A DNA stretch of 64,000 nt, taken from positions 1,550,001-1,614,000 of the forward strand of contig NZ_CP099546.1 of NCBI RefSeq assembly GCF_023973145.1. Direction: 5' to 3'. Every line of letters begins with the position of its first letter. Position 1 is the stretch's first letter. The stretch comes from Natronosalvus vescus. GTDB lineage: Archaea > Halobacteriota > Halobacteria > Halobacteriales > Natrialbaceae. Both the position numbers and the translations under genes were made by a program. Shown here piece after piece: positions 1 to 64,000 of the stretch. The notes under the pieces were generated by a model, which worked only from the letters and a program-made list of their open reading frames with translations, had not been told where the DNA came from and did not search any database.

Positions 1-33
1 GCCGACGAACTCGATCATCCATTACGTGAGTGA
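1..33 (+). CDS. possible 3' end of an upstream gene (partial)
   Basis: Frame 1 is open from the window edge to a TGA at 31-33 and ends ADELDHPLRE. The composition fits a haloarchaeal C-terminus, but ten codons cannot establish a gene. The rest of the first 290 bases shows no further coding signal. Confidence 0.2.
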   Translation, partial: ADELDHPLRE

Positions 34-222
34 TTAACCACCGCTCAGTATATGACTTTCTACTGAATCGACATCATTTCTGAACGGGATCGGTTCGACA
101 CTATAGTAGCCACTGTAAATCATTGAACACCTGTTCGCTAGATGTATCGTCGATCAGTGTGTGTACCGGTTCAGTTGTTCCTATAGCCAAAACCGGTTCT
201 CGTCTCACCGACACCGAGACAA

Positions 223-241
223 TCAACGTTAAGAACGTTGA
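223..241. promoter_or_regulatory. operator-like palindrome upstream of the SDR gene
   Basis: TCAACGTT and AACGTTGA form perfect 8-bp arms around AAG. A TATA-like TGTGTATTTC follows at about 242-251, and the SDR start codon is at 291. Such a symmetric site touching the promoter is the usual form of a dimeric repressor or activator site. The binding protein is unknown. Confidence 0.4.
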
Positions 242-290
242 CTGTGTATTTCTCCGTGTGAATGTGTGACGCAATACGGAGTGGCTGGCG

Positions 291-1067
291 ATGACGACTG
301 AACAGTATCACGTCGACGGCGACGTTGCCCTCGTGACCGGGGCCTCGAGCGGGATCGGTCGTGCCATCGCTGAGCGCTTCGCTGACGACGGCGTCGACGT
401 CGTGATCTGTTCGCGAGAGCAAGATCGGGTCGACGAGGTGGCGAATGCCATCGCCGAAAGCGACCGGCCGGGTTCCGCTCTCGCCGTCGAATGCGACGTC
501 ACTGAGCACGACGCCGTCGACGCGCTCACCGAAACCACTGTCGATGAGTTCGGCGAACTGGACGTCCTCGTGAACAACGCGGGTGCCAGCTTCATGGCCG
601 ACTTCGACGGCATTAGCGAAAACGGCTGGCAAACCATCGTCGACATCAATCTGACCGGCACCTACCGGTGTACCCACGCCGCTGCCGATCACCTGAAGGA
701 TGGCGGTGGTATCGTGGTCAACCTCTCGAGCGTGGCGGGAATCCAGGGGGCACCCTACATGAGTCACTACGCGGCGGCGAAAGCCGGCGTCAACGCGTTG
801 ACTGCCTCGCTCGGCTTCGAGTGGGCGAGCGAGGGCGTACGCGTCAACGCCATCGCCCCCGGCTTCGTCGCGACCGAGGGGATCGAGACACAGATGGGGA
901 TCAGCGCCGCGGACGTCGATCGGGACGCCCTCGACAGACGCATGGGTACCGTCGAGGAGATCGCCGACGTCGCCCAGTTCCTCGCCAGTCCAGCCGCCTC
1001 CTACATCGTCGGACAGACCCTTGAGGTCGCCGGGAAGCCGGCGATCATGGAGGAACCAACCGTTTGA
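291..1067 (+). CDS. SDR-family NAD(P)-dependent oxidoreductase
   Basis: A classical short-chain dehydrogenase/reductase of 258 residues, the normal length. The cofactor motif TGASSGIG is at residues 16-23 and NNAG at 95-98. The catalytic set is Ser147, Tyr160 and Lys164 (YAAAK). The protein should reduce a carbonyl or oxidise an alcohol in the cytoplasm; the substrate cannot be read from the sequence. It resembles FabG or 3-hydroxyacyl dehydrogenases, but haloarchaea lack bacterial fatty-acid synthesis, so a FabG label would mislead. An F420-type LLM oxidoreductase starts 17 nt downstream on the same strand, probably in one transcript. A perfect palindrome lies just upstream of the promoter. 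Confidence 0.93.
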   Translation: MTTEQYHVDGDVALVTGASSGIGRAIAERFADDGVDVVICSREQDRVDEVANAIAESDRPGSALAVECDVTEHDAVDALTETTVDEFGELDVLVNNAGASFMADFDGISENGWQTIVDINLTGTYRCTHAAADHLKDGGGIVVNLSSVAGIQGAPYMSHYAAAKAGVNALTASLGFEWASEGVRVNAIAPGFVATEGIETQMGISAADVDRDALDRRMGTVEEIADVAQFLASPAASYIVGQTLEVAGKPAIMEEPTV

Positions 1068-1084
1068 CCAGTTGAGAGCTACTG

Positions 1085-2089
1085 ATGACAGCAAAAACGC
1101 TTCATTTGCCCGTCGCCGCACAGCCGTCCGTTGAATCGATCGTTGACATCGCTAAACGAGGTGAACAACGCGGATACGAACGCGCCTGGCTTCCAGAAAC
1201 GTGGGGGCGAGACGCCGTCACCGTCTTGACCCGGATCGCCAGCGAAACCGACGAGATCGGGATTGGCCCCAGCATTGCCAACGTCTACTCGCGCTCACCA
1301 GCCCTGCTCGGCCAGACTGCGGCGACCCTCCAGGAGGTCTCCGACGGCCGGATGCGACTCGGGATCGGGCCGAGCGGCCCCGCCGTCATCGAAGGGTGGC
1401 ACGGCGTCGACTTCGACCGCCCGCTTCGACGCACCCGGGAGTACGTCGATATCGTCCGCGCGGTGACGTCCGGTGAGACGCTCTACTACGACGGTGACAT
1501 CTTCTCGCTGGCCGGATTTCGACTTCGCTGTGATCCACCGGAGACGCCGATCCCGATCGACGTCGCCGGCATGGGCCCGAAATCGGTCGAGTTAGCCGGC
1601 CGATTCGGCGACGGCTGGCACGCGATCGTGTTCACCCCCGAGGGAATGAAGAACCGACTCGAGGATCTCCGACGCGGCATCGAACTCGGCGAGCGCGACC
1701 CAAACGACGTCCGGGTGACGCTCTCGGTGACGGCCTGTGCCCTCGAGGACGGCGATCGAGCCCGTGAGCTGGCACGCCAGCATCTGGCCTTCTACGTTGC
1801 GGCGATGGGGACGTACTACCGCGAATCGCTCGCTCGGCAAGGCTACGAGGAGGAGGCCAACGAAATCGCGGCTGCCTGGTCGAGCGGCGAGCAGGAACGA
1901 GCCTGTTCGCTCATCCCGGACGAACTGCTCGACGATCTGGGTGCGGCCGGCACGCCGGAGCGCGCCCGAGCGGAACTCGAGAAGTTCGAGGCAATCGACG
2001 GCGTCGATTCGATCGCCGTCGGATTCCCGCGGGGGGCGACGACGGCAGAGATCGAGTCGACGATCGATGCGCTCGCGCCGAACCGGTAA
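1085..2089 (+). CDS. LLM-class F420-dependent oxidoreductase
   Basis: 334 residues of the luciferase-like monooxygenase (TIM barrel) superfamily, in the branch related to methylenetetrahydromethanopterin reductase. The N-terminal strand TLHLPVAAQPSVES, the segment RGYERAWLPETWGRDA and the conserved RLGIGPSGP near residue 95 are typical. Haloarchaea make coenzyme F420, so hydride transfer with F420 is more likely than FMN oxygenation. I believe it belongs to a haloarchaeal NP1902A-like subfamily, but cannot verify this. It follows the SDR gene by 17 nt, so the two may act on one pathway. Substrate unknown. Confidence 0.88.
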   Translation: MTAKTLHLPVAAQPSVESIVDIAKRGEQRGYERAWLPETWGRDAVTVLTRIASETDEIGIGPSIANVYSRSPALLGQTAATLQEVSDGRMRLGIGPSGPAVIEGWHGVDFDRPLRRTREYVDIVRAVTSGETLYYDGDIFSLAGFRLRCDPPETPIPIDVAGMGPKSVELAGRFGDGWHAIVFTPEGMKNRLEDLRRGIELGERDPNDVRVTLSVTACALEDGDRARELARQHLAFYVAAMGTYYRESLARQGYEEEANEIAAAWSSGEQERACSLIPDELLDDLGAAGTPERARAELEKFEAIDGVDSIAVGFPRGATTAEIESTIDALAPNR

Positions 2090-2102
2090 CGAGAATCGAG
2101 AC

Positions 2103-2540
2103 TTACTCCGACTCCGACGGGCGAAGAACGCCATCGACGGTCGATCTGAACCAGTCGTTCTCCCGGTACCAGAGCCAGAAGCCGGCCCCGGCGGTTGCCA
2201 GCGAGCCGACGACGACACCGATCACCGAGGCGGTGTAGGAACCGGATCCGCTACCCGTGACCGACGCGACGTTTGCAGGGTTGTCGTGGAGGAGAAAGAA
2301 GTACACGACGAACCAGCAGGTCGCTGCTGCCGAACCGGCGAGCAAGGGTGCTCCGTAATCGTAGTTTTTGAGCCAGATGAGAGCCATGCCGACGAGCGGT
2401 GCGAGATAGCCGACGAGCACCAGAAACTCGACCTGGCTCTCGGTAAAGCTCACGGTGGCCATCGACTGTGAAAGTGCGAACATGCCACCGCCGAGGAGAT
2501 GAACTACGAACGGGACGGTCACGATGAGTCGTCGATCCAC
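2103..2540 (-). CDS. small haloarchaeal membrane protein, unknown function
   Basis: I choose the GTG at 2540 (MDRRLIVTVPFVVHLLGG), giving 145 residues. The frame is open further, to an ATG at 2645, but the added 35 residues are Ser/Thr/Pro-rich and not protein-like. About four membrane helices can be seen (FVVHLLGGGMFAL, FLVLVGYLAPLVGMALI, AATCWFVVYFFLL, IGVVVGSLATAGAGFWLWY), followed by a short charged tail. No motif is recognised. It converges with the LLM oxidoreductase gene, with 13 bases between them. Confidence 0.65.
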   Translation of the reverse strand: MDRRLIVTVPFVVHLLGGGMFALSQSMATVSFTESQVEFLVLVGYLAPLVGMALIWLKNYDYGAPLLAGSAAATCWFVVYFFLLHDNPANVASVTGSGSGSYTASVIGVVVGSLATAGAGFWLWYRENDWFRSTVDGVLRPSESE

Positions 2541-2678
2541 GTGACACTCTGGCTGCTTGATGGGCTTAACTGTTGTCGCCGTTGAGGTGTGTGACGGTTC
2601 GACTCGAGTGCGACCGCTGGCAGTGATTGTGGAGACCGAGACCACTACACTCAGGTAGCCGGCAACGGACGATCAGGT

Positions 2679-3614
2679 ATGGGAATCGTCCGACTCTCAG
2701 TCGGCGGTGGGACGCCCGAGGGGATGAACAGCGCGTACCTCGTCGACGGTCGCGTGCTCGTCGACCCCGGGCCGCCGACCGACGGCGCCTGGGAGGAACT
2801 TCGAAGCGGACTCGAGTCCCGTCTCGAGCGCCTCACCGACCTCGAGTACGTCGTCTGTACCCACTGGCACGCCGACCACGTCGGCCTCGCACCGCGGCTG
2901 GCTGACGCCGCCGGGGCCACCATCGCTATAGGGGCGGGTGATGCGCCACTTCTCGGGGAATACGGCTCCGAACGTGAGCGTCGCCTCGAGCGAGACGCCA
3001 ACGCGATGCGTGTCTGGGGCGTACCCGCTAAAACGATTGCGAGCGTCACCGACGGCGACCGACCCTCCCCGGTACCGGTTCGCTGTGACGTCAGTCCGCT
3101 CGAGGCGGGAGACGAACTCGCCGGAGCAACGGTACTCGAGACGCCAGGTCATACGGCGGGACACATTGCCCTCGAAATGGGCACAGACCACGCGCTCATG
3201 GTCGGAGACGCCGTGTTGCCGACGTACACGCCAAACGTCGGGGGCAGCGACACCCGATTGCGGGGGACGGATCCACTCGGCACGTACCTCGAGACGCTCG
3301 ACCGAATCGAATCCCGCGAGGGCGTCGATGACGGATCGGTCGCGCTACTCCCCGGTCACGGCTCGACGTGTTCGTCCAATCGCCTCGAGACGATTCGCGA
3401 CCATCACCGAGAACGAACCGTTCGCGTTCGGGAGGCTCTCGGTAAACTCGGATCGTCGACGCCCTGGGACGTGGCTATCCACCTGTTCGGATCGCTCGAG
3501 GGAATCCACACCAAATTCGGGGCCGGCGAGGCCGCAGCGCACCTCGAGTACCTCGAACGAGAATCGGTCGTTGCTCGCGATTCAGACGGCACCTACTGGC
3601 TCGTCGAGTCCTGA
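2679..3614 (+). CDS. MBL-fold metallo-hydrolase
   Basis: 311 residues with the metallo-beta-lactamase metal site CTHWHADHVG (HxHxDH) near residue 63. Further conserved elements are TPGHTAGHIAL near 150, the metal-bridging Asp in MVGDAVLPTYTPNVGG near 172, and LLPGHG near 224. The C-terminal 80 residues form a helical extension like that of LACTB2-type hydrolases. Zinc-dependent hydrolysis of an ester, thioester or phosphodiester is expected. An RNase role cannot be excluded, but the beta-CASP domain is missing. It converges with the downstream regulator gene, with 11 bases between them. Confidence 0.88.
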   Translation: MGIVRLSVGGGTPEGMNSAYLVDGRVLVDPGPPTDGAWEELRSGLESRLERLTDLEYVVCTHWHADHVGLAPRLADAAGATIAIGAGDAPLLGEYGSERERRLERDANAMRVWGVPAKTIASVTDGDRPSPVPVRCDVSPLEAGDELAGATVLETPGHTAGHIALEMGTDHALMVGDAVLPTYTPNVGGSDTRLRGTDPLGTYLETLDRIESREGVDDGSVALLPGHGSTCSSNRLETIRDHHRERTVRVREALGKLGSSTPWDVAIHLFGSLEGIHTKFGAGEAAAHLEYLERESVVARDSDGTYWLVES

Positions 3615-3625
3615 TCGAGGGCGGT

Positions 3626-4387
3626 TCACGTTTCCGCCTCTGTGCTCTTTCCACTAACAGTGCCGTCCTCGAGTGGAATCCCCCGCGCAGCCGTCGCTTT
3701 GAACGAGGTGACAATCGGTCGGCCCGACTCCAGGCCAAGTGACTCGAGGCTGCCGCGAGTCACGAGCGCCTCGAGCTCGATGGTGTGATCCTCGCCGTCG
3801 GTGCCGTTCACCCCACCGATCGCGACGACGACCTGGGCTACGGCTTCGCCCGTTTCCACTTTCTCGACGATGCCGTCGAACCGGTTGCGAACGCTCGTGC
3901 CGTTCACGGTTCCCTCGTTTTCAGGTTCCTCGAGGACGACTGCGTCCGAACGAACGACGACCTGTACCGTCTCCGCGCCTGCGGGAGCGATCGCGACCAC
4001 GGATCCGATCGGCGTCTCGACGGTCGCGAGTTCGCCGTCCCGATCCACGACGGTTCCCGGAATTACGGACTCCCTGACGCTTGCGACGCCCTCGAGCGCC
4101 GTCTGGTGACGTTCGAATCGCTGGCGGAGGTCGCGTGCGGTCTCCGTTAGCGTCGTCCCGCCGCCATCCCGACCACCGCGCTGGCGTTCGGTTAGCGTGC
4201 CGAGTTCGGCCTCCAGTTCCACGACACGTCGCTGGAGACGCGCGTACGACCGGCCGAGTGCGTTGGCAGCGGCGTGCATGGAGCCGTTGTCGTCGATCGC
4301 AGCGAGCATCTCGATATCGCGCCGATCGATCGTCACCCCACCGACCGTCAGCTCCGTCTGATAGCTGCGTTCGGGTTCGGTCGTCAT
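3626..4387 (-). CDS. ModE-like transcription regulator with TOBE domains (tungstate/molybdate)
   Basis: 253 residues. Residues about 17-90 form a winged helix of ModE/LysR type (IDRRDIEMLAAIDDNGSMHA, then ALGRSYARLQRRVVELEAELG). Two TOBE-like beta regions follow at about 108-150 and 160-235. TOBE domains bind molybdate or tungstate in ModE and ModC. The gene lies 40 nt behind the tungstate importer ATPase on the same strand, so it probably senses the imported oxyanion and controls the operon. The fusion of a helix-turn-helix to TOBE units is the known ModE design. The ligand is inferred from position. Confidence 0.85.
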   Translation of the reverse strand: MTTEPERSYQTELTVGGVTIDRRDIEMLAAIDDNGSMHAAANALGRSYARLQRRVVELEAELGTLTERQRGGRDGGGTTLTETARDLRQRFERHQTALEGVASVRESVIPGTVVDRDGELATVETPIGSVVAIAPAGAETVQVVVRSDAVVLEEPENEGTVNGTSVRNRFDGIVEKVETGEAVAQVVVAIGGVNGTDGEDHTIELEALVTRGSLESLGLESGRPIVTSFKATAARGIPLEDGTVSGKSTEAET

Positions 4388-4427
4388 CTCGAGGTGCCTC
4401 CTGTCTGTCCTGACTCGATGTGGCGCA

Positions 4428-5195
4428 TCAATAAATCAACTCCCCGTCGATGAACTGTCTGGTGCGCTCGTCGGCCGGATCCTCGAATATCGTCTCCGTC
4501 GTGTCGATTTCGACGATGCCGTCGTTCAGCAACAGCCCGACGCGGTCGGCGACCCGACGTGCCTGGTGCATATCGTGGGTCGCCATGACGACGCCGATTC
4601 GACGGGCACGAGCCTTTCGTATCGCCCCCTCGATCACCGCCGTGTTCCGCGGGTCGAGTTCAGACGTCGGCTCGTCGAGAACGAGTACGTCGGGTTCGTA
4701 CGCGAGGGCTCTCGCGAACGCTACGCGCTGGGCCTCACCCCCGGAGAGCGAATCGACGTGCCGGTCGGCGTACGCCTCGAGACCGACGACCTCGAGGGCG
4801 TCGGAAACCGCTCGCGGGGCCGTCGGCCGCCCGACGGCGGCGGAGACGGACTGCCGGAGCCGTTCCGGCCAGGAGGCGCGCACGCGAAGCCCGTACGCGA
4901 CGTTCCGGCGAACGCTGGCGTCGAAGAGGCTCGGTTCCTGGAACACCATGCCGATCCGCCGCCGTCGCTCGAGTCGATCCCCGTTCTCGAGTGTCCAGAC
5001 GTCGACGCCGTCATAGCGAATCGTTCCCTCGTCGGGTCGCTCGAACGCGGCGAGCAGGCGAAGTAGCGTCGTCTTGCCGACGCCGGAGGGGCCGATGATC
5101 GCCACGACCTCCCCGGGGTCGACGCCCAGGGAGACATCCTCGAGAACCGTCTCCGACCCGTAAACGTAACGGAGATCGGTCGCCTCGAGGCTCAT
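4428..5195 (-). CDS. tupC: tungstate-type ABC transporter, ATP-binding protein
   Basis: 255 residues from the ATG at 5195. The frame stays open to 6350, but that stretch is the antisense shadow of the permease and binding-protein genes. Walker A GPSGVGKT is at 35-42, the signature LSGGEAQR at 150-157, Walker B LVLDE at 171-175, and the switch His in ATHDMHQA follows. It powers oxyanion import. Its start overlaps the permease stop by 4 nt (ATGA), which shows translational coupling. The C-terminus is short, so oxyanion sensing is left to the separate TOBE regulator. Confidence 0.93.
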
Positions 5196-5905
5196 CCGTA
5201 CCGCCCTCCGCCGTTCCCGAGTCGGATGACGAGCGCGTTGACGAGCAACACCAGCGCGAGCAAGATTCCACCGAGGATCATCGCGGTCTCGAAGCGACCC
5301 TGGCGGGCCTCGAGCTGGATCGCGGTCGTAAGTGTCCGCGTGTAGGAGGTGCCGTCGGCGCTGGCGATGTTCCCACCCACGATGAGGACGCCGCCGACCT
5401 CGCTGATCGCCCGACCGAAACCGGCGAGCACGCCGGTCGCTATTCCGTAACGGGCCTCCTTGATCGTCACCATGGCGACGTCGAGTCGGGTACCACCCAT
5501 GGCGAACGCGGCGTCCCGAACGCCCGACTCGACGCTCGAGACCGCTGCCAGACTGACGCCCGTGATGACCGGTGCGGCGAGGACGATCTGTGAGAGGATC
5601 ATCGCCTCCGGCGTGAAGACGAGCTCGAGCGAACCGAGCGGCCCCTGATTGGAGACCGCAAAGAGGACGAGCAGGCCGACGACCACGCTGGGAAAGCCCA
5701 TACCGGTCGTGATGATCGACGTGAGGACGGCCTTGCCGCGGAAGTCGGTCACCCCAAGGACGAGTGCGACCGGCAGGCTCAACAGCGTGCTCAACACGAC
5801 GGCAGTCACGCTCACGTAGAGCGACACCTCGATGATGGTTCTGATGTAGTGCCACTCGAACGGAAAGTCGGCGATCAGTGCGAGTTCGCTGTATGGGATG
5901 ACCAT
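5192..5905 (-). CDS. tupB: tungstate-type ABC transporter, permease
   Basis: 237 residues, about five to six membrane helices. The BPD transporter coupling region reads [19 protein letters not shown], the form found in TupB and WtpB permeases. The expected partner genes sit on both sides: the ATPase overlaps by 4 nt and the binding protein ends 12 nt upstream. ModB is the alternative, but the binding protein looks like TupA. It acts in the cytoplasmic membrane. Confidence 0.92.
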
Positions 5906-5917
5906 GATCGTCTACGC

Positions 5918-6862
5918 CTATTCGGTATTGTTCGCGGTTCGCCACTCCTCGGGAACGTACTGCTCGAAGTTGGGATCCTCCGCGAGCGCCTCCGGGAAGA
6001 ACAACTGTTCGCCCCCGACGGTGTACTCCTCGATGATCTCTTGCCCCTCGAAACTGGTGCAAAAGCCGATGTAGGCCATCGCGAGGTCGGAAGCCACGTT
6101 CTCGTGGACGGCAGGATTTACCGCGACGATGCCGTACGGGTTTATCAGCGCTTCTGGCCCACCCTCGACCGGCCCCTGCACGTGGATCTCGAGATCGATC
6201 TCCTCGAGCATCGATAGATAGGTAGCCCGGTCGGCGAGGGTGTATCCACCCTGCTGGTCGGTCTGAATGAGGACGTTCCCCATTCCGTCGCCGGCTTCGC
6301 GGTACCACCCGCCGCCGACGTTGGTGGGATCCAGGCTCGCATCGGCCCATCGGTCGAGTTCCTTCGCGTGGGTGCCGGAGTTGTCCCCTCGAGAGACGAA
6401 CACCGACTCGGTCTCGGCAATCGATGTCAGGGCCTCGCCGACGTCTTCTTCACCGTTAATTCCGGCCGGGTCGTCCGAATCGCCGACGATGACGAAGTCG
6501 TTGAACATCAGATCCCGTCGGTTCACGCCGTATCCCTCACTGATGAACTCGTCCTCGAGCGCACGAGCGTGTACCATGACGACGTCAGAATCGCCGTTTC
6601 GCCCCGTCTGCAGTGCTGCCCCCGTTCCCTGGGGGACGGTGTGGACGTCGACGCCGAAGCGTTCCTCGAAGGGGGCGTTGAGGGCATCGAGCAATCCCGT
6701 GTCGTAGGTGCTGGTCGTCGTCGTCAGCGTCAGCGTTTTGCCAGCGATCTCCGGGTGGCTCCCGTCGCTGCTCCCGCTCTCGCCCCTCGATAGACAGCCG
6801 GCAAGCCCGATCACCCCGCTCGAGGCCACCGCGGTGAGAAATGCACGGCGTTGTATCGACAT
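5918..6862 (-). CDS. tupA: tungstate-binding lipoprotein (TupA family)
   Basis: 314 residues. An RR pair (QRRAFL) and the lipobox LAGC with Cys23 indicate Tat export and lipid anchoring outside the membrane. The mature part begins with [19 protein letters not shown], matching the TTTS oxyanion-binding signature of Tup[14 protein letters not shown]-like sequence ([16 protein letters not shown]) is also typical. It captures tungstate and delivers it to TupB/TupC. Haloarchaea need the pterin cofactor for enzymes such as aldehyde ferredoxin oxidoreductases and the sulfite-oxidase-like protein at 54742. Molybdate binding is possible but less likely. Confidence 0.92.
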
Positions 6863-6882
6863 GGATACTACGACAGACGCCA

Positions 6883-6895
6883 GCGATAAATAGCC
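6883..6895 (-). promoter_or_regulatory. TATA-box promoter of the tup operon
   Basis: On the minus strand GGCTATTTATCGC is centred 27 nt before the tupA ATG at 6862. That spacing implies a leaderless or nearly leaderless mRNA covering tupA, tupB, tupC and the regulator. The 194 bases between tupA and mptE contain no other clear element. Confidence 0.55.
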
Positions 6896-7056
6896 ACTGA
6901 TCGGACGGAATCAGACGTAATTGAATCCAGTTTCCTCCGCACTCCTCAGTAACCAGAAATTGTGGGGGTCGAAGTGCCTTCTCGAGATGAGCGACGGTTG
7001 CCGAAACCACTATTGGTATCGCTACCCGCCGTTCGGGTGACCCCGATACGCCGTCG

Positions 7057-7755
7057 TCACTCGAGTAGCAACACGCTCGTATCGATGGCGTCACGCCGAC
7101 CATCGAGCACGTCGAAACGCTCGCCTCGCCGAATCTCGAGCCAGTAGAGCAGTCGCTCGGCCCACTCGAGTTTGTGTACTTTCATCGGGTCGACCGACGG
7201 ATCGTCGAAATCCCAGCCGACGAAGACCAGTTCGGCGGCACCGAGGTGGTCGGCGAGGAACGCGGCCCGGTCGCCGTCGGTGAACCCCCCAAAATTGCGA
7301 ACGGGGCCGACGGGTTCTGCCTGCGTCGTCGGGAGGACGAACGCGTCGTCACAGGCCGGGACGATCGACCGAACCGCGGGGATGTTGTCCCCGTGGGCGT
7401 GGACGGCGACCGGCGTCCCCCGTTCGGTGAGACGGACGACCGTCTCAGGATTCTTGTCCAGATCGGTGATCATGCAGTGGACGGCGACATCGTTCGCCTC
7501 CAGGACGTCGACCGCCGTCGACGCGGCGAACACCACATCGGCCGCACGCGCCGCCTCGAGCGCATCGGGAGACTCGAGTGAGGGGCCAGCGCCCGCGATT
7601 GCGACCGTCCCACCCGAGACTCGTTCGAGCCTCGAGCAGTCGAACGGCCCGGTCAGCACCCCCAGCACGTCGCGCGCCCGCTCGTCGGCCGCCCGGTCGA
7701 AGCCGAAATCGGCAAGTAGCGCGTCGTACACCGGGAGCCACGTTTTGACGTCCAT
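7057..7755 (-). CDS. mptE: MptE-like 6-hydroxymethyl-7,8-dihydropterin pyrophosphokinase
   Basis: 232 residues from the ATG at 7755; an in-frame GTG three codons upstream (7764) is possible. The protein fits the archaeal MptE (DUF115) family: DWLPVYDALL-type start (VKTWLPVYDALLADFGF), AIAGAGPSLE near residue 50, MITDLDKNPE near 94, and FVGWDFDDPSVDPMKVHKLEWAE near the end. The family transfers diphosphate from ATP to 6-hydroxymethyl-dihydropterin in the folate and tetrahydromethanopterin pathways, replacing bacterial FolK. The folP-like gene lies upstream in the same direction, which supports this role. Confidence 0.88.
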   Translation of the reverse strand: MDVKTWLPVYDALLADFGFDRAADERARDVLGVLTGPFDCSRLERVSGGTVAIAGAGPSLESPDALEAARAADVVFAASTAVDVLEANDVAVHCMITDLDKNPETVVRLTERGTPVAVHAHGDNIPAVRSIVPACDDAFVLPTTQAEPVGPVRNFGGFTDGDRAAFLADHLGAAELVFVGWDFDDPSVDPMKVHKLEWAERLLYWLEIRRGERFDVLDGRRDAIDTSVLLLE

Positions 7756-7890
7756 ACTCGTCACTGTGATTCGTTGTGTCCCACCGCAATAATCCGTTTG
7801 TGGGCCGAGCGTTGCCTCGCAAGTACCCCTACCCGTGAGGCCACCCGGCTTCCACTCACTTCTTTCGAAGCGGTTGCCATAAGCTTTCTC

Positions 7891-9084
7891 TTACTCGAGC
7901 ACCCGCTGGAGGTCGTCTTTGAGCGACCCTATATCACCGTCTGAGGCGGTAATACTGCTCGAAATACGGGAAATTTCTGCCGCCGACCCGAACAGGAGGG
8001 ATCGACCATCGGCCAGATCGATCCAGCGGGCACCCGCCTCGTGCGCGTGCTGGCCGAGTCGGTCCCGGGCTGACGGGTCGAGTCCATCGATTTCGACCGT
8101 GTGGTGTAACCAGTCGTCCGCCAGGGATGGGTCGATTCCGCCTTCTCGAAGGTGTCTCCGCAAGTCGCGATTCGAATCGACCTCGAGCCTGGAGAGGCGA
8201 ACTCCGTTGCGCTGTGTCGACGATCGGGTCGTGAAGGCATCGCCGATCAACGCGGCGTCCCGGGTCTCTGCAACGTCGTGGGTGCGGATCACGTGGGCAC
8301 CCCGTTCGACGGCGAGGCTGGTCGCCGCGAGGCTCACCGGCAGTCGCTCGTCCGTTTCTCGTCCGGCGATCTCGCCCAGGAAGTTCTTCCGATTGATCGA
8401 GACCAGCATCGGTTTGCCAAGCGCGCGGAACTCCCGCAGGCGTCGGAAGGTCTCCCTGTCGTCTTCGAGGGTCTGTGCCTCGCTCCAGCCCCCAAAGGCG
8501 GGGTCGACGATCGTCTTCTCGGTCAGGCCGTTCTGTTTCAGCGCCTCGAACACTTGATCGACGTAGTCGGCCGAGGCCGCCCAGTCGGCCGATTTTCGCT
8601 CGCTCCAGTCGGTTTCTTCGACGGCTCCTGGCCGCTCGAGATCCGGCGGACTCGCCATTTTGACGACGGCGGCGTCGTGGTCGGCACAGACGGTAGGCAT
8701 CTCCGGATCGGCGAATCCACAGATGTCGTTGACCATGTCGAAGCCGCTCGCAAGCGCCTCCGCTGCTACCGCCGCGTACCGTGTCTCGATCGAAAAGATG
8801 GCGTCCCCCGACACCTGGTCGATCGTCTCGAGGGCTACGTGCAGTCGCTCGAGTTCCTCGTCGGCGCTCAACACGTCGAAGCGCTTGTTGGCGGACTCGA
8901 GGCCGATGTCGACGATGTCGGCCCCCTCGTCGATGAGTTCCTCGTCGACGTACTGGGCGGCTTCGGCGGGATCGTCGAACACGCTGGGGTCGTATGGCGA
9001 CTCCTCGCTGACGTTCAACACGCCCATGATTCGTGATGGGTGATCGTCCCCGATTCCCAGTCCCGCTGCGTCGACGTTCTGCAT
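7891..9084 (-). CDS. folP: dihydropteroate synthase with C-terminal extension
   Basis: 397 residues. Residues about 1-285 are a pterin-binding TIM barrel: RIMGVLNVSEES, then ADIVDIGLESANKRFD, FDMVNDICGFADPEM and SINRKNFLGEIAG. The usual dihydropteroate synthase loops read VLNVTPDSFSDGG and GESTRPG; here the second has become LESANKRFD, so the substrate loops are divergent. The last 110 residues (from about SRLEVDSNRDLRRHLRE) form an extra domain with no family I recognise. It joins the MptE product to p-aminobenzoate or a related amine. The next gene downstream, after 135 nt, is mptE. Confidence 0.88.
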   Translation of the reverse strand: MQNVDAAGLGIGDDHPSRIMGVLNVSEESPYDPSVFDDPAEAAQYVDEELIDEGADIVDIGLESANKRFDVLSADEELERLHVALETIDQVSGDAIFSIETRYAAVAAEALASGFDMVNDICGFADPEMPTVCADHDAAVVKMASPPDLERPGAVEETDWSERKSADWAASADYVDQVFEALKQNGLTEKTIVDPAFGGWSEAQTLEDDRETFRRLREFRALGKPMLVSINRKNFLGEIAGRETDERLPVSLAATSLAVERGAHVIRTHDVAETRDAALIGDAFTTRSSTQRNGVRLSRLEVDSNRDLRRHLREGGIDPSLADDWLHHTVEIDGLDPSARDRLGQHAHEAGARWIDLADGRSLLFGSAAEISRISSSITASDGDIGSLKDDLQRVLE

Positions 9085-9348
9085 ACCTCCACTCAGGGGG
9101 CGAGGTAAAAAGGGGCCGTGGTTCCGGCGAACGTCGGGGGCGAACCGGTCTCCAGTGGCTCGTCCCAGGTGTGCCGGTGCACTGCTGCTTGTCTGTGACT
9201 GACTCTCACGAATAGTGTTGGATTTTCACGTGTGTCAGCCGTTTCGAACACATCCGCCCGTTTCGTCGACCGTTTCCCAACGAATGGGAACCAGTCCCCC
9301 TTCTTAGGTGGGTCGGTGACGAAGGTGTATTTGTAAAGGTGACCGATC
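9085..9348. other. intergenic region between folP and doxX
   Basis: The folP and DoxX genes diverge here. A short palindrome TTCCCA-ACGAA-TGGGAA lies at 9274-9290. A TATA-like TGTATTTGTAAA lies at about 9328-9339, rather close to the ATG at 9349. Reading frames through the region look like noise. Confidence 0.4.
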
Positions 9349-9906
9349 ATGTCCACAACTACTCAAAACCGACTCGAGAGCCGCTACGGCGGCATCACCC
9401 TTGAAGGCCACCCCCACGCGCTGACCGCGTGGTTCGTCGTCGCCCTGCGTTTCGTCATGGGCGGCATGATGCTCTTTGCGGGTATCAGCAAGTTCACCGG
9501 CGAGGGGTTCGACGCCAGCGGCTATCTCGTCCACGGTGTCGACCCGGTTAGCCCCGTCAGCGGGCTCTACGCGACGATGGCCGGCAACGCCGCGTTGCTC
9601 GAGGTCATCAACGTGACGATCCCGGCGACGCAGGTGCTGATCGGCGTCGCGCTGATCTTCGGCGGCTTCGTCCGCCTGGCGGCTCTCGGCGGCACGCTCC
9701 AGATGCTCGCGTTCTACCTCGGCGGCTGGGAGGGCGAGTTCCTGGCCCTGTTCGACTCGACGCTGATCTACGCGGTCGTCTTCATGGCAATCGCCGCCTT
9801 CGGCGCGGGTCGGATCCTCGGCGCCGACAAGTACATCGAGGGACTCGAGGTCGGCGGCCAGAAGCTGGTCGAACGCTACCCCAAACTCCGGTACCTCCTC
9901 GGCTAA
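9349..9906 (+). CDS. DoxX-family membrane protein
   Basis: 185 residues with four predicted helices in DoxX spacing. Typical parts are FVVALRFVMGGMMLFAGISKFTGEGFDASGYLV near the N-terminus, TQVLIGVALIFGGFVRLAALGGTLQMLAFYLGGW in the middle, and the last helix with AFGAGRILGADKYIE. DoxX proteins are linked to quinol oxidation, thiosulfate:quinone oxidoreductase subunits or redox balance, but this member's role cannot be told. It is probably monocistronic. Confidence 0.85.
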   Translation: MSTTTQNRLESRYGGITLEGHPHALTAWFVVALRFVMGGMMLFAGISKFTGEGFDASGYLVHGVDPVSPVSGLYATMAGNAALLEVINVTIPATQVLIGVALIFGGFVRLAALGGTLQMLAFYLGGWEGEFLALFDSTLIYAVVFMAIAAFGAGRILGADKYIEGLEVGGQKLVERYPKLRYLLG

Positions 9907-9978
9907 TCCGAGGATTCGAACCATCGCTTCCGGACTTCGAACAATCGCTTTTTGTCGCCGCAGCCGAAACCTCCAGCC

Positions 9979-10530
9979 ATGGGTAAAGTGAGCATCGGGA
10001 TGCTCGGCTGGCGGTTCGACGAGGCGGACATTCTCGACGAGGACGGTGCGTTCCTCCCGCTCGAGGAGATGCCGTCGGACGTCCGCGACCGCATCATCCG
10101 TCTCGACGTCATCTACAACGCGCCGTGTAACGCCTGCTGGCTGATCCACGGCGACGAGCACCTCGAGGAGTGCAACACGGCGCGCTACGTCTACGGCGAA
10201 CCATTGTCGGAGATTATCCTCTGTCACGACCACGAACCGGACTTCGTTTACTGGTTCCGTGAGGACGGCGGGGACGAGTATCGCGGCACCGACGAGTTCG
10301 AGGATGCCTTCTACGAGTGGTTCCTCGCGGGCAACCGTGCGCCGGATGGCTACGAGGGAATGGAGTACGTCTCAACCGATCCAGACGACCTTCCCAGGCC
10401 GCCAAAGGCGGATCCCGAAAAACACGGCGACCTTATGGGGGACGACGTCGCCGACCGCGTTGGCCTCAGCGACGAGGAAATCGCCGCCGCCGACGTCGAT
10501 TTCAACGCCGAGTATCCGAGTCGTAAATGA
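9979..10530 (+). CDS. conserved haloarchaeal protein, unknown function
   Basis: 183 residues from the ATG at 9979; the nine codons upstream in frame are not protein-like. The protein is soluble and acidic. A Cys/His cluster CNACWLIHGDEHLEEC near residues 52-67, with LCHDHEPDF near 84, could bind a metal. The tail (DPEKHGDLMGDDVADRVGLSDEE) looks flexible. The stop overlaps the start of the RNA methyltransferase gene by 4 nt (ATGA), so the two are translationally coupled. That suggests, but does not show, a role in RNA modification. Confidence 0.75.
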   Translation: MGKVSIGMLGWRFDEADILDEDGAFLPLEEMPSDVRDRIIRLDVIYNAPCNACWLIHGDEHLEECNTARYVYGEPLSEIILCHDHEPDFVYWFREDGGDEYRGTDEFEDAFYEWFLAGNRAPDGYEGMEYVSTDPDDLPRPPKADPEKHGDLMGDDVADRVGLSDEEIAAADVDFNAEYPSRK

Positions 10531-11345
10531 CCGAGCGGGACGCACAGGCCTCAGCCGCCACGGCCGACGATTCGAAACGGACGCCACCAGCAGTCGCCGT
10601 CGTCGGCGCCCAGACGCCCGGCAACGTCGGCACCATCGCGCGGGCGATGAAGAACTTCGGCTTCGAGGAACTGCTGCTCGTCGACCCGCCCGAGCTCGAC
10701 CCGGACGGGGAGGCGTACGGGTTCGCCGGCCACGCTCGAGAAGACATCTTACCTGGCGCGCGAGAACTGACCTTTGACGAACTCGTCGACACCTTCCACA
10801 CCATCGGCTGTACCGCCGTGACCAACGAGGACGACCGGAACCACGTCCGATTCCCGTTTTCGACCCCACGCGAACTGGCCGAGCGACTGCCCACCGTCGA
10901 GGCACAGACGGCGCTGGTGTTCGGCCGCGAACGCGTCGGCCTGACGAACGAGGAACTCGCACGCATCGACGAGATCTGTTCGATTCCGGCCAGCGCCGAG
11001 TATCCCGTCCTCAACCTCGGCCAGGCCGCGACGATCACCCTCTACGAACTCCGAAGGCTCACTCTCGACCCCTCCTCGACGCAACTTCCTGACGTCGAAC
11101 GGGTGCGGGCACCCGAGCCGCTGCTCGAGCGACTGTACGACCAGTGGAAGGCGCTCCTGGTAGAACTCAACCATCCCGAAGAAAAACGGGCGAAGACGAT
11201 GCGGATGATCCGCCGCGTCTACGGTCGTGCCGATCCGACCACTAGCGAGGCGAACCGATTTCTCGGCGTGTTGCGCCGAGCGACCGACCGCCCTGACCGC
11301 GGTGACGAGACAGGAACCGAACGAAATCGATCCTCTCGCGAGTGA
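10527..11345 (+). CDS. TrmJ/SpoU-family RNA 2'-O-methyltransferase
   Basis: 272 residues. The SPOUT knot regions are visible: AVVGAQTPGNVGTIARAMKNFGF near residue 25, ALVFGRERVGLTNEEL near 130, and IPASAEYPVLNLGQAATITLYEL near 152, which binds AdoMet. This set matches the TrmJ group, which methylates ribose 32 of tRNA. The C-terminal part is helical, including a segment EEKRAKTMRMIRRVYGRA as in TrmJ. It is coupled to the upstream unknown gene by a 4-nt overlap. The exact target is inferred from family. Confidence 0.88.
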   Translation: MTERDAQASAATADDSKRTPPAVAVVGAQTPGNVGTIARAMKNFGFEELLLVDPPELDPDGEAYGFAGHAREDILPGARELTFDELVDTFHTIGCTAVTNEDDRNHVRFPFSTPRELAERLPTVEAQTALVFGRERVGLTNEELARIDEICSIPASAEYPVLNLGQAATITLYELRRLTLDPSSTQLPDVERVRAPEPLLERLYDQWKALLVELNHPEEKRAKTMRMIRRVYGRADPTTSEANRFLGVLRRATDRPDRGDETGTERNRSSRE

Positions 11346-11409
11346 TCGAGCTCCACGCACCGTCACCTGGCCAGTATAGTCATAATGCTCGCCTCGAGAG
11401 CGATAGGTA

Positions 11410-12489
11410 ATGAGTCTCACGTACCGTCGGCAACTGCTCGCGTTGCTCGGCACCGGTGTGGCCGTTCTCGCAGGGTGTTCGAGCACCGACGATTCGGCAC
11501 GCGACGATGACGACGAACCCGTCGGAGACGGCGAGGACGACACCGATGACGCGGGTGGCGATGATTCCCTCGTGGACGGCAGTTCGATCCTCGAAGACGG
11601 CGAGCGTCCCGCGTACGCGTCCGTCCTCCCGTCACGAGACGCGTATACGAGCGGGGACGCCGCTCCGGAGTACTTCTTCACTGCGGTCGACCTCGAGACC
11701 CTGCTCGGGACGATCGACGACGATCCGGGCGAGGGATCCGTCCCGGACGATCCGCTCCTGAAAAACCCAATTGCAGCCGTCTCCCTCGGCATCTACGGCC
11801 TTTTTACTCTCGGGGTGTCCCCGGTCGCACAGGCACAGGCAACAGCGGAGGGTCAATCCGACGACGCCACCTTGCTCTACCTCGACGGAGCCTACATCTT
11901 TTACGGCGAGTACGATCGCGAAGCTGCCCGCACAACCCTTGCGGACGAGGGCTACGACCTCGTTGCCGGCGGGGACGGCGAGGGATACGACGTTTTCACC
12001 GACGACACCTCGAGCGAGGTGGTTGGCATTACTACCGAGGTGTTCGTCTACACGTTCGGTGACGATGAACGGGGACGTGACGTGGTCTCCGCGATTGTCG
12101 AAACCGCCGCTGGTGAACGCACGGCCAACGCGGACGACGACGAGACGTTTGACGCACTTCTCGGGGCGAATCCAGACGGCGGAATTACCACCTATCTGTA
12201 CGGTGGCGGTGAAGGACTCACCGACCTAGAGGCCGACCAGGTCGACGCGGACGACGTCGCGTTCGACTTCGGAGCGTTCGAAGGTTCCACCGGCCTCAAT
12301 CAGCGCCTCGAGGCCGACGCGGGTGAATCCACGGTGCGAGCGGTCGTCACCTACGAGAGCGAAAACGCCGTCGACGTCGACCGTCTCGAGTCGCGACTTG
12401 GGGAGGCGGCAAGCACGGTCGACGTCGAGGCTGGCGGATCGGTGGCAGTCGTCACGGCTGTGTACACCGAGGACGTCATCGACGAGTGA
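11410..12489 (+). CDS. secreted haloarchaeal lipoprotein, unknown function
   Basis: 359 residues. An RR pair (YRRQLL) and the lipobox LAGC with Cys23 indicate Tat export with a lipid anchor. Residues 24-60 are a very acidic Asp/Gly/Glu linker. The body alternates short hydrophobic strands with acidic loops (TLLYLDGAYIFYGEYDREAARTTL, later DVDRLESRLGEAASTVDVE) and appears to hold two similar halves. No enzyme motif is seen, and the neighbours give no clue to its role. Confidence 0.75.
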   Translation: MSLTYRRQLLALLGTGVAVLAGCSSTDDSARDDDDEPVGDGEDDTDDAGGDDSLVDGSSILEDGERPAYASVLPSRDAYTSGDAAPEYFFTAVDLETLLGTIDDDPGEGSVPDDPLLKNPIAAVSLGIYGLFTLGVSPVAQAQATAEGQSDDATLLYLDGAYIFYGEYDREAARTTLADEGYDLVAGGDGEGYDVFTDDTSSEVVGITTEVFVYTFGDDERGRDVVSAIVETAAGERTANADDDETFDALLGANPDGGITTYLYGGGEGLTDLEADQVDADDVAFDFGAFEGSTGLNQRLEADAGESTVRAVVTYESENAVDVDRLESRLGEAASTVDVEAGGSVAVVTAVYTEDVIDE

Positions 12490-12691
12490 ATCGCGATCGG
12501 TGCTGATTGGCCGAGTATGGACGGGTCGGGAACCTGTCCACGACTGGATGGCGCTGGCAGGATTGAGCTGGCACCGTCACCTCTCGTTCGCGTGATTGTG
12601 ATCGTGCCACCAGCAGGTGAACAGGAAATTACTGGGGGCGAAACAAGTAGATAAACGCACGTCACTCCGAGTCTCGAGCAACGACATCTGC

Positions 12692-13897
12692 ATGGTGGTA
12701 CGTACAGCCATCGGAAACGAGGTACGAGCGCTCTGGGACGGCGGGAGAGGAATATCTCTCATCGCCGTCGCAACCGCCTGGGGATTGCTCGTCGGGACGC
12801 GAATGATCTACCCGGTGTTGTTGCCGGCTATCCAGACGACGTACGGACTTCGCCTGTCCGTCGCCGGATTGCTCGTCACCGTACTCTGGCTGTTTGCTTC
12901 CCTCGGTCAGTTGCCAGGGGGCGTCCTCGCCGACAGGTACAACGAGCGAACGCTGTTGGCCGTCAGTACGATTATCGTCGCCGTCGCGCTCGGTTTCGTC
13001 GTTACGGCACCCACGCCGCTGGTACTGTTCCTTGCAACGGCCCTCTGGGGACTCGGCCATTCGCTGTACCCTATCGCCCGGATTACGCTGCTTTCGACCC
13101 TCTATTCCGAGCGGCTTGGAAGTGCCCTCGGCGTCACCATGGCGACAGGGGACATTGGCCAGACCGTGCTTCCGCCGGTCGCGACTGCACTGGCCGTCGC
13201 CGTGAGCTGGCACCTCGGGCTGGGGTTCGTGGCACCGCTTTTGGTGCTTGCCGGCGTCCTCATCTGGGTCGCCGTCCCGTCTCGCCCTGCAACAGAACGC
13301 CCGACACAGTCGGGATCGCTCCGTGAAACGTTGTCGGTCTTCGGCGAACTCCGGAATCCATCAATGGCGTTCATGACCGTCATCCTCTTTCTCTACATCT
13401 TCATTTGGCAGTCGTTCACGGCGTTCTATCCAACGTACCTGACGACGGTAAAGGGGCTCTCGTACACGGTTTCGAGCGTGCTGTTCGGCTTCTTCTTCGC
13501 CGTCGGCGTCGTCGTCAAGCCGCTCTCGGGAGCCGCGTACGATCGTATTGGAATGCGCGGCTCGCTCATCAGTATCCTGTTGCCGCCAGTTGCTGGATTC
13601 GCGCTGCTTCCGTTCGTAGAGAACATCTGGCTCCTCCTCGGGATCACCGCCCTCATCAGCACCATGCTCGGATCGGGCGCGGTCACGCAATCGTACCTGG
13701 CGGATTCGTTTTCCGCGGAGATGAAAGGGACGGGCCTCGGTGTAATTCGGACGACGACGGCGACCCTCGGCGCAGGCGGCCCGCTGCTGTTCGGCATCAT
13801 CGGGGAGTACGGGTACTTCGACGAAGGGTACATCGTCCTCGCCGTGATTATGGCCGCGGTCATCGTGCTCACGCTTCGTATGCCACAGGAACAGTGA
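12692..13897 (+). CDS. MFS transporter
   Basis: About 401 residues from the ATG at 12692 (MVVRTAIGNEVRALW). An earlier in-frame ATG at 12617 adds 25 less likely residues. Twelve membrane helices can be traced. The MFS signature between helices 2 and 3 reads LPGGVLADRYNERTLL, and a related loop GAAYDRIGMRG stands in the second half. The substrate is not evident. The gene stands alone between a lipoprotein gene and the converging gatE gene. Confidence 0.88.
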   Translation: MVVRTAIGNEVRALWDGGRGISLIAVATAWGLLVGTRMIYPVLLPAIQTTYGLRLSVAGLLVTVLWLFASLGQLPGGVLADRYNERTLLAVSTIIVAVALGFVVTAPTPLVLFLATALWGLGHSLYPIARITLLSTLYSERLGSALGVTMATGDIGQTVLPPVATALAVAVSWHLGLGFVAPLLVLAGVLIWVAVPSRPATERPTQSGSLRETLSVFGELRNPSMAFMTVILFLYIFIWQSFTAFYPTYLTTVKGLSYTVSSVLFGFFFAVGVVVKPLSGAAYDRIGMRGSLISILLPPVAGFALLPFVENIWLLLGITALISTMLGSGAVTQSYLADSFSAEMKGTGLGVIRTTTATLGAGGPLLFGIIGEYGYFDEGYIVLAVIMAAVIVLTLRMPQEQ

Positions 13898-14011
13898 CTC
13901 CTGCATCCGCAGCCGTCAACTCGAGGCTCGAGCAAAACGACCATCGAGGACTCGAGTGACCAGAGCGGTTCACCCGCGATTTTCGCACGCTCTTGAAGGG
14001 GCGCTCGACGA

Positions 14012-15883
14012 CTATGCGCGCTTCTGTATCTCTTCTCGCAACACCTGACTGACCAGGTCGCCGTCAGCTTTCCCGCGAAGCGCACCCATACACTCGCCCA
14101 TGAGACCCGAGAACGCTTGCATTCCCTCGTCTTCGACCTGGCCGGCGTTTCGCTCGACGACCTCGATGACGGCCTCGCGGACGTCGTCTTCGGCGGCGGA
14201 ACCGAGTCCCGCTTCCTCGGCGACGGCTGCCGGATCTCGGTCGGGATCGGTCGCTATCGCCGAAAGCAGATCCGGTACGCCTTCTTTGGCCAGGTCGCCA
14301 CCGTCGGCCATCGCGAACACCGTCTCGAGGTGCTCGTCGGTCAGGTTCTCGACGGGTACGTCGTCCCGGCGGAGTTCGGTCAGCGTCGACTCGAGCGTCG
14401 TGGCAGCGAAGGTGGGATTGATCCCGTCGGCGACGACGGATTCGAACAGTGGCATGTGGGTGCCGAATGCGACCTGTTCGGCGAGACCGGCGTCGAGGTC
14501 GTGCTCGGCCCGGTAGCGATCGACCTTCTCGGTGAGCAATTCGGGTTTCGCAACGTCGCTCGGGTCGAGTTCGACCGGTGGGACGTCAGTTTCGGGATAC
14601 ATCCGTGCCGCCCCAGGGAGCGGGCGGAGGTAGCGAGTCGTCCCATCCTGGTTCGCTCCGCGGGTCTCCTCTGGAACGCCGTCGATGGCCGTTTGGGCTC
14701 GCGCGGCGACGGCCTCGATCGCGGATTCGGCGACCTCGGTAGCCGCGGCGACGATGGCGACGGCGTCAGCCTCGCCGGCATCCACGGCGTCCCGGAGAGC
14801 GGCGACCTCGTCGTCGGTGACGCCGTAAGCAGGGAGTTCGTCGGTGTGGAAGATGCCGCCTGCGCCGTGGCGTTTCGCGTGATCGGAGAACTCCGTCCCG
14901 AGGCGACGGTCGGTGGCGATTTCGCGACCGACCAGGCCGTCGAACCCCTCGAGGCGAACGCCGAAGACGGAACCGCCGTCGTTCAGCGCGCCGGCGACGA
15001 CGCCGCTGCCGGTGTCTGCGAAGACAGTACTCACGTCCTGGGGCTCGTGAACGGTCGCCTCCTGGGCCGCGAGTTCGTCCCGGATGTCGACGAGTTCGGC
15101 CTGGCGACCGACCTCCGTCCTGACGATGTCGGCGATGTCGTCCAGGCTCTGGACGCCCTTGATCTCGACGCGGGCACCGTCGGCGATGGAGACGTTGACG
15201 TCCTGGCGGATGGTGCCGAGGCCACGTTTAACCTTCCCCGTCGAGCGCAGCAACATACCGATGCGTTCGGCGGCCTCCTGGGCCTGTTCGGGAGTCCGGA
15301 TGTCCGGACTGGTACCGATTTCGACGAGGGGAATGCCGAGGCGATCCAGGCTGTAGACGACGCCGTCGTCGGTCTCGTCGACGCGCTGGGCGCTCTCCTC
15401 CTCGAGCATCATGTCCTCGATGCCGACCGCACCCTCACTGGTCTCGATCGCGCCGCCGGTGGCGACGAGCGTCGAGCGCTGGAACCCGGAGGTGTTCGAC
15501 CCGTCGACGACGATCTTGCGCATGACGTTCGCCTGATCGACCGGCGTCATGTCCATCAGTTGTGCGACCTCGAGTACCGTCTCGAGGGCCTCGTCGTCGA
15601 GGCGGTGTGGCGGCTCGTCGTCCTCCTCGACGAGGCAGGTGGTGTCGTAGGCGAGGTAGGTGAACTCCCGTTCGACCTTGCTCTCCTCGACGGCGGCCTC
15701 GTCGAGTTCGCCCAGTTCGCTCCGCGTCGGGTGAAGGTAACGGGTAAACTGACGCGCTGACGCCTCGGGCTCGCGGAGCTCGGTCGGACAGGTACAGAAC
15801 AGTTTCGACGCCGTGTCCAGTTGCTGGTGAATCTCCAGGCCGGCGACGAGGCCCAGTGCCTCGTAATCGTGCGCTGTGGTCAT
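14012..15883 (-). CDS. gatE: Glu-tRNA(Gln) amidotransferase subunit E
   Basis: 623 residues, the usual length. The start MTTAHDYEALGLVAGLEIHQQLDTASKLFCTCPTELRE is diagnostic of GatE. The GatB-like kinase core, a GAD-type insert in the middle and a YqeY-like tail (VIEVVERNAGQVEDEGMQAFSGLMGECMGALRGKADG) follow in order. GatDE converts Glu-tRNA(Gln) to Gln-tRNA(Gln), which archaea need because they lack bacterial-type glutaminyl-tRNA synthetase. The partner gatD is not in the window. The plus-strand open frame of 547 codons across this gene is its antisense shadow. Confidence 0.96.
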   Translation of the reverse strand: MTTAHDYEALGLVAGLEIHQQLDTASKLFCTCPTELREPEASARQFTRYLHPTRSELGELDEAAVEESKVEREFTYLAYDTTCLVEEDDEPPHRLDDEALETVLEVAQLMDMTPVDQANVMRKIVVDGSNTSGFQRSTLVATGGAIETSEGAVGIEDMMLEEESAQRVDETDDGVVYSLDRLGIPLVEIGTSPDIRTPEQAQEAAERIGMLLRSTGKVKRGLGTIRQDVNVSIADGARVEIKGVQSLDDIADIVRTEVGRQAELVDIRDELAAQEATVHEPQDVSTVFADTGSGVVAGALNDGGSVFGVRLEGFDGLVGREIATDRRLGTEFSDHAKRHGAGGIFHTDELPAYGVTDDEVAALRDAVDAGEADAVAIVAAATEVAESAIEAVAARAQTAIDGVPEETRGANQDGTTRYLRPLPGAARMYPETDVPPVELDPSDVAKPELLTEKVDRYRAEHDLDAGLAEQVAFGTHMPLFESVVADGINPTFAATTLESTLTELRRDDVPVENLTDEHLETVFAMADGGDLAKEGVPDLLSAIATDPDRDPAAVAEEAGLGSAAEDDVREAVIEVVERNAGQVEDEGMQAFSGLMGECMGALRGKADGDLVSQVLREEIQKRA

Positions 15884-16003
15884 TGCAGGGGACTCGGTGG
15901 TGGAGGGGTAAAAAACCGTCCAGTCTGGCTCGAGTGCAGTATGGCACCGGGGAATTAGCGGTCACCCTCCCGGACGGCTCGGTCGGGCGTTTGACAGGTC
16001 GCG

Positions 16004-17434
16004 TTAATCGTCCGTTCGCGAATCGATCGGTGACCAGGTGGCGTCACGCTGGTCGGGTTCGCCACCGTGGTCGTGGGTGCTCGGTTCACCGTCATCGACG
16101 AGTTCCTCGGTGCTCGTCTCGCCGTCGCCGTCGAGTTCCTCGGAAGAGTCTTTCGTCACCTGCCCACCCGCACGGAGCACCTCGGCCGTCGCCTCGAGCA
16201 GCGTTTCGGGCGTCGCTTCGAGCGCCGAATCGAGTACCTGGCGGTAGCGGGCGGTCGCCTCAGGCCCGGCGAACGACCGGTCGATACCAGTTTCGACGGC
16301 GACCAGCGGATCGGCGGGATCGATCACCTCGAGGAGGCGCTGATTGCCGGCCGACAGGTCGAATCCGGCGAGGACTGTGACGTCGGCCGACTCGATGAGT
16401 CCGCCAGTCTCCTCCCGTGCGTCATCGGTGACCGGCGAGAACGGCTCGGTCGTGACGCACACGAGCGACAGGCGTTCGGCGACGTCTTCGACCACGCCAC
16501 CAGCTGGAGCCGGCCCGGCAGAAACAGTCACACCGGCGCGCTCGAGCCGACTGCACGCACCCACTGCTGGCTGGCCCGTCCCCAGAACGTGGACGCGACG
16601 GCCGTCGAGGGCACTCTCGAGTGACTCGCCGTCGGGGGTCGTCTGATGGGGAAACGCCGTCACGCTCGTCGTTCCAGTCACCGGATTTCGCGTCACCGTC
16701 GCGTTCGCATCGAAGGTCTGATCGAGCATGTCAGCGGTGAGCACCGTGTCCGGATCGCCGTCGGCACAGATCGCCCCGTCGGCGACCAGGAGCAGGCGAT
16801 CGCAGTAGCGTGCCGCGAGGTCGAGATCGTGAATCGCCGCGACGATCGTTCGACCGTCGTCGATCAGGTCGCGCGCCAACTCGAGTGTCTCGACTTGGTG
16901 GTTCACGTCGAGACTTGCGGTCGGCTCGTCGAGCAACAACAGGGGCGTATCCTGGGCGATAGCGCGCGCGAGTAACACTCGCTGGCGCTCGCCGCCGCTA
17001 ACCGCGTCGATCTGTCGGTCGGCGAACTGGAGCGTTCGAGTCCGCTCGAGTGCCCGGTCGACGTGCTCGCGATCCGCCTGGGAGGGCGGTGCAAAACGCG
17101 ACCGGTGGGCGTATCGTCCCATCTCGACGACGCTGCGAACGTCGAAGGAGAAGGACAGCGAGGTGTTCTGGGGAACGACGCCGACGAGACGACTCGAGGC
17201 CCGGGAGTTCACCGCGTCGATGCGCGTTCCGTCGATCCGCACCCGCCCGCTCGAGGGAGTGATCGCCCCGCTGAGCGCCCGGAGGAGTGTCGTCTTTCCG
17301 GCCCCGTTCGGCCCGACGAGGCCGACGAACTCGCCGCGAGAGATGTCGACGCTGACGTCCTCGAGGACGGAGAGAGATCCGTAGGCGACCTCGAGATTCT
17401 CGGCGTGGACGAGCGGGTTCTCAGCAGTGGTCAT
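16004..17434 (-). CDS. btuD: cobalamin ABC transporter ATPase with C-terminal domain
   Basis: 476 residues. The first 255 form the ATPase: Walker A GPNGAGKT, VVPQNTSLSFSFD Q-loop, signature VSGGERQR, Walker B LLLDEPTASLD and the switch His in AAIHDLDLA. The remaining 220 residues are unusual for an ATPase. They have a Rossmann-like part (VHVLGTGQPAVGACSRLERAGVTV) and then a disordered acidic tail with HDHGG. The start overlaps the stop of btuC by 4 nt. Cobalamin is the likely cargo by analogy with haloarchaeal BtuCDF; siderophore or heme would be alternatives. Confidence 0.88.
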   Translation of the reverse strand: MTTAENPLVHAENLEVAYGSLSVLEDVSVDISRGEFVGLVGPNGAGKTTLLRALSGAITPSSGRVRIDGTRIDAVNSRASSRLVGVVPQNTSLSFSFDVRSVVEMGRYAHRSRFAPPSQADREHVDRALERTRTLQFADRQIDAVSGGERQRVLLARAIAQDTPLLLLDEPTASLDVNHQVETLELARDLIDDGRTIVAAIHDLDLAARYCDRLLLVADGAICADGDPDTVLTADMLDQTFDANATVTRNPVTGTTSVTAFPHQTTPDGESLESALDGRRVHVLGTGQPAVGACSRLERAGVTVSAGPAPAGGVVEDVAERLSLVCVTTEPFSPVTDDAREETGGLIESADVTVLAGFDLSAGNQRLLEVIDPADPLVAVETGIDRSFAGPEATARYRQVLDSALEATPETLLEATAEVLRAGGQVTKDSSEELDGDGETSTEELVDDGEPSTHDHGGEPDQRDATWSPIDSRTDD

Positions 17435-18543
17435 AGCGAATGCACCTCCTGGCGAACGAGTAAGAAGAGGAAAAACGGCGCGCCGAGGGCGGCCGTGACG
17501 ATGCCGACCGGTACGATGCCGACCGCCACCTGCTCGGCGCCGGTTCGAGCGATCGTGTCCGTGAGGACGAGAAACGACGCCCCAGCGAACGCGCTCGTGG
17601 GCAGCAAGATACGGTGATCCGGGCCGACGATCAGGCGCATGATATGGGGGACGACGAGGCCGACGAACCCGATGACGCCCGCGACGGCGACCCCTGCCGC
17701 GGTGACGACGGTCGCGATGACGAGCAACAGGAGCTTAGTTCGCTCGACGTTGACGCCGAGGTGGTGTGCTTCCTCCTCACCGAGCAACAAAATGTTCATC
17801 TCCCGGGTGTAGCCCGCGAGCACGGCGACGCCGACGATGGCGAACGGCAGGGCGAACCTCACGTCGCCCCAGTTGCTGGCGTGGAGGTTTCCCATCATCC
17901 AGATGACTGCCTGTCGGAGGCCATCCCCACTGTGAACGAGCATGTAGGAGATGAGCGCACCGAGAAAGGCCTGGACGGCGACGCCCGCGAGGAGCAAGGT
18001 TGCGACCGGCGTCCGCCCTCCATCGGTTGCGATGGCGTACACGAGCAACGCCGTCGCAATCGCGCCGACGAACGCCGAGAGGTGGAGGCTGCCGAAGGGA
18101 ACCAGCGCCGGGAAGGCGATAGCGGCAACGGCACCGGCGGCAGCACCGGTCGAGACGCCGATGATCGACGGATCGGCCAGCGGATTTCGGAAGAACCCCT
18201 GCATTACGGTTCCGGCGGCGGCGAGGCCGAACCCGACAGTCCCGGCCAGGGCGATCCGGGGCAGGCGAACGTCGCCAACGATCGTCTGGTGTGGGCCGTG
18301 AACCTCGAATCCGAACACCGATGCGTAGGCGAGTGCTGGCCGCGATATCGGTCGGTCGAGCACGGGGATTGCTGTCGGCGTCCACTCGAGCCCAACCGGG
18401 ACGACGAGTACGTTGAGCATGGCTTTCGTGACGGTGACTGGATCGATTCTGACGGGACCGAGGGCGGCACTCCCGATCGTGACGGCGACGAGCAGCATCG
18501 CTAGGCCGACAGACCACGCGATTACCCGCCCCGGTCGTTCCAT
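17431..18543 (-). CDS. btuC: cobalamin-type ABC transporter, permease
   Basis: 370 residues from the ATG at 18543 (MERPGRVIAWSVGL); the 18 codons before it overlap the promoter. It is a FecCD/BtuC permease of about ten helices. Typical regions are RLPRIALAGTVGFGLAAAGTVMQGFFRNPLADPSIIGVSTGA and GVIGFVGLVVPHIMRLIVGPDHR, which forms the coupling helix for BtuD. It moves the ligand handed over by the divergently encoded binding protein. Confidence 0.92.
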   Translation of the reverse strand: MERPGRVIAWSVGLAMLLVAVTIGSAALGPVRIDPVTVTKAMLNVLVVPVGLEWTPTAIPVLDRPISRPALAYASVFGFEVHGPHQTIVGDVRLPRIALAGTVGFGLAAAGTVMQGFFRNPLADPSIIGVSTGAAAGAVAAIAFPALVPFGSLHLSAFVGAIATALLVYAIATDGGRTPVATLLLAGVAVQAFLGALISYMLVHSGDGLRQAVIWMMGNLHASNWGDVRFALPFAIVGVAVLAGYTREMNILLLGEEEAHHLGVNVERTKLLLLVIATVVTAAGVAVAGVIGFVGLVVPHIMRLIVGPDHRILLPTSAFAGASFLVLTDTIARTGAEQVAVGIVPVGIVTAALGAPFFLFLLVRQEVHSL

Positions 18544-18563
18544 GGTTGACAAGCTCGCTTGCT

Positions 18564-18580
18564 TTAGATAAATATTTATT
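18564..18580. promoter_or_regulatory. shared divergent promoter of btuCD and btuF
   Basis: The only AT-rich stretch between the divergent start codons (18543 and 18601/18604) is TTAGATAAATATTTATT. It has TATA character in both directions and lies about 25-30 nt from each start. The two transcripts would be leaderless and their polymerases would compete for or share the site. A cobalamin riboswitch is excluded, because only 57 bases are available. Confidence 0.6.
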
Positions 18581-18600
18581 GGATACGGGGTGAGCAACAG

Positions 18601-19806
18601 GTGATGCGACGACTACTCATCATCTTGATTGCGGTACTCACCATCACCGCTGGCGTCGGCCCTGCCATCGCGGCAGGAACGACTACCGCGGCGACTGGCA
18701 CCGCCCAATCCGACGTGGCGTGTGACTACCCGATCGAACTCGAGGACGCAACCGGCGAACAGTTCACATTCGACGAGCAACCCGATTCGATCGTCGCGCT
18801 CTATCCGAGCGACGCCCAGCTGGTGTTCAGGATCGGTGCCGACGACCGACTCGACGGGATGCCCATCGGAGAGTACACGGACAGTCTCGACGTGGACGGA
18901 CAGACCGACATCAGCGCCGACGACGGCGTGACCCCCGTTGCCGAGGAGATTATTGCACTCGAGCCCGACATCGTCATCGCCTCTGACGTCGTCATGTTCG
19001 ACGAGGAACTCCTCGAGCAACTTCGAGACGCCGGTCTCGACGTCTACGTCTACGACACTGCCGAGAGCATCGACGAGATCCACGAGGATCTCGAGACGGC
19101 CGGCCAGCTTACGGGTTCCTGTACGGGGGCTGAAATCGCTTCCGAGTGGATGGACGACCGACTCTCGATCGTCGAAACCGCCCTCGAGGACGAGCCACGG
19201 CCGCTCGCGCTGTACATGCTCGACGATCAGGGCTTCACTACCGGATCGACCACGTTCCAGCACGAAGTGCTGACGACCGCTGGCGTCGAGAACCTCGCCG
19301 CCGAAGCCGGCATCGAGGGCTGGGAGCCGATTAGCGACGAGACCGTGATCGAACACGATCCCGACTGGATCCTCTACGGCGACGATGCCTACGACGAACC
19401 GCCGGTATCGGAGGCCGTCCACGAGACGACGGCGATGCAGGAGGGGCAACACTTCGGCATCGACGCCAACGCCGCGAGCCAGCCCGCACCGGACGTCGTG
19501 TTCGCGGTCGAAGAGATCTTCGCCGGTGTACACGGCGACGTTCACGCCGAGGTCGAAGCCGACCTCGAGACCGTCGACGAGGAGTACGAATCGTCACTCG
19601 CCGCGATCGAGGAATCGGACGGCGACGACGATTCGGCCGAGGGAGCGGACACTGACGAATCGTCGGACGACGATGTCGATGCGAGTCCTGATCAGGACAC
19701 GGACGACAGTGGGGATGACACCGAGGACTCGATACCAGGATTCGGCGTGCCCGTTGCCGTCGCCGCGCTCGTGGGACTGCTCGGATTCCGCCTTCGACAG
19801 CGGTAA
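18601..19806 (+). CDS. btuF: cobalamin-binding protein with PGF-CTERM anchor
   Basis: 401 residues from the GTG at 18601; the next codon is ATG and could be the start instead. A signal peptide ends near residue 25. Residues about 40-310 are a periplasmic-binding fold of the BtuF/FhuD type (QPDSIVALYPSDAQLVFRIGADDRLDGMP, then EIIALEPDIVIASDV). An Asp/Ser-rich linker follows, then PGFGVPVAVAALVGLLGFRLRQR, the PGF-CTERM tail cut and lipid-attached by archaeosortase. The surface protein therefore hands ligand to the divergent BtuCD. Confidence 0.92.
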   Translation: MMRRLLIILIAVLTITAGVGPAIAAGTTTAATGTAQSDVACDYPIELEDATGEQFTFDEQPDSIVALYPSDAQLVFRIGADDRLDGMPIGEYTDSLDVDGQTDISADDGVTPVAEEIIALEPDIVIASDVVMFDEELLEQLRDAGLDVYVYDTAESIDEIHEDLETAGQLTGSCTGAEIASEWMDDRLSIVETALEDEPRPLALYMLDDQGFTTGSTTFQHEVLTTAGVENLAAEAGIEGWEPISDETVIEHDPDWILYGDDAYDEPPVSEAVHETTAMQEGQHFGIDANAASQPAPDVVFAVEEIFAGVHGDVHAEVEADLETVDEEYESSLAAIEESDGDDDSAEGADTDESSDDDVDASPDQDTDDSGDDTEDSIPGFGVPVAVAALVGLLGFRLRQR

Positions 19807-19945
19807 TCAACAGTCACGGATCGACTGACCGGCGTCACACCTCTCGAGTAACGCCGTCAACCCGACTTCCTTTCCGACCCGACGCGATTCGTCGTTTCGT
19901 CTCGTTTTGAAAAGCGTTTACTCACCCGCCCACAGAGAGGCCCCT

Positions 19946-20227
19946 ATGGTCGAGAACGTCATCTGGCCCGCGTACCTCGATGCGACGCGTACGCGGGCCG
20001 AGGGGCGGCGGGTGCCCCTCGAGTTGGCAGTCGAAGAGCCGACGGTCGAAGAGATCGCCAAAGCCGTCCAGCAGATCGGGTACGACGCCATCGTCGAACG
20101 GGATAAGGCGTACGCCAGGGAGCACTGGCAGCCCCGTGGCCGCGTCGTCGTCCGGGGGACGGAGGACTCGACGAAGAACGACCTCGTCCAGGCAGTCGCG
20201 GCGTACGTCGTCGCGATGCGAGAGTGA
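19946..20227 (+). CDS. srp19: signal recognition particle subunit SRP19
   Basis: 93 residues from the ATG at 19946. The family start [20 protein letters not shown] and the segment [23 protein letters not shown], followed by GRVVVRG, are typical of SRP19. It binds 7S RNA and helps to load SRP54 in co-translational protein targeting. The stop overlaps the gar1 start (ATGA), an arrangement I know from other haloarchaea. Confidence 0.95.
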
Positions 20228-20466
20228 TGCGCCGAATCGGCACCGTCGTGCGCGTGTCCCAGGGTCTCGCTGTGCTCCGGGCACCCGGCGATACCGACGA
20301 CGACGCGTACGACGCAATCGGCACGATCGTCCTCGACGACTCCCTCGAGAAGGTTGGTCGCGTCGTCGACGTCTTCGGCCCCGTCGAGGAGCCGTATCTG
20401 GCGGTCACGCCCGACTCCGGGGTTCACCTTCCGGGACTGGTCGGGTCGGCGTTGTACGCCCGGTGA
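20224..20466 (+). CDS. gar1: H/ACA ribonucleoprotein component Gar1
   Basis: 80 residues with a Gar1/Naf1 beta barrel: [50 protein letters not shown] and a short tail. It is part of the archaeal complex (Cbf5, Nop10, L7Ae, Gar1) for pseudouridylation guided by H/ACA RNA. It is translationally coupled to srp19. The other subunits are outside the window. Confidence 0.93.
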
Positions 20467-20566
20467 GCGTAGATCCTTTCTCGAGTGTCACGCCCGTTGT
20501 TGTGCAAACAGCAACCGACACCTCGAGAGCGCAACACCAATACCGCCGGCGGTCAAACCCGGATCC

Positions 20567-21688
20567 ATGAACGATCGGTTTCGGTTCGGCGCAGCGATCG
20601 GATTTACCTGTCTGTTGTTCCTGGGCGTCCAACTGGGCGCGCTCTCGCTCGTCGAACCGTTCACTGCCGCGGAGATGCAGGCGGTCGAGGATCCCGAGGA
20701 TCCGACGAACAGCCTCTTTTACATCGTTGCGATCCTCGTGATGACGGCGCTGATGCTCGCGGCATTCAAGTACGACCTGCAGTGGATCATCCGCGGCGTG
20801 ATCGTCGGGGTGAGCGTCCTGCTCGCGTGGTTCGTCTTCGCGGTTATCTTCCCACCCATCGCGTTCGTCGGCTCGGTCGGCCTCCTACCACTCCTCGCGG
20901 CGCTGGCCGTCGGCGGTGCACTCCTCGTCTATCCCGAGTGGTACGTCATCGACCTCGCCGGTGTCGTGATGGGGGCTGGTGCTGCCGGTCTGTTCGGGAT
21001 CAGCCTCGGTATCTTCCCCGTGATCATCCTGCTCGTCGTGTTGGCCGTCTACGATGCGATCAGCGTCTACCGGACGAAGCACATGCTCGACCTGGCCGAG
21101 GGCGTGATGGATCTCCGAATTCCGGTGATCCTCGTCATCCCGACCTCGCTCTCGTACTCCTACCTCGCGACGAACGAGACGCCGGGTGGGATCGAAAACG
21201 TTCGCGACTCGAGTGGTGAATCTATACCAAACGGCGGGGACGACACTGACGGAGATGAGACTAAATCTTACGCGGAGACCGACGCCGCTCCAGCCAACGA
21301 AGCCGCCACTCCGGCCGACGGCGACACCACTCCGACGGACGAAGCCGCCACTCCGGCCGACGGCGACGACGACCAGCGCCCTGCCCCCGAAGGTGTCCGT
21401 GATGCGCTCTTCATCGGTCTCGGCGATGCGGTCATCCCGACGATTCTGATCGCCAGCGCCGCGTCGTTCCTCGATCACGGAACCATCGAAGTTCCGCTCA
21501 TCGCGCTCAACACACCCGCACTCGGCGGCATCGTCGGAACGCTCGCTGGCTTACTCGTATTGATGTACATGGTGCTCCAGGGTCGACCGCACGCGGGCCT
21601 CCCGCTCCTGAACACGGGTGCCATTGGGGGCTATCTCATCGGTGCACTCTGGGCCGGCGTCCCGCTTCTCACGGCGCTTGGGCTGTGA
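20567..21688 (+). CDS. presenilin-type intramembrane aspartyl protease (PSH)
   Basis: 373 residues from the ATG at 20567. The two catalytic aspartates stand in the conserved contexts YD (residues 162-163, VLAVYDAISVY) and GLGD (284-287). A C-terminal motif GLPLLN (344-349) takes the place of the PAL motif. About nine helices are visible. Between the two Asp helices lies a hydrophilic loop of about 75 residues (205-278) with a duplicated ATPADGD unit, encoded by an imperfect direct repeat near 21290-21370. It should cut helices inside the membrane. Substrates are unknown. Confidence 0.9.
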   Translation: MNDRFRFGAAIGFTCLLFLGVQLGALSLVEPFTAAEMQAVEDPEDPTNSLFYIVAILVMTALMLAAFKYDLQWIIRGVIVGVSVLLAWFVFAVIFPPIAFVGSVGLLPLLAALAVGGALLVYPEWYVIDLAGVVMGAGAAGLFGISLGIFPVIILLVVLAVYDAISVYRTKHMLDLAEGVMDLRIPVILVIPTSLSYSYLATNETPGGIENVRDSSGESIPNGGDDTDGDETKSYAETDAAPANEAATPADGDTTPTDEAATPADGDDDQRPAPEGVRDALFIGLGDAVIPTILIASAASFLDHGTIEVPLIALNTPALGGIVGTLAGLLVLMYMVLQGRPHAGLPLLNTGAIGGYLIGALWAGVPLLTALGL

Positions 21689-21758
21689 CGTAGCCGACGA
21701 CGAAAAACGGTCGTTTCTCGAGCCACTCCCTGTCAATTACCGAGCGCTTTCTGGTCGA

Positions 21759-22430
21759 TCAGTCGTCGCCGTGCTCGAGATTAGAGAGGAGCGTATCGAC
21801 GTGCTCGGCTTCGTCCGGCAACACGTCGACACCACCCTGTTCGGAGTTCGGATAGACGGCGATCAGCACCAGGTGGTCGCCGCCGTGATCCGGCGTCGAG
21901 ACGTCGAAACAGACGTCGATTTCGCCCTCACCGATCAGTCTCGCCTGTCCCTCGTAGGATTCGACGGTGAGCGTTTGCTCGAGTCCGTCCACACTGCGCT
22001 CGTTGATGCGGTCGCCGATCTGCAGATCCTCGTACTGCTCCTGGACAATTCGTATGATCTCGCGAGTGTCCATCTCCGCGAGCGGGTTGAAGTCCTGTCC
22101 GGCAACGCTCACCTGTGGTGAACAGATCGTCGCAAAGACAGCGGCCTCGTAGCTCCCACCGAGTGCGGCCACCTCCAGCGAGCGCGTGTACTCCGCGAGG
22201 TAGTTCGTCACCTCGACGGTTTCGCCGGCAACCTCCCGTTCCTCGCTGAACGAATCGGTTTCTCGGTGATCGTACCCCGTCTCCGACTGTGCCGAACCCG
22301 ATACCTCGGCCGGCGAGGCGCTGAACGTGGTGGCGTCGTCGAGGAGATCGCCTACACATCCCGCGGTCGCCGCGATGGCTACTGCCGATGTCGTCGCAAG
22401 GAGGTGTCGACGGCTTGGTTGCTCGTCCAT
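21759..22430 (-). CDS. DUF6517-like secreted lipoprotein
   Basis: 223 residues. RR at 7-8 and ATAGC with Cys25 indicate a Tat lipoprotein. The body contains EREVAGETVEVTNYLAEYTRSLE, AAVFATICSPQVSVAGQDFNPLAEMD and DLQIGDRINERSVDGLEQTLTVESYEG, which fit the haloarchaeal DUF6517 family as I remember it. The biochemical role is unknown. It stands alone and converges with the presenilin gene. Confidence 0.8.
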   Translation of the reverse strand: MDEQPSRRHLLATTSAVAIAATAGCVGDLLDDATTFSASPAEVSGSAQSETGYDHRETDSFSEEREVAGETVEVTNYLAEYTRSLEVAALGGSYEAAVFATICSPQVSVAGQDFNPLAEMDTREIIRIVQEQYEDLQIGDRINERSVDGLEQTLTVESYEGQARLIGEGEIDVCFDVSTPDHGGDHLVLIAVYPNSEQGGVDVLPDEAEHVDTLLSNLEHGDD

Positions 22431-22578
22431 ATGCCGGCCTCACCGCCACACCGTATAAATATCCAGGATATAGTGACGGTTCGCAAATCCTCAACTGTCG
22501 GTGACGGGGAGCCGATCTCGTTCCGTTCGAGTGCCGGCACTCACCCGGTACGGATCTCGTGCCTGTGAACCGTCCCTG

Positions 22579-24096
22579 CTACGGAAGCCGATACGTCGGC
22601 CCGTCGTCGGTATCCTGCACTTCGACCCCCAGTCCCTCGAGTTCGTCCCGTAAGTCGTCCGCTCGCTCGTAGTTGCCGCTCTCGCGCTCCTGTTCGCGGA
22701 CGTCGAGTACGAGTTCGACGACCTGTCCCGCAAGTTCGACGTTCCCGGCGGGTTCGCCGTCACCGAAGGTCAGCCCGAGCACGTCGCCGAGTTCCTCGAG
22801 CGCCTCGACGGCCGTTTTGAGGCCGCGGTAGTCGTACCCGTCGTTCCCGTTCTCGTCGTTATCGCCGCCCTCGTACCCGTCACCCTCGAGGTGACGGTTG
22901 ATTTCGCTCGCGATCTCGAGCAGCGCGGACTGCGCCTCCCGGGTGTTGAAGTCGTCGTTCATCGCCTCGGTGAAGGCCTCACGGGCCTCGTCGACGGCGT
23001 TTCGAAGCCCCCCGTCCTCGTGTTTCGACCGTGCTTCCGGCGAGTCGAGGGCGTCGACGCACCTCTCGTAGGCCCGCTCGAGGCGCTCCCAGCGTTCCTC
23101 GGCCTCGGAGATCGTCTCGTCGGAGTAGAGCTGCTGACTGTTGTACGATCCCGCGGTGAGGAACGTGCGGAGGACGTTCGTTCCCCATCGGTCGACCGCC
23201 TCGTCGACGGTGACGAAGTTTCCGAGGCTCGAGGACATCTTCTCCTCGCCCATCTGGAACAGTTCGCAGTGGAGCCAGTAGCGGGCGAAGCGCTGTCCCG
23301 TCGCAGCCTCGCTCTGGGCAATCTCGTTTTCGTGGTGGGGAAAGACGAGGTCGCGACCGCCGACGTGGAGGTCGAGCGTCTTCCCGAGGTGGGTCATGCT
23401 CATCGCCGAGCACTCGATGTGCCAGCCCGGGCGCCCCTCGCCCCAGGGGGAGTCCCAGGTTTGTCCGGCGGGTGGCCGCTCCCAGGTTGCCCCCTTGCTG
23501 TGTCCGCGAACGGCCTCCGGGGAGACGCCACCGGCCTTCCAGAGGGCGAAATCGGCCGGGTGTCGCTTTTCGGCCTGCTCGTCGGGTTCGCCCTGGGCCT
23601 CGATCGACTCGAGGCGCTGGTTCGAGAGCGCGCCGTACCCGTCGAAGCTGGTCACGTCGAAGTAGACCGAGCCGTTGGATTCGTAGGCGTACCCACCATC
23701 GACTAGCGTCTCGACGAGGTCGATGATTTCGGGAACGTGTTCGGACACCCGCGGGTAGACCTCCGCTCGAAGGAGGTTCAGTGAGCGCATGTCCGTAATC
23801 GTCTGCTGAATGTAGGTTGTCGCGACCTCGGCTTCGCTCTCGCCGAGGTCGTCCTGGCCGACGCGGGCGACGATCTTCTCGTTGACGTCCGTGAAGTTCT
23901 CGACGTGACGGACGCCGTATCCGAGATACTCGAGCCAGCGGTGCATCACGTCGACGTGTACCCACGAGCGGGCGTGGCCGAGGTGGGGCGGATCAGAGAC
24001 CGTCAGGCCACAGTAGTAGAGGAGGACGTCGTCGGGGTTCTGTGGCTCGAAGGGCTCTTTCTCGCCCGTCAACGTGTTCGTCACGCGTAGGGTCAT
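22579..24096 (-). CDS. cysS: cysteinyl-tRNA synthetase
   Basis: 505 residues from the ATG at 24096 (MTLRVTNTLTGEKEPFEP). The upstream in-frame extension to 24303 is not protein-like. The class I motif appears as PPHLGHARSWVHVDV with the zinc ligand Cys of YYCG before it, and the second motif is EKMSSSLGN. GWHIECSAMS and FPHHENEIAQSEA are further CysS hallmarks. Near residue 430 the insert DGYEGGDNDENGNDGYDY is an acidic, flexible haloarchaeal addition. It charges tRNA(Cys) in the cytoplasm. Confidence 0.96.
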   Translation of the reverse strand: MTLRVTNTLTGEKEPFEPQNPDDVLLYYCGLTVSDPPHLGHARSWVHVDVMHRWLEYLGYGVRHVENFTDVNEKIVARVGQDDLGESEAEVATTYIQQTITDMRSLNLLRAEVYPRVSEHVPEIIDLVETLVDGGYAYESNGSVYFDVTSFDGYGALSNQRLESIEAQGEPDEQAEKRHPADFALWKAGGVSPEAVRGHSKGATWERPPAGQTWDSPWGEGRPGWHIECSAMSMTHLGKTLDLHVGGRDLVFPHHENEIAQSEAATGQRFARYWLHCELFQMGEEKMSSSLGNFVTVDEAVDRWGTNVLRTFLTAGSYNSQQLYSDETISEAEERWERLERAYERCVDALDSPEARSKHEDGGLRNAVDEAREAFTEAMNDDFNTREAQSALLEIASEINRHLEGDGYEGGDNDENGNDGYDYRGLKTAVEALEELGDVLGLTFGDGEPAGNVELAGQVVELVLDVREQERESGNYERADDLRDELEGLGVEVQDTDDGPTYRLP

Positions 24097-24205
24097 TACT
24101 CGAGTCTCTTCGCGGTCGAACGTTAAAGCGTCGGATGCCCCGTCGCGGTCGTTGAAATGAGCGTTCGATAGCCTCGTCCGTATCCGCCACCGGTGTTTAT
24201 GGCAG

Positions 24206-24703
24206 TTACTCGAGCATCGACTCGAGACCCTGCTCGACCGCTCGGACGGCGTTTGCACCCTCGAGCCGATCGACCACGAGTACCATCGAGTCGGCGTCAC
24301 CACCCGCTACAATAACGTCGATATCCGCGATGGAGAGGGTCTCGAGCGCCGTTGCCAGCGCTCGAGACCCGACTTCGCCGGTCGTGAGAATCGCCGTGTA
24401 CGGGGTCTCCAATCCGTCGGTGCCGAGCGTCGTCGTTCCGATCGAAACCAGTGCCTTTTCGGGGTCGTCGACGGGTCCAACCCCGCTTTGCATTCTAACG
24501 CGAACGTTTTGCTCGCTCGCTGCCGGGCTCTCGAGGTCGTCTGCGTAGCGTCTGAGCGCCGTCGCGACGGCATCAACGTCGCCGTCGACGGCGAGAAAAC
24601 GCGCGGCAGCGGTGTAATTGAGGACGCCCGCACGGAGGGCGTTGCGCAAAAACGGGTGCGCGTCCACCGCCTGGCGGGTCTCGGCTGCGAGTGATAGCGA
24701 CAT
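24206..24703 (-). CDS. conserved haloarchaeal protein, possible ACT-like domain
   Basis: 165 residues from the ATG at 24703 (MSLSLAAETRQAVDAHPFLRNALRAGVLNYTAAARFLAV). The first 55 residues are helical and resemble a small DNA- or RNA-binding helix bundle. The second part, with YTAILTTGEVGSRALATALETLSIADIDVIVAGGDADSMVLVVDRL, has the beta-alpha-beta pattern of a small-molecule-binding domain of ACT type. It may be transcribed with cysS, 109 nt downstream. Function unknown. Confidence 0.75.
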   Translation of the reverse strand: MSLSLAAETRQAVDAHPFLRNALRAGVLNYTAAARFLAVDGDVDAVATALRRYADDLESPAASEQNVRVRMQSGVGPVDDPEKALVSIGTTTLGTDGLETPYTAILTTGEVGSRALATALETLSIADIDVIVAGGDADSMVLVVDRLEGANAVRAVEQGLESMLE

Positions 24704-24843
24704 AGTCGCCGTACGGAGAGCCGATTGCTTAAAGGCGACGGCCGCTACCGTTCGCTTCCCGCGCAGCGATCGAGACCCTGGTGAGTCACTCCACGGGCGA
24801 TCGTACCGCGGTCTTTTTGATGCAGTCGACACATCACACGACC

Positions 24844-25101
24844 ATGGAACCCGAAGCCGTCGAATCACTCATCGAATCGGGGCTCGAGGACGTCGACGTC
24901 ACCGTCACCCGCGCTCGCGGTGATCACGATGACGACCACCTGGCCGCGACCGTCGTCTCGCCCGCGTTCGAGGGCGTCCCCCTCGTCCAGCAACACCAAC
25001 TCGTTTACGACACGCTCGGCGAGCACATGACGACCGACATACACGCACTCGAACTCTCGACGTACACGCCCGAGGAGTACGCCGCTCGAGCCGAAAAGTG
25101 A
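24844..25101 (+). CDS. BolA-family protein
   Basis: 85 residues from the ATG at 24844. The fold signature is present: EAVESLIESGLEDVDVTVTRARGDHDDDHLAATVVSPAFEG, then LVQQHQLVYDTLGEHM. Proteins of this family work with monothiol glutaredoxins in iron-sulfur handling, or bind DNA. The haloarchaeal member is little studied. It is transcribed away from the upstream unknown gene. Confidence 0.85.
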   Translation: MEPEAVESLIESGLEDVDVTVTRARGDHDDDHLAATVVSPAFEGVPLVQQHQLVYDTLGEHMTTDIHALELSTYTPEEYAARAEK

Positions 25102-25165
25102 CTGCAGCCACCCGATCGGAGCGCCTAAACCGCACTTTTATCGTACTCTCCTGATAGCATCCTGT

Positions 25166-25627
25166 ATGGAGTCGTTGCATCCGCGAATTCGAGTGCTGTG
25201 GATCGCCCAGTGGATTCTCACGGCGATCATCCTCGGCATCGTCATCGCCGCCGTCGACCAGTGGATCGTGACGGTGCCGACGATCGGCACACTCGCCGTC
25301 GTCGGTCTCGCAATCGTACTGGGCGTCATCTACGCGATCCTCCTCTACGGACGCTGGCACTTCGAACTGCAAGACGACGCCCTCTATCTCGAGCGCGGGG
25401 TCGTCACCTTCGTCGAAACAGCCGTCCCCTTCGTCCGTGTCCAGCACGTCGACACGCAGTTCGGCCCGATCGAGCGTGCACTCGGGCTCTCGAGCGTCGT
25501 CGTCTACACGGCCGGGTCGCGAAACGCGGACGTCAGAGTACCCGGCCTGACGCCTGAACGAGCGCGACGGCTGCAGGATACCCTGCGGGAACTCGCGGTC
25601 GAAAGCGAGGCCGACGACGCCGTATGA
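25166..25627 (+). CDS. bPH2-domain membrane protein, first module (YdbS-like)
   Basis: 153 residues. Two helices (residues about 10-35 and 38-62) precede one bacterial PH-like domain. That domain has the PF03703 signature: HFELQDDALYLERGVVTFVETAVPFVRVQHVDTQFGPIERALGLSSVVVYTAG. The stop overlaps the next gene by 4 nt. The Bacillus YdbS-YdbT pair, in which the family was named, is a membrane pair linked to cell-envelope defence. A near copy of this gene lies at 29545. Confidence 0.88.
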   Translation: MESLHPRIRVLWIAQWILTAIILGIVIAAVDQWIVTVPTIGTLAVVGLAIVLGVIYAILLYGRWHFELQDDALYLERGVVTFVETAVPFVRVQHVDTQFGPIERALGLSSVVVYTAGSRNADVRVPGLTPERARRLQDTLRELAVESEADDAV

Positions 25628-27456
25628 CCGACACCACCCACCTCCATCCGCTGAGCGCGGTCACGACGGCACTCCGTGGTGGACTCATTGGACTCTCCAT
25701 TCCGATCTTCCTCATCGGCATCCTCAGCAGCGTTTTCGACGTCGTCCCGGCCTCCTGGGGGCTCTCACTCGCCCCCGTCGGACTACTGGCCGGATTCGCC
25801 TACGGCATCGCTTACTACTACCGCTTCGAGTATGCCCTCACCGAGGACACGGTCGACGTTGCGTCTGGCGTGTTCTCCCGGCGCGCTCGGGAGATTCCGT
25901 ACCGTCGCATCCAGAACGTCGACGTTCGACAGGGTGTAATTCATCGGCTGTTGAACCTCGCGATACTCTCGATCGAAACCGCTGGCGGAGGGAACACCGA
26001 AGCCACGCTCAATTTCGTGAGCGAGTCGGAGGCGTCCCGCCTCCAGCGCGAGATTCGTCGCCGGACGGCACGTCGAAACGGCCAGAAATCCGACTCACGC
26101 CGGTCGCAGGGAGTCGCCTCGAGTGGCACGCAGACAGCAGGTAGTGTGGGGGCTACGGATGACACGCGAGACGGTGCCTCCACGGACGAGTTCGAACACG
26201 GGCCTTCTCGGCCCGGGGCAGATGTTGACGTTCGAGGGGAACCGACGCCTGAAACTGACGACGAGTCGACGGCGATCGACGGGGAGCGGGCCGGCGACCA
26301 ACCGTACCCACCTGAGCCGAGTGACGAGACCGAGGGTCTCGATGAAGAATATGCGTCGGACGAATCCGACTTCGAGCCGTCGCCATACGACGAGCCACTC
26401 GCCGACGACAGCCCGCGGCTTCTGTTCGGGCTCGAACCTCGCGAGCTGCTATTGTATTCGTTTACGACCGTCCGCCCGGCGGCTGCGGCGGGTATCCTCG
26501 CGCTAGCGTTTTTCTTCACGGACTCCATCGTCGCTCTGCTGTTGACCACGGCCCAACCGTTCGGCGGGCCGACCGACCTCGCTACCGCCACACCCTCGAG
26601 TTACGTCGTTCTGGGCCTCGTCTCCATCGCAAACGGTGTCATCATCACCTATCTCGTGAGCGTGACCTACACCTTCGTCACCTACTACGACTTTAGACTG
26701 GGGCGCGCGGGCGACGATTTCGTCTACGAGCGTGGACTCCTCCAGCGCTACAGCGGATCGATCCCGTCGGAGAAGGTGCAGTCGGTGACTATCACCGACA
26801 ACCCGCTCCAGCGCTATATCGAGTACGCCGGCCTCTGGGTCGAGACCGCCGGCTACGGACCCGACTCGAGCGGCGGTAGCTCGTCGGCGGTGCCGTTGGC
26901 CAGTGCCGGACGGGTGCACACGTTCGCCGAAAACCTCACGGGGGTCGAAACCCCGCGGTTCGAACAACCGCCCACGATCGCCCGTCGTCGGTATCTCGTT
27001 CGCTACTCGCTCGTCGTTGCAGTTCTCGTCGCCGTCGTCTACGGCGTCTCGTCGCTCGTCGGATTCCAGCACTGGTATTTCGCTGCAATCCTGTTCCTCT
27101 CCGTCCCGCCCGCGGCCCACCTCCGGTACGTCAACCTCGGCTACTACGTCGGCGACGACCACCTCGTGATTCGCCGCGGCTTCTGGCGACGGCGGACGAC
27201 CGTTATTCCCTACTATCGTATCCAGACGATCTCGAATCGCCGGTCGGTTTTCCAGCGCCGCCTCGGCCTGACCTCGGTCGTCGTCGATACGGCCAGTTCG
27301 GCGACGTTCATCTGGGATCCGCCGACGATCTACGACGTTCGCCTCGCAGACGGTCGCGAGACGGCGTCGACAGCACGAAAACGCCTGCAAACGGCCCTCC
27401 GGGAGCGACGGGCCGAGGACGATCCCGAGACGGGGTTTTCGGTGGATTTTACCTGA
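25624..27456 (+). CDS. bPH2-domain membrane protein, first module (YdbT-like)
   Basis: 610 residues with three bPH2 units: residues about 60-145 (YRFEYALTEDTVDVASGVFSRRAREIPYRRIQNVDV), about 350-430 and about 500-590 (YYVGDDHLVIRRGFWRRRTTVIPYYRIQTI). Helix pairs precede each unit. Between units 1 and 2 lies an acidic linker of about 100 residues (about 155-255), far longer than in the paralogue at 30030. It is coupled by ATGA to the small partner. Confidence 0.88.
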   Translation: MTDTTHLHPLSAVTTALRGGLIGLSIPIFLIGILSSVFDVVPASWGLSLAPVGLLAGFAYGIAYYYRFEYALTEDTVDVASGVFSRRAREIPYRRIQNVDVRQGVIHRLLNLAILSIETAGGGNTEATLNFVSESEASRLQREIRRRTARRNGQKSDSRRSQGVASSGTQTAGSVGATDDTRDGASTDEFEHGPSRPGADVDVRGEPTPETDDESTAIDGERAGDQPYPPEPSDETEGLDEEYASDESDFEPSPYDEPLADDSPRLLFGLEPRELLLYSFTTVRPAAAAGILALAFFFTDSIVALLLTTAQPFGGPTDLATATPSSYVVLGLVSIANGVIITYLVSVTYTFVTYYDFRLGRAGDDFVYERGLLQRYSGSIPSEKVQSVTITDNPLQRYIEYAGLWVETAGYGPDSSGGSSSAVPLASAGRVHTFAENLTGVETPRFEQPPTIARRRYLVRYSLVVAVLVAVVYGVSSLVGFQHWYFAAILFLSVPPAAHLRYVNLGYYVGDDHLVIRRGFWRRRTTVIPYYRIQTISNRRSVFQRRLGLTSVVVDTASSATFIWDPPTIYDVRLADGRETASTARKRLQTALRERRAEDDPETGFSVDFT

Positions 27457-27476
27457 CCGGGGCGAACCCCTAGCGT

Positions 27477-28883
27477 ATGGGAGATCAGTTCCGTACCGAG
27501 GAAGACAGTCTCGGCGAAATGCAGGTTCCAGTCGACGCCTATTGGGGAGCACAGACCCAGCGAGCGATCGAGAACTTCCCAATCTCTGGGATTTCCTTCG
27601 GTCGCCGGTTCGTGCGCGCACTCGGTGTCGTCAAGAAGGCAGCCGCACAGGCGAACAGCGACCTCGAGCAGGTCGACGCGGAGATCGCCGACGCCATCGT
27701 CGAGGCGGCGGACGAGGTCATCGCGGGCGAACACGACGACCAGTTCCCCGTCGACGTCTTCCAGACCGGCTCGGGGACGTCCTCGAACATGAACGCCAAC
27801 GAGGTGATCGCGAACCGAGCAGCCGAGATCATGGGGGCCGAAATCGGCGACCGCGTCGTCCACCCCAACGACCACGTCAACTTCGGCCAGTCGAGCAACG
27901 ACGTCATCCCGACGGCGATGCACGTCGCCGCCCTCGAGGCCGTCGAAAAGGACGTGACACCGGCGCTCGATACGCTTCGGGAGGCCCTCGAGGAGAAGGA
28001 AAACGAGTTCGACGACGTCGTCAAAACCGGTCGCACCCACCTCCAGGATGCGACTCCCGTCACGCTCGGACAGGAGTTCGGTGGCTACCGCACTCAGGTC
28101 GAGAAAGGGCTCGCCCGCGTCGACCTCGTGCGTGATCACCTGAGCGAACTCGCCCTCGGCGGGACGGCAGTCGGAACCGGTCTCAACACCCACCCCGACT
28201 TCCCGGAGCTAGCCGCCGAATACATCACGAAAGAGACCGGCGTCCAGTTCCGCGAGGCGGACAATCACTTCGAGGCCCAGGCCGCCCACGACGCGATGGC
28301 CGAAGCCCACGGTGCCCTCCGGACGGTCGCCGGCTCGCTCAACAAGATCGCCAACGACCTGCGACTGCTCGCCTCCGGCCCGCGTAACGGTCTCGGCGAG
28401 ATTGAACAGCCCGAAAACCAGCCCGGCTCGTCGATCATGCCCGGCAAGATCAACCCCGTCGTCGCCGAAGCCGTCAACCAGGTACACAAGCAGGTCGTCG
28501 GCAACGACGCCGCGGTCGCCGCCGGCGCCACCGAGGGACAGCTCGATCTCAACCTCTACAAACCCGTTCTCGCCCACAACTTCCTCCAGTCTGCCGAACT
28601 GATCGCCAACGCGAGTACGGTCTTCGCCGACCGGTTCGTCCGGCCGCTCGAGGCCAATAGTGAGTACTGTGCCGAACAGGTCGAACAGTCGATGGCGCTC
28701 GCCACCTCGCTCAACGTCCACATCGGCTACGACAAGGCCAGCGAAGTCGCCAAGACGGCGCTCAAGGAGGGAAAGACGGTTCGCCAGGTCGCCCTCGAGA
28801 AGGAGTACCTCACCGAGGCCGAAGCCGACGACGTGCTCGACCCGCGGAAGATGACCGAACGAGGCATCCTCGGCGACGACTAG
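27477..28883 (+). CDS. fumC: class II fumarate hydratase
   Basis: 468 residues. MQVPVDAYWGAQTQRAIENFPIS at the N-terminus, TGSGTSSNMNANEVIANRA near 100 and the superfamily signature GSSIMPGKINPV near 318 identify a class II fumarase. It interconverts fumarate and malate in the citric acid cycle. Aspartase shares the signature, but the catalytic context HPNDHVNFGQSSND and overall length fit FumC. It starts 20 nt after the bPH2 gene, so the transcripts may be joined. A strong hairpin follows the stop. Confidence 0.95.
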   Translation: MGDQFRTEEDSLGEMQVPVDAYWGAQTQRAIENFPISGISFGRRFVRALGVVKKAAAQANSDLEQVDAEIADAIVEAADEVIAGEHDDQFPVDVFQTGSGTSSNMNANEVIANRAAEIMGAEIGDRVVHPNDHVNFGQSSNDVIPTAMHVAALEAVEKDVTPALDTLREALEEKENEFDDVVKTGRTHLQDATPVTLGQEFGGYRTQVEKGLARVDLVRDHLSELALGGTAVGTGLNTHPDFPELAAEYITKETGVQFREADNHFEAQAAHDAMAEAHGALRTVAGSLNKIANDLRLLASGPRNGLGEIEQPENQPGSSIMPGKINPVVAEAVNQVHKQVVGNDAAVAAGATEGQLDLNLYKPVLAHNFLQSAELIANASTVFADRFVRPLEANSEYCAEQVEQSMALATSLNVHIGYDKASEVAKTALKEGKTVRQVALEKEYLTEAEADDVLDPRKMTERGILGDD

Positions 28884-28902
28884 TGTTTCGTGAAGCCTGA
28901 GG

Positions 28903-28944
28903 CGATGTGTCGAACCGATCTCCAGTATCCGGTTCGACACATCG
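28903..28944. terminator. perfect 15-bp hairpin downstream of fumC
   Basis: CGATGTGTCGAACCG (28903-28917) and its exact reverse complement (28930-28944) flank a 12-base loop. The hairpin begins 19 nt after the fumC stop. No T tract follows, so it is not a classic intrinsic terminator. It could protect or process the mRNA end, or be a protein-binding palindrome. The remaining bases to 29230 show no gene. Confidence 0.5.
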
Positions 28945-29230
28945 ACCGACGCTTGATGGAACACTCCGCACCCGTCATCTTTTTCGACGGTGCAATTGCT
29001 CCAGTACGTGATCACCCACGAGCGCCTCGAGCCAACGGCGATTGCGTCTCGACATCGATCAAGTTCCTCGCGTTGCGACACTGATCTGGATCCCTGAGTA
29101 CCGTCATCACCGATCAGTATTTCTTCCGGGAACGTCCGGTGTAAATCGACCGAGAGAACCTAAACCACGGGTGATCGCGCGAAATAAACGAACCCAAGCA
29201 GTTTTGACTCGCCCCCACGTCAGACCTTCT

Positions 29231-29473
29231 ATGCACACCTGCCGCAACTGCAAACAGACGTTTCAGACGGCACTGGCCCTCGAGCTCCACCGGGACTCGT
29301 GTGAAAAAGGACAACTCTACTGTCAGGTCTGTGGGGATCGATTCCGTGAGCGCGACGCGACGGAAGATGGTTGGCACTACGCCTGTCCGACCGAGACATG
29401 TGACGGCGAAGGGCTCGGCGAGGATCTCTACCAGGTCGATGAGATACGAACGGCGACCTATACCCGTCACTGA
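29231..29473 (+). CDS. small zinc-finger protein
   Basis: 80 residues from the ATG at 29231. Residues 4-24 (CRNCKQTFQTALALELHRDSC) make a C2HC-type finger, and YCQVCGDRF with HYACPTETC form a second CxxC pair. Such two-finger mini-proteins are common in haloarchaea and affect, for example, biofilm formation; no specific role can be assigned here. It sits between fumC and the second bPH2 module on the same strand. Confidence 0.8.
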   Translation: MHTCRNCKQTFQTALALELHRDSCEKGQLYCQVCGDRFRERDATEDGWHYACPTETCDGEGLGEDLYQVDEIRTATYTRH

Positions 29474-29544
29474 CCGGTATCCGACTTTTCAGTAGCTGCC
29501 TCCCGTCCAACGCTTTATCGGCCTCCCGGTTGATCTCGAGGCAT

Positions 29545-30033
29545 ATGGAACGACTCGAGTCCCGGGTGCGGTGGGTGTGGATCGCGACGGCGATTTTTCG
29601 GACGCTTTTTCTCGGACTCGTTTTGTTTACCGCCCTTGCAGCGCTCCAGTGGGGTGAACTCTGGGAGGGTTCGCTGTCACGCTTGGGGTGGGGCGTCACT
29701 GGATTCCTCGTCGTATTGCTGACGATTCGCGTGGCCGTCGCCTGGCGACGATACAGCGTCTTCCGGTTCGACCTCCGGGAAGAATCGCTGTACATCGAAC
29801 GGGGCGTATTCACTCGGATCAAGACCGTCGTTCCATACGTTCGGATACAACACGTCGACTCGAGGCGATCCCCGCTCGAGCGAGTGGTCGGTCTCGGAAC
29901 CCTCGTCGTCTACACGGCGGGCTCTCGAAGCGCCGACGTAGCGGTGCCGGGGCTCGATCCCGAGCGAGCCGAAGACTTACAGAACACGCTTCGTGAACGC
30001 ACGATCGAAACAGTCGGCGAGGACGCCGTATGA
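29545..30033 (+). CDS. bPH2-domain membrane protein, second module (YdbS-like)
   Basis: 162 residues from the ATG at 29545 (MERLESRVRWVWIATAIF). The architecture equals the gene at 25166: two helices, then FRFDLREESLYIERGVFTRIKTVVPYVRIQHVDSRRSPLERVVGLGTLVVYTAGSR. The two proteins agree closely throughout the PH-like domain. The stop overlaps the following gene by 4 nt, as in the first module. Confidence 0.87.
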   Translation: MERLESRVRWVWIATAIFRTLFLGLVLFTALAALQWGELWEGSLSRLGWGVTGFLVVLLTIRVAVAWRRYSVFRFDLREESLYIERGVFTRIKTVVPYVRIQHVDSRRSPLERVVGLGTLVVYTAGSRSADVAVPGLDPERAEDLQNTLRERTIETVGEDAV

Positions 30034-31688
30034 GGCGACTTCATCCGGCCTCGGTTGCCGTCCGGTCGCTGTCACGAAGCCTCAATCTCGGCTTCCTCTT
30101 TTTCGTCATCGGCGTCTTCACATCTCCGAGCAACGACGGAATGGATCTACTCGTGATCGGTGGGTTCGTCCTCGCTGGCATCGCCGTCGGGGTACTTTAC
30201 GAATTCGCGTACTACAGACGGTTCGAGTACGCCCTGACCGACGATACGTTCGACGTCGTCTCGGGCGTCGTCTCACGGCGCGACCGGGAGGTACCGCTCC
30301 GTCGCGTACAGAACGTCGACGTACGCCAGACCGCGCTTCACCGCGTGCTCGGGATTGCTGCCGTCCACGTCGAGACGGCCGGGGGTTCCAGAACCGAAGT
30401 AACGCTTCGCTACGTCGACGAAGCCGAAGCGCGGCGGCTGACTCGCGAACTCCGGTCAGGGAGTGGCAGTTCGGCGGAAGCCCCGTCAGTCGAAGACGCC
30501 GACGAACCCGACAGCGAGGAACACGGTGATGCAAGAGGTGCCGCTGAGCGTGAACAAGAACTGTTCGCTATCGAACGCCACGAACTCGCGATCCTCTGTC
30601 TGTTCACGATCGATCCTGGCGCGAGCCTCCTCGGCGGCATCGCACTCTCGTTCGCAAGCGGCTTCGATCCGACCACGCTCGTCCCCGTCGACATCCTCGA
30701 GAGCGATCTCCCTGGAACGGGGCTCGCGGCCATCGGCTGGGCGCTGTTGCTCTTTTTGCTCGCCGCGTGGGTGCTCAGCGCCCTGGTAACGTTCACCCGG
30801 TACTACGGCTTTCGGTTGACCCGGGTTGGCGACGAACTACACTACGAGCGCGGCCTCGTCCAGCGGTACAGCGGGACGATTCCGCTCGAGAAAGTACAGA
30901 CGATCACGATCACGCAGTCGGTGCCGTTCCGCTGGGGCGGATACGCGTCACTCGGGGTCGAGACGGCCGGATACGGCCCCGAACAGTCCGGCTCTCGCGG
31001 CACCGAGTCGGCGATACCACTGGCGACGTACCCCCGAGTCGTCCGCCTCGCCCGTTCGATCGAACCCTTCGATCAGCCCGACCTCGAGCGACCGCCGCTG
31101 CGAGCGCGCGAACGCTACGCTGTTCGGTACATCGGTGTTATTTGCCTGGTGCTCGTGGTCGGCTACCTCCTCGCCGCGCAGACGGCCGTCGTGCGGGACT
31201 GGTACGCGTTCGCTCCGTTGCTCGTGCTGGTTCCACTCGCTGCTCATCTGAAGTGGCGCAACCGCGGGTTTCAGCTCGGAGAGCGATATTTCGTCGCTCA
31301 AACGGGGTTCTGGCGACGGTCGACCAAGATCGTCCCCTACTATCGGGTACAGTCGGTTCTGTACAGCCAGACGGTGTTCCAGCGTCGACGACACCTCGCG
31401 AGCGTGACGGCCGATACGGCGAGTTCGGCGACGCTACTTGGGCGGGCCGCAACGGCCTACGACGTCGATGCTACAGGGGCCCTCGAGATGCAACGGGCGA
31501 TCGAACGCAATCTCAATTCACAGCTACAGGAGCGTACGTCACGGCGAACGCTCGGTCGGTGGTTCGATCGAAACGGCGATGATGGTGCCGAAAACGCCAA
31601 TCGCGACGATTCTAGTGATTTCGATAGCCACACTGACGCCACGGATACTGTGACCGATTTTGACGACGGTTCCGACCCATTCAGGTGA
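30030..31688 (+). CDS. bPH2-domain membrane protein, second module (YdbT-like)
   Basis: 552 residues, paralogue of the gene at 25624. It has three bPH2 units with the same signatures (YRRFEYALTDDTFDVVSGVVSRRDREVPLRRVQNVDVRQ; GLVQRYSGTIPLEKVQTITIT; YFVAQTGFWRRSTKIVPYYRVQSV). The acidic linker after unit 1 is only about 40 residues. An acidic, Asp-rich tail of about 40 residues ends the protein. Its last 8 nt overlap the 3' end of the convergent kynureninase gene. Confidence 0.87.
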   Translation: MRRLHPASVAVRSLSRSLNLGFLFFVIGVFTSPSNDGMDLLVIGGFVLAGIAVGVLYEFAYYRRFEYALTDDTFDVVSGVVSRRDREVPLRRVQNVDVRQTALHRVLGIAAVHVETAGGSRTEVTLRYVDEAEARRLTRELRSGSGSSAEAPSVEDADEPDSEEHGDARGAAEREQELFAIERHELAILCLFTIDPGASLLGGIALSFASGFDPTTLVPVDILESDLPGTGLAAIGWALLLFLLAAWVLSALVTFTRYYGFRLTRVGDELHYERGLVQRYSGTIPLEKVQTITITQSVPFRWGGYASLGVETAGYGPEQSGSRGTESAIPLATYPRVVRLARSIEPFDQPDLERPPLRARERYAVRYIGVICLVLVVGYLLAAQTAVVRDWYAFAPLLVLVPLAAHLKWRNRGFQLGERYFVAQTGFWRRSTKIVPYYRVQSVLYSQTVFQRRRHLASVTADTASSATLLGRAATAYDVDATGALEMQRAIERNLNSQLQERTSRRTLGRWFDRNGDDGAENANRDDSSDFDSHTDATDTVTDFDDGSDPFR

Positions 31689-32949
31689 CACCCTCGCGGT
31701 CGACGGCCTCGAGTCGGTCGTGCTCGAGAACGTCGACGACGGCCTCGACGAACTCCCAGACCTCGTGGTAGCTGACGTACAGCGGCGACGGACAGACACG
31801 GACGACGCCAGGCGGCCGAACGTCGACCACGTACCCGCGCTCGCGAAGCGCATTCCCGAGTGCGTAGGCCCGGTCGTGCTCGAGGGCGACGTGACCGCCA
31901 CGTCCGTCGGGACTTCGCGGCGTGCCAACGGATACACCGAACTCGTCGAGTCGCTCGTCAGTTAGGGCGATGAGATACTCGGTACGGGCGACCGATCCCT
32001 CCCTGATCGCATCGATACCGACGTCCTCGAGTATCGACAGCGCGCCGTCGAGTGGGGCGGCGGCGAAGATCGGGATCGTTCCGATCTGCCAGGCACCGGC
32101 CGAGTGGGCCGGTGTGTAGGTCGTCTCTAAATCGAACTGAGTCTCCTTCTCGTGACCCCACCAGCCCGCGAGTCCCGGCGTTTCGCCGAAGTGGCGTTCG
32201 TTGACGTACAGGCCCGCGACGGCTCCGGGGCCGGCGTTGCAGTACTTGTAGTGACACCAGACGGCGAAATCAGCATCGATGGCGGAGAGTTCGTGGGGGA
32301 TGGCTCCCACCGAGTGTGCCAGATCGAACCCGGCGAAGGCGTCGTGGTCGTGGGCTGCCTCGGTGAGTTTCTCGAGGTCGAATCGCTGCCCACTCCGGTA
32401 AAGGACGGAGGGGAAGAACACGATCGCGGTCTCGTCGTCGATCGCCTCGAGTACGTCGCCCTCGTCGATCGTCCGGCCGTCATCGCTCTCGACGACGACG
32501 AGGTGGTCGTCGGGGTCGAGCCCTCGTGTCCTGAGCTGGGAACGGATCGCGTAGTGATCGGTCGGGAAGTCGAGTTCGTTGACGACGATTCGGTTCCCGT
32601 CGGCCAACTCGAGGAACGTCCCGATCAGGGTGTGGATGTTGACCGTGGTCGAGTTGCCGACGGCGACCTCTTTCGGGTTGGCACCGACCATCGGAGCAAG
32701 ACGATCGCCGAGACGCTCGCCGTAGTGAAACCACGGCGGATCGCCTTCCGTCCAACCTCGAATGCCGAGCGTTCGCCACTCCTCGACGACGTGCTCGAGG
32801 GTGGCGACGGCCGCATCGCTCGCGGGGCCGAGAGAGTTCCCGTCCAGGTAGCACGGGTCGGCGAGGTCGAATCGATCGCGAACGTGGAAGAGGGAGTCGT
32901 TCCCGTCTCGACGAATCGCCGCCGACTCAGTGGTATCGAACTCGTCCAT
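31681..32949 (-). CDS. kynU: kynureninase
   Basis: 422 residues from the ATG at 32949. It is a fold-type I PLP enzyme. YLDGNSLGP at 34-42 is the kynureninase N-terminal signature, FDLAHSVGA carries the PLP Asp209, and WCHYKYCNAGPGA carries the Schiff-base Lys235. It cleaves kynurenine or 3-hydroxykynurenine to anthranilates and alanine in tryptophan breakdown or de novo NAD synthesis. Other kyn genes are not in the window. Confidence 0.93.
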   Translation of the reverse strand: MDEFDTTESAAIRRDGNDSLFHVRDRFDLADPCYLDGNSLGPASDAAVATLEHVVEEWRTLGIRGWTEGDPPWFHYGERLGDRLAPMVGANPKEVAVGNSTTVNIHTLIGTFLELADGNRIVVNELDFPTDHYAIRSQLRTRGLDPDDHLVVVESDDGRTIDEGDVLEAIDDETAIVFFPSVLYRSGQRFDLEKLTEAAHDHDAFAGFDLAHSVGAIPHELSAIDADFAVWCHYKYCNAGPGAVAGLYVNERHFGETPGLAGWWGHEKETQFDLETTYTPAHSAGAWQIGTIPIFAAAPLDGALSILEDVGIDAIREGSVARTEYLIALTDERLDEFGVSVGTPRSPDGRGGHVALEHDRAYALGNALRERGYVVDVRPPGVVRVCPSPLYVSYHEVWEFVEAVVDVLEHDRLEAVDREGVT

Positions 32950-33004
32950 ACCTGTTCGTTCGCGGCCACCGCCATTCATCTTTGTGCCCCGGCAACACAC
33001 TTGC

Positions 33005-33970
33005 ATGGATTCCAGACAGGGGCCACTCGATCCGGTGGTGACGACATTGCTCGAGGAGCACCCGTATCGAACGCTTCCACCCTGGCACGCCCTCTCTGTC
33101 GATGCGGCCCGTCGGCTCGAGGACGACGTCTTCGGCGGCGATCCGACGATTTCGCTCCCGTCGGTGACTGACACCGCGTTCCCCGGCACTTGCGGATCGG
33201 TACCGGTCAGACTGTACCGCGGTCGGGATGAGACGTCCCTACCAATATTGCTCTTCTATCACGGCGGCGGCTGGACGCTCGGGACACTTGACTCGGCCGA
33301 CGACATCTGTCGCGCCCTGGCGGACGAGGTCGGCTGTCTCCTCGTCTCCGTCGACTACCGGCTCGCCCCGGAACACCCGTTTCCTGAACCACTGGTCGAC
33401 GCCATCGACGCCCTCGAGTGGGTGCACACGCACGGGGACGCTCTCGGCGGCGATACCTCACGGATCGGGGTGTGTGGCTCGAGCGCCGGTGCCAATCTCG
33501 CTGCGTCAGTCGCGTTGTGGGACGCCCAGTACGGTTCAGGGGTTCTCGACCAGCAGGTGCTCTGTTACCCGATCACCGACTACCGATTCGACACGGCATC
33601 CTACGAGGCGAACGCGGACGGGCCACTGCTTACGAGAGCGGACATGCGATGGTTCTGGGAACAGTACCTTCGGCACCCACTCGATGGGCACCACCCATAT
33701 GCGTCCGTGCTTCGAGCATCGTCGCTCGAGGCAGTCGCCCCCGCCACTGTCCTTACCTGTGGACACGACCCGCTGCGTGACGAGGGAATCGCGTATGCCG
33801 ATCGTCTCGAGGATGCTGGTGTCCCGGTCACGCATCTCCACTATCCGTCACTCCCTCACGGTGCACTGAGTCTCACCGACAGCGTCAACCGATCGGCCGA
33901 GGCGATGGCAGACTTGACGGCTGCGGTGCGCTCGCGGTTCGGTATTGACCCGGTCGAAACTGCTGAGTAG
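33005..33970 (+). CDS. alpha/beta hydrolase, hormone-sensitive-lipase family
   Basis: 321 residues from the ATG at 33005. HGGGW at 86-90 forms the oxyanion hole, GSSAG at 158-162 holds the nucleophile Ser160, GHDPLRDEG carries the acid and SLPHGAL the His. This is the carboxylesterase (HSL, group IV) pattern. It lies head to head with kynU across 55 bases, so the two may share regulation; some formamidases of the kynurenine pathway have this fold, and that role is a possibility only. Confidence 0.88.
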   Translation: MDSRQGPLDPVVTTLLEEHPYRTLPPWHALSVDAARRLEDDVFGGDPTISLPSVTDTAFPGTCGSVPVRLYRGRDETSLPILLFYHGGGWTLGTLDSADDICRALADEVGCLLVSVDYRLAPEHPFPEPLVDAIDALEWVHTHGDALGGDTSRIGVCGSSAGANLAASVALWDAQYGSGVLDQQVLCYPITDYRFDTASYEANADGPLLTRADMRWFWEQYLRHPLDGHHPYASVLRASSLEAVAPATVLTCGHDPLRDEGIAYADRLEDAGVPVTHLHYPSLPHGALSLTDSVNRSAEAMADLTAAVRSRFGIDPVETAE

Positions 33971-34138
33971 CGGTCTCACCGATTCGTCTGTTTGCGGATT
34001 TTGTTGTCTCTCGGACACCCACCTGGCGCGCACGCAGTAACCAGTATTAATATAGCATTATAGGATTTACGCGATGACGCTCGAGCAGTGTTGGTTGTAT
34101 GCTAACACGCCACATGATAGTTAAAATTTGGTAAATTC
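33971..34138. other. AT-rich gap holding the left arm of an inverted repeat
   Basis: The 168 bases are clearly richer in A and T than their surroundings. TTAATATAGCATTATAGG at 34047-34064 matches the reverse complement of 37215-37232 at 17 of 18 positions. TAAAATTTGGTAAATT follows shortly before the integrase stop codon. No coding frame is seen. Confidence 0.5.
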
Positions 34139-35179
34139 CTACGAAAGCACGGCGTAGATGTTCGCTTCGTAAACGGATCGAACACGGTCACCCCAGTCGT
34201 GGGTGTAGGTGTCGATCACGTCGCTCGCGACGTCTCCACGCAGGTACTTGACGATCCCTCGATCACCCGTCCGATCCCGGAGGTGTGTCGTGAAAAAGTG
34301 CCGGAAGTAGTGGGGGGTGACGTTCTCTGTCGCCCCACCGCCCCTCCGATACCACCCCCGTTCTCGAGCGTGTCGTTCGACGATATAGCGGACGTCGGAT
34401 GGCTCGAGGCGTTGCCCCCAGCTATCGCCGGTGTCGAGAAATAACGGATCGGCCGGTGAGACGGGGTCAGGTCGGATGGCCAGCCAGGCTTCCAGCACCG
34501 TATCGAGTTCGCTATCGACTGGTATCACCGTCTCGCGCTTCCGTTTGTTCGAGGCGGTTCGCGTTTCGCCGTTGACTGCCACACCGCGGGCCGGTTTCTC
34601 GTCGACGTACAGCGATCGTGGTCTCGCCTCGAGTTGTACCCGTGGCGTCCACTCGCGGTCGATTCCCTCGAGTTCGACGTGCAGATCCCGCAAATCGAGG
34701 TTGCACAGTTCACCGACACGCATCCCCGTTTTGAGAAGGGTGACGATAACCGCTCGCTCGAGCGGATGGCAGATGTCGGCGACGAACGCTCGCATTTCGG
34801 GGATCGAAATCTCCCGTCTGGTAGGGTTGGTGTCGATCGATTCGCCCATCTCCTCCATTACCAGGGACATCGGATTCCCCTCGAACGCCTCCACGCGGGT
34901 CATATAGTCGTAAAATCGATGGACGTAGGAAGCGTACGTTGCGATCGTACTCGAGGCCAGTCGGCCACGCAGGGAGTGAACCCAGGCCATACACTCCCGT
35001 CGGTTCGCCTCCCGGAGGCTGATTCCCGACCCCTCCTCGAGAAAGGCCTCGAACTGCCGGAGGACGCGCTCGTAGGCGTCGATGGTTCGCTCACTCTTGC
35101 CGTGATACTGTTGTTCCTCGAGAAAGTAGGCAATCGGATCCTCGGAAAGCGCGTCACCGTCGAGCGATTCAGTTGCCAT
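34139..35179 (-). CDS. tyrosine-type site-specific recombinase (integrase)
   Basis: 346 residues from the ATG at 35179 (an ATG at 35188 adds three). Residues about 12-105 are a SAM-like core-binding domain (AYFLEEQQYHGKSERTIDAYERVLRQF). The catalytic domain has Arg154 in KTGMRVGEL, His290-xx-Arg293 in TPHYFRHFFTTHL and the likely nucleophile Tyr325 in VIDTYTH. The Lys-bearing hairpin region is long and charged (TASNKRKRETVIPV). It overlaps the upstream DUF5805-type gene. No tRNA gene, the usual attachment site, is near. Confidence 0.92.
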   Translation of the reverse strand: MATESLDGDALSEDPIAYFLEEQQYHGKSERTIDAYERVLRQFEAFLEEGSGISLREANRRECMAWVHSLRGRLASSTIATYASYVHRFYDYMTRVEAFEGNPMSLVMEEMGESIDTNPTRREISIPEMRAFVADICHPLERAVIVTLLKTGMRVGELCNLDLRDLHVELEGIDREWTPRVQLEARPRSLYVDEKPARGVAVNGETRTASNKRKRETVIPVDSELDTVLEAWLAIRPDPVSPADPLFLDTGDSWGQRLEPSDVRYIVERHARERGWYRRGGGATENVTPHYFRHFFTTHLRDRTGDRGIVKYLRGDVASDVIDTYTHDWGDRVRSVYEANIYAVLS

Positions 35180-35561
35180 CGGTATCACCGATGAGTGTGT
35201 ATCCGCCGTGCCGACCGCTGTATCGAATTCGGTTGTTGGTCTGGAGTTCGTCGAGGGTGTTCTCGAGCTGGGTTTCGATATCGTCGCTCACCGCCTCGAG
35301 TAATTGTTCCCACGAGTAGGTGTCGGAACGAAGGAGTTCGAGCACCTGTGTTTCGAGGCCGTTACCCCTTGGGGTAGCGTCCGGAGAACGGGGTTCCTCA
35401 GCGGGCGATTCGAACCCCGCTCGCCCGGCTTGTACCATAGTTCTGATATACTCGCTCTGGCTCATACCGAGGTCGTCAGCGTGTTCCTCCCAGGTAGATT
35501 TCTGGTAGGCTGGAACGTAGGTTCTGACGACGACGGTCTCCGTATCGAGATCGTCATCCAT
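35169..35561 (-). CDS. DUF5805-type small protein coupled to the integrase
   Basis: 130 residues from the ATG at 35561 (MDDDLDTETVVVRTYVPAYQKSTWEEHADDLGMSQSEYIRTMVQAGRAGF). The first 50 residues look like a ribbon-helix-helix or CopG-type DNA-binding unit. The second part (LETQVLELLRSDTYSWEQLLEAVSDDIETQLENTLDELQTNNRIRYSGRHGGYTL) looks like a small winged helix. The gene overlaps the recombinase start by 11 nt. It may be a recombination directionality or expression factor; that is inference. Confidence 0.8.
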   Translation of the reverse strand: MDDDLDTETVVVRTYVPAYQKSTWEEHADDLGMSQSEYIRTMVQAGRAGFESPAEEPRSPDATPRGNGLETQVLELLRSDTYSWEQLLEAVSDDIETQLENTLDELQTNNRIRYSGRHGGYTLIGDTDGN

Positions 35562-36652
35562 GTGAGACTGTCTGCACTCCAGGATAATCAATCTAGCTGT
35601 CTCTCGAGATAAAAGATCTTATCTCTATTCTAAAGGCCACATTATACGGCTAGATGAGTATGCCATTTGAGATTAGCCTCAACAATAGACTTTAATTTGA
35701 GATATGAATTTCAGAGTTGTGAGTATACGAGTTCAGATTATGTTCTTGACCCAAACTGGTAAATCCACTGTTCGAGGGTATCCGTTTCGTGGACGGATTG
35801 AGTTCTGTCGCCAATCATCCTGGTGATCGTGGTCGTTGAATGGAGTGTGACTCTGTCCCGCTCGAGCCGTATCTATCTGAATTTAGACATTGTTTGCTGC
35901 GGGTCGAACGGTAGGGTATCTAGCGTGGTTTTCAGCGGTTCGAATCGGTGACGCATTCGATCGATCGAGCGGTGTGGGCGATCACTGTCTGCGGAGGATT
36001 TGATGTCGTTTTCACGGATTGATTGACCGTTCCGTAACAGTACGGAGACGGCTGCTGGTCATCCCAGAGAACGCCCAGCGTCGGGGGCCTCTACCGATAG
36101 AACGCTGTTGACTCAGTCGGAAGTAACGCACCGTCTATCGATCGGCATCAGCAATTTCCTCCCCGGGTGTGAAACGCATCGAACCAGGGTACTCGATGAC
36201 GCGTCAAAACTCGGTGTATCCACGCGATCTACCCTCAGTCCCGTTCCCCCGTAACGAGCGGTTAGCGTACGACTGAACGGTGTTCTGACGGGCTCAGACG
36301 GCCGTGAGCGCATTCGAAGGGCTTGTCGTCCTGTGGTGGGCCTCAAACCCAATGCCATCGCACGAGAGGGGGTGTGACGTCTCGAGAGTCCGGTCGACAG
36401 ACATTGCTGTGGGTACTTCCACGACTCGATGGTCGAGTGAGTTAATGCACATCACTGTGTCGTTCTCGAGGCAGTCACAGGGGTTGTATAGGCTCCCTTG
36501 ACCGATGTCTCAGGTTCTAAATCGGTCTCGAGGCCAGAGGCCAGCCGAATGATTCGAGAGTAGACTCGAGGACGGTAGTAGTGTGGTTATCGACGGTGTA
36601 GCTCCTCGAGGGCCGTCAGGAACGTACACCGTCTGTGTACGTCGGACGTCGC

Positions 36653-36679
36653 GCTGTTGGTGCTGTTGGTGCTGTTGAT
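36653..36679. repeat. three tandem 9-bp repeats
   Basis: GCTGTTGGT occurs twice and GCTGTTGAT once in direct succession, followed by another GCT. On the minus strand the unit would encode a Gln/His run. Slippage in non-coding DNA is the simplest view. Confidence 0.7.
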
Positions 36680-36902
36680 GCTCCCTACCTCGTCGCTGTG
36701 TAGCCATTACTTTTCGAAGCGTTACTCCTGGGGTGTTGTGCGTGGTACGTGGGTTCTTCCTTCTCGACTTATGCGATCTCGAGGGACAGCCACCTGGACG
36801 GTCTGCCGAGGATGACCCCGAGACCGGGTGTGTCGCCATTCGTGCTGAGTTGTGGGGGAGCGACGACGGCGCGGGCAGGAAGTGGTTGAGCCACAGACGT
36901 AG

Positions 36903-37232
36903 TACATACCTCGTCGCGAGCTCACGTCCGTCAGTGTGCCACTCGGTTCTACCGTGTCGGTACCCACCCAGCGAGAACCCTTCCCTGTCGCCGTGTTTCA
37001 CAGTGAGGGGGAGGAGCTTCCGTTCGATAGTCGGGAGTTCGATAATCGGAAGGACTGTGTCTACCGGTCAGCCAGCAGCGTCGTCGACGAGGCGTGGTTC
37101 GGCTTCCAACCTACCGACTATGAATCGGGTGATATTCGAGCAATTCGTCGAAATATGGGTGAAATATGCACGATAAATAATTTCATACTGGGGTTCGATG
37201 TCGACCACATGAACCCTATAATGCTATACTAA
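36903..37232 (+). pseudogene. possible gene fragment, unrecognised
   Basis: From the codon after a TAG at 36900-36902 the frame is open to a TAA at 37230-37232. No good start is seen; a GTG at 36936 is possible. The middle part (HSEGEELPFDSREFDNRKDC, then SSVVDEAWFGFQPTDYESGDIRA) has protein-like composition, and the preceding frame (36733-36900) also carries plausible segments, as if a frameshift separated them. I cannot name a family. Codon use is less GC-rich than in neighbouring genes. Confidence 0.3.
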
Positions 37233-37499
37233 ATCGAATGGTGTCGGTATCGAGACTTCTCTGGGCAAATCGGGATACTGGGGCGTTCTTGAGCCCGAAT
37301 CTGGCGTTATCGAGTCGGGACACCCGTCAGTGTGTCGAGGTTGCAGACGGCGAAGCCGATACATCCTCTAGGTACGCATACATGAGGCTTCGAAGTCGTG
37401 GCGAGGTGTATTGAAGCGGGTTGTGAGAATTCCTCGTCTGCGCTTCGAAGTCAACGCCTGCAGATCCGAGACTGTTGCGTTGCGTTCAACCGTCCCTAA

Positions 37500-37688
37500 C
37501 AATCACCCGATTGGCGGTGCGTTGGGTCACCCACCGTCATCGAGGGCGAACCTGTCGCCGCGATCAGCGCCTCCGGCCCGATCAATCGCATGCATGGCAA
37601 ACGCCTCGAGGAGGACGTCACCGGCCTCGTTGTCAGCACTACGAAGGCGATCGAACTCGAGTTGTTGTCATCGGATACCGATACCTAA
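37500..37688 (+). pseudogene. C-terminal remnant of an IclR-family regulator
   Basis: One frame, closed upstream by TAA at 37497-37499, reads RCVGSPTVIEGEPVAAIS, ASGPINRMHGKRLEEDV and VSTTKAIELEL before TAA at 37686-37688. This is the end of the ligand-binding domain of IclR regulators, with its VAAISxSGPxxR signature. The winged-helix part and most of the effector domain are missing, so the gene is dead. It borders the island and marks where the chromosome was rearranged. Confidence 0.75.
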
Positions 37689-37822
37689 CGGTTCGAAACA
37701 GTCCACTTCTTCAGATCCCGCCAAACCGAACCTGACACCCCTCGATTCTGGCGCAGTATACACGACAACAACTGGTCAGAAACCGGCATCTAACAATGTG
37801 GGTGTCGGTCATCACAGCGGAC

Positions 37823-38884
37823 ATGACCACTCCCGGTGACGCTTCGATCGTCTACGTTGGGTGTACCGCGCCCGCACGGGACGTCCTCGAGACGCTCCTC
37901 GAGCGAGGCCTGCCGATCACGTCTGTCGTAACGATCGATCCGGAGATGGCGGACGCGAACGCCGTCTCGGGGTACGCTTCGCTCCGGCCGACGGCAGAGA
38001 ATTACGACCTCCCCGTCTACTACCCGAGCACGTATTCGATGGACGGGGAGGCCGACCTGGATCACTTCCAGACCGTCGATCCCGACCTGATGATCGTGAA
38101 CGGCTGGCAACGGCTGATTCCCGAATCGATCCTCGAGACGACGACGCACGGGGCCCTCGGCAATCACGGCAGTGCCTTTGGCCTCCCGAAAGGGCGAGGG
38201 CGCTCGCCCCTGAATTGGTCGCTGATCGAGGATCGGGATCGCTTCCTGCTCTCGGTGATTCGACTGGATCCGGGCGCTGACTCGGGCGACGTCGTGACGA
38301 GTCGTAAATTCGACATCACGCGCCACGACACCATCCAGACGCTCTACTACAAGGTCACGATGCTGCTCAAGGAGATGTTGCTCGAGGTCGTCGACCCGAT
38401 TCTCGCGGGTGAACGTCCGTTCGAACCGCAGTCGGGTGAACCGACCTACTACCCGAAGCGAAACCCCGAGGACGGCGAGATACACTGGGAAAACGGGACG
38501 CAGGAGATATACAACCTCGTTCGGGCGGTCGCGGCCCCCTATCCCGGCGCGTTCACCCACGCTGGCGGCGAACGGGTTATGATCTGGGAGGCGATTCCCT
38601 TCTCCGCAGATATCGAGGCGACGGCCTCGGCCGGATCGATCGTCGAGGTGTTCTGGACGGGTGAGTTCGTCGTCGCGACTGCTGATGGCACGCTACTGGT
38701 GCGAGCGTGGGAGGCCGGCGACTGGCAGCCCGCGGTCGGCGACCGGTTCGACTCACGGGGCGAACCCGACCGAGTCGATCGCCCACACCACCACGAGAAT
38801 CTCGCGAGCGATGGTGGAGTGGTTGACGAGCCACCGTCGGAGAAGGCCGTCGTCGACGACGCGACGGGTGATCTCGATGCCTAA
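37823..38884 (+). CDS. formyltransferase-family protein
   Basis: 353 residues from the ATG at 37823 (MTTPGDASIVYVGCTAPARDVLETLLERGLP). The formyl-transferase core (residues about 5-210) shows VDPDLMIVNGWQRLIPESILE and the active-site stretch GALGNHGSAFGLPKGRGRSPLNWSLIED, with Asn and His at the usual positions, then GADSGDVVTSRKFDI. A Fmt C-terminal-like beta domain follows (WENGTQEIYNLVRAVAAPYPGAFTHAGGERVMIWEA). Archaea do not formylate Met-tRNA, so a sugar amine is the more likely acceptor. The gene overlaps the deacetylase-like gene by 8 nt. Confidence 0.85.
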   Translation: MTTPGDASIVYVGCTAPARDVLETLLERGLPITSVVTIDPEMADANAVSGYASLRPTAENYDLPVYYPSTYSMDGEADLDHFQTVDPDLMIVNGWQRLIPESILETTTHGALGNHGSAFGLPKGRGRSPLNWSLIEDRDRFLLSVIRLDPGADSGDVVTSRKFDITRHDTIQTLYYKVTMLLKEMLLEVVDPILAGERPFEPQSGEPTYYPKRNPEDGEIHWENGTQEIYNLVRAVAAPYPGAFTHAGGERVMIWEAIPFSADIEATASAGSIVEVFWTGEFVVATADGTLLVRAWEAGDWQPAVGDRFDSRGEPDRVDRPHHHENLASDGGVVDEPPSEKAVVDDATGDLDA

Positions 38885-39587
38885 CTGTGCCTCCCTCGGC
38901 ACACTCTCGTACACCCTCGAGGAGTACGAACGGCTCCTGCAATCGCTGCGATCGGATGGCTTTTCGTTCAGGAAATTCGGTCGACGGCTCGAGCGAGACG
39001 AGGTCGTCGTTCGCCACGACGTCGACCTCTCCCCGACGAGAGCGCTGGAGATGGCTCGGGTCGAAGCCGCCCTCGACGTCCAGTCGACGTACTGTCTGCT
39101 GGTGACGACGCCGATCTACAACTTACTCGAGGTCGACCACTCCCGAGCATTAGCGGAGATTCAGGCGCTCGGCCACGACGTTGCCGTGCACTTCAACAGC
39201 CACCACTACTGGGACGGGCAGCCGACTGAGGACGAACTGCGCACGCAGGTGCGAGCAGAGTGTGACGTCCTGGGGGCGATCATCAACCGCCACGTCGACA
39301 CCGTTTCCTTCCATCGTCCTCCGGAGTGGGTGTTAGACGTCGACTTCGACGGGTTCGAGAACACCTACCAGCCGGCGTACTTCTCGGAGATCGAGTACCG
39401 ATCCGATTCGAGACAGAAGTGGCGCACCGAACCGCCGTTTCCGGAGGGACGGCCCGATCGGTTACAACTGCTGATACACCCGGGACTGTGGGGTGAGACG
39501 CCTCGAGAGATGGCCGACATCGTCGCCGACCTCGAGACCAAACAGCGAACGCACGTCGAGCGCTATCTCGACGGGCTCGGCGTGTGA
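38877..39587 (+). CDS. polysaccharide-deacetylase-like protein
   Basis: 236 residues from the ATG at 38877, inside the last codons of the formyltransferase gene. EVVVRHDVDLSPTRALEMARVEAALDVQSTYCLLV is the NodB-type start with the metal-binding Asp pair HDVD. HDVAVHFNSHHYW holds the paired His residues and HRPPEWVLD a later active-site segment; LQLLIHPGLWG ends the barrel with another His. It probably removes an acyl group from a sugar or related amine. Coupling to the formyltransferase suggests one removes an acetyl group and the other adds formyl. Confidence 0.85.
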   Translation: MPNCASLGTLSYTLEEYERLLQSLRSDGFSFRKFGRRLERDEVVVRHDVDLSPTRALEMARVEAALDVQSTYCLLVTTPIYNLLEVDHSRALAEIQALGHDVAVHFNSHHYWDGQPTEDELRTQVRAECDVLGAIINRHVDTVSFHRPPEWVLDVDFDGFENTYQPAYFSEIEYRSDSRQKWRTEPPFPEGRPDRLQLLIHPGLWGETPREMADIVADLETKQRTHVERYLDGLGV

Positions 39588-39609
39588 GTGGAACGGGGTA
39601 CTCCTCGGA

Positions 39610-40551
39610 TCAGGAAACGGCAACCTCGAGTTCGCTGTCGGTTTCGATGCCGGCCAGGAGCGATCGAATCGCCGCGACAGCCGTATTTGACGACGTCTCA
39701 GCCGCGTTTTCCATCAACACCGTCTCGCTGGGGAACAGGCGTTCGCCAAGGAGCAGCCCGTGTTCACTCGCGGTCGAGCCGGTAACAGTGAGATAGATGC
39801 CGACACCCGTGTCCACGATCGATCGTTCTTCTTCCAGCCCGTCGTCAGGATACTGAAAGTCGATCCCCTCGAGCGCCCTCGTCCCGAGGACGGCTCGAAC
39901 CAGTCGTTCGTAGCGCGGCGTGATACACAGCGACCCCGAGTAGTCCTCGAGGAACGTCCGGTCGATAGGGTCGCTCGAGGGTGCGGTTTCGGGCGTCGCC
40001 ATGAGCGTGTGATAGACGGTGTCGCCGAGCCCCGCGACGACTTGCACGTCCGTATCCGCGGGATCGATCCGCGCGTTGATGTCCGCGATTCGCTCGAGTG
40101 GGTCGGCCTGAAGTGCGACGACTTCCTCGAGCACCAGATCCGCGCTGTCGAATCCGAGGGCGAACTCGTGGGTTCTGAGTGCGCGAAACGGTTCCTCTCG
40201 GCCGACGAGGACGAGTTCAGATCCCGGTGAGATGCCGTCCACATCGATTCCGTCGAGCGGTATCGAGACGCTATCGAAGACGATCCGGCGAGGTTTTCCG
40301 GCGCGGTCGTCCCGGAGCAACGTGTACTCGGGAGCAAACGGGTCGTCGGTCGTGCTGTAGGTGGCGAGGCGATGGTAGACGTCCGACTGCGCTGGTTCGA
40401 CGGTGCCTTTCGTGACGGCCTTCTCGTGTCGGAGTGTGGAGGTGATGTCGTCGGCGAGAGCCGGGACGTCGAGTCGTCGAGCCACCCAGTCGAGTACCGA
40501 CTCGAGGGGCCGACCCTTGCGCGGAACGGCAATTGGAATACGCTCGCCCAT
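39610..40551 (-). CDS. HisG-fold protein of unknown function
   Basis: 313 residues. The start IPIAVPRKGRPLESVLDWVARRLDV resembles the HisG N-terminus (IAVPNKGRL). ALRTHEFALGFDSADLVLEE matches the HisG region VADLGITGxDLV, and SIVDTGVGIYLTVTGSTASEHGLLLGERLFPSETVLMEN matches the phosphoribosyl-binding loop region (DIVxTGxTLxxNGL, then SSAxLI). The canonical DLVSTGTTL-type loop is changed, so ATP phosphoribosyltransferase activity is doubtful. It is probably a paralogue that binds a phosphate or ligand. It converges with the deacetylase gene. Confidence 0.6.
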   Translation of the reverse strand: MGERIPIAVPRKGRPLESVLDWVARRLDVPALADDITSTLRHEKAVTKGTVEPAQSDVYHRLATYSTTDDPFAPEYTLLRDDRAGKPRRIVFDSVSIPLDGIDVDGISPGSELVLVGREEPFRALRTHEFALGFDSADLVLEEVVALQADPLERIADINARIDPADTDVQVVAGLGDTVYHTLMATPETAPSSDPIDRTFLEDYSGSLCITPRYERLVRAVLGTRALEGIDFQYPDDGLEEERSIVDTGVGIYLTVTGSTASEHGLLLGERLFPSETVLMENAAETSSNTAVAAIRSLLAGIETDSELEVAVS

Positions 40552-40659
40552 CGATATCGATTCGATCTGTGGGACGGGCGCCTAAACCGGTTGCGTTCGC
40601 GGCCAGGTTTCGAAAACGGAGGTGTTCCAAACGGGCAGTCTCTCGGAGTCCGTCGCCGC

Positions 40660-42525
40660 TCACTCGGAGAACATCGAACCTAACTGGTCGCGCCACTCCG
40701 TGAGATCGGTGACGTCCGCGCTGACGTCCTCCAGGTCGGCCTCGAGATCGTCGACGTCGTCCTCGAGCGAGCCCATATCGGCTTCAATATCGTCGACATG
40801 ACCCTCGAGCGAACCCAGATCGACGCCGAGATCCTCGACGTCGTCGGCCACGTCGCCGAGGTCGGTCTCCAGCGAATCGACGTCGGACTCGACGTCCTCG
40901 AGTGCCGATTCGACATCGGTAACGCTCTCGCTGACGTTCTCGAAGTCGCTCTCGAGGGTCTCGGTTCGGTCGTCGACGGCCTCGACAGCAGTCGCGTTTG
41001 CCTCGACGGTGTCGACGGTTTCGTCCAGTTGCTCCTCGACCGTGGCCAGATCGTCTTCGAACGTCGACACCTGCGTCCTGAACTCCTCGATCAGCTGTTC
41101 GCCGGTACCGTTGTCGTCGAGGAACGATTCGAGGGCACTCGTGTAGGCCGCGAGTTCGTCGACACGCGACTGGAGGTGGTCGATCTTTGCCTGGTCGCTG
41201 CCCGACAGTCCCGTCTCTGTCGCCCCCGAGTCGCCCCCGGTATCGCCCTCGACGTCGAGCGCATCTCGAAGCGTCTCGAGATCCGCATCGGAGAGATCTC
41301 CTTCGCGAATTTCGGCGGCGAGACGAGCACCGAGTGCGGGCCGGTCTCCGCCCGTAGCCGCCGTGTCGCCGTCTGCGGTCGGCGTTTCGGACGCTTCCAC
41401 ACCGTCGTCAGCGTCGGCGGATGCCGATTCCGCGGCCGTGTCAGCACTCGAGGCTGCCTCTTCGAGGTCGAGTTCGATTTTTGGTGGCTCGTCTGCGTCG
41501 TCGGTGATCTCGTCTGCGTCGTCGGTGATCTCGTCTGCGTCGTCGGCGACCTCGTCTGCGTCGTCCGTGGCCGCTTCCTCGTCCTCGCCCTCGCCTTCGC
41601 CCTCGAGGTCGAGTTCGATCGTTGGGGGCTCCTTCTCGTCGACCGCTTTGTCATCGGCTGGCGGAATTTCGTCGTCCTCGAATCCGAGATCGATGTCGGG
41701 CGTCTCCGCTTCGTCCTCGTCTGCGTCGTCGACTGGTTCGGGGTCGGTCTCGACGTCTTCCAGATTGAGGTCGAGTTCCTCCTGGCCGAGGAACGACTCC
41801 TCGTCTGCGTCCGCTTCCTCCCCGCTTTCGAGGCCAACTTCCTCGTCCTCGGTGTCGTCATCCTCTGCGTCGTCCGCCCCTGTGTCCGCTTCGCCCTCAA
41901 GGTCGGCTTCGTCGTACTCGAGGTCGGTGTCCGTTGTGTCCGCTTCGGCAGTCGTTTCATCAGCGTCCGCGGTCTCGCCGGCGTCGTCGGCCGCATCGGT
42001 GTCGTCCTCCTCGTCCTCGTTGTCAGCAAGCCCCGGCACCCCATCGGACTCGCCCGAAAGCATGTCCTTGACGACCTGGTTGCTATCGTCGGCGATGATG
42101 TCCTCGATCATCGTATCCTCGAGGTGGTCACCGTCTGCTTCCACCGTCTCGTCATCGTTCGAGTCGACGACGGTTATCGTCGGTTCGGTGAGAAACGACG
42201 CCGGATCGGTGTCGTCGTCCAGGCGGATACCGTAGACGGTGACGAGGGGTTCCGCGGGATCGATCTCACCGGTGAACTCGACGTGGTTGTCCTGGAAGGC
42301 GGTCCACTGATCGCTGTGGTACTCCGGGTGGAACCCGACGCTATCCATCGGGAACGACTCCGGGATGTCTTCGGAGAGACGCACGGTGGCCACGTCGTCC
42401 GTCGTCGTTTCGATTTCGAAGCGAATCGCTGGAACCGGGAACTCCTCCGCCGTGTAGGTCTTCGTTACCGTAATCCCACCCGCTTGCACTTCCACCACAT
42501 CGTCTGCGTCCGCGGTACTGCTCAT
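40660..42525 (-). CDS. large acidic coiled-coil protein, haloarchaeal
   Basis: 621 residues. Residues 1-115 form a compact beta-rich domain (VEVQAGGITVTKTYTAEEFPVPAIRFEI, then VTVYGIRLDDDTD). Residues about 150-430 are a huge Asp/Glu/Ala/Thr linker with IELDLE units. It contains four 21-bp tandem repeats at 41488-41571 that encode DADEITD heptamers. The C-terminal 170 residues are coiled coil (VDDRTETLESDFENVSESVTDVESALEDVESD) with seven-residue spacing. This is a tethering or scaffolding layout; no enzyme motif is seen. No signal peptide is present, so it is cytoplasmic. Confidence 0.85.
   Translation of the reverse strand: MSSTADADDVVEVQAGGITVTKTYTAEEFPVPAIRFEIETTTDDVATVRLSEDIPESFPMDSVGFHPEYHSDQWTAFQDNHVEFTGEIDPAEPLVTVYGIRLDDDTDPASFLTEPTITVVDSNDDETVEADGDHLEDTMIEDIIADDSNQVVKDMLSGESDGVPGLADNEDEEDDTDAADDAGETADADETTAEADTTDTDLEYDEADLEGEADTGADDAEDDDTEDEEVGLESGEEADADEESFLGQEELDLNLEDVETDPEPVDDADEDEAETPDIDLGFEDDEIPPADDKAVDEKEPPTIELDLEGEGEGEDEEAATDDADEVADDADEITDDADEITDDADEPPKIELDLEEAASSADTAAESASADADDGVEASETPTADGDTAATGGDRPALGARLAAEIREGDLSDADLETLRDALDVEGDTGGDSGATETGLSGSDQAKIDHLQSRVDELAAYTSALESFLDDNGTGEQLIEEFRTQVSTFEDDLATVEEQLDETVDTVEANATAVEAVDDRTETLESDFENVSESVTDVESALEDVESDVDSLETDLGDVADDVEDLGVDLGSLEGHVDDIEADMGSLEDDVDDLEADLEDVSADVTDLTEWRDQLGSMFSE
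41488..41571. repeat. four tandem 21-bp repeats inside the acidic linker
   Basis: The unit begins CTCGTCTGCGTCGTCGG. Copies one and two are identical; copies three and four differ at a few positions. The length is a multiple of three, so copy number can change without a frameshift and would only alter the linker length. Confidence 0.85.
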
Positions 42526-42705
42526 GAACCCAACGTTAACACAGCATTACCTTAAAATGAACGGCAGGCCTCACAGGGGGTGAGACTCGCCCGATATCGA
42601 CTCGGCGCAACAGGGTGTGGTTGGCTAGAAAGTTCCAACTGAACCGATGGAGACACGATCGCCAAAACGTCAATCGATCGGGCGTACAGTAGCGTTCCGT
42701 GGCTA

Positions 42706-43539
42706 CTAGAGCTCGACCCGGTCACCGATCTCGACGATCTCGAGGCGGCGCGGGTGCTCGAAACTCTTCGCGTGGTGGTGGAGCGCCTTCGGATCGGCGG
42801 TCAACCCGCGCCACATGTCCCAGTGACTCGGTAGCAGCCGCTCGAGTTGCAACGCCGAGGCGCACTCGATTATCTGGTTCTCGTCGTTGTACCAGCGGGT
42901 ACGAACCGGTTCGCGGGTCTCCTTGTCGGGGACGGTGCCAACCGTCCCGAATGCGAGAATGCCGAGGTCGATGTCGTAGTGCTCGCCCAGACGGTCGAAC
43001 TCGTCGGTTGGTTTCGTGTCCCCGCCGTGGAAGATCGTCCCGGCGTCGTGCTCGAGCACGTAACTGACCGGGTGCGTCGCGTCCGGATCGTGTGCCGGTT
43101 CGACGTGCAGGGTGAACTCGCCGATCTCGAGCGTGTCGCCTTCGGTGACTTCCGCGAACTGGTCGTCGGTGACGTCCCAGTTGTCCGTCCAGGCTTCTTC
43201 CTCGCGGGCAACGGCGAGGCTGTCGTCGGGGGCGTACAGCGTGGCGTCGGAGGCGGCCAGCATCGGTGCCTGGCTCGGCCCGTGGACGTGGTCGGTGTGT
43301 TCGTGGGTCGCGAGAACGGCGTCGGCGTGGTCAACGTCTTCGGGATCGAACGGGACGGGAATCATCCGAACCGTTCGCGGCGGATCGCCGAGTCCGAGGT
43401 AGGGATCGATGTAGATCGTCGTTCCCTCGCTCCCTTTTATTGCAAAGCCGTTACAGCCGAGGTACCAGACCGCCACTCCGTCGGGATCTGTCGATTCGAT
43501 CGCGCGCGTGAGCCAGTCTCCCCAGTCGCTCGTTGACAT
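42706..43539 (-). CDS. UlaG-like MBL-fold metallo-hydrolase
   Basis: 277 residues. GVAVWYLGCNGFAIKGSEGTTIYIDPYLG is the UlaG-type start, ATHEHTDHVHG the metal motif (HxHxDH), and IFHGGDTKPTDEFDRLGEHYDIDLGILAFG carries the bridging Asp. The C-terminal LLPSHWDMWRGLTADPKALH gives the last His. UlaG opens L-ascorbate-6-phosphate lactone; the haloarchaeal relative may act on another lactone or phosphodiester. It stands alone. Bases 43540-43791 between it and dph2 show no gene. Confidence 0.88.
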   Translation of the reverse strand: MSTSDWGDWLTRAIESTDPDGVAVWYLGCNGFAIKGSEGTTIYIDPYLGLGDPPRTVRMIPVPFDPEDVDHADAVLATHEHTDHVHGPSQAPMLAASDATLYAPDDSLAVAREEEAWTDNWDVTDDQFAEVTEGDTLEIGEFTLHVEPAHDPDATHPVSYVLEHDAGTIFHGGDTKPTDEFDRLGEHYDIDLGILAFGTVGTVPDKETREPVRTRWYNDENQIIECASALQLERLLPSHWDMWRGLTADPKALHHHAKSFEHPRRLEIVEIGDRVEL

Positions 43540-43791
43540 ACTCGAGTCTGTGACCGGGCCACGCGTAAGTGTGTCGTTCGCGCCAATCGAACGGACTCGA
43601 TGGAGTGCTCGTGGATTCCAAGCTCGTGGACTCCAGTGACGCTCGCTCGAGGGCGTTCTCGTGTCGAGGCGAGGTGGTATCCTCGAGAAAGTAGGTCCGT
43701 ACCGCGACTCGCTCGCCTAACTATAGAACCCGAACCATCAAACTCCAGAAGTTGTAGTGTCATCGCGCGAGTCGACCGGCGACGAGCCGCC

Positions 43792-44847
43792 TCACCAGGT
43801 GCCGTGGAACGTGTCGAACTCGAGGCTGTCGAGCGGTTCGTTCCCGACGGCGATCTCGTACTCACCGGGGGTGAGCATCGGCTTGTGGAACCGCGGCCCG
43901 TCGTCGGTCGTGATCCGGGGACAGCCGGTGTTGACGAAGGCGTCCATGTCGAAGTTGCGCAGGCGGTCGGGGGTGACCTCGTCCATCGTGATGAGGTAGG
44001 CGTCGTCGTTGTCCGCGAGGATGTCCTGGGCGATCTCCCAGCGCCCCTGACCGATCTTGGTACAGAAGATGACGCCCCATTTCTGGGCGTCCATCGCCCG
44101 GTGGACGGCACCGTAGCGTTGTTTCATGAACTTCTCCGTGTCTGCGACGGTCACGACGTTGTTGACCGGATCCGCGATGACGACGTGTTTGTCGGGATGT
44201 TCCATCGCCAGACCGAGCGGGTGAAACTTCCCGCCGCCGACGTAGAGAACCTGATCCGCGGGCACGTCCGCGCTCGCGTAGTTACAGCCGAGCACCTGCC
44301 CCTCGTGGGTCAGTCGGTCGTCGCCGCGACGGGTCTCGACGTCGTACCCGCGATCCTCGAGGAACTCGCGCATCTCCGAAAAGCGGTTCATGTGCTGGGC
44401 GGTGGTGACGAGGCCGATCTCGGGAGTCTCCTCTGGTGGCTCGAGCGTCTCTAACGATTCCTCGATGATCGGCGTGACCTCGACGTTCGAGAACAGGGGG
44501 ACGTAGATGACCTTCTCCGTGTCCTTCATCGGCGAGTGACCGAAGTGGACGAACACGTCGGTGCGTTTCATCAGGAAGGTGTCGAGGTCACAGGCCCCGT
44601 AACAGGGTTGCCCCGACAGCATGATCGTGACGTCATCGTCGACCAGTTCTCGGAGATCGTCGGCGACGCTCGGGCCGCGTCGCTTCAATCCTTCGGGGAA
44701 CTGCAGGCCGATCTTTTTCGCGTCGCGCTCCTCGACGGCATCGATGATTCGCTCGAGTTCGTAGTCCCACTCCCGGTCGTGTTTGAGGGCCATCCCCGTC
44801 TTCCGGAGGTCTCCCTCGCTGTACTCCGACTCGTACTCCTGGCTCAT
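43792..44847 (-). CDS. dph2: diphthamide biosynthesis enzyme Dph2
   Basis: 351 residues from the ATG at 44847. KIGLQFPEGLKRRGPSVADDL is the family start. The three cluster cysteines stand in PCYGACDLDT (Cys86), VLGCNYAS (Cys188) and VNTGCPRITTDD (Cys309). Archaeal Dph2 uses this [4Fe-4S] cluster for a noncanonical radical-SAM transfer of 3-amino-3-carboxypropyl to His of elongation factor 2. It is divergent from the YlbF gene. The partner diphthine genes are outside the window. Confidence 0.95.
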   Translation of the reverse strand: MSQEYESEYSEGDLRKTGMALKHDREWDYELERIIDAVEERDAKKIGLQFPEGLKRRGPSVADDLRELVDDDVTIMLSGQPCYGACDLDTFLMKRTDVFVHFGHSPMKDTEKVIYVPLFSNVEVTPIIEESLETLEPPEETPEIGLVTTAQHMNRFSEMREFLEDRGYDVETRRGDDRLTHEGQVLGCNYASADVPADQVLYVGGGKFHPLGLAMEHPDKHVVIADPVNNVVTVADTEKFMKQRYGAVHRAMDAQKWGVIFCTKIGQGRWEIAQDILADNDDAYLITMDEVTPDRLRNFDMDAFVNTGCPRITTDDGPRFHKPMLTPGEYEIAVGNEPLDSLEFDTFHGTW

Positions 44848-45008
44848 TGTCCCTGTTTGCGGGTGCGGACGTAAAACGACGCGGGTTTGGACGTCCCTCG
44901 AAGGTGGACGTGTCTCGGGGGTGCACTCGTCTCGAGGTGGTATCGAGACACGCCCGGGCAGGACTCCTGATCCGCCAGTTTGAAACGGGTTCCGCCCAAA
45001 GCAATGGT

Positions 45009-45395
45009 ATGAGCGTCGAGACCACCCCCACCGAACCTGACGTCGAAGCACTCGGAGCAGCACTCGGCGAAGCGATCAGGGATCTCCCCGAGTACGAGGC
45101 GTTCGAAGCCGCACAACGTACCGTCGAGAACGACCCAGATGTCCAGTCGAAGATTTCGACGTTCGAACGCATCCGCCAGGAGTTCATGATGGCTCGCCAG
45201 ACCGGGACGGCCTCCCAGGAGGATCTCCAGGAGCTCCAGTCGACCCAGGAGGAACTGCACGCGATGGAGCCGATGGCCGAGTTCCTCGAGGCCAAGAGCG
45301 AACTCGCACAGCGCCTCGAGTCGATCAACAGAGCGATCTCGGAGCCGCTGGCGGTCGATTTCGGTGGGGAGGCGGGCGGCTGCTGTCAGGACTGA
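45009..45395 (+). CDS. YlbF-family regulator
   Basis: 128 residues from the ATG at 45009. It is almost wholly helical, with GEAIRDLPEYEAFEAAQRTVENDPDVQSKISTFERIRQEFMMARQ typical of the YlbF/YmcA (Com_YlbF) family. In Bacillus this family controls RNase Y; the archaeal role is open. The tail GGEAGGCCQD carries a vicinal Cys pair that could bind a metal. The gene diverges from dph2. Confidence 0.85.
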   Translation: MSVETTPTEPDVEALGAALGEAIRDLPEYEAFEAAQRTVENDPDVQSKISTFERIRQEFMMARQTGTASQEDLQELQSTQEELHAMEPMAEFLEAKSELAQRLESINRAISEPLAVDFGGEAGGCCQD

Positions 45396-45495
45396 CCGCG
45401 TTTTCTCTCAGCGATAGTCCCGCCGAAATAACTGACGACCCGATGACGAATTTTCGACCCAACAGTCATAATACTGGAGTGAAAAGGGGGTTCCA

Positions 45496-46425
45496 ATGGC
45501 AGCCGAAGACCCTGCTGATGGGTACCTGTTCGATCTTTACCGGCGATACATCGGCGAGCCGGACGACCGAACCGACATCTACGTCGGGTTCGGGCTCTTC
45601 CTCGGAGGCATCGGGCTGGCGGTTATCGCGCTCGTGGTGTTTCTCTGGGGGACGACCTACGATCACGGGTCGTCCGAGTACTTCAACTGGCTTCGTCCCG
45701 CGTACGCGCTCGGGATGGTGTCGTTGCCGGCGCTCATGCTGGGGATCGTCGTACTGCTTCCATCCGAACGCCGGATGCGATACATTTCCGCTGGCAGCCT
45801 CGCGCTCACGGCCGCAGCCGCCGTCGGGTTCGTTCTCGCCTACCCGAGTAACTGGCTCTACAATGATGACTACAGCATCCTGATCGTCGGGACGTACGCG
45901 GTCGGTCTGGCCGGCGTGACAGCCTCCACTGGCGCTGCGCTGATCGCGCACTATCTGGATATGGCTCGAGCGGTCGAGCACGCAGCCGCGGACGAGGACG
46001 AGGACGAAGACGAAGACGAAGGGCCGGCGTACACCGACGCGGAGATCCAGAGCGATATCGATGCGGCGATGGAGGGCGTCGAACTCTCCTGGGGCGGCGT
46101 CGAAAAGTCCGAGAACAAGCGACTAACGTTCTCGGATCACGACTTCGATAGCGAGAATCTGGATACGAACATGGCGACGAAGACGACACGCTCGACCGGC
46201 GTCGACGCGCAGGTCGCAGGGCTCAAGGGATTGAAGGGCGGCGAGAAGAAGACGGCCGTCTCCGAGTCCACTGTCGACGATCAAACACAAAAGCTCAAAG
46301 CGTTGCGCGAGCAGCGACAGAAAGAACAGGCTGCTACCGCGGAAGCCAGTGGGAACGACGGTGGCGTCCGGAATCCCCTTTCGGGCGTCCTCGAGCGGTT
46401 GCGTGCGCTGGTAAAACGGAATTAA
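45496..46425 (+). CDS. membrane protein upstream of the actin homologue (DUF7139-like)
   Basis: 309 residues. Four to five helices lie within residues about 25-160. A run of alternating Asp and Glu follows, and then a cytoplasmic tail of about 130 residues with an Lys/Gly-rich segment ([12 protein letters not shown]) and a helix ([18 protein letters not shown]). The soluble tail facing the cytoplasm and the position directly before the actin-like gene make it a candidate membrane partner. I recall the DUF7139 name for this family, without certainty. Confidence 0.75.
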
Positions 46426-46491
46426 CGCGGTAGCCAGTGGAGTAATATGCTATTTTTCGTTGATAGATAGCCCCGAATCGAACGCACATAG

Positions 46492-46500
46492 ATTTATAAT
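46492..46500 (+). promoter_or_regulatory. TATA-box promoter of the salactin-like gene
   Basis: ATTTATAAT is centred 27 nt before the ATG at 46523. This is the spacing of a leaderless haloarchaeal transcript and shows that the actin-like gene has its own promoter, apart from the membrane-protein gene ending at 46425. Confidence 0.65.
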
Positions 46501-46522
46501 CCGTCAGACGCGTTTGGCAAAC

Positions 46523-47548
46523 ATGGCCAAAGGCCTAGACGTTGGAACGATGAACATCCTGTCCGCACAGCAGGATGGCACTGATACGGTTTTCGTGCAG
46601 CAGCGCAACTCCTTCGTGGAAATCGAGTACTCGGATATGGCCGAGCAGATGCTCTCACGCAGCGAGGTTCTTCACATCCGAAAGGATGACAAGGTGTACG
46701 TCGTCGGCGACGACGCCCTGAACTTCGCGAATATCTTCAACAAGGAAACACGACGCCCGATGAAACACGGGATCCTGTCTGCTGACGAAAAAAGCGCAAT
46801 TCCGATGATGAAGCTCATCATCGAACAGGTGGTCGGCGAGCCGTCATACCCCGACGAGAAGCTGTACTTCTCGACGCCCGCCGATCCGATCGACGACGAT
46901 CTCTCGACGCTCTACCACCAGAAGACGATCGAATCCTTCCTCAACGACATCGGCTACGATGCCGAACCGATCAACGAGGGGATGTCCGTCATCTACTCCG
47001 AACTCGCGGACAACAACTTCACCGGGCTGGGAATCAGCTTCGGCGCCGGGATGACGAACGTCTGTCTGGCGTACTACGCCGTCCCGGTCATGAAGTTCTC
47101 CGTCGCCCGCGGTGGCGACTGGATCGACGAGCAGGCCGCGCGCGCGACCGGCACGCCCGTCGACAAGGTCACCTCGATCAAAGAGGACGACTTCGAACTC
47201 GACTTCACGACCGACGTCGGGGGCGTCGAAGGGGCGCTCTCGATCTACTACGAGAACCTCCTCGATTACGTCATCGAGAACATCGTCCGCGAGGTCGACG
47301 ACGAAGACGTCGAGGAGGGTCTCGACGTACCGGTCGTCGTCACCGGCGGCACCTCGAGTCCAAACGGCTTCGAGGCGCTGTTCCGTGACCACCTCAAGGA
47401 TGCAGCGATTCCGTTCTCGATCAGCGGCGTCAGTCACGCCCAGGAGCCGCTGTACAGCGTTGCTCGCGGTGGGCTCGTTGCCGCGCGGTCTGACGAGGAC
47501 GTCGAGCACGAGGAAGACGAAGCGGAAGCGCCAGCAGCTAGCGAGTAA
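46523..47548 (+). CDS. salactin-like actin homologue
   Basis: 341 residues from the ATG at 46523. The actin-fold ATP site is present: phosphate 1 GLDVGTMNI near residue 4, phosphate 2 [11 protein letters not shown] near 171 and the adenosine motif [12 protein letters not shown] near 271. Strong similarity to what I know of salactin, the dynamically unstable actin of Halobacterium that builds filaments from the cell pole, supports the call; MreB and ParM are more distant. It ends with an acidic tail. A T-run follows at 47565-47570. Confidence 0.88.
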
Positions 47549-47564
47549 CGGCGCTGGCTCGGTA

Positions 47565-47570
47565 TTTTTT
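47565..47570 (+). terminator. T-tract terminator after the salactin-like gene
   Basis: A run of six T residues lies 17 nt after the stop, following a GC-rich stretch. Oligo-T tracts of this kind end transcription in archaea without needing a hairpin. Confidence 0.45.
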
Positions 47571-47614
47571 AGTGGTCGAACGTCGAGCCGGCCGCTCGCG
47601 CTTGGCTTCGACGC

Positions 47615-47812
47615 TTACTGTTCGTAGAAACGGTGGAACGCGTCCTGCCAGGACTCGTATCGGAACTCCTTGCTTTCGTGTTCGACGGGAACATCTGCGA
47701 ATCCACACCCATTACACGCGAGCGTCTCGGCATCCCCCAGCGAGAACCGTTCGAGCGGTGATTGACACCGTGGACACTCGTCCATGACCACGAGTTGACA
47801 GGGCGTGCTCAT
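47615..47812 (-). CDS. small zinc-ribbon protein
   Basis: 65 residues; an internal ATG at 47785 would give 56. One zinc ribbon is formed by CPRCQSP and CNGCGF, spaced 17 residues apart. The C-terminal EFRYESWQDAFHRFYEQ is a charged aromatic helix. Haloarchaea encode many such small zinc proteins. It converges with the salactin-like gene. Confidence 0.75.
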   Translation of the reverse strand: MSTPCQLVVMDECPRCQSPLERFSLGDAETLACNGCGFADVPVEHESKEFRYESWQDAFHRFYEQ

Positions 47813-47882
47813 AAGTGTATACCCTCAGTCGGTGACAGAATGTGATCGGTTGTTTCTCCGGGTATAACTCCCAGACATTTGC

Positions 47883-47896
47883 AAAAGTATTTGTAT
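47883..47896 (+). promoter_or_regulatory. TATA-box promoter of the gene at 47918
   Basis: AAAAGTATTTGTAT stands about 28 nt before the ATG at 47918, giving a leaderless mRNA. The divergent small zinc-ribbon gene starts about 70 nt to the left. Confidence 0.45.
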
Positions 47897-47917
47897 GCAG
47901 CACATGTATGTGGTCGT

Positions 47918-48319
47918 ATGAGCACCACGTCGTCCCCACAGTTCGAACACACGATCGAACGCTGTCGACCAACCGATGTCACCCCCGTCGAACTCGAGGC
48001 CAGCGATCTCGAGTCGACTGCCCCCGAATACCTCCGTGACCTGAAGCGGGAGTGTACCCGCAACGAACTGTTCCCGGCACAGCTAACCGTTCAGGCCTGC
48101 TTCGATCGGGATTGCTCGCTCGACACCCAGGAAGAGATCGATCGGATTCGCGGCTACGTTCGCGCCGGGGCGTTCCTCGGCGTTGGTTCCGTCACGGTCG
48201 TCTGCGATGAGGTCGCGACGCCCGAGAAGGCCCGCCCCGCGCTGGCGGCCTGTGCCGAACGCGCCGAACGCGAAGGTCTCTCGTTGGAACTCGACGCACC
48301 CATTAGCCTCGAGGACTAA
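47918..48319 (+). CDS. conserved haloarchaeal protein, unknown function
   Basis: 133 residues from the ATG at 47918. It is soluble and acidic. DLKRECTRNELFPAQLTVQACFDRDCSLDTQEEIDRIRGYVRAGAFLGVGSVTVVCDEV covers most of the core, and the C-terminal helix AALAACAERAEREGLSLELDAPI resembles a small alpha/beta domain. The METTL5-type gene follows 10 nt downstream. The steady pairing suggests a role in the same process, but no motif is recognised. Confidence 0.75.
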   Translation: MSTTSSPQFEHTIERCRPTDVTPVELEASDLESTAPEYLRDLKRECTRNELFPAQLTVQACFDRDCSLDTQEEIDRIRGYVRAGAFLGVGSVTVVCDEVATPEKARPALAACAERAEREGLSLELDAPISLED

Positions 48320-48329
48320 TTTTCGCTCG

Positions 48330-49031
48330 ATGCCCGCGGGCCCCGCTCGCCGACAACTCGCGCAGTTGCTCGAGTCAGTCGCCGATTTTCCGGATCCTCG
48401 AGTCGATCGCGAACAGTATCTGACGCCCGCCGAGCTGGCCGCACACGTCGTCCACCTCGCCGCCGTGCAGGGTGACCTGACGAACGCGACCGTGATCGAC
48501 CTCGGCACGGGAACCGGGATGCTGGCACTGGCTGCCGAGCAGTACGCGCCCGCTCGAACGATCGGGCTCGACGTCGACGCAAACGCCCTCGAGCAAGCGC
48601 GAATAAACGAGCACACGATCCGAACGCTCGTGCTGGAAGCGACACCCAGCGACGGTTCGGAGGAGGTGTCCGAGCAGATTCGCCACACCGTGGATTGGCT
48701 CCGAGCCGACATCGACCACGTCCCGCTCGACCGGACGACCCTCCACTCGCCGGTGACCGTCCTCTCGAACCCGCCTTTTGGTGCGCAGCACCGCAATCGC
48801 CACGCGGATCGAGGCTTTCTCGAGGTTGCCTCCGAGTTGAGCGACGTCTCGTATACGATCCACAACGAGGGGAGCCAGAACTTTATCGAATCGTTCGCTT
48901 CCGATGACGGCGGCACCGTCACCCACGCCTTCGGGGCCACGTTCCCCGTCGATCATCGCTTCGACTTTCACGACCGCGAGCGGGCAACCCTCGAGGCGGA
49001 AGTGTTCCGGATCGAGTGGTCGGGCGAGTGA
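48330..49031 (+). CDS. METTL5-family methyltransferase
   Basis: 233 residues from the ATG at 48330. AdoMet motif I is VIDLGTGTGMLALAA near residue 54, motif II GLDVDANALEQA near 75, and the catalytic NPPFGAQHRNRHADRGFL near 150 is the NPPF motif used for N6-adenine or related amino groups. The region YLTPAELAAHVVHLA before motif I is also METTL5-like. Human METTL5 methylates 18S rRNA A1832; the archaeal target is expected to be rRNA but is unproved. Confidence 0.9.
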   Translation: MPAGPARRQLAQLLESVADFPDPRVDREQYLTPAELAAHVVHLAAVQGDLTNATVIDLGTGTGMLALAAEQYAPARTIGLDVDANALEQARINEHTIRTLVLEATPSDGSEEVSEQIRHTVDWLRADIDHVPLDRTTLHSPVTVLSNPPFGAQHRNRHADRGFLEVASELSDVSYTIHNEGSQNFIESFASDDGGTVTHAFGATFPVDHRFDFHDRERATLEAEVFRIEWSGE

Positions 49032-49037
49032 GACGGG

Positions 49038-50906
49038 TTAGTTATACGTCTCCTTCTGGGCGATCTGAACGGTCGTGTCGCCGGCCGTCACGAACAGCTC
49101 GCCGTCGACACGGACGAACTCGAGACCCTGCGTAGAGATCGACTCCCCCTCGGCGGGGAGTTCGACCGAATCCGGTTCCATTTCCCTCGTCTGGTTACCC
49201 CCGATCTCGAGCACGAAGGTGCCGTTCTCGGCGTTAATCGTGACCGTTTTCCCGTCGATTTGCGCCACGGCCCGCGATGACGGTGAGGTGTACGCGAGGT
49301 GGCGATCGTCGCCATTTTCGAGCCAGACCTGATAGACGGTGTCGTTGCCAACCGGCGTCCAGCCCTGCCGTTCGGCGGTGATCGGCTCTCGCCACCCCGG
49401 CCCGCCGACGTAGATGGTCGTCGAGCCGGAGAACGCCAACCGCTGGGTGGACACCGCTTCGATCCAGATGTTTCTATCGGCACTCGAGACGATCACGCCA
49501 CTGGCCTCGAGGCCACCGGGATCGAAGCCGGGGGCGTCGATGGCCGAAACGATCGGATTCTGCGCATCTTCGGCGTAGGTAACGGTATAATCCTCGACTG
49601 AGAGTGCGACGTCGCCGTGACTACCGTCGTCGCCACCGAGGACGAACAGGTTGACTGGAATCGCCGGCCCCGAGATGGCGGCGAGAACGACGATGACGAC
49701 GACGAACGCCGCATATCGTTGGGAGGTCGTCCGCAGAAGAGATGGCACACGAGTGGTCGGCTTTGCGACGAGCTCGTACACTCGATCGATTCGCGTGGCC
49801 GACCGGGGTGGCGTGTACTCTCGCCCGGCGCTCGCCCGGAGTCGATTCCCAAACGCCCGATCGAGCAGGCCGTCGTTTGCAACGGCTGGTGTCGTCGGGC
49901 GGGAAAACCGATGAGCGAGCCACGGTGGAATCAGCGCCTGATGCGATCCGCTCACGGCGACGGTGAGTATCACGGCGAGGGCGACGACAACGATGATGCC
50001 CGGTCCTTGAAAGAGGATGTACCTGTTTGCCCCGCCGAACCAGTAGATCGCCCACAGCGACTTCGAAAACGCATAGAGGAGGACGGCGAGCCAGAGGGTG
50101 AGTGGATCCGGGCGATACTCGCGTCGTCGGAAGACCACGATTGCGAGCACCAATCCGAGGATGAAGCCGAGGGCGTGACCCTGGATCGCGATAGTCGCCC
50201 AGGAGGGGGCCGATGGCGGTTGGGGCTGGGAGACGTAGACGCCGATTGGTACCTGCAACGCCCGGTAGATTGTCGATAGTGCACCCTGTATACCGATCGC
50301 CGCGATGAGGGTCACGATTGGATAGCGAACGATAGCGAACCCCGCGAACGCGAAGACAACGCCGGAGAACCCGATGACGGGGCCGAGTGCGAACAAACCG
50401 GTCAGGAGACCAATGGCGATGACCACACTGGGGAAGACGACGAACGCTCGGATCCAGGGGTTGTGAAACAGGATTCGTTTGGGCAGGCCGGCCAGGCCGC
50501 CAGACGTACCGCGTTCCCGATCTCTCGTGCCACCCGCGTAATGGCCCCACGCGTACTCCGCAATCGGGGCGATCACGACCGTTCCGATGAGGTTACCAGT
50601 CAGATGACTCGCGCTCGCGTGGGCGAACGGCGCGGTCACCATCCCGAGCGGGTAGAAAAACGACCAGGCACGAAACGGCTTGACAACGGGGTTGTCGAAG
50701 TCGGTGATGCCGTCCTGGACGAAGAGATAAATGGCGAGCACGAAACCGATGACGACGAGGGTTCCCCACGGGACGCCGTAGAGAAACCGCGACCGGAGCA
50801 CGTCCCGCCAGCGACGGTCGTTTCGATCGAGGCGGCGAACGACGGCGAGCGAGCCGAGTATCGTCACGACGACGAGAACAGTCACCGCCTCCCCCAGCCA
50901 GTTCAT
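49038..50906 (-). CDS. rhomboid-family intramembrane serine protease with exported domain
   Basis: 622 residues. The rhomboid core has HLTGN with Asn105, GFSG with the nucleophile Ser181, and QGHALG with His244. About seven to nine helices lie within residues 1-320. A cytoplasmic linker follows (about 320-390), then one more helix near 395-415 and a beta-rich domain of about 200 residues (from GDVALSVEDYTVTYAEDAQNPIVSAI). That domain probably faces outside. The long C-terminal part is unusual for a rhomboid and may bind or display substrate. Confidence 0.9.
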   Translation of the reverse strand: MNWLGEAVTVLVVVTILGSLAVVRRLDRNDRRWRDVLRSRFLYGVPWGTLVVIGFVLAIYLFVQDGITDFDNPVVKPFRAWSFFYPLGMVTAPFAHASASHLTGNLIGTVVIAPIAEYAWGHYAGGTRDRERGTSGGLAGLPKRILFHNPWIRAFVVFPSVVIAIGLLTGLFALGPVIGFSGVVFAFAGFAIVRYPIVTLIAAIGIQGALSTIYRALQVPIGVYVSQPQPPSAPSWATIAIQGHALGFILGLVLAIVVFRRREYRPDPLTLWLAVLLYAFSKSLWAIYWFGGANRYILFQGPGIIVVVALAVILTVAVSGSHQALIPPWLAHRFSRPTTPAVANDGLLDRAFGNRLRASAGREYTPPRSATRIDRVYELVAKPTTRVPSLLRTTSQRYAAFVVVIVVLAAISGPAIPVNLFVLGGDDGSHGDVALSVEDYTVTYAEDAQNPIVSAIDAPGFDPGGLEASGVIVSSADRNIWIEAVSTQRLAFSGSTTIYVGGPGWREPITAERQGWTPVGNDTVYQVWLENGDDRHLAYTSPSSRAVAQIDGKTVTINAENGTFVLEIGGNQTREMEPDSVELPAEGESISTQGLEFVRVDGELFVTAGDTTVQIAQKETYN

Positions 50907-51041
50907 ATCGTTGAGGTACCCCGGAAGTAGTATAGGGGTTTCCCTCCGCCGTCGACGGTGTCTCCTACAGGGTCACCTGATGAACCGTTCGAACGGGCGG
51001 GCTTCGAAAGGTACAAGCGATAGACGGCCGGAGAGGAGGGT

Positions 51042-51329
51042 ATGGAACTGCGAGTCACCGAGAGTAGCGAGAACGAACTCTCGATCGAGATCGTCGGCGA
51101 GGATCACACGTTCATGAACGTCCTCAAGGGGGCGCTGCTCGAGCACGACGACGTGAGCGCGGCGACGTACGACATGAACCCCGAACAGTCTGGTGGCCAG
51201 ACCGACCCGATCCTGACCATCAAAACCGAAGGCGACGTCGAACCGCTCGACGCCCTCGAGGAGGGTGCTGCCGACATCCGATCGAAGGCGGCGGCGTTCC
51301 GCGATGCGTTCGAGGCGGCCCAGGCCTGA
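51042..51329 (+). CDS. rpo11: RNA polymerase subunit Rpo11 (RpoL)
   Basis: 95 residues. [51 protein letters not shown] is the Rpb11/RpoL signature; it dimerises with Rpo3 to start RNA polymerase assembly. The 135 bases before it contain no other gene. It converges with the CAP-domain gene, 96 bases away. Confidence 0.95.
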
Positions 51330-51425
51330 GTTCCGCGAGTAGCGATCTGTTCGGCTCGCGTTTTCGACGCTATCGTTCTCGTTCTCGTTCCCGTCCCGTT
51401 CCCGTTTTCGTGGCCGACTCTGTAC

Positions 51426-52259
51426 TCACGAGCACGTTGCATACACGACGCTGAGTTCACCGTCTGGCCCGACGTGAACGTCGAGTCCCTCGCGCTCGGC
51501 CCCGGTTTCGACGGTCTCCGCGAACGGCGACTCGAGGAGCGCCGCCGTGATGTCCTCGGCGAGGGCCGTTTCCGAGTCGTATTCGGCCCCCTCGATGGAA
51601 TCTTCGAGTGGGTGAATCGGCCCCCATTGAAGCGTTTCGCTACAGCCGGTGTCGAACTGCGATGGATCGGGCGGTGACGGCTCGCGATCGGTGTATCGTT
51701 CGAGCATCAGCCGCTGGTTCTGGGCCTCGGCGTAGGCGGCGAGGCCATCGCCGTAGATGCGTTCGGACTCGCCGATCGATTCACGATGGGCGTTCAATTG
51801 GTCGTGCACGGCCGCCTCCACCGCGGCGTGATCGAGTCCGTTGCTCGAGTCGGCCTCTCCCGGGACGTCCGTTCCGATGCCGGGGAGTATGGAGGCGGGA
51901 ATGATACCGGTCGCGAAGAGCGCCACGATCAGGACGGCGATCGCAAGAATCGGCGCGTACGGTTTCATCACCTCGAACCAGCTCGGTACGTCAAGATCGG
52001 TCTCGAGGTCTGCGTAATCCGGTTCGGCGCGCTCGAGCGTGGGGTTGAGGCACCGAGAACAGGGCGGGTTGTTCTTGACGTGGTCGCGCCCACAGTTCGG
52101 ACACACCCAGACGTACTGGGTGCCGGTTTCGACGGTTTCGGTGGCGGACTCGTCACTGACCGATTCGAACGAATCACGGCCACAGGTCGCACAGGAAGCC
52201 GGCGGCTCGTCACTCTCACGATCGTGCACCCGACCACACCACGTACACCGCCAGGTCAC
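51426..52259 (-). CDS. membrane-anchored protein with zinc ribbons and CAP-like domain
   Basis: 277 residues. Two zinc-ribbon units come first: CTWCGRVHDRES with CATCGRD, then CPNCGRDH with CSRCLNP. One helix near 105-125 (APILAIAVLIVALFATGIIPASILPG) is followed by an outside domain: AAVEAAVHDQLNAHRESIGESERIYGDGLAAYAEAQNQRLML, the beginning of the CAP/SCP fold. The acidic second half agrees with CAP. It links a cytoplasmic zinc part to an external CAP domain, an arrangement I cannot assign to a function. Confidence 0.8.
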   Translation of the reverse strand: MTWRCTWCGRVHDRESDEPPASCATCGRDSFESVSDESATETVETGTQYVWVCPNCGRDHVKNNPPCSRCLNPTLERAEPDYADLETDLDVPSWFEVMKPYAPILAIAVLIVALFATGIIPASILPGIGTDVPGEADSSNGLDHAAVEAAVHDQLNAHRESIGESERIYGDGLAAYAEAQNQRLMLERYTDREPSPPDPSQFDTGCSETLQWGPIHPLEDSIEGAEYDSETALAEDITAALLESPFAETVETGAEREGLDVHVGPDGELSVVYATCS

Positions 52260-52344
52260 TGTCTAGATCGGTTGGCCGCGCGAAAATAAGCGTGTTGGAA
52301 CGTGCTGTCTCGAGGGGGGTGGTGAGTCAGGAACGGTACGTCGA

Positions 52345-52398
52345 GAGCGGAGACTCAGAAGCGCAGAGTCGTGAGCGGAGAGTCAGAAGCGGAGACTG
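52345..52398. repeat. two imperfect 26-bp direct repeats
   Basis: The copies at 52345-52370 and 52373-52398 differ at three positions. Both begin GAGCGGAGA and are rich in GAG and CAG words, in a purine-biased stretch (52330-52425) between the CAP gene and hisF. It lies just behind the hisF stop. No coding frame is apparent. Confidence 0.65.
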
Positions 52399-52435
52399 GG
52401 GCGAAGAGTCGAGAGTCGATAACCAGCGTCGACGC

Positions 52436-53248
52436 TCAGAACCGAACCGGAACGTCTCGCTCCTCGAGGTACCGCTTTACATCGTCGATCGAATACTCGC
52501 CGTAGTGGAAAATCGAGGCCGCGAGACCGGCGTCGGCGTCGGCCTCGGTAAACACCTCGTACATGTCCTCTGGGCCGCCACAGCCGGAGGAGGCGATTAC
52601 CGGGGTGTCGACGGCTGTCGAGACAGCCCGCATTAGCGGCACGTCGTAGCCGTCTTTCGTCCCGTCGGCGTCGATCGAGTTGACGAACAGCTCGCCAGCC
52701 CCGCGGGATTCGGCCTCGATCGCCCACTCGACGACGTCGATCCCGGTTCCTTCGCGTCCGCCCTTTTTGGTACACTCGAACCAGCAGGACTCCCCGTCGA
52801 TCTCGACGTAGTGCTTACCGCCCTCGTCGAAGCGCCGTCGGGCATCGACGCTGATGACGATACACTGGCTGCCGAAGGCGCGAGCCCCCTCGTTGATCAG
52901 TTCGGGTCGCTCGAGCGCACCGGTCGTGATCGAGACCTTGTCCGCGCCCGCTCGCAGGGTCTCTTTGATGTCTTCGACGGTTCGGATGCCGCCGCCGACG
53001 GTGAGCGGGATGAACACCTCGTCGGCGACGTCCTCGACCACGGATAGCATCGTCTCGCGCCCGTCCGCGGAGGCCGTGATGTCGAGAAAGACGAACTCGT
53101 CGGCTCCGGCCTCGTTGTACGCCCGCGCCATCTCGACGGGATCGCCGGTGTACTCGAGGTTCTCGAAGTTGACACCGGTGTAGACGGCCGGATTCCCGTC
53201 GTCGTCGACGTCGACGTCGATACACGGGATGATACGCTTGGTGAGCAT
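52436..53248 (-). CDS. hisF: imidazole glycerol phosphate synthase, cyclase subunit
   Basis: 270 residues. MLTKRIIPCIDVD at the start, PLTVGGGIRTVEDI near 80, GSQCIVISVDARR near 125 and DGTKDGYDVPLMRAVS plus VIASSGCGGPEDM near the end are HisF hallmarks of the TIM barrel. With HisH it closes the imidazole ring in histidine synthesis. The catalytic aspartates (CIDVD and the DGT of the second half) are present. No other his gene is adjacent; the HisG-like protein is 12 kb away and divergent. Confidence 0.95.
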   Translation of the reverse strand: MLTKRIIPCIDVDVDDDGNPAVYTGVNFENLEYTGDPVEMARAYNEAGADEFVFLDITASADGRETMLSVVEDVADEVFIPLTVGGGIRTVEDIKETLRAGADKVSITTGALERPELINEGARAFGSQCIVISVDARRRFDEGGKHYVEIDGESCWFECTKKGGREGTGIDVVEWAIEAESRGAGELFVNSIDADGTKDGYDVPLMRAVSTAVDTPVIASSGCGGPEDMYEVFTEADADAGLAASIFHYGEYSIDDVKRYLEERDVPVRF

Positions 53249-53400
53249 CTACACAGATATTGGAACGAGGCCCGTTTGACAGTTTCGACCACGGCAGGTC
53301 GTCATCGGATGCAGGTATAGTGATTCCCGGAACTGTCGAGGCACTCGAGCGTAACCGTCACCGCTCGAGTGTCTCAGGACTTCCAAGTATCGCTATAGCA

Positions 53401-53412
53401 GTGTTTAAGTTC
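53401..53412 (+). promoter_or_regulatory. TATA-box promoter of the small membrane protein gene
   Basis: TGTTTAAGTTCT is centred about 27 nt before the ATG at 53434, as for a leaderless transcript. Confidence 0.4.
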
Positions 53413-53433
53413 TCGAGTTCGAAACCAACGGGT

Positions 53434-53616
53434 ATGGCAGACGAAACGGAACACCCACACGACGAGGATTCCGCGGCCACTGTTGGCCACGATCTCGAGG
53501 CCGAGCGCACGACCGCACCGATGAGTGACTTTGCCGTGCGCGACGCGGCGTTCGGTTTCGTCGTGATGGTCATCGGCGTAGCGCTCGCGTTCGGGATTCC
53601 ACTGGCATTCTTCTAA
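53434..53616 (+). CDS. single-helix small membrane protein
   Basis: 60 residues from the ATG at 53434. A charged, His/Asp/Glu-rich first half precedes one membrane helix (FGFVVMVIGVALAFGIPLAFF) that ends the protein. The orientation would leave the acidic part in the cytoplasm. I recall similar haloarchaeal proteins (DUF7550-like), without certainty. Function unknown. Confidence 0.65.
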   Translation: MADETEHPHDEDSAATVGHDLEAERTTAPMSDFAVRDAAFGFVVMVIGVALAFGIPLAFF

Positions 53617-53738
53617 TTTCGGTTCTCGATTCCTATCCGACGATCGCTACTCTCGTAGCGAATCTCGATCGGGCAACGAGAGAATTGTTGGTGTGAATCG
53701 AGCACCGAGGACGAAAACGCTCGAACGCGGCAGCGATA

Positions 53739-53951
53739 CTAGAAAACGTATTCGTCGTCGTGTCCCATCATTCCATCGTTCTCGAGGCCCGGTTCCTCCT
53801 CGTCCATCGGACCGCTCGTCTTGTACGCCTTGATCCCGGTGGAGAGCAGATCTTCGATCGCCTCCTCGCGGTTGACGAACTCGCCACGCTCTACCATCTG
53901 CGCGATCTGCATCTCGAGGTGTTCCGGTATCGTGATCTCTACTTTCGGCAT
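53739..53951 (-). CDS. ribbon-helix-helix protein, CopG/DUF7120-like
   Basis: 70 residues. KVEITIPEHLEMQIAQMVERGEFVNREEAIEDLLSTGIKAY is the ribbon-helix-helix fold, which binds DNA as a dimer. The acidic tail (DEEEPGLENDGMMGHDDEYVF) is common in haloarchaeal relatives. It may regulate its own promoter or a nearby gene. No toxin partner is next to it. Confidence 0.8.
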   Translation of the reverse strand: MPKVEITIPEHLEMQIAQMVERGEFVNREEAIEDLLSTGIKAYKTSGPMDEEEPGLENDGMMGHDDEYVF

Positions 53952-53973
53952 CTGATTCGGCTTTCGGTGAGGG

Positions 53974-53986
53974 GGTATTTAAGATT
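53974..53986 (-). promoter_or_regulatory. TATA-box promoter of the ribbon-helix-helix gene
   Basis: On the minus strand AATCTTAAATACC is centred about 28 nt before the ATG at 53951. The bases between here and 54258 show no gene. Confidence 0.5.
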
Positions 53987-54257
53987 GACGGGGGCAGGAA
54001 TTGGGCAGACGGAATCCGACGGTGGTGCGGTTCGGGGCACGGCCACGAATGGGGGTGAGCCTTGAACTGGTCGGCTAGCATACTGGCATCATCGAGTTCG
54101 ATAAGACAATGCGGAGTGCCTGATAAGTCCATTCCTGTTCAGAATGGACGGTACAACCGGCTGTACTCGTGAGCCGAATATCGATTGAGGTGCTCGATCC
54201 GGGTATCGACCCAGGTCGGCGTCGACTATTTGGGTCGTCGACCGGACTCGAGTCACC

Positions 54258-54551
54258 TCACTTCATCATCGACTCGAGGGTGTTTTTGATCGAGGAAGCA
54301 GGCTTCGTCAGCGTGTTGAGCTGGTTGCGCATCTTTCGCTGGTTGAAGTAGCTCGCAAAGGCGAGAATCGTCGGCGGCCATAGGCCGACGAACAGTCCTC
54401 GTTCGCGGTCGCCCCGAAGGAAAAAGTAATACCACGACAGGCCAACGGAGGCTGCCGATGCGAGGGCGGCCGGGCCCAGCGCCTGTGTTTCCATATCATC
54501 GCCCATCTCGCCACTCATCTCTCGCTCGGTGAGTCGTTGTTTGCTCGCCAT
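54258..54551 (-). CDS. small two-helix membrane protein
   Basis: 97 residues from the ATG at 54551; internal Met codons would allow shorter forms. Two helices (AALASAASVGLSWYYFFL and GLFVGLWPPTILAFASYFNQ) are followed by a basic amphipathic tail (KMRNQLNTLTKPASSIKNTLESMMK). The minus strand has TTATAAC about 35 nt before the ATG. Function unknown. Confidence 0.7.
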   Translation of the reverse strand: MASKQRLTEREMSGEMGDDMETQALGPAALASAASVGLSWYYFFLRGDRERGLFVGLWPPTILAFASYFNQRKMRNQLNTLTKPASSIKNTLESMMK

Positions 54552-54741
54552 GCGATTACAACCGTCGCCGAGGCTCGTCTTGGTTATAACGCACGTATTC
54601 GCAAGCATGCCTCCGTTGCAAATCCCTGGAAATCGTTTCGACCGGTTTCGACGTATCCCTCGGCTGGGGAATGGAGGATTTCCCGTGCGAAACAGTGGTG
54701 AGAGCGGTACGATTACGGTTGTCGCGGCCGAACCGATACGC

Positions 54742-55332
54742 ATGAAAGACGTCACGGATCTCTATCAGGAGTTTGGCGAGGATCGACTGCCACCGGGCCA
54801 GCGCGAAACCTCGAAGTTCCCGGTGCTCTCGAAAAGCGGCACGCCGTCCTGGGATCCCGACACCTGGGAGTTTACCGTCACGGGTGCCGTCGACACGCCC
54901 CTTTCGTTCGACTGGGAGGAGTTTCGTGATCTACCCAGTGAGACCCAGCGCCAGGACTTCCACTGCGTCACGGGGTGGAGCAAGTTCGACTGTTCGTTCA
55001 CCGGGGTTCCGTTTCCCGAACTCGCCGACCGGGCTGGCGTTTCCGACGACGCCGTCCACGTCCTGTTTTCGGCGCTCGACAACTACACGACGGATCTCCC
55101 CCTCGAGGCCTGCCTCCGCGATGAAGTTCTCTTCGCGTGGGCGTTCGACGGCGAGCCGCTGGCACGCGAACACGGCGGCCCATTGCGGGTCGTCACGCCA
55201 CACAAGTACGCGTACAAGGGGGCGAAGTGGGTGACTGGCATCGAGTTTCTCACGGAGCCCGAACTTGGGTACTGGGAGCGTCGCGGCTACTCCGAGACGG
55301 CAAATCCGTGGCGGGAAGAGCGGTACAGCTAG
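54742..55332 (+). CDS. sulfite-oxidase-like molybdopterin oxidoreductase
   Basis: 196 residues from the ATG at 54742. EFTVTGAVDTPLSFDWEEFRDLP, FHCVTGWSKFDCSFTGVPFPEL with the metal ligand Cys75, and HGGPLRVVTPHKYAYKGAKWVTGIEFL are the signature parts of the YedY/sulfite-oxidase fold. It is shorter than eukaryotic sulfite oxidase and lacks the heme and dimer domains, as the cytoplasmic archaeal group does. No Tat signal is seen. The metal could be Mo or W; the Tup importer at 4-7 kb could supply it. Confidence 0.88.
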   Translation: MKDVTDLYQEFGEDRLPPGQRETSKFPVLSKSGTPSWDPDTWEFTVTGAVDTPLSFDWEEFRDLPSETQRQDFHCVTGWSKFDCSFTGVPFPELADRAGVSDDAVHVLFSALDNYTTDLPLEACLRDEVLFAWAFDGEPLAREHGGPLRVVTPHKYAYKGAKWVTGIEFLTEPELGYWERRGYSETANPWREERYS

Positions 55333-55432
55333 TCGTTCACTTCGACTCGGCGTCTTCCCAGCACTGTCGGCCCCATGTTGCTACCGGAGTACCTCGAAAC
55401 GCTGAAGGTACCGCCACACTGAAGTCCGGGCA

Positions 55433-56785
55433 ATGGATCGACCGTCGGGACAACGCGGACGTGGCGCGAACGGACAGGCCGCGACGGAGTTGGCCAACCG
55501 ACGGCTATACAGTCGCACCCGCCCCGTCGGCGACGTCTCGTTCGGGACGGTGCTCGAGCAAGCCGCCGGTACTCGCTTTCAGTGGGCGACGGCCGACGGT
55601 CTCGAGATCGTCGGTTGGGGTGAACTCGTCCGTTTTTCCGCCCGTGGCCCAACGCGATTCGACGACATCCGCACACAGGCGAGGGCGACGTTCGATGAAC
55701 TCGACCACGCCGGCCCCGACGTCGCTCGTCCCAGGGCGTTCGGCGGCGTCGCGTTCCACGACGGTCACGAGCCGCGAGCCCCCTGGGAAGGGTTCGCAGC
55801 GGCGACGTTCGCGATCCCGTCGGTGATGCTCACCAGAACCGACGACGGCACCTGGCTCACCGCGACCGAGTCGACCGCGGAGGCGTCGACGACGCAACTC
55901 GAGCGCTGGCACGACGGGATCAGCAACGAACCGGCAATGCGCTCGAGCGGCACGCCACCGGGTATTCGTGAATCGCGCCGAACGACCACGAGGGCCGAGT
56001 GGATTGACGGTGTCGAAACCGCTATCGGCCGGATCGTGGCGGGCGATCTCGAGAAGGTCGTGCTCGCCCAAGCGCTCGAGGTCGACCTCGAAGAATCAGT
56101 CGACGTGTCCGCCACATTGGAGCGACTCAGACGCCGCTACCCGAACTGCTATCGATTTCTCTTCCAGGACGGCGAGAGCGGGACGTTCTTCGGTGCCCCG
56201 CCGGAGCGCCTCGTGATGAAAGCTGGCGATCACGTCAGGACAGAGGCGCTGGCTGGATCGGTTCCAAGGGGGGAGAGCCCCGAGCGCGACGACGAATTAG
56301 CCGAGCAACTGCTCGATAGTGAGAAGATCGGCCACGAACACGACCTCGTGACCGAGACGATTCGGGAGCAACTCCACCCGCTCTCGAGTACCGTCTCGGT
56401 CGACGACCCGCGAGTCAAACGACTCGCGACGATTCAACACCGCTGGACGCCCATCGAGGCGACGCTCGAGAACGGAACGCACGTCCTCGACCTGGTCGAG
56501 GCGCTCCATCCGACGCCCGCAGTCGGCGGAATCCCCCCGGACGTCGCCTGGGAGACGATTCGGTCGGTCGAGTCGTTCGACCGCGGTTGGTATGCCGCCC
56601 CGGTCGGCTGGTTCGACGCGGACGGTGACGGCGAATTCGCCGTCGGCATTCGGTCGGGAGTCGCTCGCGGGGATACGGTCACGCTGTTCGCCGGCAACGG
56701 CATCGTCGCCGACAGCGACCCCGACGATGAGTGGGAGGAAGTATTGTTGAAATACCGTCCGATCCTCGACGAACTCGAGGCGTGA
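55433..56785 (+). CDS. menF: isochorismate synthase
   Basis: 450 residues. The chorismate-binding core is complete: GDLEKVVLAQALEVDLEE, CYRFLFQDGESGTFFGAPPERLV, TEALAGSVPRGESPERDDELAEQLLDSEKIGHEHDLVTETIREQL, and HPTPAVGGIPPDVAWETIRSVESFDRGWYAAPVGWFDADGDGEFAVGIRSG. It turns chorismate into isochorismate at the entry to menaquinone synthesis. menD starts 4 nt after its stop. Anthranilate synthase is excluded by the context and the MenF-type tail. Confidence 0.95.
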   Translation: MDRPSGQRGRGANGQAATELANRRLYSRTRPVGDVSFGTVLEQAAGTRFQWATADGLEIVGWGELVRFSARGPTRFDDIRTQARATFDELDHAGPDVARPRAFGGVAFHDGHEPRAPWEGFAAATFAIPSVMLTRTDDGTWLTATESTAEASTTQLERWHDGISNEPAMRSSGTPPGIRESRRTTTRAEWIDGVETAIGRIVAGDLEKVVLAQALEVDLEESVDVSATLERLRRRYPNCYRFLFQDGESGTFFGAPPERLVMKAGDHVRTEALAGSVPRGESPERDDELAEQLLDSEKIGHEHDLVTETIREQLHPLSSTVSVDDPRVKRLATIQHRWTPIEATLENGTHVLDLVEALHPTPAVGGIPPDVAWETIRSVESFDRGWYAAPVGWFDADGDGEFAVGIRSGVARGDTVTLFAGNGIVADSDPDDEWEEVLLKYRPILDELEA

Positions 56786-56789
56786 GACG

Positions 56790-58589
56790 ATGACGGTACC
56801 CAACCGCGCCACGCTCTGGGGTCGGACGCTGGTCGAGGAGCTTGTAGCGTCGGGACTCGAGGCGGTGTGTGTCGCACCCGGAAGCCGGTCGACGCCGCTG
56901 ACGGTGGCGTTCGCCCAGCATCCAGATGTGGCGGTCTACTCTCACCTCGACGAGCGCTCGGCTTCGTTTTTCGCCCTCGGACGAGCCCGAAGAACCGGCG
57001 AAGTGACGGCACTCGTCTGCACCTCGGGAACGGCAGCCGCCAACTTCCATCCGGCCGTCATCGAGGCTGATCGAGCGCGCGTACCACTGCTCGTGTTGAC
57101 GGCCGACCGCCCACCGGAGCTCCGTGACAGCGGCGCGAACCAGACGGTCGACCAACAGAAACTGTACGGAGACGCCGTTCGCTGGTACGCCGAGTTGCCC
57201 GTCCCGGAACCCGAGGGACGCGCCCTTCGCATGCTCCGAACGACGGCTGCGCGAGCGCTGGCGAACACGATCGGAACGCCCGCCGGCCCGGTGCACCTGA
57301 ACTGTCCGTTCCGCAAGCCACTCGAGCCCACGCCGCTATCCGGTTCCGTTCCGGACGGGCTCGAAGAGACCCTCGCCGGGAGCGGCCGGGACGGCCCGTT
57401 CGTCAGAACGACGGCAGGGGAGACCGCGCTGCCGGCGGAGTCACGTGAAGCGCAGCGGATCGCTCGGGTGCTCGAGGACGCGAACCGACCGCTCGTCGTC
57501 GCCGGGCCGGCGGATCCGCCGGTTCGGCGGCTGGATCCGGGTGTACTAGTCGACCTCGCAACGGCTATCGGCGCGCCGATCTTCGCCGATCCACTCTCTG
57601 GGGTGCGATTTGGCTCCCATCTCGAGGATCTCGAGGAGGGGCTAGTCTGTGGCGGCTACGATAGCTACGTTGACGCCGTACCGGATCCCGACGTCGTGCT
57701 TCGGATCGGCGACTCGCCGACCTCGAAATCCCTCAGCCACGCGCTACGGGATGCCGATTGCCGACAGATCCTGATCGATCCTGCAGGCGAGTGGCGAGAG
57801 GCGACCTTCACCGCCACGGATCTCGTCGGAGCCGAGCCACAGGGAGTGCTCGAAGCGGTCGCTGCTGCCGTCGAATACGACAGGGCTCGAGGGACGACTG
57901 ACGACGGCTGGCTCGAGCGGATTCGGGAAGCCGAGACCATTCACTGGCAGGGACGTGACGACGCACGAACAGGGGATTCGCTCGAGGCCGAGCCGTTCGA
58001 AGGCGCGATCCTCGCGTCGGTCTTCGAGGACGCGCCAGAGACGGCGACCGTGTTCGTCTCCAACAGCATGCCAGTACGCGACGCCGACCGGTTCGGTCGA
58101 CCGCGGTCGGCGGATCTCACTGTCCTCGCGAACCGTGGCGCCAGCGGCATCGACGGCATCACGAGCACGGCGCTGGGGGCGGGCAGCGCGACCGACGAGC
58201 CGCTGGTACTCGTCACCGGCGACCTCGCGTTTTATCACGATTCGAACGGCTTGCTCGCCCTCGAACGCTGTGGCGTCGACGCGACCATCGTCTTGCTGGA
58301 CAACGACGGCGGTGGCATCTTCCACCTGCTGCCGATCGAATCGTTCGACCCACCCTTCACCGGACAGTTCAAAACGCCACACGGCCTCGCGTTCGATCCG
58401 CTCGGTGAACTGTACGGCTTCGATATGATACACGTCGATCCGACGGCGTTCGCGGACGCCTACGCAGCCTCGCTCGAATCGCCAGGTACCCAGGTCGTCT
58501 CGGTGTCGTTCGACGCCGAAACGAGCCACCGTCGTCGGGAGCAACTCGAGGAGCAGGTGCGCGAGGCATGCTTGACGGACGAACGGTGA
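56790..58589 (+). CDS. menD: 2-succinyl-5-enolpyruvyl-6-hydroxy-3-cyclohexene-1-carboxylate synthase
   Basis: 599 residues. The ThDP glutamate stands in HLDERSASFFALG, with CVAPGSRSTPLTVAF before it, and FNLTADRPPEL-like text (VLTADRPPELRDSGANQTVDQQ) follows. The ThDP/Mg site is GDLAFYHDSNGLLAL. It adds the succinic semialdehyde unit from 2-oxoglutarate to isochorismate. It is cotranscribed with menF. Confidence 0.95.
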   Translation: MTVPNRATLWGRTLVEELVASGLEAVCVAPGSRSTPLTVAFAQHPDVAVYSHLDERSASFFALGRARRTGEVTALVCTSGTAAANFHPAVIEADRARVPLLVLTADRPPELRDSGANQTVDQQKLYGDAVRWYAELPVPEPEGRALRMLRTTAARALANTIGTPAGPVHLNCPFRKPLEPTPLSGSVPDGLEETLAGSGRDGPFVRTTAGETALPAESREAQRIARVLEDANRPLVVAGPADPPVRRLDPGVLVDLATAIGAPIFADPLSGVRFGSHLEDLEEGLVCGGYDSYVDAVPDPDVVLRIGDSPTSKSLSHALRDADCRQILIDPAGEWREATFTATDLVGAEPQGVLEAVAAAVEYDRARGTTDDGWLERIREAETIHWQGRDDARTGDSLEAEPFEGAILASVFEDAPETATVFVSNSMPVRDADRFGRPRSADLTVLANRGASGIDGITSTALGAGSATDEPLVLVTGDLAFYHDSNGLLALERCGVDATIVLLDNDGGGIFHLLPIESFDPPFTGQFKTPHGLAFDPLGELYGFDMIHVDPTAFADAYAASLESPGTQVVSVSFDAETSHRRREQLEEQVREACLTDER

Positions 58590-58654
58590 ACGATTTGACG
58601 GACGAACGGTGACGGGCGCTGTACAACAGCCTCGAGTCACCTCTGTTCGATCCG

Positions 58655-59662
58655 TCAGGGGCGTAGCACCCACCAGACGGCAAGTGCGTAACCGAACGGG
58701 ATCCAGAACGCTGCCAGCGCAAGGCCACCGAGGAGGGAACTTGGCTCGAGCGCTGGCTCGTACCAGAACGCGATCGATGCCACGACGCTCCAGGAACCGA
58801 ACGTGGCCAGGGCGACCCGTGGAATCGTCAGCAGGTAGCCCACCAGCGCGAGCGTACAGATCATCACGACGAGGTTTACGGGTAGTGCGAACGCGGGTGT
58901 CAGACTCGAATACACCAGGATCGGATACAACAGGGCGATGCTGCCGACCGTCACCGCGGTTGGAGGATCGAGTCGCCGGTACTCCCTCGAGAGGTCGACC
59001 TCGCCGTCCCACTCGTGGACGCTGAATCGGATCGATTCGGCCGTGTGCTCGTTGGCCGCCGATGAATCCGCTTCACCGGCGGCCGGCTCGCTCGAGGATC
59101 GGGTTCGACGCTGGGTGTTACCGCCGGCACCGAACCAGGTGTGGGCTCGACTCCCGTCGAATTCCGCACCTCGCTGGCGTCGACGTCGATGGCGAGTGTG
59201 GTGACTCTCATCGGCGGATTCGGACGTACCGGGGGTCGGCCCAAACCCGCGCTGGGAGGCACTCGAGGTGTCCCCCGCTCGGTCGTCCGAGGTGGCTGTC
59301 CCGTTGCTGGATCTCGAGTTGGGTGCCCCGTTGCTCGAATTCGTGGCGGCAGAAGCCCGGCTCGAACCGGCTGATTCGTCGCCGTCACCGTCGCCTGTTC
59401 CGGTCGCTCGAGCATTTGACTCGGTCGATAGTGAGCCGAGCCGTCGGTAGGCTTCGTGACCGAGGCGGTCGTACCGGGCGCGTTCGACATCGTCGGTGAG
59501 CACGTCCCTCGCGGTCGTCACCCGACCGAACCGGTCAGCTGCGTCGGGGTCGTCGGTTCGATCCGGGTGGGTCTCGAGGACGCGCTCCCGGTAGGCGTCG
59601 GTGATCTCACTCGTCGACGCGTCGGGGTCGACGCCGAGGACGTCGTAGTACGACTCGCCCAT
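58655..59662 (-). CDS. DnaJ-domain membrane protein
   Basis: 335 residues from the ATG at 59662. Residues 3-70 are a J domain with HPD at 32-34 (YYDVLGVDPDASTSEITDAYRERVLETHPDR, then RFGRVTTARDVLTDDVERARYDRLG). A Ser/Asn/Gly/Asp-rich linker (about 80-220) follows, and four helices end the protein (about 245-335). The J domain should recruit DnaK to the membrane. It lies between menD and the amidohydrolase, in opposite orientation to both. Confidence 0.88.
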   Translation of the reverse strand: MGESYYDVLGVDPDASTSEITDAYRERVLETHPDRTDDPDAADRFGRVTTARDVLTDDVERARYDRLGHEAYRRLGSLSTESNARATGTGDGDGDESAGSSRASAATNSSNGAPNSRSSNGTATSDDRAGDTSSASQRGFGPTPGTSESADESHHTRHRRRRQRGAEFDGSRAHTWFGAGGNTQRRTRSSSEPAAGEADSSAANEHTAESIRFSVHEWDGEVDLSREYRRLDPPTAVTVGSIALLYPILVYSSLTPAFALPVNLVVMICTLALVGYLLTIPRVALATFGSWSVVASIAFWYEPALEPSSLLGGLALAAFWIPFGYALAVWWVLRP

Positions 59663-59756
59663 CGGTGACGGGTTCTCGTGGATCGGATAAAAATTCACGC
59701 TCGAGTCGATTGCCGATTCGTCGTCACTTTTGCCGACTGCCGGTGTCGGGTTCGGT

Positions 59757-61181
59757 ATGGATCTCGCGATCGTCGACACGCTGGCGCTGACGATGGCCGA
59801 CGACCGGCTCGGCGTCCTCGAGGACGCCACGATCGGCATCGACGATAACGAACTCGTCTACGTCGGCCCCTCGAGCGGGTTCGACGGTGCACCGGATCGA
59901 ACGATCGACGGCCGCGACCGCCTGACGATGCCGGGGCTGGTGAACGTCCACACGCATCTCGGGCTCACGCTCTGTCGCGGCGGCGCACAGGACGTGCCCG
60001 AAATCGAGTGGATGAACCGGGCGCTCGGCCCGCTGGTCGAGCACGCGACGGGCGAAGATCACGTCGTCGGGGCTCGACTCGGCGGCCTCGAGGCGCTCCG
60101 GTCGGGGGTGACGACGGTGGGCGAGTACGCCGCCGACGTCGAGCAACTGGTCGATCGGAGCCTCGAGCCGCTGGGGTTGCACGTGGTTGCGACCGAGATG
60201 ATAAATGCGGTCGCGGAGTCGTCGGCTGATCTTGGCCCTGACGACGCCTACCCCCTCGACGAAGAGGTGGGTGAAGCGGCGCTCGAGCGTAACGAGTCGC
60301 TGTTCGAGACCTACGCGGATCACGACCGGGTCTCCTGTCTGTACGGCCCGCAGGCCCTCGACATGGTACCACCGTCGATCCTGGAGACGATTCGTGAGCG
60401 CGGCGAGACGCACGATCGAGGGATCCACATGCACGTCGCCCAGGGCGACCGTGAACGCCGACAGATCGAGGCCAGGTACGGTGCTGGAGCCACCACGGTT
60501 GGCGTGCTCGAGGAACTGGGTCTCGTCTCCGATCGATTACTCGCGGCCCACCTTCACGGGGCGACGCCAGACGAACGGGAGCACCTGGCGGACGCGGGCG
60601 TTCGGATGGCCGCCAACCCGAGTTCGATCGCCGCGATCGACGGCGTCACGCCGCCACTGTGTGCATACCGCGAGTCCGGCGGTGTCGCCGGAATCGGCAC
60701 GGATCAGGCACCGGGAACCGGCGGTCACGACCTCCTCCGCGAACTCCGAACGGCGAGCCTGCTCTCGAAGACCGATCGCAGCGATCCGACGGCGTTCCCC
60801 GCCTGGTCGGCCCTGCGCGTCGGAACGATCGAGGGGGCTCGAGCGCTCGGCATCGACGACCGCGTCGGGTCGCTTGAGGTGGGTAAACGCGCAGACATCG
60901 TCTGTTACGACCTCGAACACCCGGCCGTCGCGCCGACGGTCTCGCGGCCGTTGCACACGGCCGTCCCCAACCTCGTCTACGGAGCGAGCGGCGGCCTCGC
61001 CGACACCGTGATCGTCGACGGCGATATCGTCCTCGAGGACGGGTCGGTGACGACAGTGGATGAGGCGTCGGTGCTCGAGGAGGCGTCGGCGCGGGCGACC
61101 GACCTCTTCGATCGGGCGGCGGCTGACTGGGAGGCCGCCGATTCGGAACTGGTGAATCGCGTGGAAGACGGTTGGCTGTAG
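59757..61181 (+). CDS. amidohydrolase of the ATZ/TRZ deaminase type
   Basis: 474 residues from the ATG at 59757. PGLVNVHTHLGLTLCRG gives the metal motif HxH (65, 67). MHVAQGDRERRQIEARYG, LLAAHLHGATPDEREHLADAGVRMAANPSSIA and GVAGIGTDQAPGTGGHDLLRELR carry the further His and Asp ligands. NPSSIA replaces the usual NPxSNxKL of adenosine-type deaminases, so the substrate may differ. A 5'-deoxyadenosine, SAH or guanine-type deaminase is a fair guess. It diverges from the DnaJ gene. Confidence 0.85.
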   Translation: MDLAIVDTLALTMADDRLGVLEDATIGIDDNELVYVGPSSGFDGAPDRTIDGRDRLTMPGLVNVHTHLGLTLCRGGAQDVPEIEWMNRALGPLVEHATGEDHVVGARLGGLEALRSGVTTVGEYAADVEQLVDRSLEPLGLHVVATEMINAVAESSADLGPDDAYPLDEEVGEAALERNESLFETYADHDRVSCLYGPQALDMVPPSILETIRERGETHDRGIHMHVAQGDRERRQIEARYGAGATTVGVLEELGLVSDRLLAAHLHGATPDEREHLADAGVRMAANPSSIAAIDGVTPPLCAYRESGGVAGIGTDQAPGTGGHDLLRELRTASLLSKTDRSDPTAFPAWSALRVGTIEGARALGIDDRVGSLEVGKRADIVCYDLEHPAVAPTVSRPLHTAVPNLVYGASGGLADTVIVDGDIVLEDGSVTTVDEASVLEEASARATDLFDRAAADWEAADSELVNRVEDGWL

Positions 61182-61659
61182 CCTGTGAGTTTGGTGGTTT
61201 GACGACGGTTGATAGGAATGTGCAGATTACACGTTGATTGAGCTCCAATCGATTCGAACACCACGAAAGCCCCTGACGTTCTCGGCCCCGAAGTGCCGGC
61301 TACTCGAAGGGTATCCGCCCTCTCGTGACTGAGCGGACGAAGCTCCGCGAGGATGTCGTCTTGCCGCAGAGAGCGTCAGCCCCTCTCGTTCCCACCCGTA
61401 TCGGCTGGCCCAGTAGCCACCGTGGGTGGGAATGAAAGGGGCTGGCACGGTCGATCCCTCCCGGGCGACGCAAGCACGCGAGCGAAGCGAGCGCGCACAG
61501 CGAGCCCCGGAGGGTCGAGCGGGTCAGGGGCTTTCGTGGTGGTTCACCGTGTTCCGATCACTCGCGGTGGTATCTGAACACGGCTCGGTTGGTGGTGGAT
61601 CGGACGGAACCGAACGAGAACCTATTCCTATTTCAGGGACTCGCACCCAATGGCGAGAC
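61182..61659. other. long gap between the amidohydrolase gene and menB
   Basis: The 478 bases hold the palindromic element (61256-61545) and about 115 bases of ordinary leader before menB. A reading frame runs through the element into menB, but its translation (rich in Arg, Ser, Gly and Ala) follows from the repeat and should not be taken as a MenB extension. Confidence 0.6.
61256..61545. repeat. nested palindromic element upstream of menB
   Basis: Outer arms CACCACGAAAGCCCCTGAC (61259-61277) and 61523-61541 are perfect 19-nt inverse copies, continued outward by GAA/TTC with a one-base bulge. Inside, 61377-61397 and 61424-61444 pair over 21 nt with one mismatch and one G-T wobble. A third pair, 61451-61466 with 61504-61518, encloses a GCGAGCGAAGCGAGCG stretch. 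The result is a large branched hairpin as DNA or RNA. It looks like a MITE-like or structured non-coding repeat. No target-site duplication is evident. Confidence 0.8.
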
Positions 61660-62547
61660 ATGATTTCGGAAACGTTCGACCCGGATCGCTGGGAACCGGT
61701 CGAGGGGTTCGACTTCCGCGATATCACGTACCATCGATCGACCGAATCGGGAACGGTTCGAATCGCGTTCGACCGCCCGGAGGTACGAAACGCGTTTCGG
61801 CCCGGAACGGTCGACGAACTGTACGACGCGCTCGACCACGCCAAGCGACAGACTGACGTCGGCTGTGTGCTCCTGACCGGGAACGGCCCCTCGCCCAAAG
61901 ACGGCGGCTGGGCGTTCTGTTCCGGGGGCGACCAGTCGATCAGGGGCGATGCCGGCTACGAGTACGAGGGCGACGAAGCCCGCGCCTCCGAACAGGGTCG
62001 GCTCCACATCCTCGAAGTGCAGCGCTTGATTCGCCACATTCCGAAGGTCGTCGTCTGCGTCGTCCCTGGGTGGGCCGTCGGCGGCGGCCACTCGCTGCAC
62101 GTCGTCTGCGATCTCACACTCGCCAGCGAGGAGCACGCGAAGTTCCTCCAGACCGACCCCGACGTCGGCAGCTACGACGCGGGGTTCGGCTCGGCGTACC
62201 TCGCCCGCCAGATCGGGCAGAAGAAGGCTCGCGAGGTGTTCTTCCTCGGGAAGACCTACTCCGCCGCGGAAGCCGAGGAGATGGGCATGGTCAACGAGGC
62301 CGTTCCCCACGACGAACTCGAGGATCGAGCGCTCGAGTGGGGCGAACGGATCAACGCGAAGAGTCCGAACGCGATGCGGATGCTCAAGTACGCGTTCAAC
62401 ATGGCCGACGACGGGTTCGTCGGCCAGCAGGTGTTCGCCGGCGAAGCGACTCGCCTCGGCTACATGACCGACGAGGCCAAGGAAGGTCGAGACGCGTTCA
62501 ACGAGGGACGAGAACCGGACTTTTCGGACTACCCCTGGCACTACTGA
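61660..62547 (+). CDS. menB: 1,4-dihydroxy-2-naphthoyl-CoA synthase
   Basis: 295 residues from the ATG at 61660 (MISETFDPDRWEPVEGFDFRDITYHRS). The crotonase fold shows GGWAFCSGGDQSIRGDAGYE, VVCVVPGWAVGGGHSLHVVCDLTLASEEHAKFLQTDPDVGSYDAGFGSAYLARQIGQKKAREVFFLG and the tail PNAMRMLKYAFNMADDGFVGQQVFAGEATRLGYMTDEAKEGRDAFNEGREPDFSDYPWHY, all MenB-specific. It closes the naphthoate ring from o-succinylbenzoyl-CoA. The menC, menE and menA genes are not in the window. Confidence 0.95.
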   Translation: MISETFDPDRWEPVEGFDFRDITYHRSTESGTVRIAFDRPEVRNAFRPGTVDELYDALDHAKRQTDVGCVLLTGNGPSPKDGGWAFCSGGDQSIRGDAGYEYEGDEARASEQGRLHILEVQRLIRHIPKVVVCVVPGWAVGGGHSLHVVCDLTLASEEHAKFLQTDPDVGSYDAGFGSAYLARQIGQKKAREVFFLGKTYSAAEAEEMGMVNEAVPHDELEDRALEWGERINAKSPNAMRMLKYAFNMADDGFVGQQVFAGEATRLGYMTDEAKEGRDAFNEGREPDFSDYPWHY

Positions 62548-62587
62548 CCGGGATCGAATTTGGGCACGAACGTACGGGTCGGATTTC

Positions 62588-63676
62588 TCACAGGTGGGCA
62601 CTCCCGGTTGCAATACGTTTGGCACGCATCGACATGTAATCGATACGCAGTTCCCAGTCTGACTCCGTCCCGGACTCTCGCTGGTGGCGGTAGATATCCT
62701 CCCATACGGCCGCGAGCATGAACGCCGAAAGCGTTCGGTAGAACCGCTCGTTCTCGAAGGAGAGATCAGTTTGCTCCTCGTAGCGGGAAACGAGTTCCCG
62801 GCGGTCGGGACTGCCTGGCCTGTTAGTAAACGGAGCGAGACCGGGGGCAGTGTCCCCCGTTAGCTTCGTTCTCACGTCCTCGTTCGGATACCGTTCCTCG
62901 ATGCCGTCGAGTGGCGGCGTCGGGTCGTCAGCATCCCGCCACCGAAGCAGGAGGTAGCCGAGTTCGGTCAGCGGATCGCCGAGGAACGCCGTCTCCCAAT
63001 CGAGGACGCCCGCAATGGCGGGTCGATTCGTGCCCGCGAAGAGGATGTTTCCAGGCCTGAAGTCGCCATGACAGAGGGTGGTCTCCGACTCCGTCGGGAC
63101 GTTTCGCCGGAGCCAATCCGCTACGTCCCAGATACCGGGCGGTTCGTGGCCAGTCGCCTGCGTCGCCTGGACCAGTCGCGCAGTGGCCTCGTCGACCTGA
63201 TCTTGCGGTGTTCGTCGCTCGCACACGTGGGTGAACGGCCCAGTGTCCACCGAGTGGAGGGCAGCCAGCGTATCGATCAGCAGCGTCCCGATACGCCGTC
63301 GTGCGTCCGGATTCCGGAACCGTTCGGGCAGGTCGGAGCCGAGCGGCACCACCTCGCCCCCGAGGTACGTCGTAAGCAGAAACGGATCGCCGATAACCGA
63401 ACGGTTCTCACAAATCAGTATCGGCTCAGGTGCGGACAGTGCCGTGTCCCGAAGCCGGTGTAACACGTCGTACTCCCGCTCGAGGCTGATGAACGACTCG
63501 GTGTCGCGAAACTTGTTCGGCCGTCGTAGAACGTAGGCGTCCTCCTCCATCGCCGTCGAGATGGCGAGGGAGAGGTTGAGGCCGTCGTGGAGCACTTCGA
63601 CGCCGACTACGTCCTCGTCCAGTTCTTCCGATAGATACGAGGAGAGTGCGGGCAGATCGACGGCTTCGTCGGTCAT
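62588..63676 (-). CDS. APH-family phosphotransferase (ACAD10-like)
   Basis: 362 residues. LCHGDFRPGNILF is the kinase catalytic loop with its Asp, and IAGVLDWETAFLGDPLTELGYLLLRW the metal-binding Asp region. The N-terminal part has EVLHDGLNLSLAISTAMEEDAYVLRRPNKFRD in place of the usual nucleotide loop. The group is close to the aminoglycoside-phosphotransferase-like domain of ACAD10, often linked with acyl-CoA or hydroxyacid metabolism. Antibiotic resistance is unlikely. It converges with menB, with 40 bases between them. Confidence 0.87.
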   Translation of the reverse strand: MTDEAVDLPALSSYLSEELDEDVVGVEVLHDGLNLSLAISTAMEEDAYVLRRPNKFRDTESFISLEREYDVLHRLRDTALSAPEPILICENRSVIGDPFLLTTYLGGEVVPLGSDLPERFRNPDARRRIGTLLIDTLAALHSVDTGPFTHVCERRTPQDQVDEATARLVQATQATGHEPPGIWDVADWLRRNVPTESETTLCHGDFRPGNILFAGTNRPAIAGVLDWETAFLGDPLTELGYLLLRWRDADDPTPPLDGIEERYPNEDVRTKLTGDTAPGLAPFTNRPGSPDRRELVSRYEEQTDLSFENERFYRTLSAFMLAAVWEDIYRHQRESGTESDWELRIDYMSMRAKRIATGSAHL

Positions 63677-63739
63677 ATTGTGCCCAACACAGAAGCGGCA
63701 TAAAAAAGATACTCACGACACAACAAAGACGATATCTGA

Positions 63740-64000
63740 CGCCATCGACATTCTCGTGAACAACGCCGGAATATCTCACAGCGGATCGGTCGAAGAAGCG
63801 GATCTGGTTGCGTTGCGACGAACGATCCGCGTCAAACTGGAGGGGGTGGTGAACGTGACTCACGCCGCATTGCCGGCCATACTCGAATCCGGCTGCGGCG
63901 ACATCATCACCGTCTCCTCGTTGAGCGCTCGCTTCGAAAAGAGATGTCGGACGAACAGGTTCGGGTGACTATCGTAATGCCGGGGCCGGTTTCGACCGAA
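63740..64000 (+). pseudogene. short-chain dehydrogenase pseudogene, truncated and frameshifted
   Basis: From about 63740 the frame reads IDILVNNAGISHSGSVEEA, then VTHAALPAILESGCGDIITVSSLSA, the middle part of an SDR. The TGxxxGIG cofactor segment and a start are missing. At about 63925-63935 the frame changes, and LRKEMSDEQVRVTIVMPGPVSTE, the typical later SDR segment, continues in another frame to the window edge. The stretch between, which should hold the catalytic YxxxK, has been deleted. The protein cannot be functional. Confidence 0.8.

Follow-up and report, generated by a model that had tools for sequence, protein, structure and literature searches.

In the P1 Cre/loxP system of plasmid multimer resolution, one site lies just upstream of the recombinase gene. 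The haloarchaeal plasmids described below also carry one site just upstream of a recombinase gene, whereas the recombinases concerned are of the pR1SE1 family, and a role in resolution would be ascribed to them by analogy. The Xer/dif systems, including archaeal XerA/dif (PMC2958812) and XerS/difSL (PMC2731167), are closer to the chromosomal locus analyzed here: both comprise a core tyrosine recombinase and a site of approximately 28–30 bp with inverted arms, located about opposite the main origin, and, as in XerS/difSL, the recombinase gene and the site are adjacent. The haloarchaeal locus differs from Xer/dif in that it has two inward-facing sites instead of one, with additional pairs elsewhere, in that the centre of the site is 7 bp and not 6 bp, and in that the recombinase scores under the XerA cut-off and has a DUF5805 partner. 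A dif site has about 28 bp, with two 11-bp inverted arms and a short spacer, to which the imperfect dyad of the haloarchaeal site may correspond. Since the score is below that cut-off and the site is not single-copy, we have not filed the haloarchaeal system as XerA/dif.

Two further systems show a partial likeness. In the dif modules of Acinetobacter (pdif/xrs cassettes; PMC11705084), genes lie between inverse Xer-type sites whose centres mostly differ. In contrast, the haloarchaeal pair is chromosomal, keeps its place across the class and is built around the recombinase, and the haloarchaeal plasmids carry a lone site. The likeness is one of layout, and modules may or may not be exchanged in haloarchaea. 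The invertible regions of phiCh1 and phiH (Int1; cited in PMC8371274) also combine a haloarchaeal tyrosine recombinase with inverted sites, but they are viral and have been described as phase variation, whereas in the present case the orientation does not vary within genera and the genes belong to the chromosomal core. A review of Haloferax volcanii replication from 2020 listed 12 xerC/D-like genes, considered dif sites merely possible and left a role in termination still to be determined (PMC7776575). The paper describing archaeal dif makes no mention of haloarchaea (PMC2958812).

Two inward-facing sites in the window

The window is a 64-kb stretch of the Natronosalvus vescus chromosome, and all positions below refer to it unless a chromosome coordinate is given. 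The preliminary description had claimed a 17/18 inverted repeat enclosing a recombinase, its partner and AT-richer DNA, and both parts of this claim were confirmed. The 18-mer TTAATATAGCATTATAGG is located at 34047–34064 on the plus strand and its inverted copy, with one mismatch, at 37215–37232 on the minus strand; between them lie the integrase gene, the DUF5805 gene and approximately 1.6 kb of gene-poor DNA. When up to three mismatches were allowed, these two were the only matches in the 64 kb, and 100 dinucleotide shuffles gave none. With up to two mismatches, the 3.84-Mb genome contained no third copy.

The 18-bp arms are the best-matching portion of two longer sites of about 30 bp. A consensus of this length, nATTnGATATAGCGnnATAnGATTTATnnGT, was obtained from the flanks of the integrase genes of relatives, where the sites occur on both sides and face inward. 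Its arms, TATAGC ... GATTTA, are imperfect inverted repeats on either side of an asymmetric 7-bp centre, and this combination of dyad arms and asymmetric centre resembles the design of tyrosine-recombinase crossover sites. In the window, the left candidate recombination site, which is proximal to the integrase, spans 34044–34076 on the plus strand (GTATTAATATAGCATTATAGGATTTACGCGATG; PWM score 38), and the right candidate site, which is distal to DUF5805, spans 37203–37235 and reads GATTTAGTATAGCATTATAGGGTTCATGTGGTC on the minus strand (PWM score 40). The centre of the left site (34057–34063) is ATTATAG, and that of the right site (37216–37222) has the same letters. A scan of the window at a score of at least 13, with a site model built from relatives and the Natronosalvus vescus genome itself, showed exactly these two sites, and the reversed control showed none.

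The association of the site with the recombinase gene was examined in 96 haloarchaeal loci, namely those carrying this integrase with enough flanking sequence. They came from Natronosalvus, other Natrialbaceae, Haloferax, Halorubrum, Haloarcula, Halosimplex, Halovenus, Halorhabdus and others. The results showed that: (i) an inward pair surrounded DUF5805 and the integrase in 83 of the loci, compared with none for the reversed motif, and (ii) in 88 loci a site followed the integrase at a distance of up to 700 bp on its downstream side, compared with three for the reversed motif. Over 2.05 Mb of loci, the matrix gave 272 matches with a score of at least 18 against 12 for the reversed motif; as the matrix was trained on part of the scored loci, the fair test of these numbers is provided by the reversed control and by the untrained loci (most of L125–L183). 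The strict site pattern had 13 matches in 2.9 million viral contigs.

It had been stated beforehand that absence of the arms from relatives with the same integrase pair, or their wide occurrence as ordinary TATA-type promoter sequence, would refute the interpretation of the preliminary description. The literal 18-mer is indeed missing from the relatives, and a single one of 60 has its 14-mer core, but the longer site is present in them. With the sequence-only site model, approximately ten sites were found per genome, mostly in inward pairs, and not hundreds, which does not fit ordinary promoter sequence. The link between the arms and the recombinase is supported, and in relatives the arms have the look of recombinase sites. 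It was also considered whether the two sites of one genome evolve in concert; there was no excess of similarity in 26 pairs and a slight excess in 72 pairs, which can be explained by the shared ancestry of near relatives, and the idea was rejected.

The enclosed recombinase and DUF5805 genes

The integrase gene (34139–35179, minus strand) encodes an XerC/D-like tyrosine recombinase with the Pfam domains Phage_integrase and Phage_int_SAM_1. Its catalytic residues are R153, K211, H289, R292 and Y324 (numbered without the start methionine); all five are conserved across 109 homologues, whereas the H/W position of the R-K-H-R-H/W-Y catalytic set is occupied by G/D. The best NCBIfam model was XerA with 109.6 bits, which is under the cut-off of 220, and the scores against XerC (98.8 bits; cut-off 335) and XerD (88 bits; cut-off 330) were also below threshold. 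Among the proteins of 13 related genomes, none reached the XerA cut-off. Of 61 genomes, comprising Natronosalvus vescus and its relatives, 58 have the integrase, including 50 of 50 good genomes, and the chromosomal type is almost absent from plasmids. The integrase is a core, XerC/D-like gene of the chromosome and not of plasmids, with its catalytic residues retained. The locus of the integrase pair, designated locus A, has the same neighbours across several families.

In one genome (G023; L078, 5892–9551), a single pair holds a decayed integrase and an intact, different one in opposite orientations. The decayed integrase is 83% like that of the window in its best piece and the intact one 59%, and the arrangement looks as if one integrase type had replaced the other.

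The DUF5805 gene (35169–35561, minus strand; Pfam DUF5805) overlaps the start of the integrase gene, and DUF5805 is upstream of the integrase at nearly all loci. The N-terminus of the protein is ribbon-helix-helix-like, with a NikA-like match below threshold and a conserved MSQSEFVRxMVQAGRR motif in the alignment, and the C-terminus is winged-helix-like in an AlphaFold model (mean pLDDT 74, pTM 0.37). A Foldseek search with this model gave nothing significant; an N-terminal fragment of NikA was among the weak matches. We found no paper on DUF5805 in a literature search. DUF5805 may act as an accessory factor of the recombinase.

The gene-poor, AT-richer DNA inside the pair (35562–37202) extends from DUF5805 to the right site. 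It has a lower G + C content and is devoid of a convincing open reading frame, and the length of this interval differs among genomes. Neither the interval nor the locus as a whole had a structured RNA match in Rfam, and a search for tRNA genes in the window gave none.

Site pairs, segment orientation and plasmid sites in the haloarchaea

Additional pairs were found on the chromosomes. Of 37 neighbouring sites separated by less than 7 kb in eleven genomes, 33 faced inward. The pairs of Natronosalvus vescus are at approximately 272, 1009, 1584 (the pair of the window) and 2917 kb, with a weaker one at 3592 kb. Four more chromosomal loci (B–E) have inward pairs with the same neighbouring genes in several genera, the protein names at these loci having been assigned by reading the sequences. 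The pair adjoins an Orc/Cdc6 paralogue at locus B, is near DHH phosphoesterase, panE and nifU at locus C, surrounds RIO2 kinase at locus D, and has a PduO-type gene on one side and glycine dehydrogenase genes on the other at locus E. Two genomes (G003 and G016) have at locus E a short pair (0.55–0.65 kb) that holds a small zinc-ribbon gene but lacks an integrase. Several inward pairs contain no recombinase, the gene content at some pair loci varies, and the interiors of the small pairs have no sequence in common.

Individual arrangements were also recorded. In Natronosalvus vescus, the inward pair at locus E (L066; C1:2916924–2920963) holds a paralogous second integrase, 52% identical to the first; an inward pair of 0.79 kb with no clear gene inside (L086; C1:1009537–1010326) is near an Orc/Cdc6 paralogue and is found at the same place in related genera; and the weaker inward pair (L068; C1:3592231–3594643) has inside it a gene of the ParA family and a small partner gene, in a plasmid-partition-like manner. 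In two genera (L082 and L084), a lone site is next to hflX at a distance of about 15 kb from the integrase pair, and in several other genomes an additional site was seen about 30 kb from that pair.

Locus C was compared between two Natronosalvus genomes, G002 and G007. Their similarity is about 90% as far as the outer end of a site, after which G002 has approximately 9 kb extra. The junction is no more than 2 bp away from this outer end (L107; G002 C1 near 529.4 kb), and no recognisable site was found at the far end of the insert. Since this is a single event and the far end has no recognisable site, the junction supports recombination there but does not prove it. The insert corresponds to a stretch found elsewhere in locus C of Natronosalvus vescus.

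The preliminary description had also suggested that the arms may be the ends of a small element of unknown class. On a reading of this kind, the sites would be terminal inverted repeats of transposon-like elements or cassettes, with the small pairs elsewhere as their non-autonomous copies, a reading to which the inward pairs of 0.5–6 kb with varied content at several loci, the second integrase pair of Natronosalvus vescus and the 9-kb difference beginning at a site edge would all conform. It is nevertheless highly improbable in view of the conserved neighbours of locus A in several families, the recurrence of pairs B–E beside the same genes in different genera, and the unrelated interiors of the small pairs. 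A transposon would be expected to have near-identical ends and to vary in its insertion position, whereas the pairs are at conserved loci. Transposon or MITE ends were rejected, as the small-pair interiors are unrelated and the loci are syntenic; the integrase in all 50 good genomes is likewise at variance with the suggestion.

Another suggestion had been that the recombinase could flip the segment. The pair adjoins g40-g41-mbl in several families, and both orientations relative to g40-mbl do occur across the class: in 30 loci it is the integrase side that is turned towards g40, and in 26 it is the DUF5805 side (two genomes counted twice). On the integrase tree there were five changes of orientation, compared with a mean of 17.8 after shuffling, and the strongly supported branches alone force two; on the g40 tree there were seven. 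The orientation is clustered by clade and uniform within genera, as in the Haloferax species. The left and right centres are identical in three of 72 pairs, that of the window included, and different in 69. Thus, since the orientation is constant within genera and the centres are rarely identical, frequent flipping is not borne out. Reversal of the segment at this place is, as reconstructed from the trees, recurrent but rare, with about 5–7 flips in the class.

These results bear on whether the locus is an invertible DNA switch, in which the integrase would often flip its own segment and alter the expression of flanking or enclosed genes, as in Hin- or Fim-like phase variation. The inverted sites around a recombinase gene, the two orientations in the class and the identical centres in the window would be expected of such a switch. 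However, the few, clade-clustered flips, the constancy among Haloferax species and the differing centres in 69 of 72 pairs indicate that the segment is not a phase-variation switch, and we regard this explanation as improbable. Unequal centres block exchange in tyrosine recombination. A block of this kind is described for Acinetobacter (PMC11705084), and it would explain the rarity of the flips, the centres being usually unequal and inversion thus normally blocked. As the centres are identical in the genome of the window, inversion of 34044–37235 is predicted to be possible there. Some flips could alternatively have arisen by duplication in opposite orientation followed by loss (compare the decayed and intact integrases of G023).

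On plasmids, single sites were observed. Matches to the model led to twenty further loci, in many of which a single site directly precedes the gene of a different tyrosine recombinase. In the family that includes the integrase of plasmid pR1SE (F20; pR1SE1 type), most members have a site approximately 150–260 bp upstream, reading into the gene, and pHALXA03, pNPA70 and pR1SE, of which 49–50 kb each were scanned, have one site each with a score of at least 14 upstream of the F20 gene. One site and one recombinase per plasmid resembles a multimer-resolution system, suggesting a comparable role. In Haloferax mediterranei pHME132 and pHME505 (L258 and L259), the site is 3.7 kb from, or downstream of, a pR1SE1-type recombinase, in contrast to its upstream location in most plasmids.

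The position of locus A was determined in 25 genomes with an apparently single-contig chromosome. The locus was 0.30–0.50 chromosome lengths (mean 0.44) from the best Orc1 gene and at least 0.40 from it in 23 of the genomes, Natronosalvus vescus being an outlier at 0.30; the genomes in this sample are related, and on some chromosomes a second Orc gene is near locus A. Locus A is usually about opposite the Orc1 origin, where dif would be expected. Loci B, C and D also keep a constant distance from Orc1, so the position of locus A may be inherited and not selected.

The conserved inward polarity, the location of locus A about opposite Orc1, the pairs adjoining an Orc/Cdc6 paralogue and surrounding ParA, and the several pairs with no recombinase inside could also be accounted for if the sites were bound by DUF5805 or another protein without recombination, as polar replication barriers, loop anchors or operators for which an inward pair is required. 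We consider this unlikely: the lone sites of plasmids accompany other recombinase genes at an almost constant distance, a recombinase is inside the inward pair in the 83 of 96 locus-A cases, and the dyad arms with their asymmetric centre have the design of a crossover site. As to the anchors of haloarchaeal chromosome loops in particular, a review on the subject gives no such motif, and this candidate was set aside.

A candidate resolution system of the haloarchaea

We consider it likely that the arms are inward-facing crossover sites of the Xer/dif or Cre/lox type and that the enclosed DUF5805–integrase operon encodes a class-wide chromosomal recombinase that uses them. On the sequence evidence, the site of about 30 bp makes a strong candidate for what in haloarchaea would correspond to the bacterial dif/lox sites of chromosome and plasmid resolution. 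We infer that the recombinase, possibly aided by DUF5805, would carry out strand exchange between identical sites on different chromosome copies and would in this way resolve dimers or cointegrates, as Xer/dif and Cre/lox do. Inversion between the two chromosomal sites would normally be blocked by their unequal centres and be a rare event, which the equal centres of Natronosalvus vescus would permit.

Several observations argue against the Xer reading, among them the G/D at the catalytic H/W position and the score under the XerA cut-off. The sites are paired at several loci, some of them far from the terminus, whereas dif is single-copy; two sites per chromosome have no obvious need in dimer resolution; and it is unusual that different recombinase families share one site. 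In Haloferax volcanii, four of the 12 xerC/D-like genes can be deleted according to a review (PMC7776575), and the integrase described here may or may not be among them.

More tentatively, the sites might form a class-wide network of convergent pairs with unequal centres, composed of a terminus pair with its own recombinase, conserved satellite pairs and single plasmid sites. If so, chromosome and plasmid multimer resolution would be combined with a natural system of cassette exchange or rare inversion, and the network would represent a chromosomal archaeal form of dif modules.

The presence of the site in most of the class, tied to a core chromosomal recombinase and to other, plasmid-borne recombinases, makes the question of a haloarchaeal dif testable, and the results supply one candidate gene, one partner and one site for this purpose. 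They also raise the question of why there are inverted site pairs with unequal centres, and they are relevant to the resolution of circular replicons in polyploid cells without FtsK.

Follow-up and report, generated by a model that had tools for sequence, protein, structure and literature searches.

The window, a stretch of 64,000 nucleotides, comes from a haloarchaeal genome that consists of a single contig of 3.84 Mb. We found on its minus strand, at 39610..40551, an open reading frame of 313 amino acids (ATG at 40551, stop codon at 39610-39612), which was characterized by means of its orthologues, an AlphaFold2 model and fold searches and is referred to here as the HisG-like gene. Directly upstream of it, in the window and in many relatives, lies a gene for an acidic coiled-coil protein of 621 amino acids (40660..42525, minus strand). 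Further upstream there is an MBL-fold metallohydrolase of 277 amino acids (42706..43539, minus strand), which among named families comes closest to UlaG (L-ascorbate-6-phosphate lactonase) and to UPF0173, with every score under the curated cut-off. The next gene of this conserved block is dph2, involved in diphthamide synthesis (43792..45063, minus strand). The coiled-coil protein has a conserved N-terminal domain of ~130 amino acids, and no Pfam match was obtained there. On the 3' side of the HisG-like gene, at 37796-39587 of the plus strand, we observed a formyltransferase-like gene and a gene weakly similar to deformylases/deacetylases; since their clusters were present in just 6 of 81 loci, they look like a local insertion. 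A tyrosine-recombinase-like gene at 34139-35188 (minus strand), whose cluster was present in 54 of the 81 loci, is a conserved haloarchaeal integrase.

The hydrolase cluster was detected in 75 of the 81 loci and always shared the strand of the HisG-like gene (the other six loci are L026, L033, L054, L068, L072 and L074). In 88 of 101 genomes with the HisG-like gene, the best hydrolase match was located no more than 8 kb upstream in the same orientation, with a median gap of 1.86 kb, and in 13 it lay elsewhere. In 5 of those 88 the hydrolase almost adjoined the HisG-like gene, with 71-133 bp between them. The hydrolase was present in 140 of 146 genomes, many of them without the HisG-like gene, therefore it must serve a separate function; none of the 6 genomes without hydrolase carried the HisG-like gene. 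At this frequency co-occurrence is uninformative and only synteny is informative. The N-terminal domain of the coiled-coil protein was found in 124 of 146 genomes, sometimes twice or more, and also in several genomes without the HisG-like gene. The gene had been read from its letters as lying outside a histidine operon, and this was borne out: a search run without a positive control identified no homologues of HisG, HisB or HisI (E 1e-5) within 5 kb in any of the 81 loci, and the neighbours identified in the window were dph2, the metallohydrolase, the coiled-coil gene and the deacetylase-like gene.

The HisG-like gene was present as one orthologue per genome in 101 of 146 Halobacteriales genomes, and in 99 of the 122 with completeness of at least 90%. 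The orthologues from the 101 genomes were 59-76% identical to the window protein (self-match excluded). A search of its own genome up to E 10 revealed no second copy or near relative. The full-length alignment of the window protein with 28 diverse orthologues contained 105 invariant columns, therefore we consider the open reading frame real. In this 29-member alignment 16 of the 28 arginines and lysines of the protein were invariant, as would be expected if its pocket accommodated a ligand with several charges. A separate scan, of named genomes, yielded 267 candidate stretches with 217 relatives; the 80 that we kept were all from haloarchaea, as judged by title. For conservation counts we used 103 distinct orthologues, namely the window protein, 80 of the 217 relatives and 22 from 30 loci; they are the best-scoring ones, so distant members are under-represented among them.

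When 294 genomes sampled from the phylum were searched with a profile, 46 of the 47 matches lay within Halobacteriales. The sole match outside the order was short (49 positions, E 2.9e-4) and fell on the true HisG gene of genome G217, thus within the genomes searched the family is confined to Halobacteriales. The gene is dispensable. It was missing from 45 of the 146 genomes overall, and in two genomes, G087 and G128, the hydrolase, coiled-coil and integrase-like genes stood in the usual order with only the HisG-like gene missing (in G087 dph2 was visible too, at the edge of the stretch). In 8 stretches from the 45 non-carrier genomes, chosen by hand and including those of G087 and G128, a maximum-sensitivity profile search of open reading frames of at least 50 amino acids detected no remnant (best E 1.8). 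The one plasmid-collection record that holds the gene annotates it as 'hypothetical protein'. Among the papers listed for HisG, haloarchaea, paralogues and H. volcanii ATP phosphoribosyltransferase, no title or abstract opening deals with the family.

We obtained AlphaFold2 models of the HisG-like protein, the best of which had a pLDDT of 86 and a pTM of 0.80 (the five models spanned pLDDT 68-86). For the canonical HisG of the same organism, a second model had a pLDDT of 91. In a Foldseek search against PDB, HisG took rows 1-49 among the best 50 matches (E 3e-7 to 4e-5). In VIA-align rows 1-35 were all HisG catalytic domains, with Z of 11.4-14.2, while the next protein had Z of 9.3; the global superposition was loose, with rmsd of 3.5-4.7 A over 193-215 residues. 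A comparison of the secondary-structure listings of the HisG-like and own HisG models gave 19 core elements in common order, one of them only three residues long. By the fold searches and the element order alike, the predicted structure settles the fold of the protein as that of the HisG catalytic domain. The sequence-only reading had proposed a HisG-fold paralogue, to be refuted if a fold search found no HisG match; the match was found, and with it a distinct canonical HisG in the same genome, 219 kb from the HisG-like gene, so this is not the only HisG of the genome.

By sequence alone the protein would be called weakly HisG-like. With the Pfam HisG model (PF01634) the window protein scored 12.5 bits against a curated cut-off of 25.5, and every relative for which a score was given stayed below the cut-off as well. 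The model matched 27 of 29 members at E of at most 1 (best 6.7e-4), and several orthologues reached E of at most 1e-3 in whole-genome searches. In genome G084 a PF01634 match of comparable strength fell outside the HisG-like gene, therefore we regard these scores as near noise. An NCBIfam search with the protein gave no match, and phmmer against PDB sequences gave noise only (plastocyanin, E 0.048). The HMM-HMM comparison of the family with archaeal HisG scored 30.8 in local and 19.0 in global mode. The maxima of 100 column-shuffled controls were 27.7 and 9.1, respectively, so that all 100 were below the real score, and the reversed control scored 18.2 and 2.9. The HHalign probability was just 16%. 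Since the HMM-HMM score exceeded 100 of 100 shuffles, the resemblance to HisG is greater than chance. We thus confirmed that the open reading frame is a real gene and that its likeness to HisG is beyond chance.

We further compared single residues with those of 31 archaeal HisGs (the organism's own and the 30 best-scoring from the phylum profile search). Residue numbers were mapped via an alignment with Psychrobacter HisG, in which R32, R56, K57, R73, C115 and D179 come out as numbered in the literature. For the central part the map follows the order of predicted secondary structure, without superposition, and automatic alignments treat this part otherwise: it was misplaced when MAFFT merged the two families, and the global hhalign path differs. 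On this map R32, R56, R73, D94, E163 and the TGxT loop of Psychrobacter HisG correspond to R14, R88, R118, D138, E241 and T257-T260 of the HisG-like protein. All 103 orthologues have K12, R14, R88, R118, D138, E241, G258, S259 and T260, and 102 of them have T257; S259 aside, the counterparts were present in 31 of 31 archaeal HisGs, apart from the last threonine of the loop (30 of 31) and its first residue (serine in 26, threonine in 5).

Fold, element order, KGR motif, equivalents of R56, R73, D94 and E163 and TGxT loop are thus common to the protein and to the catalytic domains of HisG (PF01634, EC 2.4.2.17). K12 and R14 form the KGR motif of HisG within the N-terminal PRKGRPLE (residues 10-17; 40501..40524, minus strand). 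R88-R89 (40285..40290, minus strand) occupy the site of HisG R56-K57 by the order of secondary structure and are conserved in 103 of 103 orthologues, and R118 (40198..40200, minus strand) occupies the site of R73 according to the models and conservation. The equivalents of all three catalytic arginines are therefore found throughout the family, those of R56 and R73 by predicted secondary structure. As stated in excerpts of PMC9734150, R56 of one HisG subunit extends over the dimer interface to the PRPP pyrophosphate, and the R32A and R56A changes in Psychrobacter HisG lower activity 25- and 42-fold, respectively; R73 touches the gamma-phosphate of ATP, as given in an excerpt of PMC10795190.

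The phosphoribosyl loop (residues 249-264; 39760..39807, minus strand) contains G249, Y253, T257-G258-S259-T260, A261 and H264, as judged from conservation and from hhalign, which pairs the loops of both families. Residues 252-267 read IYLTVTGSTASEHGLL. All 31 archaeal HisGs have an aspartate, D176, four positions ahead of TGxT; its place is taken by Tyr253 in 103 of 103 orthologues, and hhalign independently aligns VYLT to VDLT, in line with this change. L184 is replaced by Ala261 in 103 of 103, N187 by His264 in 96 of 103 and D172 by Gly249 in 102 of 103. In the numbering of the own HisG, L164 becomes alanine and N167 mostly histidine, both being present in 31 of 31 HisGs. All 103 orthologues carry an aromatic residue at the position of C115, where 30 of 31 archaeal HisGs have alanine; the strand there reads GDTVYHT in the HisG-like protein. 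The threonine of the HisG ATE motif (T116 in own numbering, 31 of 31 in HisGs) is variable in the family, and D76 (own-HisG D52, 31 of 31 in HisGs) matches glutamate at the position matched. The catalytic loop had been described from the sequence as altered, and the letters given for it were exact. Its aspartate, leucine and asparagine are replaced by Tyr253, Ala261 and His264, but the description was overstated, since the loop still has its phosphate-binding TGxT core and the protein its catalytic arginines. As a whole, the earlier reading is partly supported.

The HisG-like protein differs from HisG also in its outline. Between helix 1 and strand 2 (residues 28-87; 40291..40470, minus strand) its model has two extra helices and a strand in comparison with the own HisG. 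There are 61 residues after helix 1 in the HisG-like protein and about 13 in HisG, and the stretch is rich in invariant charged residues (T39, E43, K44, T47, K48, R80, D81 and R83 are invariant in it). A second insertion comprises residues 144-168. The C-terminal regulatory domain is absent: the model ends at the core helix 290-300, whereas the own HisG has elements at 210-278 (by position). Short-form HisG of Psychrobacter arcticus and Lactococcus lactis likewise consists of the catalytic core only, without C-terminal domain, and aligned with Z of 11.4-13.4; in the PDB rows listed these proteins have ~200-230 amino acids, compared with 313 and insertions here. As it lacks the domain that senses histidine in long-form HisG, the HisG-like protein is probably not under histidine feedback control.

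HisG is normally viewed as one enzyme with one job. A canonical HisG was present in 99 of the 101 genomes that carry the HisG-like gene, and 41 genomes have HisG without the HisG-like gene. The two carriers without HisG above the cut-off, G079 and G132, both have HisB and HisI. G079 is a draft of 120 contigs, and the missing hisG is likely an assembly gap. G132 is a single contig, 97% complete, with HisB and HisI above the cut-off, an intact HisG-like gene and a best HisG match that stays sub-threshold (E 7.2e-4); the lack of hisG rests on the whole-genome Pfam HisG search, and G132 itself was read in a few stretches (L184, at C1:1130000-1138000, L169 and L176). Judged by its gene content, this genome speaks more strongly than anything else for a histidine role, and the HisG-like gene may for this reason have a part in histidine synthesis.

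Taken together, we suggest that the family is a diverged branch of the HisG fold (type IV phosphoribosyltransferases), most likely an enzyme whose substrate is PRPP or another phosphoribosyl compound of that kind and whose acceptor is not ATP; we put the probability of this reading at roughly 0.55. Its role lies probably outside histidine synthesis. The protein would dimerise as HisG does, and the retained TGST loop would grip the 5'-phosphate of PRPP or of a closely related phosphoribosyl compound. Pyrophosphate would depart with the help of R14 and of R88, the latter from the partner subunit, and R118 would hold a negatively charged acceptor. We infer that this acceptor would not be ATP in its usual pose, given the exchange of Asp, Leu and Asn in the HisG loop for Tyr253, Ala261 and His264 and the altered strand at the C115 position. 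We are more tentative, at somewhat less than even odds, about the wider picture, in which haloarchaea across the order would have a phosphoribosyltransferase, or an enzyme for phosphoribosyl ligands, that uses an acceptor different from ATP; it would be a second branch of the HisG fold and perhaps work with the neighbouring UlaG-like sugar-phosphate metallohydrolase.

The change of aspartate to tyrosine in all 103 orthologues could equally mean that phosphoribosyl transfer was lost. The protein would then be a non-catalytic sensor, in which the HisG cleft binds PRPP or a nucleotide without transfer and reports the ligand to the coiled-coil neighbour. The gene is closely linked to the coiled-coil gene and not to a set of enzymes from a single pathway, which agrees with this, and so does its dispensability, both between conserved neighbours in two genomes and across the 45 that lack it. 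A mere binder, however, would not need the leaving-group arginines that are kept in 103 of 103 orthologues, and no DNA-binding or signalling domain was detected above noise (winged-helix matches were at chance level in 5 of 29 members, best E 0.023). We therefore regard a sensor as unlikely, though it is the alternative that we take most seriously. We find it doubtful to a greater degree that the protein is a second ATP phosphoribosyltransferase for histidine, for example an isozyme free of feedback. Such a role would explain G132, and in excerpts of the Psychrobacter HisG literature the loop acid D179 is dispensable, with kcat just ~4-fold lower without it. The residue replaced by tyrosine is D176 and not D179, however, and the G132 copy carries the tyrosine and alanine of the family. 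The canonical HisG also present in nearly all carriers, the 41 genomes that manage with HisG alone and the 81 loci free of HisG, HisB and HisI homologues argue against an isozyme as well.

Descent from HisG might itself be questioned. The type II periplasmic-binding proteins (EgtU, OpuBC and others) share the overall architecture and come next after HisG in the structure ranking, with Z of about 9, and the sequence similarity to HisG is weak; the protein could accordingly belong to that fold, with a convergent loop and an unrelated small anion as ligand. These proteins score below HisG, however, with a gap between 35 HisG rows at Z of at least 11.4 and the next one at 9.3, and on a reading of its sequence the HisG-like protein has no evident export signal. 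The KGR, RR, R, D, E and TGxT elements follow in HisG order in the secondary-structure-based mapping, and the HMM score surpassed all shuffled controls. We consider convergence very improbable. If the reading as a phosphoribosyl enzyme is true, the HisG fold was re-used for another reaction, with the leaving-group arginines and the phosphate loop kept and the loop aspartate changed to tyrosine, and haloarchaea would possess an undescribed step that consumes or senses PRPP. We know of no earlier job of the HisG fold outside histidine synthesis. For annotation, a weak HisG match in haloarchaea need not be HisG.

We also followed possible links to known phenotypes and pathways. In excerpts of the respective papers, an H. 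volcanii transposon mutant in HVO_1153, a 'hypothetical protein', needs proline (PMC4300041), HVO_1153 is listed as 'function unassigned' and dph2 of H. volcanii is HVO_1631 (both PMC8305020). In two Haloferax-genus genomes the HisG-like gene lay 6-7 kb from dph2, thus the H. volcanii orthologue should be found a few numbers from HVO_1631. Presumably it is about HVO_1626, an estimate that leans on the position of a MinD gene. HVO_1153 is excluded as a member of the family by the dph2 synteny, unless this synteny is broken in H. volcanii. HVO_1625 to HVO_1630, HVO_1150-1152 and HVO_1154-1156 were not named in the literature searched, and from HVO_1632-1637 only HVO_1634 was among the matches listed. 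RuBisCO of the AMP pathway was present in 32 of the 101 genomes with the HisG-like gene and in 13 of the 45 without it (Fisher p = 0.85); we thus observed no co-occurrence, and this link was rejected. In a Haloferax-type genome, G394, a SLOG/LOG-like gene lies near the HisG-like gene (L156, 4244-4777, minus strand); it matches TIGR00725 above the cut-off and weakly resembles cytokinin riboside monophosphate phosphoribohydrolase.
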